From Volvariella volvacea V23 (taxonomy: Eukaryota; Basidiomycota; Agaricomycetes; Agaricales; Pluteaceae): a DNA stretch of 53,406 bases. The position numbers and the translations under genes were made by a program. Under the pieces are notes generated by a model. That model searched no databases and was not told where the DNA came from. It saw nothing but the letters and a program-made list of their open reading frames with translations. Location: NCBI GenBank assembly GCA_000349905.1, contig KB722749.1, positions 1 through 53,406 on the forward strand. Reading direction: 5' to 3'. Shown here one piece after another: positions 1-53,406 of the stretch. Positions within the stretch are counted from its first letter, which is position 1. Every line of letters starts with the position of its first letter.

Positions 1-2
1 AC

Positions 3-1050
3 GCCCTCCTCACCTATTCCCAAATTGGAAACTTTTTCGCCGCCTTGGAGTTTGCCAAGGCCGTGATTCCTCACCTCGCCCGCTACGGCAACAACAACTT
101 CAAATGGAAGTGGGCGGTGGAACAACACCATTCCGAGGGCCAAGACGAGATGAGCGATGATGACGCCGTCGTGCTAGGTGACTGGCACGTCCACGTCGCC
201 TTCGACCTCAGAAAGCCTTGCACAGAGCGAGGCCATATCTTTGACTTCCAAGGACAGCATCCCAACATCAAGAGATGTGGAGGTCGACTCCAGTGGTCAA
301 ACACCCTCAAATACCTGGAGAAGGATGGGTGCTTCGACACCAACATTGAGGATGACAGCGACTCTCCCACGGAGAGCGACGACGTATTCCAGAAAGCGTT
401 ATCTCAACCAACATATGAGGAATACTCACAAACAGTAAGCAAATAATGCGACTATTACCATATATATACTAACCAAACATTAGATTGCAGAAGGAGACCC
501 TAGGGCCTTCTGCAAGTCTTACCTCAGCATTAAGGCATACGGACAAAACCGCTACGCCAAGCCGAACAAGACTTGGCAATCAAAAAGGACACTCGCCGAC
601 TTCACCAACGTCCCCTCCCTCATGTCCACCTACGCCGACTATATCAACAGTGACGAAGTGATGGAACGCCCAAAGACCCTCATCGTTGTCTCCGACACCC
701 GCTACGGAAAGACGCAATGGGCACGTGCAATAACGCCCAACCACTCCTATATGTCAACAGAGTGAAATGTTGACCGTATCGATGAAGATTGCAAGCTCCT
801 CATATTTGACGACATCCCCATGAGTGAGCTGCTGGTCAAAGGGAGGTGGAAGGCGTTCTTTGGAGGACAGGAGGAGATGGACGTGACAGGGAAATACAGG
901 GCTTCTCGTCACATCACAAGGGGTTGGAAGGGCTTTATTTACCTAAGCAACTCTGATCCCACAAAAGAGGAGGGTGTCACTCCTGCAATAAAATCGTACA
1001 TAGAACAGAATAGCTACATTGTACATTTAACAGAAAAGCTATTCGATTAA
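3..1050 (+). pseudogene. CRESS-DNA-virus-like replication-associated protein (Rep), 5'-partial, one in-frame stop
   Basis: This reads as a rolling-circle Rep of the geminivirus/genomovirus type. The frame is open from the window edge, so the start lies upstream. Exon 1 shows motif I (LLTYSQ), motif II (WHVHVAF), a GRS-like stretch (FDFQGQHPNIKR) and motif III (YLEKDG, with the catalytic Tyr). A 49-nt intron (435-483: GTAAGC, branch ACTAAC, TAG) joins exon 2 in phase 0. Exon 2 carries an SF3 helicase: Walker A-like SDTRYGKT (Ser replaces the first Gly), Walker B LLIFDDI and motif C FIYLSNSDP. Between Walker A and B an in-frame TGA (763-765) sits where the family usually has Trp. The same frame then continues to TAA at 1050. 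The single nonsense change suggests a recent endogenous copy. Read-through or an assembly error is not excluded. Confidence 0.88.
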
Positions 1051-1159
1051 TAGTAAAATCTCTTTTTTTGTAAAAGAAATAAGAAAGACAAAAAAAAAGA
1101 ACTACTAAATACCCCCTGTGTTAGATGAGGACCAGGGATTTGGTTTGGAATCCAGCGCT

Positions 1160-1239
1160 CCCACCCACTCCGAATCTCTCCAGGGCCCCTCCCCCCCCTT
1201 TCAGGGGGTCCCCTCCCTTCCGAGATTCTCTGGGGTGGG
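1160..1239. repeat. GC-rich hairpin downstream of Rep
   Basis: CCCACCC (1160-1166) pairs with GGGTGGG (1233-1239), and GAATCTC (1172-1178) with GAGATTC (1222-1228). The interior is an asymmetric C-run/G-run (CCCCTCCCCCCC... GGGGGTCCCCTCC). Outside it, TTTGGAA (1144-1150) matches TTCCAAA (1253-1259). It lies between Rep and the second viral unit and shares its core with two other sites in the element. A replication-origin or terminal structure is an inference. Confidence 0.7.
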
Positions 1240-1398
1240 TCCCTGGCGCATGTTCCAAACGCGCACCCTTGGCACTCTAAAGCCTCGATCCAACGCTAAA
1301 GCCGGTGGGGGTATATTCAAGACGCAATGTGTTATCAGATAAGATAAGGACAGCTCTATCACCAGCAAAGTTCTTTTTAACGTTCAATAGATTCTAGA

Positions 1399-1453
1399 GG
1401 CCATTCCGTGGCCCCTCCCCCCCCTTCGGGGGGTTCCCTCCACTTCATTGGCC
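1399..1453. repeat. GC-rich stem-loop with C-run/TTC/G-run apex
   Basis: GGCCA (1399-1403) pairs with TGGCC (1449-1453), GTGG (1409-1412) with CCAC (1440-1443), and the apex is a C8 run, TTC and a G6 run. It is the second copy of the element's hairpin motif and sits about 75 bp before the left inverted repeat of the capsid-candidate unit. No standard TAATATTAC nonanucleotide was found in the loop. Confidence 0.7.
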
Positions 1454-1503
1454 TCAGTACCAAAAAGAGGGTGTTTGTTTATTCATATTTATTGGTACTT
1501 TTT

Positions 1504-1595
1504 CATCAGAATCCGGGCACCATCAACGGAGAACTCACGCTGTCAGGTTACCATCAGAATTCCATCAGAATCAGGCACCATCAACGGAGAACTCA
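1504..1595 (+). repeat. Iteron-like direct repeats
   Basis: A 22-bp sequence starting GGCACCATCAAC occurs twice (1516-1537 and 1574-1595). The 9-mer CATCAGAAT occurs three times (1504, 1552, 1563), and its reverse complement occurs twice in the distal repeat near 4194-4214. Small repeated motifs near a hairpin are what Rep-binding iterons look like in CRESS DNA viruses. That role is inferred. Confidence 0.6.
1531..1571. repeat. Left 41-bp inverted repeat of the viral unit
   Basis: These 41 bases are the exact reverse complement of 4194-4234. The pair encloses both genes of the second unit (1820-2437 and 2650-3867). No clear target-site duplication is visible outside the pair. Confidence 0.9.
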
Positions 1596-1819
1596 TGTCA
1601 ACCTATCCCTGTTTACTCGGGAACCCGCAGTCAAAACTACTTAAAAGACGTCAAATGACTTCTCTATCTCTACTAAACAACCACATCCGTATACAAACAT
1701 GTCCACACCCAAAACCAACATATATAGCCCCCTTCCAACTACTCCCCCCCCCCACCACCTTGCTCCCCTCCACCAACTTCCACTCCCACTCTCTCCCCTT
1801 ATTACGAGCATCAAATCCT

Positions 1820-2437
1820 ATGGCATCCTCACTCCACCGTGAAGACACACTCCTTATCGAAGAACCCAACCCCGATCGACCAATACCTCCACCTCCTGAA
1901 TGGCCAATCGGAGTAGTCCTTCGAATTATCGTCGTCCATGCCTCCCACTGCAAGTGGCACCAAACATGGTGCTCAACCTGCATCCCTGAACTTCAAACTT
2001 GGGAATATCAATCACGCCGCTTTGGCACGTGCCCGCCGAGAGATTGCTCATGCATACCAGATGCGTGGATATTTTCGGTAAGTACTAATTAGTCTATATT
2101 TAGCCCTCCTAATTATAGGCTAATTATTACTTACTTCTCACAGCCGATACCGCCCATACACGAAACGCAAGAAAGCGCCCTCATCACCTGGCGTTTGTTT
2201 CAGCGATTCAAAAAAAGAGACCTCACAGAAGAGGTCCGACAAGGCCAGCAACTCTACTACGCCGAGATCCTCCTAAACGACGACAGAGAGGAGTTACAAC
2301 CATGGGAACAGGAAAGGACTTTTCGTTACATACCTGATGCACCACACCCCCCCAACTCAACTCGAGACCAATGGTGGTACCAATGCATCCATAAAGTACC
2401 TGATCCCTTTGTAAAGAAATGTAACAAATGCTGGTAG
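1820..2437 (+). CDS. Cys-rich 183-aa protein of the viral element, two exons
   Basis: I do not recognise this protein. The ATG at 1820 follows a TATATAG box at about 1720. Exon 1 (1820-2077, 86 codons) joins exon 2 (2144-2437) in phase 0 across a 66-nt intron with GTAAGT, several TAAT branch candidates and CTCACAG. The N-terminal half has a Pro-rich stretch, then a Cys/His cluster (CKWHQTWCSTC, later CPPRDCSC) that could bind zinc. The C-terminal half is charged (RFKKRDLTEE, ERTFRYIPD) and ends in KKCNKCW. It lies upstream of the capsid candidate on the same strand within the inverted-repeat-bounded unit. It may be an accessory, movement or regulatory protein. Nothing in the sequence decides between these. 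Confidence 0.6.
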
Positions 2438-2506
2438 GGTACTTAGCGGTGGGAGGGCGGGACTTTTCTTTTCTTTTTTTTTCGCATAGGTCTATAATCG
2501 CATGAA

Positions 2507-2560
2507 CGAATTCTATATAAATCAGTATATAAATATAAATCAGTCTATAAATATAAAGAT
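2507..2560 (+). promoter_or_regulatory. TATA-repeat promoter candidate for the capsid-candidate gene
   Basis: TATAAATCAGT-type units are repeated about three times just after a T-rich tract, 90-140 bp before the ATG at 2650. It is the only strong TATA cluster between the two genes of the unit. Confidence 0.5.
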
Positions 2561-2649
2561 TCTTTCTCGCAATCACATGATGAAGTAAGGAGTGAAACAA
2601 ATAAAAATAAATATTTAAACATCACTTAAACGAAAAACACCCCAAACCC

Positions 2650-3867
2650 ATGTCTGACTCGAACACCCACAAGAAAAAGCGTTCCACTCAGATCACCGAT
2701 TTCTTCTTAGCTTCTCGCACTACTACCACCTCCCTAACTACCAAAAGATCAAAGACCACCCACAGACGCTCATCATCAAGTGTCTCCACTCTTCCCAACC
2801 GCAGCAACGCACTACCCGTCAACCGCACAGCCTTTTTTGGACGTTTCTCATCCAAGTCCACTATCCCAAAGTACACCAAACAAAACGTCTTCTCTAGACG
2901 TTACGGAAAACTACCAGCAAACCGGAAATACAATCAAACCACCACCATGGCAACCGCAAGCACAGGGCTAGGCCACATCAAGGCCGCACAAGACCTCGGT
3001 AAGAAAATTGAGGAAACCACACGCTATTACGAAACGCGCACAGTCATCCCAACCAAAGGTGCCATCAACCAACCCGCTACATTCCAACGTAGCAAGATCA
3101 ATGTGTCCATGCGAACGGCCAATCATTGGCCAACATGGACCATCTGCCTATTCGCAATGGACTTCACCAACATTGGCAACCACTATACGGAGAACATAGG
3201 ATACCACCACAAATCTACCATCGACTTGGTCAAGACCACCACCAAGTTTCTCTACAAAACCACCAGCAACCAGGCGTGGAAGCGCCGCATCATAGTCTGG
3301 ACCCATCCAGACTTCAACGAATTCAATCGTTGCACAGACGTGTCCGGAAATGGACAAACCATTGGGGAGCACGAGCTCCTTCCCTTTGTCGGCACCCTGA
3401 CTGGCAACTACACCACACGCAGGGCCATCATAGCGTGGCAAGAAACCTACTTCAACAACGAAGTAGAGAACAACGTCGACAGGAGAATCGATTATCTCCT
3501 GGAAGCACCCTTACACACCAAATACCCGTCCACCCCATTCTACTGGGGCACCACAGCATCGGTAGGGGTGCTATACGATGCAACGGACACTATACCCAGC
3601 AAGGAACACCACCTAGACTCTGGGATATACCTGGATGACACCTGGCAACAAGGGCCAGGTCTGATTGAATACAACGACAGGATAGAAAGAGGTGGGAACG
3701 TACTTGGACAATGGGACAAGATCAAGCACAACAAGAACACGTACATGACGGTGATATGGGAACCGGAAGGACGGCATTCAGGGGAGTCGCTACCAAGAGA
3801 AGAAGCAACGGGATTGGACAATTCGCTATCTATAGATGTAATACATACTATACATTGGCGAGAGTAG
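2650..3867 (+). CDS. Putative capsid-like protein of the CRESS-like element (405 aa)
   Basis: This is an uninterrupted single-exon frame of 405 codons. The first about 95 residues are rich in Lys, Arg, Ser and Thr (KKKRSTQITDFF, TTKRSKTTHRRSSSS, RRYGKLPANRKYN), as in the DNA-binding arm of many CRESS capsid proteins. The rest is Thr/Trp/Tyr-rich, with alternating hydrophobic segments suggestive of beta strands (TWTICLFAMDF, WKRRIIVWTHPDF) and a conserved-looking end (MTVIWEPEG). The assignment as capsid rests on basic N terminus, size and position next to a Rep, not on a recognised motif. The intact frame contrasts with the broken Rep next door. A histone-like or nuclear protein of fungal origin is the alternative, but the flanking 41-bp inverted repeats tie it to the element. 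Confidence 0.55.
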   Translation: MSDSNTHKKKRSTQITDFFLASRTTTTSLTTKRSKTTHRRSSSSVSTLPNRSNALPVNRTAFFGRFSSKSTIPKYTKQNVFSRRYGKLPANRKYNQTTTMATASTGLGHIKAAQDLGKKIEETTRYYETRTVIPTKGAINQPATFQRSKINVSMRTANHWPTWTICLFAMDFTNIGNHYTENIGYHHKSTIDLVKTTTKFLYKTTSNQAWKRRIIVWTHPDFNEFNRCTDVSGNGQTIGEHELLPFVGTLTGNYTTRRAIIAWQETYFNNEVENNVDRRIDYLLEAPLHTKYPSTPFYWGTTASVGVLYDATDTIPSKEHHLDSGIYLDDTWQQGPGLIEYNDRIERGGNVLGQWDKIKHNKNTYMTVIWEPEGRHSGESLPREEATGLDNSLSIDVIHTIHWRE

Positions 3868-3984
3868 ATTTTCCCGTCTTAGAAAAAAAAGGATTTTTGC
3901 AGCCTAGAATCGTTTCCCAGGTTTTCATTGAGGGTAGGACCAAAAACCTTAGAAAGCACACTAACGTGCGACCTTGGAAATTCC

Positions 3985-4060
3985 ATTCCGGGGAACACCT
4001 ACAGGACTCCTCCCCTCCCTTTGGGGGGTCCCCTCCTTCCGGGGTTCACCTCCATTCCAT
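3985..4060. repeat. Third copy of the GC-rich hairpin core
   Basis: CCTCCCCTCCC is followed by GGGGGGTCCCCTCC, as in the 1160 and 1399 units. The flanking stem is weaker here. It lies between the capsid candidate and the right inverted repeat. Confidence 0.5.
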
Positions 4061-4193
4061 TGCCCTACGGGCATGACTTATAACTGTGGCTGAGAATAGT
4101 GCTTCGCACGCGCTACCGCGCAACAAGGATAAGACTTCCAGTCAGAAGGGTAGAGGCTTGTTTATTTATATTTGTGATTTTGTTGGTACCTAC

Positions 4194-4234
4194 ATTCTGA
4201 TGGAATTCTGATGGTAACCTGACAGCGTGAGTTC
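4194..4234. repeat. Right 41-bp inverted repeat of the viral unit
   Basis: Exact reverse complement of 1531-1571. A TTTATTTATATTT...TTGGTAC stretch just before it (4159-4190) also resembles, in direct orientation, 1477-1500, so both boundaries share more than the repeat. Confidence 0.9.
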
Positions 4235-4276
4235 CCCATCCTTTGTTTCCAAGTCTTTTTGATCAACCAATGGGAT

Positions 4277-4347
4277 GCTGGCTGCTTTTTTTTTTTCAGC
4301 CTATGGGGTGAATCTTATTCGCCCCATAGGCTTCTTTTTTCCAGCCA
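4277..4347. repeat. Hairpin at the viral/host junction
   Basis: A 15-bp stem (4299-4313 with 4317-4331, GCCTATGGGG pairing CCCCATAGGC, one G-T) closes on a 3-nt loop. An outer CTGGCTG (4277-4283) pairs with CAGCCAG (4341-4347) across T-rich arms. It lies between the right inverted repeat and the truncated Crinkler gene. Confidence 0.7.
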
Positions 4348-4364
4348 GAACCCCAGAGTCCTGA

Positions 4365-4380
4365 CCCCTAACCCCCTAAC
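4365..4380 (-). other. Telomere-like TTAGGG(G) pair at the truncation point
   Basis: The plus strand reads CCCCTAACCCCCTAAC, two imperfect copies of the basidiomycete telomere unit TTAGGG on the minus strand. The stop codon of the truncated Crinkler kinase (4376-4378) lies inside it. Two units can occur by chance. Confidence 0.4.
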
Positions 4381-6651
4381 AAGTTGGTGCGCAGCCATAG
4401 TCCACACAGAGACGATGAACCTCGCTCGAGTATCGCTTGGTAAATTTGATGCATACCCTGCGCCCATGTTCAGTTTGTGCATAAAAGACCAGCCGATTAG
4501 TTTCTGGCTGTGCGACTTCGTATGTAAATCTTTGGAGATGGCCGTCAAAGTCGGTATACGTGCGGGGGTAAGGGCAGGTCACTGTGGTAGGCGTTGTATC
4601 AAGATGAGGAATTGCATGGGAATAATGGCGCAATAATTTTTGCACAGTGGCCTTAAAGGATCCAAAGATACGAGCTGCCATTTCTTGCATGGAATAATCT
4701 GTGGCATGCCAACAAAGTGGGATAACCGGAGCCAGGATGTCAGCATGGATGTGTTCTCGGAAAACACACCCAAAGATGGCAATGTAAGGTCCTGATAAGA
4801 TACAATACAATCAACAATCAGGGAAAAGTTCGCAGGAAAATGCTGGTAGGGAGACATACCGAACACAGCGAGAAGGAAACAAGGGAAACGGGAATTTAAG
4901 TGTTCACCACTTTTGATGGTACGCGTGAACTGACGGTAGTAACACATTCCCTCCAGAAAGGGTTCAGCGCCACCATTTCCAACCTCATTTTTCCCTTCCA
5001 ATATAGCGCATACATACTGGTCTGTTTTATCCGTCACATGGCCATCCGTCGAAAAATTTGTTGATCCAACTTTTGCAGTCATTAACTTTACACCATATGC
5101 GGCTAGTAACTTCCGACACTCCTCCAAGCGCCGCCCTTCATCGCTGTAAAACGTGCACATGGCTTCTGAGAGCTTTAGCACAAAATCATTGTCTTCAGCG
5201 GTTGGTTGATAGCCTATACAGTCATCCACAAATTCAGCGAATATTCTCTCAAAGAGCGTGATCGGAATGGGATAGGCTGCATTGCGAGGACGATTGCATT
5301 GGTACTCCCCCTCTTTCTGCACTGCAGCGAAATTCTTCGGTTGTCCACCGGTAGAGAGAGCCTCTTGCTTCTTCAGGTAGTTCATTCGCCGTAGAATCAG
5401 GGCGTTAACACCTTCCCGTGCTATCGCTGTAGAACAGTAGTATTAGTACGACAATAGGACGGAGCAAATATCGGGCACCAACAACTAGAGTGATTTCGCA
5501 GAACAACGATGATATGAATATGATTTGGAGGGCAACCCGTAAAAATAGTGGAAATCCGATCTGTTGCGTTGACCAGTTCCTCGCCTTGATGTTTGAGATG
5601 GCTGTTGTAATTTTGTTCAGGTAACGATACTTTCAAGAGTTTAAAGTCAGCAGCTTTTGTTTGCAGGTGTGTCGCAATCTGGGTTTTGAGCGTGTAAAGG
5701 CTTGCATCGGATTTGAGTTGGACCTCAAATAAACTGTCCTTTCCACGACCAAAAACGGCGCAATTAATTCTGAGGACTGTATATTGCACCGAGTGGCCAA
5801 TGCACGTGCGGCCACGCAGCAATTAGCTGTGAACGCCATTCATTACGAACAATGACTGGGAGCCCACCTTTAGGCTTAACACACAAAATAAATTGCACTC
5901 CCTCCGATGTGCATGTGGGCAAAGCAGAGATCCTGTCAATAGGTTTCAACTCTCGCGATTCACATTCTAGAACGCGTTTGAATAGCGTGTCGCGTGGCTC
6001 AATGGACAAAGGCGTTAACTGATGAGAAACCAATGAAACCACATCCATGACGTTAGAGATGATCGTTGCACTTTACCAAGTAAGCTGGAGTGTAGTCGAA
6101 ACTGTCGTGATTTAATGTGATCGAGGACTTGTTGTAAAAAGCGTCCATAAGCGCATAAACAGTAGCGTTGGCAGGGAGTTGAACGTTGATCAAATTGTCC
6201 ATTCTGTGACCAGAAACGATGCAGTTAAGTCTGAGGACTGTATATCGAACCAAGTGGCCAATGCACATCAAACAATGATGAAACCAAGTTTAAAATGAAT
6301 CGACATCAATTAAAATGCAATATTCGACTTACATGGGACCCTTATGATGACGTGGACATGGTCTTCTGCAGGCTCCACTGGGAACAACTTGCCGATTTTC
6401 TTTGTAGGGCTCAGCATATCTTCATCATCGAGCTCAGGCTTTTGTGGAGCCTTGTCCTTTGCAATAACTAAAATCTCGACTTTCCAGAGGTCAAGCTGAT
6501 CTGCATTGATGCCCTGGAAGTAGTTTGGTTTCTTGGCGATGATGAGCTCCTTGAGGTTGTCAATTGTATCGTCTTTGTTGGTCTTTACTGAAAAGGCTCT
6601 GGCAAACAGCTCGCCATAGATGAGGCAGAAAAGGCAGATAGAGTTGGACAT
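4376..6651 (-). CDS. Crinkler-type effector: three header domains, nuclease-like domain, truncated kinase
   Basis: Six exons close in frame (6651-6333, 6237-6077, 6018-5868, 5776-5486, 5426-4860, 4791-4376; 634 aa). Residues 1-106 are a typical Crinkler ubiquitin-like header (LFCLIYGE, DNLKELI, LWKVEI, PAEDHVHVIIRVP). Two further header-like domains follow (LNCIVSG... and INCAVFG... ending HIHIIVVL), each entered through a phase-1 intron ending in nearly the same bases. Exon 5 carries a PD-(D/E)XK-like nuclease (DGHV... then ILEGKNE, the E-x-K pair). Exon 6 has the linker GPYIAIFG... and a kinase N-lobe (RRVCIKFTKRYSSEVHRLC, with the beta-3 Lys). The protein ends at CAPTC, before the hinge and catalytic loop, so kinase activity is lost. 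Crinkler nuclease-kinase proteins are known effectors or conflict toxins. Expression of this truncated form is unknown. Confidence 0.85.
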
Positions 6652-7187
6652 TGTAGGGCTTATCAAACTTGTCTGAGCTGCAAAAACAAATAAAATAGAA
6701 ATGCCTTTCGCGCGATGTGGAGATAACGTGGTTGTGGGTGAAGTGGCATCGGCATCAATAATGAGGTGTTGCTACTGTACCAATTGTCACAGGTCACATG
6801 CCACGTGATAACTGTGGTCTCCTCAATTTGGTTCCAGAACTGGCGAAATCCAGACCCACTTGTAGTCTATTGAACCTCGCTTCATGTCAAGTAACATAGC
6901 CTTTCTGAAACCAAGTTCGTCGCACTGACCAGCACCAATTGCGTTTACTGGGGTGCCGCCCCAAGGGTAGTGTGCACAAAACGTGAGAACAAAGAAAAAA
7001 TTCTATAACAGCATTAAACTAGGCTCGAGTGCAAGTACTTGACAAAACCCCACATCAGACCACAACGAAACCCTCCGCTCCAAGACCACTACCAGAGAAC
7101 ATAACGCACAGTGAAGAGCGTGTAGTCTAGTAGTAGTGAACCTACAAAATGAATATTAATTCAGTCAGTGTCCAGTGTCATGAATTA
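6652..7187. other. Intergenic, no gene seen
   Basis: No open frame with recognisable sequence. It holds the promoter side of the Crinkler gene. No TATA box stands out. Confidence 0.5.
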
Positions 7188-7248
7188 GGAAAGAGAAGGG
7201 CCAATACACACCTCCTCGGAGGAGGTGTGTATTGGCCCTTCTCTTTCC
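7188..7248. repeat. Perfect 61-nt palindrome
   Basis: Thirty bases (7188-7217) are the exact reverse complement of 7219-7248 around one G (7218). It lies at the broken 3' end of the pyruvate dehydrogenase fragment. A perfect fold-back this long can be real or an assembly or amplification artefact. Confidence 0.92.
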
Positions 7249-7249
7249 A

Positions 7250-7494
7250 CTCGCAACCATGCAGATAGGATGGCCCAGTACACTTGTAGTAGATATCTGT
7301 CCCCAAGTCCTTTGCCTCTGGCTCGGGCAATACCTTGGCCTCCTCAACTGCGGCGTCGACCTCTGCTTTTGCTTCCTTGTCGAGTTGCTACACGCAGTGA
7401 TGATCACTCATTTGTCAAATGAGTGATCAGATATATGGACAGGTAAGCCAGAGATACACCTTGACCTCTTGCTCTGTGGCGAGACCCCACTCGA
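7250..7494 (-). pseudogene. PDA1: 3' fragment of pyruvate dehydrogenase E1-alpha
   Basis: Read on the minus strand, exon 7494-7460 gives IEWGLATEQEVK. A 72-nt intron (7388-7459, GTGTAT...GTAG) joins 7387 in frame to QLDKEAKAEVDAAVEEAKV, then PEPEAKDLGTDIYYKCTGPSYLHG. This matches the conserved C-terminal end of mitochondrial E1-alpha (...DKEA..EVD.AVEEAK..PEP...L.TDIY.KG). The thiamine-pyrophosphate fold and the rest of the enzyme are absent. The last residues run into the palindrome, so the natural end is lost. A full gene must exist elsewhere. This is a transposed or duplicated scrap. Confidence 0.78.
7401..7429. repeat. Perfect 29-nt palindrome
   Basis: TGATCACTCATTTG (7401-7414) is repeated inverted at 7416-7429 around a single T. 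It lies inside the intron of the E1-alpha fragment, about 150 bp from the 61-nt palindrome, and has the same one-base-spacer design. Confidence 0.9.
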
Positions 7495-7653
7495 TACATC
7501 GCATGCAGACCCCGGATTGTGCGAGGGAGCCCCAGTCGAGCAAGATCTAGCCGACATCCCGGGCAAAGGGGGACATGTTGTATCCATTGTATCCATCTGC
7601 AAAGCCCGCGCTGCCTGCATGACGCAATGCAGAGCAACAATATCAGCTGCTTG

Positions 7654-8400
7654 TCATAGAAACAGAATGGAGGCGCTGACGATAGTGTGACGTTGCTTGT
7701 CTGTGCCGCCGGGGGAGGAGGGGTTGAGGCCGCTGATGGGCGATCGTGCGAGTTTGCCTAGGGATTCATACTGGCTTGCACTGGGGGGCTTGATGTTGCC
7801 ATATCGATGGGGGACATTGAGTGCGTTGGAGAGGAAGAATTTGTTAAAGCTCTGCATGGTGGATGTAATGGAGGTGGTGGACAAATACGGACTGCTGATG
7901 GGGCCTGGGCCGATACCGCAGTGGCTTGATGATGTGGCAGTGGCGAGTGATTGGGAGCGATTGCGAGTGAGAGTCTGTGCATATGTTCTACCTTGGGTAA
8001 ATACAGAAGAAGTGGGGATTCCAGCTGGTGGGTTTGCGGTGGCTGATTGGGTTGTTGGCAACACAGTGTTGTAGGCATCTGAGAGGCCTTCTGATTCATC
8101 ATCCCCAAAGGTAGATGGGAATACGCGATTACGCATTGCGGTCAAGAACTGGTGGGACTAGTGGGCAGAGAAGAACTCCGGGCTGGGACGAGAAGAGGGA
8201 GTTTGCTGGCAGTTGTTGCACCTGCACTAGCAGTGTTGGACAGATGGGAGTTGATCCATGGGCTTGTGGTCGATGGGGTGGTGGGGGTAAGACTGGACGG
8301 AACATGGTACTGCTAGGACAGCGAAGAGAAGAAGGGATTGGAGCTGCGAGGGGGGTGGCTTGTGGCACGGCTGTGGCCGCTAAACTGAAGGTTTGTCTTT
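7654..8400 (-). pseudogene. Degenerate Ser/Pro/Thr-rich coding remnant
   Basis: A 163-residue minus frame (8145-7654) and shorter upstream frames read as low-complexity Ser/Thr/Pro/Asn sequence (RTYAQTLTRNRSQSLAT, GPISSPYLSTTSI) interrupted by stops, with frame changes near 8150. It looks like a decayed end of a disordered protein. The family is not recognised, and chance open frames in compositionally biased DNA are a real alternative. Confidence 0.3.
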
Positions 8401-8531
8401 TATATATTATCCAGCTTGGGTATAATACACATCTAAAACAGCCATATAAAAGTGTCTAATAGCATTCCAATAGCAAAATACCCAACAAAGATGGCATAAG
8501 TGTCATGCAAACATCACAACGTCATAGTCCA

Positions 8532-11500
8532 TTAGTCTGTATCAGCAATAATACCAGCTGCCCTCAATGCTCTCAACAATTCTGCTTCTCGTGGTGGTAT
8601 AAAAGGCTCTTCTCTCGCATGGTTATCGTCAACGTTATCAGAATGTGAATCAGTCAAACTATGTCCCCAAGGTACAACACGACCACTCTCGTCGAATTCC
8701 ATCCATATACCTCTTCGTCGACGAGGCTGTGGTCGGGTTGTCAGCTGGCCTTGCACGTGAACGGTAGGTGTATAGGTATCAGTCGTCCGTCCAGCTGCAA
8801 GAAGGCCCCTGGGAACGAAAGAAGATTGCGACGTTATGTTGGGTTCGGATTGGTGGCGATCGGATCTACGCAGTGGTGGTCGGATCAAGGGAAGAGGTAG
8901 AGGTGGGGCAGAGAATAAGTTGGGCGATGTCGACCTGTATCTTGTCTCGTCGAAGACCAACTCGTTGGGGCTAGATTCTTGTTCGCTGGCGACAGCATTG
9001 CTGCTATGAGCATGGGTACCCTCGGTCTCGACGCTCGCTTGATTGCTTTGATGACTTGGGTCGCTGCTCACGCTCCGTCGTCTCGCCCTCCACCTTCCGG
9101 CACCTCTCGGCGAGCCCCCTGTACGAATCCTGCTGTCAGATCGCACTGCTTGACTGTTCCCAGCTGCCACCGCCCTCGTACCATTCACACTTCGATCCCT
9201 CGTCTTCACCTGACCCGTGACTGCCCGCCCGAAGAATGTGTAGAAATAATACACCGTCTGCCCTCGTCGATGGCCACTCCTGTCTCCAACACCCTCCCAA
9301 TCCCCATCCACGTCATCACAAGAATCATACCCCTCGTCCCCAGAGCCTCGCTCCAAGTCGTAATCAAACCCATCCCCGTCCACCGGCTCTCGTGTTTCAC
9401 TTTCACCCCTCCTCGCAGCTCTCGTCCTCTCCATATCCCAGTATCTCGGTCCCTCCGGCCGCAACGGCGATACCTCCCTTGTTTTGAACGCTCCTGGCGA
9501 CTCTGGTTCCGACTCCAACTCAGACGAAGAACGGGACGACGGAGACCGAGTTCTCGTCAAGTTCTCCCCTGAAATACGATTGATGATCTGCGGCAGTGTC
9601 TGTCGTGGCGACCGTGAACGCGAGCTCGAGGGCGTGGCCGTGCGCAAAACCGGGAAGGGTGGCGAACGAGAACGGTGCCGAGGCCACATGGGAGGCGGGC
9701 TACGAGTCGGGGCGTGGACCAACGTCGGCTGCAGGAACGCCTCTGGTCCCTCAGGCGATATTGGTGGCATTGCTCCGCGATGGTGTTGGTCAATCCGCCG
9801 CGTTGCTTTTCCGCAGGGCTTGTACCGTATTCCGAGAGGGTTCCCGCTGGAAAAAAGATTGGGAGAGAGAAGAAACGAAGAACGACATTGGCGTACCAGT
9901 TCCTACACCCGACGACCTCTCTGACACATCCACACCCCGTCTTGCCGACAATTCCATTCGCATTTCCACTTTGCCCTCGTCTCGCACTTCCATACGGCCT
10001 CACGCACCCACCCAAGTCCAACTCCTCCCAATCCACGTATTCTTCCTCCATCTTGACGACATTCTCCGTAGCCCTGCTCTTTGCAATCCAAGCACACGCC
10101 TTTTGATCGTTTCCATTTCCATTCCACTGCGTTTGTCGTGTTTGTTCATGTTCGTCGTCACTATCGTACGTTCTAAACGTTGTAGCCGCCGTGATGGTCG
10201 TCGAAGCCATGCTCGCAAACGAGGATCGAGGTCGGACGCTCCTGTGTCGATGGATATGGCTGTGCTGCCACCCCGGCCCTGGCGAGTCTGGATGACACCG
10301 CGGAGTGGCTCTGCCATGAATAATCGCCCCACAACCACCCATACTACGCGGAGACGATGCTTTCGGCGAAGAAAACGTGGTGCGAGACGTGGAAGGACCA
10401 GCCAGTGGCAACGGTGATGGTTTCCAAGCCCCTGCCACAGCAGTGCTCGCCGCAACGCCGCGGCTGGTCTCATGACCGCCTCCACAAACCAGCACATACT
10501 CCTCATCGTCCTTCCTTTCCCTCTCCCTCGACATCGATAACGAAACGTCGCTTCTCATGCCCGACCTATGAAGGGGGCGACGCCACCTCTGCGAGGGAGG
10601 CGTCAGCGGAGCTCGCGGTAGAGGAGGAACAACCTCGTCGCCGATCGTGAAGCCCGCGCCCTGCTCGTCTCTATCACTCTCTGTAGAGGAACCCCTCCTG
10701 CTCAAGGTGTCGGTCAGCCGCACGCGCGACGGCCAGACCAACACCGGTTGTTGAGTCGCTCCGCTCTCGCCTGGGGCCGAGTCGGCTTCGTGGTCTTCAT
10801 CGCGAGGCCTTGAAGTCTGCTGGCGTAGCAAAGCCCAATCTGAATCGACGGATCTGGATCTCGACCGCGATCCCTGACGCTGGCGTCGCGGCTGAAGGTC
10901 TGAAGTTGAGGGAGACGGGCCGCGACGGGAATGCGGGGAGGCGGAGGAGCGAGTTGCGGAATGCACGGAATGACTGCCTGCAAAAACACCAGTCAGCAAC
11001 CAAATCCAAAGCTCGGTAGTCGCAAGGAAGGGGCGCTGTCGTATCGAGTACGATGACGATCTACCGAACGAAAAGAAATTGGACTAACCTTCACTTCCCC
11101 ACCGTCCACGTCCGCTTCTCCCTCTCCCGACCGCACTGCCGCCGCTACTGCTTCCCCAACCAAAGACGTCACCATACGAAAGCCCCAACCCGTGTGCGCC
11201 CGCAGGTCCGTATCCAGTACCGAAGCCGTGGCTTTGACTATGATCGATCCGCATGGCTCCTCTTCGTCTGAGCCTTGATGCCTCGCCCGCCCTAACGAGA
11301 TCGGAGAGGACGATGGAGTCCGAGTTGGAGTCGGAATTTGAGCCCGAGTCGTCGTTGTTCGCGATACCGTTCACAGGCTGAGGTTGAGAAAGGACCACAG
11401 GCGTCGTCGGGTTTTCCAGCGGCGTTGGGGGCTCGACGTCAATCTCCACATCTCTCTGGACTTGAATACGGCTTGGCAAAGTTTCACCATCGGGCATGTC

Positions 11501-12298
11501 GACACGATCTTCGTCCCCACTTTCACTCTCGCTCTCGCTTTCACTCTCCTCTGTCCACTCTCCAACCGAGTCCCACTCCAAATGAAGCTCCGCACCTCTC
11601 CTTTCACCCTCTCGCTCTTCACCCGCCCGCAGCACAGACCCCATAACGGCATCTTCATCCCCCACTTGACGTGCATCGCGATCGTCATTTCCGGCTGGGC
11701 TCGGTCCCGACTCCTGCCAGAGTACCGAATCCGGTCTGCTCTGCATATCCTCCCGATCCGCGCTCAAGGGCCGACTTGATTCTGGAAGGTCCACGACCGT
11801 TATCGACCGCAGCGAATTCGGGGTCCCTGGGCGCACGTCATCGTCTCCTCCGCCCCCCTCTCTCGATTCCTCCGCGTCCGACTCGGAGTCGGTGTCCGAG
11901 TCAGAGGGCCACGCAAGCCCAGGTACTGCTCTTCGTCGCTGCACGCTCCTCGTCCCCGATCCTGATGAGTCGGAGCTCGACTCGTCGTCAGAGGGAGGTG
12001 GGGAGATTGGGTTCCTGTCCGCAAAGAGATAAGACCCTGGCGCTGCGGGAACAGCGAACGGATGGATAACGGGTGGTGGCGGGAGGACGAGCGGTGGCGA
12101 GGGAGAGGGGGGCAGGGAATAGCGAGGCGCAGGTGGGGAGTAAAGCGGGCGGGGAGAACGGTAGGTCGTGCTTGCGTCGTTTTGGTCGTTGTCAGTTTCG
12201 GAATCCGAGCTAGAGTCCGAGATGGACTGAGAGTCGGAGGATGAGGGGGATGAGGGGATGAATAAGCCGGAGTAGGTGGATCGAAGGAGTCCTGGCAT
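8532..12298 (-). CDS. Large intrinsically disordered Ser/Arg/Pro-rich protein (1201 aa)
   Basis: Three exons (12298-11089, 10977-9897, 9846-8532) join in phases 1 and 2 and give 1201 residues. The ATG at 12298 has a good context (CACACCATGC). In-frame codons further upstream start only with TTG. The sequence is low complexity throughout: acidic Ser/Asp blocks (SSSDSETDNDQNDAS, ESESESESESGDED), Arg/Ser blocks (RSRSPPFP), a short structured-looking segment (EEYVDWEELDLGG) and a C-terminal helix (REAELLRALRAAGII). No catalytic domain or membrane segment is seen. SR-like and acidic patches suggest a nuclear scaffold or regulator, but this is a guess. The 111-nt first intron is the least certain join. 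Confidence 0.7.
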
Positions 12299-13855
12299 GG
12301 TGTGTGCAGGCGCTTGTGTCGCTGTCGTTATCGTGTGGGCGGTGGACGTGAGATCTTGAGCAGTCGTGAGTGGCGAAGCTGGTGTGTGGGCAGCTGCGCG
12401 GATTGACTCGTTATGAACCGGCGCTGAGCGCAAATGTGGGCTGTGCGCTCCAGTGTACGACCGAATAGCGTGCTGTTTCTAGGCACAAAATGAGCAGTGT
12501 TCAGCAGAAAGTCGCAAGACGCCCACCAGGCAATGTGCCCGAAATGGCGATACAAAATTGAAGTTGCCACGTAGAGTCGTGTCGATGGTGGTGTCGATGA
12601 TGAGTGCGGGGAAGAAACAACCGTCGCCACAGGTCCATGGACTGTCCGCTGACTCAGCACGCTGGACCCTGCCATTTCGCTCTTGCTCTGCTCTTGCATC
12701 CCTGTACTGCACCTGGCTGGCTGACGACTTGTCCATGAATTGCTCCCATGACCTTGCACGTGAAACAGCGCCGCCGAATCCGAACCCAATGCCCGAGTTG
12801 ACAAAAGAACAACGGAACATCGCAATGCAAGTAGAACAAAGAACGGGCTGATTGCGTGAGTGCAAGGCAAAAAATTTCAGTCACACGAGCACAGGTTCGA
12901 GAAAGAATAGAACGAGGCCGACATGTGCTAATGCACTACACGCCACTCAGCACGCGCGATCGTCAAGGCCCAAGATCCAGATGGATCAACAGGTAACGTT
13001 ACGGACGCAGTACAAGGACAATACAATTAGTGATATCACGCTCTGATCGAGGACGACAATACACAAGTCACCACCAATGGGAATTATACCGCGCACACCC
13101 ACGGCCGTGGCCCGCATGTTGTACACCACTGCGTAGTGCACAGCCCAGCGGATCTGCCGGCGTTCACACAAGTCAGAGCGTCGCCTGAGTTGCCGAGGGA
13201 GATTGAGAGAACGAGAGTGAGCGTCGTGAGCGATGTCGTTAACGGGTCGCCCAGCAACGTGTTCGATAGCCGGTCACGTTTATGCTGATCTGGAATGAGT
13301 TTGTGAGGTGCATTCCACCGCGTCTCGCAGCTGAGACATTTTCGCGGGGAATGCAGTGGGCGGTGAGATCACATGGGATGCGAGATGAGCGGCTGGGGAT
13401 GCTGTGGGCGCGTATTACTCCGGGCAGGGGAGGGCGTGGGGACGCAGCCAAGGGTCGATGCACAGCAGGCCAGGAACGGTGCCATGGCCATGAGCTCCTA
13501 AAACAAGCGCTGTCGCCATGACTTGTGAAGTGATCTGTGAGCGTGACTCGGCGGAGCAGCCAAGGCCAAGAAGGCTCTGAGAATGCTCCGCGCAGCCAAT
13601 ATGAGCGATGGAGCGATAGAAACTGAGCAGGCTCGAGAGAAGAGTAAATTGGTGCACTGGGACGGAGATGGATAGCACGTGGGCACCAGGCATGCACGGA
13701 ATTTGATCAGGGAAGGGACGCGGTATTCTTACGAACGTGCCCTTGCAAGCTGTTAGTCTTATATATCACTCGCCGCCGGCCCCCCTCCTCACAGCTCTTC
13801 CAACCCCTCATCAACCACTCGTTTTCAACACGATTCCTTCCCTTCCCCGCGTCAA
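12299..13855. other. Intergenic region between divergent genes
   Basis: No supported gene. It separates two divergently transcribed genes and must hold both promoters. The many short frames on both strands carry no recognisable domain. Confidence 0.5.
13759..13766 (+). promoter_or_regulatory. TATA box of the histidine acid phosphatase gene
   Basis: TTATATAT lies about 90 bp before the ATG, followed by a C/T-rich leader typical of fungal 5' ends. Confidence 0.5.
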
Positions 13856-15810
13856 ATGCCGACCGATGCTCACGGCCAGCCTGCTTCGTCGACAGGACGT
13901 GTGAATTACGGCGCAATTCCAAGCCATATATCTTCCAACGACCATGAATCGCTGCCGTCGTACTCCAGGGAGTCCTATCCCTCCGATTCGACACCCCCGC
14001 CCGCCTCACTGCGCAGAATGGGCGCGGCGATCTTCATCTCGACTCTCCTCCTCGCATCTCTCGCCTTCTTCACCTCCGCCACCCAGCCCGTCCCGCCCCT
14101 TCCCCCACTGCCATCCTTCGCCCCAAACCAGGTATCGACATACGACCAAGTGCCCTTCCTCAGCTTCGACCAATACCACCTCTGGGCGCACCTGTCCCCC
14201 TACCATCCCGTCAAGCCCTACCAGCCTCCCCCCAAGGGATGCAAGGCCACCCAGGTGAGCCCAATTCCGCGCCATGACATCATCTCCTAAAACGATCTGT
14301 GATTAGGTGAACCTGGTAAGTCACCAATCCAGCCGTCAACCCGCCCTTGTTCCTTTTTCCCACACCACGCCCACCGCCACCACAGATTCAACGCCATGGC
14401 GCGCGATTCCCGACCACCGGCGCGTCGATGAGGATCAAGACCGTCGTCGACAAGCTCAAGAACGCGCAGGCGTATCTAGACCCCAGGATGGCGTTTATGG
14501 AGGACTATGTGTACGATTTGGGGGCGAACGACTTGGTCGAGTTTGGTGGGATCCAGTGGGTGTTTCGTCCCTTTGTTCGTTCCTCGCCGTCTAACCTTCG
14601 GATCATTGTTCTTAGGTCAAGAGACTCCGGAATCGAGCATCTCAGGCGGTACTGGAATATCATCTCCACCGATAATATACCCTTCGTTAGAGCATCAGGA
14701 TCGGAACGGGTCATTCTCTCCGCTACAAACTGGACATTGGGTGCGTTCTCATTCTCCAACCCCCTCCCGCTCAATTCATCCCGAACCAGGCGTCGCTCTC
14801 GCAAGCAACAACATCTACCGCCCCCAACTCTCCGTCATCCTCCCTGAAAACGTACGCACCCTTCCCATCCTCATCGCGACTCGATCTGATTCGCCTCCCA
14901 ACAGCTCAACGACACCCTAGACGACTCGATGTGCCCCGCCGCAGGCGACTCGGACGTCCAAACCGAACAATGGCTCGACATCTACGGCCCCCCCATCGCC
15001 GCCCGCCTCAACGCCTGGGCGCCAGGCGCCAACCTGACCGGGGACGACATCTTCGACCTCATCTCCCTCTGCCCCTTTGACTCTGTCGCCAAGCAGACCT
15101 TCAGCCCCTTCTGTGCCCTGTTCACCGAGGAAGACCTCGAGGGCTTCGAGTACAACGGCGACCTCGACAAGTACTACGGCACCGGATACGGCCAGCCGCT
15201 CGGGCCCGTGCAGGGCGTGGGGTACATCAACGAGCTGATCGCGCGCCTGACCAACTCGCCCGTGCGGGACAACACGCAGACCAACTCGACGCTCGACTCC
15301 GATCCGGCGACGTTCCCGCTCAACCGGACGTTCTACGCGGACTTTTCGCATGACAACCAGATGATTGCGATATATAGCGCCATGGGGCTGTTTATGCAGA
15401 AGAGGGCGATCGATCCTGTGAGGCCGAAGGAGGGGAGGAGCTGGAGGGTTGGCTGGCTGGTGCCGTTTTCGGCGCAGATGGTAACGGAGAGGTTGGAGTG
15501 TGTGGTGGATGAAGTGGAGGGCGCTGAGCACCACCCGGATCATCACCACAGGAGACGTAGACACCGTGATGACGATAAGGGAGAGACGAGGACGTATGTC
15601 CGGATTCTAGTCAACGATGCGGTTCAGCCCCTTGAGTTTTGTGGTGGGAATGAGGATGGGCTGTGCGAGTTGGACAGGTTTGTCGAGTCGCAGGCGTATG
15701 CGAGGAACGATGGAGATGGGGACTTTGAAAAGTGCTTTGATGAGGTTCCGAGTGACGGTGAAGGGCCAAGGAGGAAGAGGAGGCGTGGTGATACTCCTTG
15801 GGATTGGTGA
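13856..15810 (+). CDS. Membrane-anchored histidine acid phosphatase (phytase-like), six exons
   Basis: Exons 13856-14254, 14307-14315, 14386-14555, 14616-14740, 14790-14851 and 14905-15810 give 556 aa. The second exon is only 9 nt (V-N-L) and directly precedes the catalytic motif IQRHGARFP, whose His is the phosphorylated nucleophile. FGGIQS and NIYRPQLSVIL are family signatures, and FSHDNQM supplies the HD proton donor. A membrane segment at about residues 54-76 (RRMGAAIFISTLLLASLAFF) after a cytosolic N terminus predicts a type II anchor, unlike secreted phytases. The C terminus has an unusual His/Arg/Asp-rich linker (HHPDHHHRRRRHRDDD) and a basic tail (PRRKRRRG). Likely role: release of phosphate from phosphomonoesters or inositol phosphates outside the cell or in the lumen. 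The substrate is unknown. Confidence 0.9.
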
Positions 15811-16464
15811 GGACGCTAACGGAGACTCACGACGAGCTCACGACTTTACGAAACACGATACATCTCTTCAAGTCGCTACGGGCGCCATTCTTGATATCTC
15901 AGCGCTGGCACGATCCAGCCTTTGCACCTTTTTCCCATTCCTTGTTGTCTTTTTCCTTTTTCCTTTTCCTTCTTTAGAGCATATAGTTCGGGTGGATTGG
16001 TTGACGTTATTTTATACTATTTTTATGTTTTCGCACTAGAGCAACAAGGGTTTTTCGACTTGGTCCGCTTTCACTTCACTTTCGTGCCCATTTGTCCGTT
16101 TGGTTCGACAGCCCCCAGACGACGACCAAGATCTCTTTGCTCAGCGCCTGAATCTAGATCCATATCTCGTTCTCCACCAGTGCCGTTTTTTCATTCATTT
16201 CTTGTATTTCCCACAAGTGAGATCGTGCAGCAGATCTCTGCCTGTATTGTAAGTTCTCATACCTCTTTTGTCGCCGTATTTTTGCGCTTATAGCTTAGTG
16301 CCCTTCCATTCTCATGTTGTATTCGTCCGAGAGCCAAATCTGTATCATGAACTCGATTCCTTTCTATGCGCCATGAATACTTTCCACTTTTATCACCTGC
16401 TGATACTTGAGTCCTATCTGTCTCGCTGCCGTAACATGCTCCAATCGCGCAGTCTTCAACAAAA
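15811..16464. other. Intergenic, T-rich 3' flank and promoter
   Basis: No gene seen. It begins with the 3' flank of the phosphatase gene and leads into the first small header gene. Confidence 0.5.
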
Positions 16465-16521
16465 ATGACTGCGCGTTTTGCTCTTTTCCCACATACCGCG
16501 CCATCACGCACTTTCCGTCTC

Positions 16522-16893
16522 ATGACTTCAAACCTCGTCCTCAACTGCATAACCACAGCTCAAACGGAGCTCAACAACATCTTCCAAGTCAAAGTCCCCT
16601 ACGAAGCAACCGTCGACGAGCTCCGCGACGAGATATGGAAGAAGATGACTTCGTGGCATTACTCCATGGATGTCTATCAGTTGGCGTTGCACGATTCGGG
16701 TGGGATCCCGATCACATCCAAGGAGGAGTTTCGGATTGGGTTTGCGTGGGCTACGTTGGAATTTGATCCGACTCGACACATCAGCCACTACGAGACCTTG
16801 CGTTTGGCCTGCCCGAGAGAGGTGCATGTTGTTGTGCACGCACCGTGGTGTAAGGACGTGTCTCATGCTCGAAATGTGCTGTGTTCTGACTAG
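16522..16893 (+). CDS. Header-only Crinkler-like small protein, copy 1 (123 aa)
   Basis: The protein starts MTSNLVLNCIT and carries the array's shared core: FQVKVPYEATVDELRDEIWKK, then SWHYSMDVYQLALHD, ending ...LACPREVHVVVHAPW. Strand order and the final HVVVHAP resemble the ubiquitin-like Crinkler header, but the LFLAK/LWKV signature is diverged and nothing follows it. An in-frame ATG at 16465 would add 19 residues. The 16522 start is chosen because paralogues at 17516 and 18336 begin at the same point. A possible donor (GTAAGG) follows HAPW, so a short extra exon is possible. Function unknown. A secreted or host-translocated effector, or a domesticated header, are both guesses. Confidence 0.65.
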   Translation: MTSNLVLNCITTAQTELNNIFQVKVPYEATVDELRDEIWKKMTSWHYSMDVYQLALHDSGGIPITSKEEFRIGFAWATLEFDPTRHISHYETLRLACPREVHVVVHAPWCKDVSHARNVLCSD

Positions 16894-17515
16894 AGCTGAA
16901 GCAGATCTCAAGTCTGATAATTGAGAATAACGGCTTTATGGGATGCCATTGGCAGAAGGTGAGTTTTTTCGCTGGTATTTTTCGATTGTTTAAGTCAACA
17001 TTTTCCCCAAAGGAATATTATTACAACGGGGCTATACTCTGGCTGGTCAAAGTCATTATGGTCCTATTTTGGGTAGATCGCTGCGGCACTGGATGTCAGA
17101 TGACCCCCTGTATCGAAGATCCCTCGTAAATTATATGCTTCCTTCCGTCTTTGCTCTTTATCAGATGACCTGTCTTCCAAAGTCAGGGTTTCTCTGCCTA
17201 GTGCTGGCGACCCCATCGCCAATGGAGAACTTGCCCCTGTTCGCATCGATAAATCTCAAGTCATCTTCATTTGGATGTCGTCACATCTGGTGTGGACTTG
17301 CTCGTATTGGAATAACCCTAATATTTTATGGTAATTTAACTGAGGTGCCCTTAGTTGCTTGTTGTTCCTTATGAGCTAACTGCGCTTCCTCTTTCCCACC
17401 AAAGATCTCAGTGTCATCCATCTACCGCAGTCCAGTTGACTGCGTGATTAGCCTTCTTCTCTTAAAACCCACTCCACTGGCATCCCGACACCGCTTCTTT
17501 AATCTGCCCTACACC

Positions 17516-17924
17516 ATGTCTTCTCGCCTTGTTATCAACTGTGTCATTGGACATTACAAGAAACACGCCGTCTTTCAGGTCAGAATACCCTTGAACGCAA
17601 CCGTCGACCAGATGCGAGACGAAATATGGAAGAAGATGGGCGCATGGCATCAGCATGCGGACGTTTACGAGCTGAGGCTATCCGTGTGCCAGTTGGAGGC
17701 TCGTCAGGGGTATAGCCGGCTGGGCAGGGAAACGGAGCTCGACCCAATTTTACCAGTCGTCAGTTACTCGTTGTTGGTCGATGGTCAGTCAGGTATATAT
17801 GTCGTTGTGTATCCTCCATCCGGTAAGAATATGTGATATTCTCAACTTCTATGTACTCACAGCGGGTTAAACAGATCGTAGGCCAGATTACGACCTGGCA
17901 GAGGTGCGTCTGTTGCTATCTTAA
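17516..17924 (+). CDS. Header-only Crinkler-like small protein, copy 2 (118 aa)
   Basis: Starts MSSRLVINCVIGHYKKHAVFQVRIPLNATVD... and shares the QMRDEIWKKMGAWHQHADVYELRL core with its neighbours. The first exon ends at 17822 (PPS, then GTAAGA). Splicing to AACAG at 17874 adds a 16-codon exon (RPDYDLAEVRLLLS). Read without splicing, the frame ends at 17836 with SGKNM. The spliced form is favoured because other copies also have an intron right after the conserved PP-S. It lies about 620 bp after copy 1 on the same strand. Confidence 0.62.
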
Positions 17925-18335
17925 GGCCTGTACTTCACCAATTCCCCAGAGAGTCGCAAACATTACACAAGAAGTGGGATTTTAGGGAAGTGATTCTGGC
18001 AATTCGTAGCCTCGTAGTGAATACATATAGAATAGGCAAAATATGGGACACTCATCAGGGAGTATTTGTACTGATTTGAGTTATTATGCTTTCCATTTTT
18101 ATATGCTTTTTGACGCGCTTGCTGCTCTCCGAGGATAGGATCCAATTTATCGAAGATTTCCCACAAATTATGTGCTTCCTTTTTCCCTCTGTCCGTCTCG
18201 CTACTGTCCATGAATGATCTGCGTTCTCAAATTAGAAGTCCTCTAAGGTTGACACCCCGCAGCGCATGCGCAGCCACCTATTATCGATTCCATCTCGTCT
18301 TTATCTCACCTCGAGCTCATCGGCAAATCAGACAC

Positions 18336-18749
18336 ATGCCCACCACCTCCAATGTCGTACTCAACTGCTTTGTCTATGGCGATGAACCCTCCATAAGCCA
18401 GATATTCCAGGTCAAAGTCTCGCCAGACGCGACAATCAATCAGCTCCGCGACGAGATCCGGAGGAAGAAACCGTCGTGGCATCATCTTGATGCCAGTGTC
18501 TTTGCACTTTACCTCCCTCCTTATATCATCAACACGACTAGGTTTCATTTTGAGATGGTTATCCTAGATGTGCCGTTTGAGGATGGGGTTGACCCAGAAC
18601 TTAATTCGGCAGATAGGGTTGGAGAGTATCCATCGTTACTTGAGGCTAAAGAAGATAGGCTGCACATTATTATACGGACCCCACAATGTATATATCTCAG
18701 GATCATATCGAGGGGTGAATGTTCTGACCAGCAGGAAATCGAGGCCTAA
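18336..18749 (+). CDS. Header-only Crinkler-like small protein, copy 3 (137 aa)
   Basis: Starts MPTTSNVVLNCFVYGDEPS and contains IFQVKVSPDATINQLRDEIRRKKPSWHHLD. It ends HIIIRTPQ plus a tail that may be intron read-through (GTATAT follows RTPQ). It is closest in its first 20 residues to the broken copies at 24228 and 26887, which suggests a shared subfamily. A weaker coding match in the acceptor region (18780-18850) leaves the true C terminus open. Confidence 0.62.
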   Translation: MPTTSNVVLNCFVYGDEPSISQIFQVKVSPDATINQLRDEIRRKKPSWHHLDASVFALYLPPYIINTTRFHFEMVILDVPFEDGVDPELNSADRVGEYPSLLEAKEDRLHIIIRTPQCIYLRIISRGECSDQQEIEA

Positions 18750-19371
18750 ACTCTACCACCAACCCGGTAACTAATAACTGATAAATTACTAATGCTGCGC
18801 AATAATCATATGCCAGGAGATTAAGACGCTATTGAAATCTCCTTCGTGGGTGCAAGTGCATCTGGGGTAGGTGGTCCTCTCGCTCAGATTGGAGCAGTAT
18901 GATAAAACTCAACCTAGATACACGCTAAATCGTCTATATTGCATCGGGGTGATATACAAATGAATATGCAGCTGTCCGCCGCATACAGTCAGCCTGAGCG
19001 AAGTCTCCTATTTCTTTCTTCTGCTTCTGATTTTGTAACACTGTAATGGAAGATTTGGTGTGCTTGGAATTCTTTGCGTTGCTGTTTTTGCATATCCCTT
19101 GACGGGTATATGCCCAACAAGGAAATCACCGCGCGTTCAACCTTGTTATATCTTACGCATCATTCTGCTATTCACCTACCACACCCCTTGTTATTGATCC
19201 TCGTCTAGACCATGTGGGCTTCCATCAAGTCTTTTCCCTGCAATTTGGTTGTGAACCGTTTGTACGTCATATAAATTCAAAACGCGGCCACCCACAAAGG
19301 AACGACTCCGCATTGTATACTCTCACGCACAGAGTTTCATCCTTCTACGTTGTTGAATCCCACTCTGCGCC

Positions 19372-19548
19372 ATGACCTTAGAACCATCTGACCTCATCCC
19401 TAATCGCTAGGACGACCGCGGGCGCATTGCCCTGAATCTGCTTTCATCTCGTCTTCGCTCCGGTGTGGGTTTGGATATTGGAGTCGAAGTTCCATTCACT
19501 GCGGCCGTCAATTAAATGCGCGAAGGAAGAAACTGGCATAGCGTAGTG
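19372..19548 (+). pseudogene. Decayed header-protein copy
   Basis: After ATG at 19372 the frame meets a TAG, then reads GVEVPFTAAVN, stop, MRE..., and later WHS: the remains of the VKVP..ATV.QLRDEI..K..WH core. Flanks show no complete frame. It sits at the spacing expected of one member of the tandem array. Confidence 0.5.
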
Positions 19549-20057
19549 TAAGTTGCATGAGGCCCGGGAATAGGTGGTGCATATTGTCGGAGGCATATCA
19601 GGTGCGCGCGTCCTGGATATGCTGGGTGACGAAATGTCCTGATGGCTCGTGATTTAGGTCTGAATTCTAGGGTTAATGAAGATGTGGTCCCATGCAGGAA
19701 CCTTCAAAGTTGAAGCCGATAGAATCGTCTTCTAGGGGTCGACGCCTATTCAAACTCCCCTTTAGCCCCTTATCCAGTGCTTAGCAAGTCAGGGGAAACC
19801 TCACTTAACGTGCCCCATACTATGTTGCGCTTTCAATCGTTGATAAGACCGAATTGAAGCTGTCAATGGTGGGACAAAGAGACATCCCATCACTGAAAGG
19901 TATGCGCCGTATCTACATCTCCCTACATTTCGCAATAATGTGGGGCTTTCATCAAGTAACCCTCTCTAGTCACTGAAATGGATCCATTCGTCGCTCATTC
20001 GAAAGACACAGTCTCCAACGGAGGAAGTGTTGTGCGGTTAACTCTAACTCTTTTACC

Positions 20058-20064
20058 TATAAAT
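20058..20064 (+). promoter_or_regulatory. TATA box of header copy 4
   Basis: TATAAAT 41 bp before the ATG at 20105, followed by a C/T-rich leader. Confidence 0.45.
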
Positions 20065-20104
20065 CCCCTCTGAGTTCCCTCCTTCTTGAACGCCTTCCCT
20101 CACC

Positions 20105-20629
20105 ATGGCTGACGAGCCCTCTGAGTCCTTTGAGCCCTCTGGGCCCTCTGGGCCCTCTGAGCCCTTTGAAGCAGTTCTTAACTGCATAGTTTACCCTAAG
20201 CCTCTCGTGCCCGAGCTCGCTGAATCAGAATCACTCTGCATCCCGCGCAATACCTTCTTTCACCGCTTAATCACCCCGAACTTGGGCTTGGACCGCGTAT
20301 TCCAAGTCAGAGTCTCCTCTAATGCAACAATCGACCAGGTTCGGGACGAGGTGTTCAAGAAGATGCAGACATGGCAATATTGGATCGACGTTTACGACAT
20401 CACCTTGTACTCCCCCCCACCATCCAAGATCTCCCTCGTGTCGGACGAAGTGTTTAGCAGGCACGGCGCGGATATGGCGCCGCTCCCTGACGAGTGGAGG
20501 CTCAATCCGATTCACTTGATCGTGGATAACCTTACGCTGCGCGCGCCTCATCCGGAGGAATTGCATATTATAGTAAAAGCTCCATGGGGTACGACTTGGC
20601 TCCATTTCGAACCTAATGATCCATGCTGA
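20105..20629 (+). CDS. Header-only Crinkler-like small protein, copy 4 (174 aa)
   Basis: The protein begins with a degenerate hexad-like repeat of Glu/Ser/Pro/Phe (SFEPSGPSGPSEPFE), then AVLNCIVY. An insertion of about 30 residues follows before RVFQVRVSSNATIDQVRDEVFKK and the usual WQYWIDVYDITLY segment, ending LHIIVKAPW. The insert and N-terminal repeat make it the longest member. The frame is intact and a TATA box lies close upstream. C-terminal residues after KAPWG may be intron, because GTACGA follows. Confidence 0.62.
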   Translation: MADEPSESFEPSGPSGPSEPFEAVLNCIVYPKPLVPELAESESLCIPRNTFFHRLITPNLGLDRVFQVRVSSNATIDQVRDEVFKKMQTWQYWIDVYDITLYSPPPSKISLVSDEVFSRHGADMAPLPDEWRLNPIHLIVDNLTLRAPHPEELHIIVKAPWGTTWLHFEPNDPC

Positions 20630-21057
20630 CGAGTGTTCGGGTAGAAGCAAAACCAACGGTGGGGCAGATGCTGCGCAAAGGCTTAGTCCTCGCTACCACC
20701 ACGATTCTTAACTCGAGCTCCCACAAGCATCCTAAAACTATGTCATATGAGGTTCCTAGTGAGGAGTAGTGCTGCTGTTGGTGTTTCTGCTTGTACGCGT
20801 ATCAATTGAGAAATTTGTACTTTGGGGTACGAGATTCGGTGAATATACTTGCACTGTGGAATGTGTTTAGCTCATTCTATACATCCAAAAACCTCCAGCG
20901 TAGGTCAGAGATGTGGACTTGCCCCGTGTGTTTACAATTACCGTTAATGTTAGACGCTAAAGCTCAATTCGTCGTTATTAGAGCTTCAGAACCTTCATCG
21001 CTATTTCCAGACCTATACTGCGGCAAGAGCAACCAAAGCACAAATATAAAGACAAAT
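20630..21057. other. Intergenic, no gene seen
   Basis: Short frames only. No header core or F-box sequence was found. Confidence 0.4.
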
Positions 21058-23012
21058 CTACGGCTCAACAACACGAATGAAAATCTTGTCCAACTCCAGG
21101 GACTCTAAAGCACGCCTCTTCATTTCGCCATGTTTATCGCTCTGAGCCCAGCCTTCTTGCAAGCCTATTAAAACTCTTTTCAACCCATAGCCTCGATCTT
21201 TTCTATTCTTCAACATTCCATTAAAGCTATCCCACTCCTCTTGTGACGAACAACCATAGTGCACATCAAGAATTTCGAGCTTCTGGAACGGGACGCGATC
21301 ACAATCGGGGGTGGACGATGCCAAACCATCGCAGGACGAACCTGATCCAGAAATAGATAGCGAATCGACAACAAAGGCGAACTGCTCGTGGGTTGGACTA
21401 ACCCGCAATTCTTCCAACTGCGGCATATGGTCAATGAATAGTTGCCATTCCTGTTGTGTAAACGGACAGTGACACGAAAAATCTTGCATTCCGACAAGGG
21501 TAAGAGCGGCGTCATCCACCGGCAGAGTAGGGTACCTTCTACATATCCCCAGGGATATGTAATTATAAGCAAGAACAATCGTTCGTTCCCGCGACGTTCC
21601 GGGTACATCACTATACCGACCGCAGTGTTCCATGACTCGGCAAACACTCGGAGACTGGAAAGGGGGAGTGAGTGGCTGTGCAAGAGTTGCATTGGGTTGG
21701 CCAGCCATGGCTGGGATTTGAGATCGTGTAGAGCATCAAATTCCCGGAAGTGGAAGCCGAAAGTATGCGGCAAAGTTGAGGAACAGATTACATGAGGGCA
21801 TAGCCCCAAACAAAACAAGGCTTTCAAAATGATGGGAAAGCGAAAGCGCAGAAGGAGCGGCAACTAGTGAAGGTAGCACGTTGTCGAGTTCGAGCTCTCG
21901 TAGGTTGGGCATCGAGTCGAGGATTGCTGTTATTTGACTCCAGCTTGGCCACTCCAATTCTGTGTGCCGCGCGATGGTAAGAGACCGAAGCCGAGGTAGG
22001 GAATAGAGGAGAGGCATATCCCAAGGAAATATGACACCACGCAGTGATAGTTTGGTTAGCTGTGGTGCTAAACCGTTGAACAGTGAATGAGGTAGGGGTC
22101 TCTGGCTGGCGGGAAAGAGAGCGAGGTTGAACCAAACCACGACCGGGCTGGCTCCCAAAAGAACGGAACCGAGTGGCAATCAAAAAGGTCCGGCGGCGAC
22201 TTGACAAGGCTGAGTTCACCGATACGGTGGTTCTGTCGAGAGATTAGATCCAATGTACCATTGACGAGGTGTTCGGAGAGCTTGTACATATCACACAGAC
22301 GGAATGTTGGATGGACCGTCAATATGGACCGGACTTATGGTTATCCAGACCGAGTATACGGACCAGTACTTGGAATGTACACATGTTACGGAGAAATATG
22401 TGGCTAGATACACATGGTAGATAGTCATAGGATACAGGTAGATAGATCCTAAGTATCACTGAAGTGACCCACATCGATTCCGATGTGGATACCATCATTT
22501 CCAAAATGGTGGACGGCACTTGTCACTCCTCTGTATAAATAGTTCCAGCATGTACCTACCAGCCCCCCAATCCTTAGATATACACAAAGTATCATTACTC
22601 TCTACTCCTAGGTGAGGTGACCTCCATAGCCTCTAGCGCCTGTAAGGCTGCTGTTCAACACAGAAGGATAGCGGTGCCGCTCTGGATCATTCGATAAGGA
22701 CAGGTGCTAGTCCAAGGTATGTCAGTCCACTGGATAGGATCCCCAAGAATCGCATCACTCAAACGCTCGCAAGTGTCAAATGTCGACCATAAATATTGTT
22801 GAAAGAACCCCCCAGTCTGATCTAAGAGATAGAAATGTGACGCAGCGAATAGTCTTGACGAGAATCTCTGGTGGAAGACAAGAAATGGGTGCAAAGAGAT
22901 TTTGCTGTCTGCAGAGGAGCCTCGCTTCAGTGGGACTCTGATCAATATCCTGCAGTTTGGCATCAATTTCTTCATGCTTTGCCTGTGTAAGTAGGCAAAA
23001 TCGATGAGGCAT
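21058..23012 (-). pseudogene. F-box/LRR-type protein gene, frameshifted and split by a solo LTR
   Basis: The minus strand starts with a coiled segment (QAKHEEIDAKLQDIDQS) and an F-box core (APISCLPPEIL). The frame then shifts by one near 22865 and continues SRLFAASHFYLL... WTDIPWTS. At 22660-22305 the gene is interrupted by an LTR. Beyond it YKLSEHLVNGTLDLISRQN and leucine-rich sequence follow (LPRLRSLTIARH, MPNLRELELDNVLP). Another shift near 21750 leads to the C-terminal third (MPQLEELRVSPTHEQF, ending DKIFIRVVEP at 21058). Such F-box proteins recruit substrates to SCF ubiquitin ligases and form large families in Agaricomycetes. Three independent lesions make it non-functional. Confidence 0.75.
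22305..22660 (+). mobile_element. Solo LTR (356 bp) inserted in the F-box gene
   Basis: It begins TGTTGGA and ends TTCAACA, a short imperfect inverted terminus with TG...CA ends. Flanks are CGGAA (22300-22304) and CAGAA (22661-22665), a 5-bp target duplication with one mismatch. TATAAAT at 22534 fits an LTR promoter in the plus direction. There is no internal gag/pol, so it is what remains after recombination between two LTRs. Copia versus Gypsy type cannot be told. Confidence 0.72.
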
Positions 23013-23159
23013 TTATGGTGCGAGCTGGGAGATGTCACTTGTGTCACATTGTCATGGAATCACGGAACCAAAGGGAACCACACGTGAAGGATGGAGGCGA
23101 AAGGATTTGAATAATATGAACTGGCTCGATTTTCTGATGGACCTGCACTAATCTTCATG

Positions 23160-23345
23160 CATAGATTGCAATTGAGGATGTTGACCATCAAATGGAGATG
23201 GGGTTCCATCAGTGCATTCTCGAACGAACCCGTACTCTCTTTTATCTCGGGCGACTTTGGCATCTGCAAATCGATGTCATGAACCGAAGCATGCATTTTC
23301 GTGGCCACGCCTTCCCTGCCATACAAATTTCACCTTGTGCACCTG
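23160..23345 (+). repeat. Degraded duplicated fragment A of an unknown gene
   Basis: Reads AIEDVDHQMEMGFHQCILE in plus and matches 25325-25505 (AIKDVDRQMERAFQWCILE) over about 180 bp with many substitutions. Both copies are too short and broken to assign. A helical segment of a larger protein is likely. Confidence 0.5.
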
Positions 23346-24227
23346 GGCCTGGAGGACTGAGGAACACATGTCATATTTCCAAGATTTTCGGGGCGCTTGC
23401 GACTAGAACTTGGTAGTGAAAGCTGTTGACTCCTGAGAGCCAAATTAAATGGTACTAAGCTTTGACGTTGAGTACAGTTTTGTTGCTCCTTACTCCTCAT
23501 ATGCTATGAGCTCCTGCAAGTGCTGCGACTGAGCAAAAAATGGAGTATCTTTTCGACATATGTGCGTGTGTTCAAACATCCCCATACATGCAGCAGAGCT
23601 TGATGTCAATCTTCCGGCAGTCGACTTAGTGGTGTACGGTAAATGCGCCGTTAGCCGGGAAGTTGTCGAAGATTTGTGTTGATGGCGTCGAGGACGACAA
23701 TAAAAAACCATCTGGACCTTGCACTCCTTGCTGAGGGCTTAAGGCTAACTCCTGTTAGTCATCGCTCCTCACACAGCGCCACCAAAAAAGACAATAGAAA
23801 ATCGTCAGAAGTTAACACTTCTTTGAACCTGAAATTTATACCCATTAGAACTGCGATTCAAATGTATCATATGAACCCAGTCTAAGATTAGTGCAACCCC
23901 ACTACGGAGAAAATGGTATGCGCAGCCTCACGGTCATCGACACTCAAATCAATTTCCCGATCGCATCTCAAGATCTAACAAGGCAATTAATCTGGTTGTC
24001 AATGCAAATCGATTACATACCTGTCACCGTAAACCCGTCCATTGCTGCTGCTTCTCATTTTACGTGCAATTAAATCTGTCCCCGTTCAACCATCAAACAT
24101 GTACCCATCAAAAAAATTTTAGAACATGTCCCAGTTTCCATGCTCAACACATTTATTGGGACATCACCTCTGTAGCTCTGAGGCCCTTTATATTATCTCC
24201 AGTCCCCAAGCCCTTCAATTTCTCGCC
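23346..24227. other. No supported gene
   Basis: Short frames on both strands with no recognisable domain. AT content rises toward 24.1 kb, ahead of the header pseudogene. Confidence 0.4.
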
Positions 24228-24801
24228 ATGCCTACCCCACCTGACCTAGTTCTTAATTGCTTTGTTTATGGTGACAGACTGTCCATCAATCGAGTATTCC
24301 AAGTCTGAACCTCGCCAGACACAATGGTCGATCAGCTCTGCACATGTATCTGGAAGAGAATGTCATCATGAAGCCACCTTGACCCCAACGAGTTCGCCCT
24401 CTACCTTCCTCCAGCCCTTCTTTTTACGACCAGCGAAGACTTCAGAGGACACGTTGATGACGCTTTAGACGACGGTCTGCTGGGGGAGTTTGAATTCAAT
24501 CCGACGAAGAAGATTTCGGACTACCGCTCCTTGATGGCTCCGATGGAACATGCGCTACACGTTATCGTCGCAACCCCACCCCCCTCTAAAAGTATGTAGG
24601 ATCAAAGTTGGACAAGTCTGGGTTCATTGATTGATAACCACTGTCAACCGCACGCCCTGCGATTACAAGTATAAATGACGTCGATTATATGGACTTTATC
24701 GATTATGTCTTGGTGAAGAAGCGATCCATTATTGATAGCTGGAATTACTGGGTGGTCATGGGTGGTTTCCCTTTCTGCTTGTCTTTCTTGGTCCTGTTCT
24801 G
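24228..24801 (+). pseudogene. Header protein copy 5, nonsense-mutated, with membrane-segment exon
   Basis: Starts MPTPPDLVLNCFVYGD. In-frame TGA codons fall at 24306 and 24369. The rest still reads as the family (LDPNEFALYLPPALLFTTS, ending HVIVATPPPSK). After GTATGTAG an intron leads to INDVDYMDFIDYVLVKKRS, then a hydrophobic segment (WVVMGGFPFCLSFLVLF) and stop at 24801. The acceptor CAG of the sister copy is CAA here. This copy is therefore dead by at least three changes. It shows that this subfamily had a C-terminal membrane anchor. Confidence 0.72.
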
Positions 24802-24865
24802 ATGTATTTAAAGCAGGTATTGCTGTGATTTGGAACTCCAGAAATAATGTGTAAGGACTCTGTGT

Positions 24866-25324
24866 GTGTTGATGCCAATCAAGGTGGAGCTATGGACGAA
24901 TGCAGATGTTGTACCTATCCCAGCCTTCACGAAAACAAACTTGGCGGATGGTAATTACTATGCCCCAATCGAAATGTCCAGGTGCACGCTATTAGATGGT
25001 CTACGGACATCTGATATCTTTAACGACTTACGGGCGATGGACTTTGCAATGTCAATGAGGCACATTGAAAAATATGCCCGCGCATCGTTACTCTCCGAAA
25101 CACGATGCTACCTCCAGAATTAACTAAAACCCTGGCTACGTGGTTGCTTGAATGCTGGAGAAAAACGCCAATCTGTTGTGATCGACAATACGCTCCTGGG
25201 AGACCGCACCCCGGAGATGCTGACTGGATACATGCCCGTATGAAGGAATCGGGGATTCGAGAATGGAAGCAAATCAATTATAAACAGTGCGAATTGGCTC
25301 TATTTTTCGATGAACCAACATGCA
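24866..25324 (+). other. Two short open frames of unknown nature
   Basis: Frames 24866-25123 and 25105-25398 overlap in different phases (MSRCTLLDGLRTSDIFNDLRAMDF; LATWLLECWRKTPICCD). They may be one decayed gene continuing into fragment B. No family is recognised. Confidence 0.3.
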
Positions 25325-25505
25325 GGCCGCAATTAAGGATGTTGATCGACAAATGGAGAGGGCATTCCAATGGTGCATTCTCGAATGCAATGCGCTGATC
25401 ACTCTGATTGACATAAAAGTAGAAACCCTACTTCCTCTTATCGGCATCTCCAAATCGGTGCAATAAAAAACACGCATTCGTAGTCACAAATTGTCTATCA
25501 TACAA
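25325..25505 (+). repeat. Degraded duplicated fragment B of an unknown gene
   Basis: Partner of 23160-23345. Reads AIKDVDRQMERAFQWCILE then LLPLIGISKSVQ and stop. The copy here is less decayed and longer at its 5' side. Confidence 0.5.
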
Positions 25506-25806
25506 ATCTCAAGGTTTCCCCAGCCACAAGACATAATTCCCCAACCGCTATCTGCAATCTTCCCCACACTATAGCTAGTACCCCTACATACAGCCCAATA
25601 TAAATCACATAAGTAACCCATCATTCCAGTAGTTTGTGGGTGGGTGTCCTCCGTTCGTGCTTCCTGTTAAAACTTGACTACGCGTTGTCTTTTCCGTTCC
25701 CAGCCTCTGCTGTTGCCTGCCGATTGTGGACCCACAAACTGGGCAATCCATTCTTTTCACATAAGATCAGCCCTACATCGGTGACTCGTCTTTAGTCTTA
25801 ACCCCC

Positions 25807-26145
25807 ATGTCTTTCCTTCTCACGATCAGTTGTATAGTTAGCTACTACGAACAGCACCGTGTATTCCAAGTGATAATCCCTTCCAGTGCAACAGTCGACC
25901 AGCTCCGCGACGAGATATGGAAGAAAATGACCTCATGGCATCCCCATGTAGACGTCTTTGAGCTGAAGCTATTCGCAGCATTCACACTCCAAAGCCTGCC
26001 AGCTTGCTCTCGTCATATGGCTGGTCTGCTGTCGAATCGAGCTCGATCCAGAGAGTCGCGCTCAATCCGATCTTTCAACTCAACCATTATGAATTGTTTC
26101 AATCATCCTTAGACTCTTCGCAGTCCACATTAATGTGAGACCGCA
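25807..26145 (+). pseudogene. Header protein copy 6, double frameshift
   Basis: Starts MSFLLTISCIVSYYEQHRVFQVIIPSSATVD with the QLRDEIWKKMTSWHPHVDVFELKL core intact. The family sequence VALNPIFQLNHYEL appears in a second frame (26055 on), and VHINVRPQWGTD in the third (26123 on). Two indels therefore break it. Remaining similarity is highest to copies 2 and 4. Confidence 0.7.
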
Positions 26146-26606
26146 GTGGGGTACGGATGTATCTTGCCTTTGTGCCTTGTAACGTACTAATCGAAATTGA
26201 AACAGATAGCAAGCCAGCAAAAGCCTCGACGACGGTGGGTTCAGCCCGTTGTTATTTGCAGAACGCTCATATCTCCCTCATGTCTCAGGCTGCCGCGTAG
26301 CGACTCCAGCCTCAGATAGACTAGTCTTTAAGCTGCCTTTTGTGTGTATGAACCTCGAATGTCGAATGATTAACGATGACATCCTATTACGAAAAATGTA
26401 TTGTAATGCTTCGTATGCATGCGGTTCAGCCTTTGATTAAGAGCGTTGTGGAGTCCCAGGTCTCCGCTTGACAGCTTTCGCGACGAGGGAATGGAGGTTA
26501 AGATCTGGTTAAGTGCTAGATCTGCTGTTAGTGGTTCAATTCCGATGACCTGCAATGTTCATACTAGATCGTGTACAAGCTAAGCAGACGAGTGATAGTA
26601 CCATCC

Positions 26607-26703
26607 TTAGCCAAAGCGTGTATTTTGGCATTGTGATTTCTTCAGGTGTTGAATGTCGGAACGGACGATCTCGCAGCAGAATAAATCCAGGCAGAGGTCG
26701 AGG
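26607..26703 (-). pseudogene. Stray last exon of a bestrophin gene
   Basis: The minus strand reads LDLCLDLFCCEIVRSDIQHLK then KSQCQNTRFG and stop. It matches the last exon of the intact bestrophin at 28228-28133 (LDLFCREIIHSDIQQLKKSPCQNARIG) and shares flanking bases. Only this exon is present, 1.5 kb from the intact gene, so it is a partial duplication. Confidence 0.75.
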
Positions 26704-26886
26704 TACTTCTGACGTTTTGTATAGTCAGGGAGGGGTGGTCACATGATTTAAGGGCTGGTTCATGTAGAGAACTTACACGGTCGCCCACCTTTTGATATCA
26801 TCCAACACATTTGTTAGCACACTGCCCTCTATAGTTCTGAGGCTCCTTATATGGCCTTCAATCCTTGGGCTCTCCGCTATCGTACC

Positions 26887-27518
26887 ATGCCCACCAGCCC
26901 CGACCTGGTACTCAATTGCTTTGTCTATGGCGACAAGCCGTCTATAAGTTGAGTATTTCAAGTTCGAACCTCTCCGGACGCGACTATCGATCAGCTTCGC
27001 ACAAGCATATGGGAGAGAAAGCCCTCCTGGAGTCACCTTGACCCCAACGAATTCTCCCTCTATCTTCCTCCAGCCCTCTTCTTTACAACCAACGACAGCT
27101 TCAGGGAGCATATTTCTGACATTTTAGACGACGGTCTGCCGGGAGACCTTGAACTCAATCCGACGAAGAGGATTTCGGGCTATCAATTCTTAGAGACACC
27201 AAGAGAACATGTGTTGCACATTATCATTGTAACTCCACCCCCCTCCAAAAGTATGTAGGATGAAAAGTCTCGGGGATAGTTGATTGACGACCGCCATCAG
27301 CTGCACGCCCTGTGATTGCAGGTGTAAATGACCTCGATTATACGGAGTTGGTTGATTACGTCTTGCTGAAAAAGCGATCCATCATTGATTACTGGCATTA
27401 CTGGGTAGTTATAGGTGATTTTCCTTTTCTGTTTGCTTCGCTTGGTTTCGTTCTTATTTTTTTTTTTTTAAAAAAAAAAAAAAGCAAGCATTGCCGTAAT
27501 TTGGAACGCTCGAAGTAA
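26887..27518 (+). pseudogene. Header protein copy 7, single nonsense, with membrane-segment exon
   Basis: Starts MPTSPDLVLNCFVYGDKPSIS, then TGA at 26950-26952, then VFQVRTSPDATIDQLRTSIWERKPSW and on to HIIIVTPPPSK at 27250. The intron (GTATGT...TTGCAG, ends 27321) joins VNDLDYTELVDYVLLKKRS and a hydrophobic stretch (WVVIGDFPFLFASLGFVLIF), followed by poly-Lys encoded by an A-run. It is the near-twin of the 24228 copy but carries only one disabling base. The T-run/A-run at 27459-27483 is slippage-prone. Confidence 0.72.
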
Positions 27519-28132
27519 TACGTGAAAATTCCGTATATTTTGCGATGCTAGTAGGGCATCTCGAGGAATAGAGACAGAGGTCGTGAGGATCGCATTTGCG
27601 GCCGGAACGGGGTTGCTTCTTTTACTTTGTTCCTCGAGAGTCGTTGGTGATGGTTAATCGCATGGGGTAAGACTCTGAAATAGGTTTGTGCTGATAATTA
27701 TGTGCACATATATGCGCCAGAGGTTAGCGAAGTAATAGCCAGCATTCCGGAAAACATAGTGTAAGGGACTATCACCCGTCTACAGCTCATATATCGCATA
27801 TCGCTGTTGACTGAGACCAGGATTCGAACTGCGTGGGTGCTCGTGTACTGGAAGCAGACTCTGGGAATCGACGAATTATCCATGGTTTCAGGAGTACAAA
27901 CATAGGTGACTCGCATTGATTCAGCAACACGACGCAATTAGCTTTCCTATGTTCAGATATGCTTGAACGGCATTCTAGCCCGCAAATTTAGACCCAAACG
28001 AGGGAACCCTATGTAGCAAGCCCTCAGACGATCGATGAATATGTTGGGATATAAATTGCAATGTCCGCAGTAGTTTCACATTAGATGGTGCACAAATCAA
28101 ATAGTACCTTGGGAAAGAAAATGCCTAGTGTC
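27519..28132. other. Intergenic, no gene seen
   Basis: One short minus frame (27937-27698) has no recognisable family. It contains a tRNA B-box-like sequence at about 27822 that does not fold into a tRNA. Confidence 0.4.
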
Positions 28133-30140
28133 CTAGCCAATGCGTGCATTCTGGCAGGGTGACTTCTTCAATTGCTGGATGTCAGAATGGATTATTTCGC
28201 GGCAGAATAAATCCAGGTTGAGGTCATTCTGTGAGGCATGCTATGAGTGAAATCAAGCGAGGATGCGGTGAAGGATCTGACCTTGTCATAACCTAGAAGA
28301 GGGTGTCAATATAGGCTATAGCCACGTATTAGACGACCTACCAAATGGTTGCTCGATCTCTTCGCCAGCAGCGATGAATCCAAGGTAAATGAACGCTGCA
28401 GTGGCAACACCAGGCACAGCGTAATAACCATATTGCCCAACAAGCTGGAAGGGGAGGAAGAAGAGGTACAGCCAGATTGTGCTGAGAGCGGATCAGATAC
28501 TAAAAAACAAGCTCAAGTAAAGGGTGCGTACTGGCTAGATGTGGTTGAGTTGAATGACGCATATAATGAGGGTAAGTGGTGGTCCGGGATATCAATGTAT
28601 GACGTACCGAATGTGAGCAGAGTAAACACTGTGAGGCAATGTTAGCTGCAGATGAATCGAGAACGGTCGTGCAACTCACAAGGGCAAGGGCGTTGTCAAT
28701 ATGCGTTCAAGAGCTAGCGTGTGTCAATCCGTATGAAAATGTAGAACGAACGGAATATTGAACAACTCTTACTCGTAAGATTGTCTTCAAGTGCACTAAT
28801 AGACCCCATGATGGAAGCAATCGTTACACCTATACACTATCAGCAAACACTAGATTTGAAAAGGCATAGCCTTACCAGGTGTTGCACCTCGATCTTCAAG
28901 GATACTCGCCCACTCACTTAAGCAATGTAAGATGGCAAGAGGGAGGTTCTCTCCTTCGGACGGGGCACCCTCTTGAGAACGCGTGAGGTGAACGGGTCCC
29001 CTCCATTGTCGCTCCTTGGAATCCTACGCGTATCGTCAGAGTTCGTTCAAATTGGTGTTAGCCGTCGCAACTTACAGCACCATTCCGAAGATTCCAGGGA
29101 CCTCGCGCCTCAAACCCAGTTCGTTCGTCGCTGCTGACGTCCTGCCGCAAGTTAGTCTCACCAACATGGGAGGGGTGGAATGTATGCTTACGTCGTGCAA
29201 AGGTCGTACAAGATGGAAAAGGTCCTCGTAATAGATACCAAGCTCCCCTACACAAACTTGTGAGAATCTGAACCGCATTATCCAGCAAAGTCTACCAACC
29301 GCGAACGTGATGCTTAAGTGCAACAGCAAAGCTAAACTCGAGATGAGCTAAAGCAGTCGGGCAAACACGTATCGTTGGACTGACCCTTCCACCAAGTCCA
29401 ACGCGGTATTCTTTTCATTCATCGCCTGGAGCATCTCCTCTCTTGATCGCTCAATAACACCGTTCTTGGCTTCCTCGGCGGTTTTTGGTGTCAACCGCGG
29501 TGGAACATGGAACCAAATCAAACGACCAATAGCTCTCGAGTTCTTGATCACGTCTGACCAGCAGGTTCGGCCCATCCAATAGCGATCGTAACTGAAAGAC
29601 ACTAATGAAAACGCGATGAAAACCGTATAACGCGTCACTCACCCGCTACCGACACGATAAGAGATCACAAAACCAATTACAACACCTACAAAACCCCAAC
29701 AATAAGTTGTCGACGGACGACTACCGAGTTCGAGCAGACGAACCAAGCACGGTGATCATGACGGACGGAAGCCGCAAATGCACAATTTCACGCGCCGAAA
29801 GCGTGGCGACAGCTATCAGTACGAAAAAGCAGGCAAAATCAGCACGAATAACCTCGCGATAAGCAAACCGAACAATGACCCACCTGCAGAATGCAACGTC
29901 CAAAACAGTACCGAAGGCCATATTCTCCATATCTACACGCGCAACAACTTCAAAAAACGCCTAAAAACCCGCTACACGTCGAGTACTCACCACAGCACCC
30001 CTTCCCAGAGTCCACGATATCAACGAAAGCGTAGGCAGTTGCGGCGTATGTTCATACGCACGGTTCACAACACCTGGCAGAGAAGCCGGAGTCAATTTCC
30101 GTTTGGGAGGGTTGGATGATTTGGGCTCTGCTGAACTCAT
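28133..30140 (-). CDS. Bestrophin-like anion channel (392 aa, 15 exons)
   Basis: Exons 30140-29991, 29932-29884, 29812-29744, 29685-29643, 29591-29385, 29331-29300, 29247-29192, 29141-29076, 29023-28876, 28829-28773, 28713-28680, 28628-28608, 28481-28342, 28292-28282 and 28228-28133 close in frame. Family marks: GRGAVIWRIWPSVLFWTL (first membrane segment), VVIGFVISYRVGSGYDRYWMG, the RLIWFHVP segment, DLFHLVRPLHD, WLYLFFLPFQLVGQYG and the end motif GEEIEQPFGYDKNDLNLDLFC. Fungal bestrophin/UPF0187 proteins are predicted chloride channels of plasma or organelle membranes. Exons of 21 and 11 nt make automated models likely to fail here. A copy of the last exon lies downstream. Confidence 0.9.
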
Positions 30141-30625
30141 GCCAAGTGGGTGTTGAGGGTAAAGTTGCGTTCAAACGGGCTTGATTGAAAGTGGGAGATT
30201 ATAAGGCAGGGAAATGAATAGAATGGAACGGAGAGCCTGAGGGAACAGGGACCAATGACATGATGGATGATGAATGCGTGCTGATCCGATGCCTTGGCGT
30301 CGCTTAAATCGACTATCAGAGCAAATAAATATATAGCGTCGACTGTGCTGTACCGCAAAGCATAGTAATGTAGCAAAACATACAACAAATGGAGCAAAAG
30401 TATGTCGTTACATGAAGAGTAATAGATACATGATTTTTGAATGTTGAAAAGAAGGTAAGCAGTCCCAAAAGTACTAGGAACAAATAACGAGCGGGAAAGC
30501 AACGATTAACGGTGGATAATGAATGTGTAAGTGAATAATGCGGAGCAATATCATACCTAGGAGGATGCAAGTCAACGATTGCTGCCACAAGAATCGTGTA
30601 ATAGGACTCACCAAATCAACAAATT

Positions 30626-33600
30626 TCACGGTCCATGATTACGAGTACTTCCACGAACAAGAAAAGGGTCTTCGAGCTGATCCTCATCCAAACCATCCCG
30701 GACTTCCTCAGCAGAACCTCTCAGTCCACCACCAAACGTTGACCCCACAACCGCAACATCCACCAAGAAAGGCTCGATTCGGGAATCATCCTCTCCAGAT
30801 CCCATCCCAATCTCAAAGTCCAGCGGAGTCATTCCGCCATCCAAATCGAAATCGTCGTCTCCTTCTGCGTCTGCATCTGGGTCGCCCTCCCCATCGCGAT
30901 CAGTTTCTTCGTCTACATCCTTGTGCTCCTCCGGCAGATGAACCTGGGCATCGTCCAATCCGGCGCTGACACCAAGAATCGGTTGGAGTTCGAGGGCTTC
31001 ATTAGCTCTAGCATCGCCCCCAGCATCAGCCTTCACATCTTTGTCTCCAGGGACATCCATCTCTGCCGTCTGTGTTTCTTGAGTATACCCTCCAACTGCA
31101 TCCTCTTCTATCACTCCCTCTACCGCAATACCCTGGCCCTCCTGATGTGCGCGCAGAGGAGTCGAATGACGTGAAGCCGACACACGTACAAGACCAGATA
31201 CTCCTAGAGTCGAAACGACAGACTCAACTTGTCGAGGCCCGAGAACGAGCGTCGCTCTACTACCACCATCCCGAGCCTCATCTCGCTTCTCAACAAACGG
31301 GTCATCCTCCTCCGCCACAATCGTATATTGCGACAGCCCCACGCCGGTTTGAGATTCACTGACGCTTCGTGCAGCCGAAGCCTGACTCAAAGGCAAAGGC
31401 TCGGAATCAACCTCCATCGCTTCCTGCTCCTGATCTGGAGCTTGCTGCCGAGCGTCTTCACCAGCGATCCCATGGCTAGTACCGGAAGCACTCTGCCTAA
31501 CCTTACCACTTCCAACCTTCTTACCCACCCCAAGCCCCGACGCAAATCCAGCCCCCGATCGAGCAATATCCTCTGGACTGAAATTGTTCCACGTCTCCCC
31601 TCTCTTCCTCCCAAAACTCATCGTCTCCGCAGGTTGGTACTGCAGCTGGCGCTGATCTTGACCTGCAGCGGAAGTCGGTTCAGACACAGGCACAGACGCC
31701 GAAGCAGACAAAGACAGGGCATTTCTCCTCCTACTCTCCCTCAATGGGCTTTGATCCGCGGGTTCAGCCACGCTAACGCTCTGCTCTTCTGCTTCTCTTG
31801 TTCGCTCTGTGGGCGAAGCTACGACAGGACGACGACGTTGAGTTGGACGAGCACTCGGGTTAGTGGTCCCTCCAGCCTTCCCTTTCCCCTTCCCTGCACT
31901 CCCCGACGCGATCCGCCTCTCCTTTTCCTTCTCCTTTGGCTGACGTGCTCTCCCCTTCTTTGCAGGCGTCACCGATTCACCGCCTCCAACAACCCGAGTT
32001 CCCGAAGAATTCTGCCTGGCCCTCTTCGTTATGGCTGGAATCGGGGTCGAAGCCGACCCAACACCACCCGCACCGACGACGCCCGCACCCTCCTCCCCAT
32101 TCCCTTTCTCAAGCCCAACCACCTTACTCGCACCAGCCCCACCCTCACTCCCAACACTAGCACTCGAATTCGGATTCGAGCTGCTCAACCCAGACCCCGA
32201 GCTCGACCCATACGCAGCAGCCTGATCCGCCAACACATCCAACGCGCTCCTCTCCTTGACCTTACCCTTCTCTCTTCCCTTCTCTACCAAATTCCCAGCT
32301 GACCCACCCACGCCCAACTGCGACACTCTCCTCCGCTTAGCCGCTGGCTGTACGTGCTGTATAGGACTCTCCGGTGGCTGCTGCTGCTGCAGGGCACTCG
32401 ACCGTCTCTTCAACGCCCCGCTCTGACTCTGACTCTGACTCTGGCTCTGGCTTTGACCCCCAGAATCATCCATCATGCTCCTCGCGGCGCTCAACAGCGA
32501 ATCTAGAGGCGTCGGCGGCGCCTGCGTCGAAATTTTCAGCGTCTCGCCCGCTCCGCTTCTCGACCGTCTTGCGCTCGCGGTTTTCGAGTGTTGTGGCTGA
32601 ACGGGTGTCTGTTGCGCCTGTACTTGTACAGGCGTCTGAATCCGAGCTTGGGGTTGCGTGCTTGACCCGGGCATGGTGGGTAAACTCCCCGTCCGAGCAG
32701 GGGTGACAAAAGTCGATGGTCCCGGGGTGCTCGTCGCGAACACGTACTGCCCACCACTCCCAACACCAGCACTCGCCACCACCTCCGTTTTCCCAACCTG
32801 CGCATGCCCTGCGCTCACACTCCTCTTCGGCGTCTTGGGACTGCCCGCACCCAGCCCAACCTGACCCAGCCCGTCCTTCCTATAATGATAATACGACACA
32901 TGATACGACCCAACCGCACCCCCACCTATCGGCACGGGCGTAGACGGCGTAAGGCTGACCAATGCCGCGTGGCTATGGGCATGGCTCTGGCTCTGCGTCA
33001 CCGTCACGGGAGTGAGTATGCTCGGCCCAGGTCGTGCCTTGGGCGTGTCCTCCTCGTGACGTTTACCGCTCTGTTGTTTGGTTTGCTGGGGCTTCGTGAG
33101 CCCGGCTATGGACGCCGCGCGTTCTTTGCCTAGTTTTCGGGCGGCGAGGATGAGGTGCTCGACGCGGGCGTCGGACGAGAGGGGGATGACGGGTGCGCGT
33201 GGCCCCTGTCGCTGTGACGGCGGTGGTGAATCGGCATTCGTATCTTGAGATTGGACGGGACGAGAGGATGGGGATTGGGGCTGAGTGGTGGGACTGGGTG
33301 TGACGGGTGTGGGGGTGGGAGGAAGGGCAGGATGGCGAGTGGACGTTGGGGTGGTGGAAGGAAGGGATGAGTCGTGGTGGCCCTGGGTCGTGGGTGTGAC
33401 TGGGTAAAGGGTATGGGGTGATGAACCAGGGCGATGGCGGGTGTTGCTGGGGTCTCCCTGTGCGGCGCTGGCCTGGTCGATATGAGTCGTGATGGCGGTT
33501 GGTGTTGGACGCTGCCGGGTGGCGTCTTTGCGTCTGCGCTTGGGCGGTCGGGATCGCGTACTGGGGGTGGAGGAGGGTGGGGTGTACAGAGAGGCGAACG

Positions 33601-34319
33601 GCTGGAGGAGCAGGAGGGGTCGAAGTTTGGACAGCTCGGCTTCGAGGGACGATAATCGTGATTGTGTATCTTGGAGCTGCAAGGAATGGTAAGGCATGTG
33701 ATTTAGTGTTGCGTGCTAAAGCCTACTTTGTCACGGAGAACACGGTTATCAGAGTCGAGAATTGCACATTGTCTCTCGAGTTCCTAGATAGCGATAAGCA
33801 GTCGCGAAAGACGCCAGAAATGGCGATACGTGCCTCATCCCTCGCGGTCGATGTGGAAGCATGCGCGCATTGGGCTATCAGGGCCTCTGCCATTCGATCC
33901 CAGCCCTCACGCTCCGCCGACCATCTGCTGCGTTCCTCGGCATGATGCTGCAGCAGATAGCTCCTCTGTGCTGAGAGATGCGATATGACTTCAGCCTGCT
34001 GCAGGAGCTGCGCGGGATCTGGAAAAGGTGATGCTGTCAGACGCAGAACCTAGGCAATGGATGTGAGGTAATTGGGTGATTATACGAGTGTGAGAGAACG
34101 CACCATGTCGGCGAGTTCCCTTTCACGGGGCTCTGGCAACATACCCATATCGGTGACTCTCTGCCTGAGGAGGGCGATGGACGCCCAGGTCAGCGGCTCA
34201 GGCTCGTCGGCAGACGGGTTGAGGAGGTCCTGCTGGGTCGATGGGCCCGGGGAGGGCGACATGGTGTGGATGATGTCGGACAAGGCCAGGGGCGTCGGCG
34301 CAGGAGATTGGTCGGGCAT
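30626..34319 (-). CDS. Large coiled-coil/disordered protein (1179 aa), probably nuclear
   Basis: Four exons (34319-34104, 34049-33834, 33783-33727, 33676-30626). The N-terminal about 180 residues look structured: LTWASIALLRQRVTDMG, then helices and a coiled coil spanning the two last junctions (ELERQCAILDSDNRVLRDK joined to LQDTQSRLSSLEAELSKL). The remaining 1000 residues are Ser/Thr/Pro/Gln-rich with basic nuclear-signal-like clusters (RPPKRRRKD, AAKRRRVSQ), the short motif ERSALDVLADQAA, and an acidic C terminus. The second intron uses a GC donor (GCACGT, 33833) with CTAG acceptor, 50 nt. With it the coiled coil is continuous; without it the frame is lost. The family is not recognised. A transcription or chromatin factor is a guess. 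Confidence 0.72.
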
Positions 34320-34558
34320 CGACGTTGCGCGCACCAGCGGAGCACAATCGTGTCTGCCAAAACACACGTCAACATTTCAAAGCCGCGCCGCATCACGTGA
34401 GCACGCACGTGAGCGCCGCCAAGAACATTTCGCGGCCCGTTATGGCAAGTCTCCTGGAAAGTGTTTGCGACGCAGGGCAATGGCAAACCAGAGGACAGAG
34501 ACCGGAATAGGCAAGTCCGCCTGCGCTGTCGCGTGTGCTGGGAGAGACAAAGGCGGCG
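34320..34558. promoter_or_regulatory. Divergent promoter, 239 bp
   Basis: Shared space between the starts of the coiled-coil protein gene (minus) and the hydrolase gene (plus). GC-rich, no TATA box. Bidirectional initiation is likely from spacing alone. Confidence 0.5.
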
Positions 34559-36064
34559 ATGCTCACCAACTGCCTCACCTTGTCGTTTCTGGTCCTCCCC
34601 CCGCTCATCCTCTCGACCTACTTCCTCACCGCCTTCCCCAATCCCCCCGAGCCGCTGTCCGTATGCCCCTCGCTTGCGAGCCTGCCGTCCTCAGCAAGGA
34701 CTTGGCAAGTGTACCCGGAAGACTTTTATCCTAATGGCGCCTATCTGAGCCTGCCCTTTGGTCGGGTGAGTCCTCGTCCTCCTGTCCTCTCATCTCGCTC
34801 ATTGCACTGCTCAGGTACGCTACTGGCTTCTCGGACCTGAGAACGGCCGCAAGGTACTCTTTCTACCAATGCCGTACTCCCCTTTATTCGTCCTCGTCGT
34901 CCCTTTGACGTATCATGTTCGTTTCAGATTGTCCTTATCCATGGCCTCTCCATACCTGCGATGATTTGGAAGGATGTGGCTCCTCAGCTGGCCTCGCGTG
35001 GTTATCGTGTTCTTCTCTACGGTACGCAGCACCCCATCCATACATTACCACGACCCGATGCAAACATACGTGTCAAACCGTGGCTAAACATAGACCTCTA
35101 CGGACGTGGCTACTCCGATGCCCCACAAACCAAGTACGACGCAACGCTCTACGCCACCCAGCTCGCCCTCCTCATGCAGCACCTCAAATGGGACAAGGCC
35201 TTCATCGCCGGTGTTTCAATGGCACGTCCTCCTCGCTTCTCTTCACTCTCGTCCTCATCACTCTCCCCTAGGGCGGAGGAATCACAGCTGCGTTCACAGC
35301 CTTCTTTCCCAGCCTCGTCGAGGACCGCATATGCCTAATCGCCTCGGCCGGCGTAATGCAGGTACGCACACCCAAGCCCTCTCCTGTCTCCAGCCTCTTC
35401 ACACAGAACATCGCGCAGTCCGGTGATATATCCAGAACAGCAAAGATGATGTCCTCTCCATTCGTGCAAGCTATGGCCGGGAGTCACCCAGTTCGAGTCA
35501 GCCACCTCGTTCTTCTCTCCACCGCAATCGGAGCCTTACATAACCCCCCTCTCCCACTGCACACGTCCAGACCTACCTCCAGCATCTGCTAAATTCCACC
35601 GAAAACCCTCAACGCGGTTCGTCCGATCCTGTTGTAGAGGTGTGCCGAGTTCCGGTGGTCAATGTAGTTCCTATCTTCACGGTCTTTCCTAGATTGTTCG
35701 ATTACAGTCGGCGCTGTTGCCGGGGTATAATGGCGCGCTTTCGTCGTCGCTGCGGGATGGACCTATCCGGGGATTGGAGCACGCGTTTTCTGGACCCGGG
35801 TTCCAAGGTCGCAGTGTCCTCCTCATTCATGTATGTATCCCCATTCGTAGCCATGGCGTGTACTTATTTGGTACCGTATACTTATAGGGAACGAAAGACC
35901 GAACGGTCGCATACGCATACGCGCCAAGAATCCTCTCTTTGCTTCCAACAGACACGAGGAACAGGTCAAGACTCGTCACAGTTGAGGATGGCAGGCACGA
36001 CTTGACGATAAGTCATCCAGAGCTGATTGTCGACAGCCTGGTCGAGTTTTTGGAGGAAAAGTAA
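34559..36064 (+). CDS. Membrane-anchored alpha/beta hydrolase (332 aa, nine exons)
   Basis: Exons 34559-34765, 34815-34853, 34928-35021, 35094-35221, 35272-35361, 35419-35490, 35571-35639, 35708-35830 and 35888-36064. An N-terminal signal anchor (LTLSFLVLPPLILSTYFL) is followed by the oxyanion motif IVLIHGLS, the nucleophile elbow GVSMGGG (Ser), a cap region, GTKDRTV (acid) and DGRHDL (His): a complete catalytic triad in family order. The fourth intron, which splits the nucleophile elbow between Met and Gly, starts with GC (GCACGT) and ends CCCTAG, 50 nt. No GT donor there keeps the motif. Exon 6 start could also be 35407. Substrate (lipid, ester or epoxide) cannot be told. Confidence 0.85.
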
Positions 36065-38150
36065 CGGGGGGTGCGAAGTGAAGCGGTTCGAGGAAAGGTA
36101 AACCTTGCTGGACGTGCGGTTCTCCTTTCCCGTCTCCTTGCTTATAGACTGACATCATATCGATATCCGTACCTATGCTCACCTTTTTTGTTGCATATAT
36201 CTGTTTTCGTGCACATACATACATAGCTGTTATGTACCAGTGCCCAGTGCTCATGGACTTTTTTGTTTCTCCTTTCTTTTCGCTTTTCGATTTGTATGTA
36301 CCCTATATGTATGTACAATCTTACGTTCGTTCAGCTACCCTGCTCTTCTTTTCCTCCACTCTGCTTTCTCGCGTCTTTACTCCGCGTACGTACGTACGTA
36401 TATCTATATAGGCTTGAAGACCTAGTAGCCGGAATGATTAGGCTAATACCACGACTCAATAAGATTCCTCACGCTGTGGTTGTAGTCTATAATCTTGACT
36501 AATCGTACGTGCTCATAATTGTAGAGCGGAGTCAGCCCGGTAAGCTACGCTACCGCTAGCTCTGAGGCCACCAGTCGAGTTGGATTCAGCCCACCTTCTA
36601 GACGCGGTGCAGTGCCAACCAACACTGGCACCATCGCGCCCACACCCTAGCGCTCCTCACAATCAGCTCCACCGTTCATTGAATAAATAGCGGGGCTCAG
36701 GGAGCCGACATCAACAACCGAGGATTTTAGAGTTTAGTCAGACGCTAGCCTGGGCGCTAGTCCATACCCGTACTACGCGCTAGCGTTAACGTTATCTGGA
36801 ATCCACAGCGTGGGTTTGGAATCCCTGGATGGAACCGGATCCCTGGGCAGTGGGTCCTCGGGCGCCGATGTTTATGAAAATTGAAAATAAGCGCGTTGGA
36901 ATTGGCACGTTGAAAGAATGGAGGCGGGAGGGCGACCCTACAATAACGAGATGATTGAGTGCCGAGTCCACGTTTGCGTCTGTGTCTGCGCTCGTGCGTG
37001 TAATCGTGTTGTGGTGTTATGGTGTGATAATGTCATGGTGTCAGCCACCATCAGGCAAATTGCTGACACCGTCAGGTTGGAAAACGTTGTATTCATAAAG
37101 ATAAAGAGATCAGAATCAGAAGAATAGCGCGACACGAGGAAGCGGTAAGTATCTAAATCGCAATCAAAATGGTCATGAGGCACAGAAGAGAGAAAGGATA
37201 AGCCGAAGGGAGGGAGGGATTGTTCTCCTCGGCGTCATGGTGCATAGCACCCAGTGTCGATGTCGCCGCGCTCGGTGACAGTACTTGACAGCACAGTTCC
37301 ATCCGGTGTGCAACGTGAAGAAAAAAGGGGCTCAAAAGAGAGAATAAGACTTTGTTTTCTTGTCTTGTGCGGCGAACCGCTAGACTAAGCTTCCTGTCAC
37401 AAAGGTAAGGTTTGGGCGATACAACAATAACCTTTTTCTTCCTTCCTGTTTTTCTTTACTAGTGCTTGTCCTTAAATAGGACATTGTTGTTGTGTGGACT
37501 GTTGTCCATCATGAAGCTGATTCAACTCCGCTAGACGTGGTGAATGAGAATATGGTACCGGTGGCGTTACACTTTCCGAAGCCGAGATTGCGAGCCCATT
37601 CCTGAATCCAGAGTAAATGAGCCTGAGCTGCAAAACTGGACATGGTCAGAACCGAACAGGTGGTTTGCGGTGTGCACTTCACCCGAGCTCATGGCCAAGC
37701 CTTGACTATTTGCAAGCATTGGCGCTATAGCGCATCGCCTCTTTAGAAATAGTGCTATACCACACCGAAACGGAAGGCATTTCAAATCCTCCCGGGTCGT
37801 TGGCCAAAGCGGCCCGCCTTGTCCATCGTGACCACGAGCGGTCCGGAGAGGTAGAAGAGCATCAGCTCTCGCCCGCCGTTGTCCAGTATCACCATCGAAG
37901 TGCTTCCCAATTTCCCGACGACCTCCCGGACCGCGCAACGCTCGCATCGGGGCGCCGAAGTTGTCTCTTTTAGCATGCACTCCCGTTCCAGCGGTTCTCT
38001 GACCGCTACCACCACTACGATCCCCCACGACATCACACTGTGGTCGTCGTGACGTAGCACCTGCCAGCGAGGCAATCCACTCAAACTCTACCTCAATCTC
38101 GAGCTCCAATCCAATCTCACTATCTCCAATCGCCCATCTCCAATCGCACA
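36065..38150. other. 2.1-kb intergenic region
   Basis: No supported gene. It contains a CGTA tandem (36385-36400) and a GT-rich stretch near 36960-37040. A CT-rich pyrimidine tract (38080-38148) directly before the next gene is probably its core promoter and leader. Confidence 0.5.
36385..36400. repeat. CGTA microsatellite, four units
   Basis: Tandem CGTA x4 followed by TATCTATATA. Length-variable in principle. Confidence 0.8.
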
Positions 38151-40205
38151 ATGCCCAGAGAAGCAGCAGCAGCAACGTTCCAAGAACTCGACACGACAAC
38201 CCCCTTCTCCTCCAACCCGCTCCTCACCAAATCCGACCTCGCCACGTTCCTCACCGGCCTGCTCGACCCGCTCGAGCGCCACACCTCGCCCGGCGGGGCG
38301 CGCATCCGCCTCGGCCACACCGCGACGCACTACGACGAGGTCGCAGCCCAGCTCGAGGGGTTCTCGCGGCCCATCTGGGGCCTCGCCTCTCTCCTCGCCG
38401 GTGGAGGTGAGTACGCGGGGACGGGGAGGTGGGTGGAGGGGTTCAAGAACGGGACGGACCCGGAGAGCGAGGAGTTTTGGGGGGAGATGCGGGATAGAGA
38501 CCAGCGGATGGTCGAGTGCTCTGCGATTGGGTTCGCGATTGCGGTGGCGAAAGAGAAGCTGTGGGATCCGTTGAGTGCGGAGGCGAAGGGCAAGTTTGAG
38601 AGGTGGCTTGGGGGGCTAAACGATAAGCAGATGCCGAACACGAATTGGCTGTGGTTTAGGGTGAGTATTGGGGGTTGTGTGAGTCGCGCGTGTTGAACTT
38701 TTGGTTAGGTTTTTGCGAACTTGGGCCTGTCGAGGGCGGGGTCGGCGCGATACGATGCGCAGAGGATGAAGGCGGATCTTGACCATCTTGATACGTTCTA
38801 CATCGGCGAAGGGTGGTCTCGAGATGGACCAGAGAGTGTCATCCAGCTCGATTACTATTCGTCCTCCTTTGCGATCCAGTTTGCCCAGCTCGTTTACTCC
38901 AAGCTGGCCCAAGACGAAGACCCAGTGCGCTGCGAGGAGTACAGGAATCGCGCACGAAAGTTTGCTCTCGACTTTGTTCACTACTTTGATGCTGAAGGTC
39001 TGAACGTTTCTGATGCCTTCCTGAGGGAGCTAACACACGAAACAGGTCGCGCTATTCCATTCGGTCGAAGCATGACCTATCGCTTCGCCATGTCCTCGTT
39101 CTGGGGCGCTCTCGCCTTTGCAGATGTCGAACTGCCAGCGCCACTGACCTGGGGAGTCATCAAAGGGCTCCAACTTCGCAACCTGCGCTTCTGGACCAAA
39201 CAGCCAGGCGCATACTACCCCGACGGGACGCTGACGATCGGGTACTGCTACCCCAACCACAACATGACGGAGAACTACAACTCACCTGGCTCTCCCTACT
39301 GGTGCTGCAAGTCGTTCATCACGCTCGCCTTGCCTGAGAGCCATCCGTTCTGGACCGCGCAGGAAGAACGATACCCCGCGTCACTTCAAGGCACGGTAAG
39401 GTTCCTAAAGAACCCATTACACATCACGACGAGCGTGGGCGGGCACTTTTATCTCTTATCATCTGGGCAGCAGTGCTCCTACCCTGTCAAACAGAGCGCC
39501 GCAAAGTACGGCAAGCTCGCGTACTCGTCTGCGTTTGGGTACAGCGTCCCTGTGGGCAATGGAACTCTGGAAGAGCTGGGTGGAGATAACACGCTGGCGC
39601 TGAGCGATGATAACGGCGAGACGTGGAAGTGCCGGCGTGAGACGAAAGAAGCGCGGATTGAGGATGGAAAGTGGCTGAGGTCGATGTGGTACCCGTGGAA
39701 GGACGTCGAGGTGGAGACGTGGCTGGTTCCCCCCCACGGGTCGTCTCCGCTGTGGCACCTGCGCGTGCACCGTATCAGGACGGGACGGGCTCTCACTTCC
39801 GCGGAGGGCGGATTCGCGATTTATGGGCAGGGGAGAAACGGACGGGCGTTGGAGGCTGTCACTATTACACCCGGGGCGGACAACGATCAGGCGTTTGGCA
39901 CGTTTGAGAGGGATGCGGAGGCCAGGGCAGCGTCCCGGGCCGGTGTGTCGGGGATCGTGGCATTGGACAGTCAGGGCAGAAAGGGTCGAGCGCTTCGGGC
40001 TGATGCCAATACAAATTTAATTGTGGCTCGGGCGGTATTACCTACGCTGGTGGGGCAGCATGACGCTGGCCCAAGGGACGTGTGGCTGATCACTGCTGTG
40101 TTCGCGCTGCCCGCTGCTGGGGACAGGGAAGGGGCAGAGGACTGGGCAAGGGAGTGGGAGAAGAGACCCGCTGTGCCCGACGAGATTGGCAGGCTGATCG
40201 TCTGA
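38151..40205 (+). CDS. DUF2264 family protein (652 aa)
   Basis: Exons 38151-38660, 38709-38997 and 39046-40205. Family features: an N-terminal helical half ([79 protein letters not shown]) resembling an alpha/alpha barrel as in unsaturated-glycuronyl-hydrolase-like folds, and a beta-rich C-terminal half ([24 protein letters not shown] onward). No signal peptide is seen. The 48-nt second intron is in frame and stop-free, so the retained form would be 16 residues longer. The spliced form restores the family sequence [15 protein letters not shown]2264 proteins are inferred carbohydrate-active enzymes with no established substrate in fungi. Confidence 0.88.
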
Positions 40206-40936
40206 GGTCATGGCAGGATGCACGAAGCCCGATTTGGCTTGATTGACTCACTTATGTACGATGTATTATGCTATCCAAGGTTCGGCTCACAGGATTGCCT
40301 TCAGGTTCACTCGAACGCAATGGTTCCGCACCAGGCAGAGCGGGAAAATAATACAAGGGTTAGGCTCTGATCAGATAATTGACAGTAGGCACACCGGTGC
40401 ATGAGGCACCCAAGCCACAGCCACACTGCCGGGCACGATAGGCAGCACGCACGCTCCGGTTGCCGTCCAGCGACAGCGTCTCTGAAGTGGGGTTGCGGCA
40501 GGGCGTGCGGAGTGGAAGCGAAAAACGCAATAATTGAGCAGACCCTGGCCGAATTCAGGCTCCGCTTGTCGAATCTCGGAATCGAGGATGCTCGCCCATC
40601 AGCGAATGCAAAACGAGGTCAGTATGCCCCTTGGTCGCCTACTCCTTGCGCTCTCGTATTCTTCGCCTTTTTCCCTTTTTCTCCCAACATTCCCCCGACG
40701 AGGCCCTAGTCGCCCGGGCTGCTGTTCATTCTCGCTGGCGTCAATCTCCCGCCTCGCAACTGGGTCGCCCTCGTCCTCTTTCCAAGGCTCAACTGCGTTG
40801 CTGCCGTGTTCTCTGCCTTTTCGCACTCCCATCTCGACGCGCTTCGCTTCTTGACACCCACCCACGCCAAACGACACGAGCCACACCCCCCTTTTCTTCA
40901 TCAGCACTCCGGCTTCGCGTCTCTTTTTTGCACTCG
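40206..40936. other. Promoter and possible 5' exon region
   Basis: Several short plus frames, one beginning MPLGRLLLALSYSSPFSLFL at 40627, could supply a missing signal-peptide exon for the next gene. None joins it convincingly. Confidence 0.35.
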
Positions 40937-43900
40937 ATGCTCCGTCTGCTCCAGCCCCGTGTGTCTGACTGGTCTATTCTTGGTCCACCACCAGAACCGG
41001 ACGCTGTTCTGCAGTCTCCAATCTCTGGGGATCTGTTTGCCTCGATTTCATCAAACTGGCATAGCCCACAATCACCTGCCACAGCTTCTGAGCTGCACCC
41101 CGGACTCAACCTTTTAGCAAGGGGCCTGGAGTTTGTGCGTCAGATTGAGATGTGCGTTGGCTCCATATCATATGCTTTCCACCATTTCATTGTTTGTCCG
41201 CCTTAGAGAAGATTCGCCATCCCCTGCGCCTATAAGTACGCCGGAGCCCACCAGTGCTTTATCACCGAGCACCCCGCCTCCGCCAGCCGTTCCATCTATC
41301 GCCTCCAGCTCAGGTACGTGAGATTTCATTTTCGTTCCCACTTTCTGTCGCAACTATACCCTCCGTGCCTTGACGACAGATCTCCCGGTCGCCCCCACGT
41401 CAACTTCCGAATCGGGCCAAGAGGATACTTTGACGTCCCAGGAGACGCAAGAGCCGACGGCGACTTCCTCGACCTCATGGGATAGCTTGTCCCCGTCAGA
41501 ATCAGAATCTCTCCCTGTTGGTGTTGTTTTCAAGAGTGCTTCTTCCGCCCTGCTTTCGTCAAATTTACTTGATCCACGCTCCCCTCAGGTTACCTTGTCT
41601 GAGTCTGTGGACGTTGAAATTCCCACCTCTGTGACCCAGGATCCTCCCTCAGAGCCTACAAGCAGTACTGAATCGTCGGGTGAACCGTCAGTGCCAACGT
41701 CCTCTGCGACGCCAACGACCTCAGTCGATCCTACCTCCAGTTCTAGTTCCGAAACTTCGAGTTCGATCACTAGCGAATCCTCTAGTTCCGTTAGTCCAAC
41801 CTCCACCTCGTTGGAGCCTACCAGCTCGCTGGAACCTACCAGTACATCTACGAATGACCCATCTTCAAGTTCGTCGTTAACCCCCACTCTGTCTTCATCG
41901 GAATCTTCGTCTTCATCCTCGGAATTCACATCGTCGTCTTCGTCAAGCGCCACATCATCAGAACCAACTTTTTCGGCAACGAGTTCAGATTCGAGTTCTG
42001 CGTCTTCCTCCTCGACATCTTTAGAGTCTTCCTCGACCAGCAGCGAGCCAACAATCACCAGCTCCAGTTTTACGTCCTCATCCACCAGTTCTGCATCGTC
42101 ATCATTCGAAAGCACGGAAACGTCGATATCGACATCTTCAACAGAATCTTCATCTTCGTCGTAAGCACCTTGAATTTCTTTGTCCCCTACTCCATTTTTC
42201 TAAGCATACCGCTGCACGATTGACAAATACAGGTTTTCACAAGGCTTGACCTCGTCTTCTTCCATAATATCGTCATCCAGCTCTTCTGCGAGCTCGTCAT
42301 CAGCTAATTCGACATCAAGCACCATCACATCGAGTTCGTTCATGTCTTCGTCACGTTCAACGACCCGGAGATCATCCTCCACGCGCCAACCGCCTTGGAC
42401 ACCAGAACCAACCACATTGCACACGAACACTTGGTACCCCACGCCTCCCAGCTCATCCAGCACGTCCGTGCTCGAAACCGGCGTTCTCGGCACAGACACG
42501 CCAAACGGCACAACTGGGTAAGCCACACCCGCGATTCCAATCAACTGCGCTTAATAACCCGCCATTTCAATCCGAATTGCACAGATTTGCGCGAAACACG
42601 GGGGCAGTCATCGCCGTCGCGCTCTCGGGCACGTTTGTGGTCATCCTGGCTGTGTTTTTCATATTCTTTGCCTGTCGGAATCGGAGGTTCCGGAATTCGA
42701 GGCCGTATCAGAGCACGAGGCACGATCGATGGCGGTCCCCGCTTGTGGATGAAGAAGAGCAGCAGTATCCGGGGCAGTACAACGCCATATCTACCGCGGG
42801 GCATCCTACGAACACGCTGAGCAGCCACCAGGGGAGCGACGATGCGCTGATGGAGCAGGCAGGAGCATATGCGGTCACGACTGACTTTGGGCCCACGAGC
42901 GACAGCGGGAGCGGGAGCGCGGGCAGCTCGGGGCGGCGGCGGACGTCCCTCAACTACCCGCACATGCCGGGGCTGGGGCAGACGGCTGCGCAGGCGATGC
43001 GCTCGTCGGACGAGGAGGACCGGGGGACGCGCCCGCCGTCGCGGTACTCGTCGTTCGGGACCGTGCAGCCGGCGTACATCCCGCGGACGCGGTCGCACAA
43101 TCTGGAGCCGGGCGCGGTGGCGGTGCCGCAGGAGGTGGAGACGCCGGGGATTGTGTCGACGCGGAATACGTCGTCGGCGACGGTGCATGGGAACCAGAGC
43201 GCGGCGTCGTTGGACTCGTCGTCGCATGGCGGGCTGACGTCTGCGTCGTCGGGGCATGGGCTGATGATGCCGACGCGGAAGACGGCGAGGGGGAGCGAGA
43301 AGAGCACGGCGCCGCCGTCGAGTTATACGTACCGGAACTCGAATACGACGGACACGGCGGGGGCGAATGAGAATGAGAATTCGGACTCGGAGAAGAAGAG
43401 CGTGCTGGGGTTCCTCAATCGGATGCGGTCCGGCAGTCCAAAGCCCAATGTGCCAGAGGTTGTGATTCACCCGTCGAGTTCGAAAGAGTCGATGCTTTCC
43501 AGGGCGTCGCGCCGGATCTCGTCTTCATTAACCAACAAGGCTTCTCTCGCAAACGCCCGTCCTCCTGTCCGGACCATCGCACCCCTCGTGCCGGCACCCA
43601 CGCTGCATTTCCACCGCAGGTTCTCACCAGACTCTACACCGCGCACAAGCCCGATTACAGAGCAATCGCCAGTGTCCATGACGCGTCCCGTGACCTTTGC
43701 GTCGATGGAAACCCACAGCAGCTCGCAAAGCGAATTCATGAGCCCAGAGGGGCTTTTACATCCCAGATTGGTTCGATCTAGTGATTCTCAGCATTCTGGG
43801 TCGGCGGCTAGTTTCCGAGATCATGTAGATTACTCTCGGCCGATCAGCGGGGTGAGTTTGACAGGTTCTCCCCTCTTTCCCCCTTTTTCGCGCGTGATGT

Positions 43901-44048
43901 GCCTTGCTGATCTTGGCCGGCATCATAGGTTGTGTATAATCGCATGAGAAGTACGACGACATTTGATACCCAAGAGGCGGACCGTGATAGTGCAATCGTT
44001 GGGGACTTGGACACAGACTCCATAGGACACGGCGCCCACGCCATATGA
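40937..44048 (+). CDS. Ser/Thr-rich single-pass membrane protein (924 aa as modelled)
   Basis: Exons 40937-41151, 41207-41313, 41380-42160, 42233-42517, 42585-43851 and 43929-44048. After a short N-terminal region come about 360 residues that are mostly Ser and Thr (SSSSSETSSSITSESSSSVS and similar), expected to be heavily O-mannosylated and stiff. One membrane helix follows (TGAVIAVALSGTFVVILAVFF) with a stop-transfer CRNRRFRNSR, then a 450-residue Ser-rich cytosolic tail. This is the layout of fungal wall-stress sensors of the Wsc/Mid2 kind, though no WSC Cys domain is present. The start is uncertain: no signal peptide follows the chosen ATG, so a 5' exon is probably missing. Confidence 0.72.
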
Positions 44049-45011
44049 CGGGAAACCGATCCCGTGATTTCTCTTCATCTTTCTCATCTGTTCCCCGCCA
44101 CACACCCCAAATTTCTGTTTCTTTTTCACGGCTTAAAAGCCCCAAAAATCCGACAGACTCCAAAAGGTGTATATCAAGACGTATATACCAAGACGCTCTA
44201 ATCCCGCTTTTGCCCACCCCTGGTTTTTAATTACGAAGTTTCACGATCATGATGCATGACGTAGCAAGTGACGAAAAGGATTTCGCCCGTTTTTTCGCAA
44301 TCGCACTCGGAAATCGCACATTCACACTCGAACGCTTTCGGTCATCGACCTCCCGTGTACAGATAGAACACCACCCCCAACATATACTCACACGCACATG
44401 GCTTCCATTTTCCTTTCGCCGCTTCTGTGTATACTCTACTCCGCCATCTGCCCCACTTTATGATATGACGAACTCGGCATGACTTTTCCCTCTCCACATC
44501 GGCTTCTAGAGAGAGGTTCCTTCCTTCCACGCATCCCCAAAAGATCAAGACCCCCGAATCTTATCTCATAATCTGTACTCGGCCTGATTTAATGCTTCCT
44601 TCATATGGCATATGACACACTTGCTTTCGACGAACACATTCATTTGTATATTAGATCTACATTCATTCCTTTTTGGCATTACATATTGACCTCGTTCATT
44701 CTTATTCACGCGATCCTTCATTGTACATATCGTTTACATCTTAGTTTGATGTCCATCGTATGCTTTTTTTGCTATGCTCTTTGGGTTCAGCGGTTCGTGT
44801 TGCTGTCGTAGTCGTTGCATTGTTGAATATATACATAATCCAAAGCTTCTATCATTACTCTCCGCTGAGTGTTCTAAATGGCGTTCGGGGTCCAACTCCA
44901 CAGCGAGGAACCCATTTGAATTCTCTAACCGCTCAATTCTTGCAGCACCACCTAATCATCACTACAACACGACATCATTAGCCTCGCCTCCGACACGTCC
45001 TCACCGTCCAC
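44049..45011. other. Intergenic between convergent genes
   Basis: AT-rich 3' flanks. No gene seen. Confidence 0.45.
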
Positions 45012-45536
45012 TCACTTTGTCTGCTCAACCCTCCCAAAGTCCAAGACGGTCCCTAGGCCACTCAACGCAGCCGACCCAGCACCCGACAGGGCCATCCCAG
45101 CTAAATAAAAAGTCCCAGTGAGGAACGCGACAGGAGCCGCGACCAGGATTCCCATTCCGTTCAGCACGTCTCCCAACAGCAGTTCCTTCTCCAGGTCTTC
45201 TTCAGTTTCAAACTTGGTTTTATGACTGGCTGTGGCTGTGGTGCGGTGAGACTTGGCGTGGTGGTGGTGGTGGTGGTGATGGTGGTGTCGACTTGGGTAC
45301 GACGACGGAGCCCTGTGCTGGCGCTTGCCTTGGATTTCTCGGAGGCGCTGGAGTGCTCTGGAACTAGGGGGGCCATCGTTTGGGATCATAAAGAAGTTGT
45401 CGATGTGTAGGTTTTGGGTTTCGATGGTGCTCTTCCCGGGGTTGTTGAGGAGGGAAGGGATATTCTGACGTGATGCCTTGTATGCATCTCTCCTGCGAGT
45501 GGAGGACGAGGTGCTTGTGGTATTTGTGGAGACCAT
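45012..45536 (-). CDS. Small membrane protein with His tract (174 aa)
   Basis: The ATG at 45536 is the first real start (upstream in-frame codons are TTG). The N-terminal 55 residues are polar, then a Ser/Arg/His segment with ten consecutive His (encoded by CAC/CAT near 45255-45290), an acidic helix (ETEEDLEKELLLGDVLNG) and one or two membrane segments with small-residue spacing (GILVAAPVAFLTGTFYLAG, LSGAGSAALSGLGTVL). No family recognised. The His tract could bind metal. It is divergent to the APH-like kinase gene. The 5' end and promoter are duplicated at 50.93-51.12 kb. Confidence 0.62.
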   Translation of the reverse strand: MVSTNTTSTSSSTRRRDAYKASRQNIPSLLNNPGKSTIETQNLHIDNFFMIPNDGPPSSRALQRLREIQGKRQHRAPSSYPSRHHHHHHHHHHAKSHRTTATASHKTKFETEEDLEKELLLGDVLNGMGILVAAPVAFLTGTFYLAGMALSGAGSAALSGLGTVLDFGRVEQTK

Positions 45537-46071
45537 GTGTTGCTGGCGAGGCAAATTACGTCGCGCGACAGAAAGGGTCTGCAATCCCTTGAGCGAAAGA
45601 CATATAAACGGCGCATTCTAGCGCACAGCTGCTAAGCGGCTGCGACGGATGAGCCCGATTGGAATGGTGCTTGGGCCCAGTCAGTATGCTGCGGCTTCAA
45701 GGGTTCTGGATTTTTCTGCGGTAGTGCTAGCACTAGGACTGCCAATCCGAAGCAACGTAGCACGCGAAGCTACGTGGGTGCAGCTACTGTCCCTCGAGGG
45801 GACATTGTCTTAATGCAAAGGATGCCAGAGGAAATGGGGTGAAACATCATGCAATGCGTTTAGAGCTTACAAGGAACTGGAGCAGACGTACAATGGCTGG
45901 TAGCAGCCTGAATGAGGCGTTGTCGCGCGTTTGACCGTGCATTTGCCAAATGGGGATTGCACGAGGGAGGCGCGACTGTCACACGCACGAGATTCCTGTC
46001 ACAGCCACATTCCAACAGCTTCACCCAGAACTTCCACCATGCTCGCAATTGACCCATCGCACTCTCTAGGC
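45537..46071. promoter_or_regulatory. Divergent promoter, partly duplicated elsewhere
   Basis: 535 bp between two divergent starts. Its left part (45537-45680) recurs near 50972-51125 and its right part (about 45955-46070) near 49155-49268, so the two halves of this promoter ended up separated in the duplicate. Confidence 0.5.
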
Positions 46072-47156
46072 ATGATACTCGAAGGGTTGATCTTGTACTT
46101 ACTTCGTCCGGTAATGTTGTGTAAGGGTCGTAAGAATACCGTAAGCCCTATGTTGCCTCTTGGACGCATTCTCATGAGTCACACAGGTTGTACAACTCAG
46201 TAGTTCACACATGTCTGATGATGAAATCGTAGAAGCATGCAAACATGCCACCGCAATCGATCAGGGTACCTATTACATCGCCGAACTACACCGCATGAAC
46301 TCTGGCACTGTCTTTCGAATCACGAATGACACTGTCGTCAAACGAGATCGTTTGTCTCCATCCGAGCTGGATGCAGCAGAGCTTGTCCGTCAGCACACTT
46401 GCATCCCTGTTCCCTTTCATCAGCGTTGCATAATACCCACGAGCGTCTATGATGACAAGCACCTCGTCATGCAGCACATCGAAGGGGTAACCTTGTACAA
46501 GCTGTGGAGTTCAATGAGTTGGTGGATGAAGTTTCGAGTAGCGTTGACTATTCGGTATTACGTCTACCAGCTTCGTGGTCTTCCTTCTCGGTTGAATCTA
46601 TCTCAGCCTGGTCCTATTGGTGACTACGACAACCCATATTGCAAGGGAAGACTCTTCCCAGAATCCGGTGGTCCGACACGTTTTGACTCGTATGCGAGCC
46701 TTGCGTTCTGGTACGACGAGTGTCTGTACGTTCAGAAGAGGACAACAAAGCGGCCTAGCAACATCGAGATTGAACCTTTTGATCGTTCGCGCCCTTTGGC
46801 TATTGTTCATCAAGACCTCCACCTCAACAATCTTATGCTAGGGCACGACGGGCAACTGTGGGTGTTGGATTGGGGTATGGCAGGTGTCTATCCCGATTGG
46901 TTTGAATATGCAAATATGGCGATATTCGCTGGTACACCTATGGTGCCTGATTCGTGGAAGCGGTTGATACCGTGGATGTTTGGCAAGTTTGAAGGGCCTG
47001 GACAATTGTCATTCATTTATGCGATATCCAACGTATTGGATAATATGCCGCTTGATTTCGATGACTTTGTGCGTGTTTGATACATAAGCTCGTTAGGTGT
47101 GACTAATCGGGGACATTTAGATTGCTGAGTTGCGCGCTAAGGATACGTTCTCTTAA
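46072..47156 (+). CDS. APH-like phosphotransferase/kinase, intact copy (328 aa)
   Basis: Exons 46072-46140, 46187-47068 and 47121-47156. The N terminus (LEGLILYLLRPVMLCKGR) is hydrophobic. The kinase fold then follows: TVVKRDRLSPSEL with the beta-3 Lys, HLVMQHIEGVTL at the hinge, a catalytic loop IVHQDLHLNNLML (H-x-D...N) and the metal-binding LDWGMAGVYPDWFEYA (D-W-G in place of DFG). The family is aminoglycoside phosphotransferase/choline kinase-like (APH), widely expanded in fungi with unknown small-molecule or protein substrates. An ATG at 46039 would add 11 residues. The 46072 start matches the paralogue. All motif residues are present, so activity is plausible. Confidence 0.82.
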
Positions 47157-47465
47157 GCTGGTTAGAATAGATTGAACTAGCACAAACGTTAATAGTCTAC
47201 TGGAATCATGTGCGATTGGCAGCAGAGGGAGTACTTGGAATTATCGGATTACTTTCAATATTCAAGCACTTCAATATGGGACGAGGCGAATATTCAAGGA
47301 GGCAGCTTGTCGTGAGTCTTGGAGAACTTAATGATGCTATTTATTTTGCGTGATACGTTTACAGTCACTTGCTGCATATTACTATAATTGAGTCATAGTA
47401 ACGCATCCTGATAACCCCATTAATATTGCTCTTGGGCATGATACATCCGTATTACTGCAACATCC

Positions 47466-48068
47466 TTATGTTGAACTAGAAGGGGGGTTATAAAATATTC
47501 CTTCGATGCGCGGCATTACAAATCCTGCCCCAAGCCTTGCGTGTTCATCCCTTTCAAATTGCTCAAAGTCCGCCACAGTATTGGACTCAATGATTCCACG
47601 TTCCTGTAACTTTTCAAATACAGTGGCACACCAGTGACGACATCCAGATCCCTCATCACTAAACCTATTGAATCTCGTTAGTTATTGTATATATGCAGAG
47701 GAGTTGTACAAATACCTATAGCAATCCATATTGAGTTCGTTGAAAAGGATCTGACAAATATCACCTGCAGTTATGGGTTCCGGAAGGATAACTTTCTTCT
47801 CGAAGGGATTTGTAGTATTTGGGCTATTGGACATTGGATAATTTTTGCTGTCAATTTTAATCCATGACACATCACCAAGGCTTTCTGGGTCTAGCCGAAC
47901 ACATTGCCCGGTCTCGGCGATCAACGACAGTCTGAAGTGATATACCCCTAGCTTTGTCCAGATTCCCTTGGTCCCAATAGAGACCACTTGTAGGTCAAAT
48001 CTTGGTACATCTTCTCCACTTCTTGTGCGGTGAATAGTTCTTCTGTTTGGCGGGAGGTATGATTTCAT
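47466..48068 (-). CDS. Small Cys/His protein, DUF7770-like (183 aa), copy 1
   Basis: Two exons (48068-47716, 47664-47466) joined in phase 2 across a 51-nt intron. Conserved with the copy at 52578: GVYHFRLSLIAETGQCVRLDPESL, then FEKKVILPEPITAG, LFNELNMDCYRFSDEGSGCRHWCATVFEKLQERG and a C-terminal RLGAGFVMPRIEGIFY. The His in VYHF and the CRHWC segment could form a thiol-type active site. The overall pattern (HW/HF...GSGCR-W) reminds me of the fungal DUF7770 family, from memory only. Function unknown. Transcribed toward the kinase gene. Confidence 0.65.
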
Positions 48069-49268
48069 CGCCTATGAAACTATTGATCAATCTCACTGCT
48101 TTGCAACAACTTGAATCTGAACATAAGCAATTACTCACGAATAGAATTGCAGTTAGGGTCGAGTGTGGTAGCTAATTGAAAAGAAAGAGCGTTCTGAATA
48201 CTGACCGATGATCGGTCTGGTATTTATGCATAGCACCTTAGTGCTGAGCCCAAAAGGCATTTCCTAATCGAATATTAATCCCAGGTTCTTCTCAATTGGG
48301 CACATAGTTATTGAGGCTCCAACAGACAAGGCTTACTAGTTATGGCGTTTCTCGATGCATGAAAAGGTAGTGTCGCTCTTGTTGAATCAGTGGCCTCAAG
48401 CTCTTGCAAGCTTTTTCAGTTTGATTTTTGTGAAACAATTAAATTATCGAGCTAAATGGCTGTGAACAAGGCGCCGTAAATGATGTGCACGGCCACCAAC
48501 GGAGAATAGGGCTTGTATTAACCACACACACACATTCGTGTAGATTCATTGTTCATAAGTTCAATTAACATGTCTCCAAGGACACTCTAAGTTTTTGTCC
48601 TGTTTGTGCTCGTTCTGAACTCAAAACGACAAAAATGAAAAAGAAGGGTATAAAATTTGATGGCTAAACGATGGTGTGCCCGTCAATAAGAGTTTCAGCT
48701 TTAGGTTCAGAGGCGTACACTTCCACATGGTTGCCAGTGAGGCCTTCTGCAATTCCCAACAACAACACTGCTTCTTTGCTTTCCTACCCTCTCATAGCCA
48801 AGGATCCTCAAATAGCAAAAACTGATGAAACCTTGTTCTGATTAGGTGAAATATGATACCGAATATAGCTGTACATCCAGAATGTAACAAGAACTGGACC
48901 TCATTTTATAATTTAGGGAATATGGCTGTACACACCCTTGTGCAATCAGAAAAATACCCTCTTTTTGCACGCTTAGGCTGTTACATCACGAGCGCTTGCT
49001 GTAGTTTCCTGCTTGATGCTACTTCAGCTCAGGTGAACAATCCACACTGTCTGTATTCATGCTACTCAATGGCTCATTATATGTGCGCTTTGAGGAACAC
49101 TGCTTATTAGAAAGTAGTAGCTCAATACAGGTAGTCCTTGTATTCATTTCCCCCTTGCAGGAGTGAGAGGTGCGACTGTCACACTCATGAGATCGATGCC
49201 ACGGCCAGCCACATTTTCACAACTCCCTTCACCACGTCTGCGAAATCGACATACCAAAGGTTCGAAAT
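48069..49268. other. Intergenic, no gene seen
   Basis: Contains a short CA run near 48523-48533. The right end (from about 49155) is the duplicated kinase promoter. No supported frame. Confidence 0.45.
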
Positions 49269-50378
49269 ATGACCCTTGAAGGATTGATCTTTTATCTACT
49301 TCGCCCATTGATACTGTGCAAGGGGCGCAGGAATGCCGTGAGTCCGATTGTTTACCACCTCGGTACAATCTCACACGCCACACAGCCTACAGAACTCGGT
49401 ACTTCACATATGTCAGACGAAGAAATCGTGGAAGCGTGTAAAAGTGCTACTGCAATTGATGCAAATACCTATTACATTCCCGAACTGAATCGAATGAACC
49501 CTGGTTGCATTTTTCTTATCTCGCACGACACTGTCGCCACACGGAGAGACCTGTCTCCGTCTGAGCTAGACGTTGCAGAACTTGTCCGCCAGCACACTTG
49601 TATTCCCGTCCCATATCACCAGCGTTGCACAGCCCCTACAGGTGCATTTAGGGAAAGACATCTCGTCATGCAATACATCGAAGGCGAGACTCTGTACACT
49701 TTATGGGACTCTGTGAGCTTGTGGATGAGGTTTCGAGTAGCCTTGACGGTTCGCTACTACGTTTATCAACTTCGGTCTCTCCCCTCTCGGCTGCATCTAT
49801 CAAAGCCTGGCCTTGTCGGTGACTATGATGACCTGTACTGTGATGGAAGACTCCTTTCCAAGTGCCCTCCCAAGCGATTTGACTCCTACTCAAGTTTGGC
49901 ATTCTGGTATGACGAGTGCTTATTTATGCAGAAGAGGGACAAGAGGAATTGTCATCCCAACATTACCCCTTTCGACCGTTCCCGTCCTTTGGCCGTGGTC
50001 CACCAAGATCTCCACCCCCGCAATCTGCTCCTCGGCGCTGATGGGCAGCTGTGGATATTGGATTAGGGCATGGCAGGTGTATACCCTGATTGGTTTGAAT
50101 ATGCAAACAGGGCAATATTTGCTGCGAGAAATTCTGAACTGCCTGATTCGTGGAAGCGGTTAATACCATACATGTTTGGTAGATTTGAAGCACCTGGACA
50201 GCTGCCGTTCATTCGTGCTATACCTGTTGTTTTGGAAAATATGCCCCCGGATTTCTACGATTTTGTACGTGTCTACAAGTGTAGTCTCTGCTTGTGTCAC
50301 TAATAATTTACTTTCCAGCTCGCGGAGATGCGAGCAAGAGATAAAGTGAGGGAATCGGAATCTAAATCATTTCCATGA
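49269..50378 (+). pseudogene. APH-like kinase, duplicated copy with nonsense at the D-W-G motif
   Basis: Exons 49269-49337, 49386-50264 and 50319-50378 parallel the intact gene, with high identity through LSPSELD.AELVRQHTCIPVP, WMRFRVALTVRYYVYQL and VVHQDLHPRNLLLG. An in-frame TAG (50064-50066) replaces the Trp of LDWGMAG, so translation stops one residue after the metal-binding Asp. The beta-3 Lys segment TVVKRD has also become TVATRRD, removing the ATP-binding Lys. Sequence after the stop is still family-like (GMAGVYPDWFEYANRAIFA), so decay is recent, or the truncated pseudokinase form is retained. Confidence 0.82.
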
Positions 50379-50929
50379 CACCTTCTATATACCGGTCAAG
50401 TGTTGCATTGAGTGGTCAATATCTTGATCATTTTTCATGATTATAACCAGTTGTGGTATTACAACAGGATTCCTCACGACCCGTTACCACAACTCACTAC
50501 TTAGCCCCTTTGACGGCATGCAGAGCCCTCATCGTTGAACATGAATGAGATTAATAAGCTGATCAAAACCAGATGGAGAGGAAACCTTCTGCACATCTGT
50601 AAAAATTCAATTCGAAAGTAACCTAGCAAATATCACGCGCAATGATACACTCTGTGCTGACGACTTGAGTACCACAATTTGGTAAACAGGAATGTGCGCA
50701 GCATTATCCACTATAGAAGAGTTCTGGTGCTCTGCAATTATGTTAGACGTGCGTGCCCAATCCCAATTGATCTAGATAACACTTCTTCAGAGAGCATATG
50801 GTCCATTCAATAGCCCCGGAAAAGTACCTCGCACAAGCACCGTAGCTTACTGCCCCTCTTCCCTATCATCAATTGTACCACTCACTGGTGAGACGGAAAT
50901 GAAGCCCAAACAGGGAGAATGCGAGAAGT
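50379..50929. other. No gene seen
   Basis: 3' flank of the kinase pseudogene. Short frames only. Confidence 0.4.
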
Positions 50930-51125
50930 GAACGCGACCGTAGAGGATAAAGTGCTCATGGTGCATGTGGAGACCATGCGCTGCTGGCGGGGCAAAATGT
51001 GTCGTGAGAGAGAAAGATGTACAATTTCATGAACGAAAGACACATAAACGACACATTTAAGCGCACACCTGTTAAGTGACTGCGACATATGAACCCGTCT
51101 GGGATGGCGTTTAGGCCCAGTCCGT
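50930..51125 (-). pseudogene. 5' relic of the small membrane protein gene
   Basis: The minus strand reads RQQRMVSTCTMSTLSSTV, matching RQQHMVSTNTTSTSSSTR at the start of the 45536 gene. About 150 bp of upstream sequence also aligns (GACCATGTG..GCTGGCG.GGCAAA, then AAGACA.ATAAACG.C.CATT). The body, with the His tract and membrane segments, is missing. Its position downstream of the kinase copy differs from the original order. Confidence 0.68.
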
Positions 51126-52577
51126 GAGCGACGGCTTAAAAGAGCCTGAATTCTTTTGACTGCAGCATACCCAGCACTGGAGGTCGTATTCAAACCTTGA
51201 CTGAGGTTTCCGTGTGTTGTTGAAGCCAACTCTACATCTGTGAGTTTACCATACCGAAGAGATAGTGCCGAGGGTCTAGACACAAGCAGAATGTAATCGA
51301 TACGGACAAGGATAATTTGACTAGGGTGCCTCATAACGACTATTTAGTGAAGGGTGCATGCTCCACATTAATCAACAAAGCAATCTCCACCTTAGCACAT
51401 GTAGTCTGTCCTCAGTAATGAGGATGACGCATGTACGTTTGGCAAAGTATCAGAGGCACCAACCTCCCTTGATAACTGTTTAGGAACAATGACCACATTC
51501 TCTTTGTATATGAGTTGCAATATCGTTGTCTTTTTGCGCCTTGAACCGCTTGATCACAAGAATGCTGCGGTTTATTTCTATGACTGTTTATGCTAATCCC
51601 AGTCCAAGAAACCGAAATCACTACCTACTTCGTGATGTGGGGCGCATAATAAGTACACACAGGCTTGTTCTTTGACTATTGCTCTATATAGACGTCCTCC
51701 TTGCCTTTCTCGGGCTCACGGAGATGGAACTGACCAGCACTGTAATCTGTTCCTATAACATTGAACGCACACCCCACTGGCATCCATGTGGAAGAGTTCC
51801 CCTCAATATCACGTACTGTGGATGGAGAATCTATGGAAAAACTCGTCATGATGCACTGCAGCAATTGACCCAAGGTCATCCCCATTTCACTACTCTGCAT
51901 TGCCACGAAAGGCATCGTTTCAAATACTTTTGAGTACACAGCTCTCAGACAGGCACCACAAGGAACGGGCTGGATAAGTCTGAGGGGCGCATTTCTGTTT
52001 AAACAATGATCTGATTCCTTACAGCGCCTTTGGACTCATTTGCACAGAATACAAAAAAGACAGTATTAGAGCGGCATCAGAGGCTCTATAATTTGATTTT
52101 ATGGACAATACACGCGTAATCCACAGAGATATTCAAGGCCTACTGAGTGACGGTGACACTAATGTAAATCAATGCTCTCACAGCATTTCACGGCACCTTA
52201 GCTAGAGCCACCGAAATGCAGAGGCTTTTGCTGCTCCCAAAAATAGATAAGGGAACTTCAAGCCCTCTGTGAACACCAGTCTTCCTCGCCAAAGAATGGA
52301 GAATTGGTAGGCCTTGTCCATTGCAGTTCTAAGGGTGGCACACTAGGTAAGCTGAAGACAACTAGCACTAGTTGCCCGATTGAGAGGCACCAAGGAACCA
52401 GCTCACATATAAATATTCAACCAGTCCCTACCAAAGAGTACTCAGAACACTCGATTTCAACTTCAATTTTAACTGAAAGAAAGTTCAACTAAACCAAGGC
52501 ATCTATTAGCAAATATCTGCAAGTTTTTTCTAGCACCGATGCCCTGTAATATCACTAACCTTATGCATTGGCAGACA
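51126..52577. other. No confident gene
   Basis: One minus frame (51939-51676; first ATG at about 51915) reads MPFVAMQSSEMGMTLGQLLQ... VGCAFNVIGTDYSAG. It has no recognised family and may be a short orphan or remnant. The rest has only short frames. Confidence 0.35.
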
Positions 52578-53198
52578 ATGGAGAAAAGCGGTCAGACCAC
52601 AAGGAGAACTATTAAATGCACATTAACTAGAGATCATGCACTCGAACTCGATCAAAAAGTGGTCCATGTTGGAGTGGAAGGCTTTCGCACGCATGCAGGG
52701 GTGTATCACTTCAAGATAGTATTGATAAACGAAGTAGGGGAATGCGTTTTGTTAGACCCTCAGAGCCTCAGCCAAGATCGGTGCTGGATTCAACTTCAAG
52801 GCCGGAAATATCCAACGTCACGCAGGCCACATCTCACTAAGAAATTCGAAAAGCAGGTCATCTGTACAGAAACACTAATGGCACGGGAGCTTTGCCTATT
52901 CCTCTTCAACGAAAAGAAATTGGACTGCTATAAGTACTTCTATAGTTTTTCCTCTTCACAATTCGTGCTAAACGCATTCTCAAGGTTTACTGATGAGGGT
53001 TCTGGTTGTCGACATTGGTGCGCAACTGTGCTTGAAGTACTGCAGGAACATAAAATCCTTGAAGATGGCACCGTGGAAGAGTTTATAAAATTCGAGGAGG
53101 AGGAACATCAGAGGCTCGGGCTAGAATTTGTGATGCCTTGTGTGCGAGGAGTATTTTACGATCCGGACACGGGAGCTCCTATTAATACCGGAAGGTAG
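52578..53198 (+). CDS. Small Cys/His protein, DUF7770-like (189 aa), copy 2
   Basis: Exons 52578-52933 and 52985-53198. The 51-nt intron is in frame and stop-free, but splicing restores DCYKFTDEGSGCRHWC as in copy 1. Shared blocks: GVYHFKIVLINEVGECVLLDPQSL, FEKQVICTETL, LFNEKKLDCYK, GSGCRHWCATVLEVLQEHK and LGLEFVMPCVRGVFYDP. An upstream ATG at 52539 is in frame, but a CAG just before 52578 and alignment with copy 1 favour 52578. It lies in inverted orientation relative to copy 1, at the outer edge of the duplicated region. Both copies are intact, so this family seems under selection. Confidence 0.68.
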   Translation: MEKSGQTTRRTIKCTLTRDHALELDQKVVHVGVEGFRTHAGVYHFKIVLINEVGECVLLDPQSLSQDRCWIQLQGRKYPTSRRPHLTKKFEKQVICTETLMARELCLFLFNEKKLDCYKYFYSFSSSQFVLNAFSRFTDEGSGCRHWCATVLEVLQEHKILEDGTVEEFIKFEEEEHQRLGLEFVMPCVRGVFYDPDTGAPINTGR

Positions 53199-53406
53199 TG
53201 AAGGGATTGTAAGAACTGTGTTGACCAGAGACAAGGAGAATTGTTATAGTATGATGTACCATATCAAACGATTTTATACATATTGTAATGAAACTTTGTC
53301 TATGGTGTTTTTTCCTGTGCCCGTATTTCGGCAACCTAATCATTTGATAATCAGTGACAGAAGAGGAACTTTAGAGGGGACATGCAACATCGTAAAAATC
53401 GGGTGG

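What the first reader, a model, noticed from the sequence alone, without database searches (positions are those of the whole stretch)
1..4250. Integrated CRESS-DNA-virus-like element with two units in a fungal chromosome
A Rep with geminivirus/genomovirus-type motifs (LLTYSQ, WHVHVAF, YLEKDG, SDTRYGKT, LLIFDDI) is followed by a separate 2.7-kb unit with a Cys-rich spliced gene and a basic-armed capsid candidate. Genomoviruses carry Rep and capsid on one circle of about 2.2 kb. Here each unit is bounded by its own GC-rich hairpins, which suggests a multipartite or enlarged fungal ssDNA virus or plasmid lineage.
Basis: partly seen in the sequence, partly recalled or inferred. Interest (0 to 1): 0.9.

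Follow-up and report, generated by a model that had tools for sequence, protein, structure and literature searches.

The report
Integrated fungal ssDNA virus, new capsid
At the end of a fungal chromosome piece lies a broken copy of a small single-stranded-DNA virus whose replication gene is of a known type but whose predicted shell protein matches no named family, which points to a little-known branch of fungal DNA viruses.

Summary
Window 3-1050 is a geminivirus/genomovirus-type Rep, apparently spliced, cut off by the contig's start and interrupted by an in-frame stop. Window 2650-3867 is an intact 405-aa protein with a basic arm. Its predicted core is a jelly roll; the best matches in the viral structure library are CRESS capsids, several of them genomovirus capsids. 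Two sequence searches found nine relatives among 5.8 billion proteins, and there is no Pfam, PHROG or PDB sequence match. The element was found once in the genome and abuts Crinkler-type fungal genes, so it is an endogenous viral element. The two-unit reading is plausible but unproven: the capsid unit (about 2.7 kb) is framed by 44-nt inverted repeats, and Rep and capsid genes are followed by related C/G-rich blocks. No origin nonanucleotide or circle was found, and the Rep unit is incomplete. Split genomes are already known in fungal genomoviruses. An unexpected feature is a motif in the capsid arm, psi-T-D-theta-theta in 7 of 7 relatives with an arm, with R/K four residues on in 6 of 7. It resembles a PCNA-dependent (PIP) degron except for the first Q/N; its function is untested. 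Verdict: new variant of a known kind.

The parts
3..434 (+). Rep exon 1 (HUH endonuclease half): motif I LLTYSQ, motif II WHVHVAF, GRS-like FDFQGQHPNI, motif III YLEKDG; 5' end cut by the contig start
   Evidence: four relatives at 47-54% (alignment A2); hhalign of A2 to a geminivirus-type plasmid Rep, probability 86.5, its residues 5-106. No Pfam family over its cut-off.
435..483 (+). predicted 49-nt intron of Rep (GTAAGC...TACTAAC...TAG), phase 0
   Evidence: sequence; not tested by RNA
484..762 (+). Rep exon 2 up to the stop: Gemini_AL1_M domain and P-loop SDTRYGKT (691-714; first P-loop residue is S, not G)
   Evidence: PF08283 E 7.7e-7, 29.6 bits, cut-off 24; the only match in the genome
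763..765 (+). in-frame stop codon in Rep
   Evidence: described only, not mended
766..1050 (+). Rep tail: Walker B LLIFDDI, FFGGQEEMDVTGKYR, motif C region YLSNSDP, end of gene
   Evidence: tblastn: 14 plasmid records match, the 10 listed are all phytoplasma plasmids, 7 of these 10 annotated replication-associated protein and 3 hypothetical, best E 8e-3
1158..1241 (+). C/G-rich hairpin A after Rep
   Evidence: z -2.15, 16 of 500 shuffles fold as well; in a wider stretch z -0.96; core shared with B and C
1395..1458 (+). C/G-rich hairpin B
   Evidence: z -3.24, 2 of 500 shuffles; z -3.45, 0 of 200
1475..1490 (+). TTGTTTATTCATATTT, direct repeat of 4158-4173
   Evidence: 94% identical over 16 nt (D11)
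1516..1595 (+). iteron-like block: 22-nt perfect direct repeat at 1516-1537 and 1574-1595
   Evidence: D7
1528..1571 (+). left arm of 44-nt inverted repeat
   Evidence: 98% complementary to 4194-4237; no third place found in the genome
1820..2077 (+). Cys-rich protein, exon 1 (86 codons, 6 Cys)
   Evidence: no Pfam family for the piece given, 1820-2092
2078..2143 (+). predicted 66-nt intron, phase 0
   Evidence: GTAAGT...CAG; not tested by RNA
2144..2437 (+). Cys-rich protein, exon 2 (97 codons, 3 Cys); 183 aa in all
   Evidence: no Pfam family for the piece given, 2195-2437
2650..3867 (+). capsid protein, 405 aa, intact; basic arm of about 120 residues, then predicted jelly-roll core
   Evidence: nine relatives; A3; core model pTM 0.62; best viral fold matches are CRESS capsids; all 50 rows shown by pdb_via are entries of viral capsids
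2683..2718 (+). STQITDFFLASR: PIP-degron-like motif in the arm, residues 12-23
   Evidence: kept in relatives; the one PDB sequence returned is the p21 peptide, E 0.56
3984..4053 (+). C/G-rich block C after the capsid gene
   Evidence: core 64% identical to A; folding z +0.63, not special
4158..4173 (+). TTGTTTATTTATATTT, direct repeat of 1475-1490
4194..4237 (+). right arm of the 44-nt inverted repeat; last sequence clearly of the element
4298..4332 (.). 16-bp hairpin, 3-nt loop, between T runs; element or host not decided
   Evidence: z -6.67, 0 of 200 shuffles
4379..6700 (-). host DNA: Crinkler-type gene region
   Evidence: 80% paralogue on C32 begins at window 4379; PF20147 in 6310-6666 (E 6.4e-24) and 5421-5822 (E 1e-13)

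Best explanation
It is an endogenous copy of a fungal circular ssDNA (CRESS) virus related to genomoviruses and geminiviruses. In the free virus, Rep would nick and restart rolling-circle replication in the nucleus, and the 405-aa protein would form the jelly-roll shell. The integrated copy is most simply read as two adjacent viral molecules: a Rep unit (contig start to about 1500) and a capsid unit (about 1528-4237), the latter opened within a long hairpin, so that its two arms now lie at its ends. Rep is interrupted and cut off, so the copy as assembled cannot replicate on its own. Shown: Rep type, capsid fold prediction, one copy found, inverted repeats, host flank. Inferred: rolling circle, opening at the hairpin, two molecules.
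Confidence: 0.72

Rival explanations
1. One enlarged circle: a single-molecule virus of about 4.3-5 kb with Rep, Cys-rich protein and capsid on one strand, integrated once. The inverted repeats and C/G-rich blocks are intergenic signals inside one genome.
For: The three genes are adjacent, co-directional and about 4.3 kb in all. Several contigs with relatives are 4.2-5.0 kb long: 4236 and 4986 (Rep), 4527 and 4938 (capsid).
Against: No contig length is shared between the Rep and the capsid lists. The inverted repeat frames exactly the capsid unit. Related blocks follow each gene.
Confidence: 0.33
2. A virus-derived transposable element: the capsid unit with 44-nt terminal inverted repeats is, or was, mobile, as described for the geminivirus-like transposon of Tuber melanosporum with 37-bp TIRs (PMC3198968, section 8 read).
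For: Near-perfect inverted repeats at both ends of the unit.
Against: Found once, inverted repeats included. None of the element pieces scanned matches a transposase in Pfam. No target-site duplication seen by eye, though the Tuber element has no obvious one either. The Tuber genome has 42 Rep copies or remnants.
Confidence: 0.1
3. The 405-aa protein is a host protein that happens to have a beta-sandwich fold (for example a GH16-like lectin or glycosidase).
For: The first, weaker model had GH16 carrageenases as best PDB matches, E 1e-4.
Against: Viral library, both models: CRESS capsids rank first. No Pfam match better than E 0.098 in any of 10 family members. Only nine relatives found. Beside a viral Rep. 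Basic arm.
Confidence: 0.04

Closest known systems
[quoted passage not shown]
   Same: Fungal ssDNA virus; geminivirus-type Rep with a putative intron; Rep and capsid on different segments that share common regions; capsid fold near AYVV 6f2s in that paper and among the matches here
   Different: Its segments are about 1.7 kb with one ORF each; here the capsid unit is about 2.7 kb with a second, Cys-rich gene ahead of the capsid gene. Its nonanucleotides TACTCTTCA/TACTCTTAG are not found here. This copy is integrated and broken.
Fusarium graminearum gemytripvirus 1 (FgGMTV1; search listings with abstract starts, and mentions in PMC10731770)
   Same: Split genome in a fungus, genomovirus-type
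   Different: Three free segments; no sequence compared here
One-circle Genomoviridae (SsHADV-1 type; about 2.2 kb and ambisense by recall)
   Same: Rep motif set; predicted capsid fold matches several genomovirus capsids
   Different: Gene order and strand, size; no known capsid came up in the sequence searches
Geminivirus-like Rep of phytoplasma plasmids (NC_007717.1)
   Same: All three Rep pieces line up with it in order
   Different: 32% and 23% identity over the two BLAST pieces; a bacterial plasmid gene
Geminivirus-like transposon of Tuber melanosporum (PMC3198968, section 8 and passages read)
   Same: Geminivirus-type Rep in a fungal chromosome, inverted repeats, interrupted Rep
   Different: 42 Rep copies or remnants, with transposase ORFs and no capsid mentioned in that section for the fungal element; here one copy, with capsid
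PIP degron of p21/Cdt1 (signature Q/N-x-x-psi-T-D-theta-theta-x-x-x-R/K, PMC3973308, passages)
   Same: psi-T-D-theta-theta and, in 6 of 7, the basic residue at +4
   Different: Q/N at the first position is S (6) or K (1) in all 7; in a viral capsid arm; binding untested

Membership tests
Geminivirus/genomovirus-type Rep (Geplafuvirales) | HUH nuclease motifs I, II, III in order, with the GRS stretch between II and III | tested here: met
   Motifs in 3-434 and conserved in 4 relatives; profile match, probability 86.5, to a PF00799-bearing Rep over the same motifs. PF00799 itself does not match the genome's DNA (where nothing rang in the controls either) or exon 1.
Geminivirus/genomovirus-type Rep (Geplafuvirales) | Central domain and superfamily 3 helicase (Walker A, B, C) | tested here: met
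   PF08283 over its cut-off; Walker B and C match plasmid Reps. The P-loop begins with S instead of G and a stop lies between A and B.
Genomoviridae | Rep nests within the family in a tree | not tested
   The searches tried brought in no genomovirus Rep
Genomoviridae | Capsid related to genomovirus capsids | tested here: inconclusive
   Fold match, 7 of the 42 BFVD matches at E <= 0.001, but no sequence match and low TM-scores
Genomoviridae | Nonanucleotide in a stem-loop origin | tested here: inconclusive
   Five forms tried, none within one mismatch in 1-4300; the start of the Rep unit is missing from the contig
Genomoviridae | Rep and capsid genes on opposite strands of one small circle (feature by recall; not true of the split members) | tested here: not met
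   Same strand, over 4 kb in all
CRESS-virus single jelly-roll capsid | Basic arm and jelly-roll core | tested here: met
   predicted structure of modest confidence only
Multipartite ssDNA mycovirus | Genes on separate circles that share a common region | tested here: inconclusive
   Related C/G blocks and a 16-nt repeat after both genes; no circles could be looked for
TIR transposon | Several copies in the genome | tested here: not met
   One copy found
PIP degron (CRL4-Cdt2 substrate) | Q/N-x-x-psi-T-D-theta-theta-x-x-x-R/K | tested here: not met
   All positions but the first Q/N in 6 of 7. It may still work like one.

The most novel reading that the evidence does not exclude
A separate lineage of split-genome fungal ssDNA viruses with its own capsid family, whose capsid arm carries a p21/Cdt1-like PIP degron. 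Through it the shell protein would bind the host's sliding clamp PCNA and be removed while DNA is being copied, so that packaging waits until replication is over.
Probability: 0.18. Interest if true: 0.85.

Novelty: new variant of a known kind. Interest (0 to 1): 0.6.

Why it matters
Only a few ssDNA viruses of fungi have been described (abstract of PMC10731770), and the fungal endogenous copies in the parts of PMC3198968 that I saw are of Rep genes. A copy with an intact capsid gene gives a handle on a capsid family that the sequence searches here do not link to any known one, together with its gene order, ends and host. If the arm motif binds PCNA, it would be a simple way for a replication-dependent virus to time packaging, and it can be tested with one peptide.

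Tried and rejected
Free relatives: scans of IMG/VR with the 405-aa protein, Rep exons 1 and 2, and both alignments found no relative, nor did genome contigs, which holds bacteria and archaea only, with A1. A motif pattern meant to bring in genomovirus Reps as references found 0 stretches, so the tree asked for was not built. Plasmid records: no match for Rep exon 1, exon 2 or P0008; 14 for the Rep tail. PDB by sequence: nothing for the 405-aa protein or exon 1; only chance-level rows for exon 2, the tail and the A2 profile (E 0.93 or more). PHROGs: nothing for the 405-aa protein and nothing better than E 0.12 for the Rep pieces. Pfam matches of the Rep exon 1 and tail to unrelated families (best E 0.0046 and 0.029) are below their cut-offs and taken as noise.

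PIP reading, against: the profile of seven arms (A5) finds Mediator subunit 23 (E 0.31) and an antibody chain, not a PCNA peptide. The p21 match of the single sequence is only E 0.56. No paper in the library held 'PIP degron', 'virus' and 'capsid' together, which is a statement about that search only; the ten papers listed for PIP-box, PCNA and geminivirus terms hold no 'PIP-box'. For: in 20,000 letter shuffles of each 100-residue arm the psi-T-D-theta-theta core appears in 0.01-0.02%; the seven are related, so these are not seven independent cases. The three family members without an arm (P0005, P0011, P0012) were left out of that count.

Telomere: four TTAGGG units in a row occur nowhere in the assembly, so whether the contig start is near a chromosome end is open. 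A second Rep-like place, C29:130565-130774, is at noise level (E 0.07) and was not pursued.
Full report
What was checked. The window is the first 53,406 bases of a 785,286-base contig in a 35.4-Mb, 54-contig assembly. The finding covers its first 4.25 kb. The host is taken to be a fungus from short predicted introns and Crinkler-domain genes beside the element (PF20147, E 6.4e-24 and 1e-13); its lineage was not determined.

Rep. The gene begins before base 1, so its first codons are not in the contig. Exon 1 (3-434) ends at a predicted 49-nt intron in phase 0; exon 2 (484-762) runs to an in-frame stop at 763-765; the same frame continues from 766 to 1050. I searched the three pieces apart. Exon 2 matches the geminivirus Rep central domain PF08283 at E 7.7e-7, 29.6 bits against a cut-off of 24, and this is the only match in the genome. 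The tail matches 14 plasmid records, best E 8e-3; the 10 listed are all phytoplasma plasmids, 7 annotated replication-associated protein and 3 hypothetical. The best of these Reps carries the geminivirus catalytic domain PF00799 at E 3.7e-20, and the three pieces fall on it in order: 5-106 (hhalign, probability 86.5), 196-248 and 279-368. Exon 1 has four relatives, 47-54% identical, on contigs of 568-4986 bases; they keep motifs I, II and III and the FD-x-x-G-x-H-x-N-I stretch. PF00799 itself does not reach exon 1, so the nuclease half is divergent. The P-loop reads SDTRYGKT, with S where G is usual (by recall, and G in the plasmid Rep).

The second gene. Between Rep and capsid lies a gene with two predicted exons (1820-2077, 2144-2437; 66-nt phase-0 intron) for a 183-residue protein with nine cysteines. 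Pieces from both exons have no Pfam match. It could be a zinc-binding regulator or silencing suppressor like the small genes of geminiviruses; that is a guess.

Ends and units. A 44-nt inverted repeat, 98% complementary, frames the Cys-rich and capsid genes (1528-1571 and 4194-4237; alignment score 88 against a shuffle maximum of 32), and no third place was found in the genome. Two C/G-rich hairpins follow Rep and a related block follows the capsid gene. Their cores align at scores of 41-51 against maxima of 26-29 in plain letter shuffles, but only the two after Rep fold better than dinucleotide shuffles (z -2.15, -3.24 and +0.63). A 16-nt direct repeat lies downstream of both (1475, 4158). 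Shared non-coding stretches are how BcssDV1's extra segments were recognised (PMC10731770 section 13), so two units are a fair reading. None of the longest-contig lengths of the 4 Rep relatives recurs among those of the 9 capsid relatives, which points the same way but weakly. Against it, none of five origin nonanucleotides was found within one mismatch in 1-4300, the Rep unit is incomplete, and 4.2-5.0 kb contigs would also suit one larger circle.

Integration. Rep exons 1 and 2, the capsid and the spacer regions were each found once in the genome, apart from the inverted repeat's second arm and a noise-level Rep match. The right flank is a Crinkler gene region with an 80% identical paralogue on contig C32 that begins at window 4379; the strip 4238-4378 scores no better on C32 than on unrelated loci (19-20 in all seven loci tried). 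The junction therefore probably lies within 4238-4378. That strip holds a 16-bp hairpin (4298-4332, z -6.67) that I cannot assign.

The arm motif. All seven family members that have an arm carry psi-T-D-theta-theta 12-22 residues from the start (70 in P0003, whose predicted start is probably too early), and six of seven have R or K exactly four residues further on; P0003 has Q there (alignments). PMC3973308 (passages) gives the PIP degron as Q/N-x-x-psi-T-D-theta-theta-x-x-x-R/K and says that the T-D pair is rare among PCNA partners outside substrates of CRL4-Cdt2. The viral motif lacks only the first Q/N. The one PDB sequence that phmmer returns for the window's arm is the p21 peptide (E 0.56), but a profile of all seven does not return a PCNA peptide. 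The motif is conserved; its function is open.

Verdict. An endogenous, broken copy of a fungal CRESS virus with a new capsid family; the two-unit layout is plausible and not proven. Split genomes in fungal genomoviruses are known (BcssDV1; FgGMTV1, seen in listings and mentions only), so the new parts are the capsid family, the larger capsid unit with a second gene, the inverted-repeat frame and the arm motif. Searches for endogenous fungal genomovirus capsids in the paper library listed none that I could recognise from titles and abstract starts.

Noticed in passing
window 4298-4332 (outer 7-nt repeat 4278-4284 and 4342-4348): A 16-bp hairpin with 3-nt loop between T runs, itself inside a CTGGCTG/CAGCCAG repeat, in the strip between element and host; z -6.67; the outer repeat was seen by eye.
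   Followed up: partly
window 2683-2718 and relatives P0001-P0004, P0010, P0013: PIP-degron-like motif conserved in the capsid arm.
   Followed up: yes
window 4379-6700, minus strand; C32:109298-111177 and others: A family of Crinkler-domain genes: eight further matches in the genome, 72-82% identical in DNA.
   Followed up: partly
window 691-714: Rep P-loop begins with S instead of the usual G (SDTRYGKT).
   Followed up: no
P0012 and P0013 (contigs of 1589 bases each): Two halves of a capsid relative, 70% and 55% identical to the window, on contigs of the same length: perhaps one broken or spliced copy elsewhere.
   Followed up: no
window 46211-47080 and 49269-50066: Two similar neighbouring APH-type phosphotransferase-like ORFs, the first over the PF01636 cut-off, the second below it.
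   Followed up: no
G000:C29:130565-130774: Noise-level resemblance to Rep exon 1 (E 0.07, 27%).
   Followed up: no
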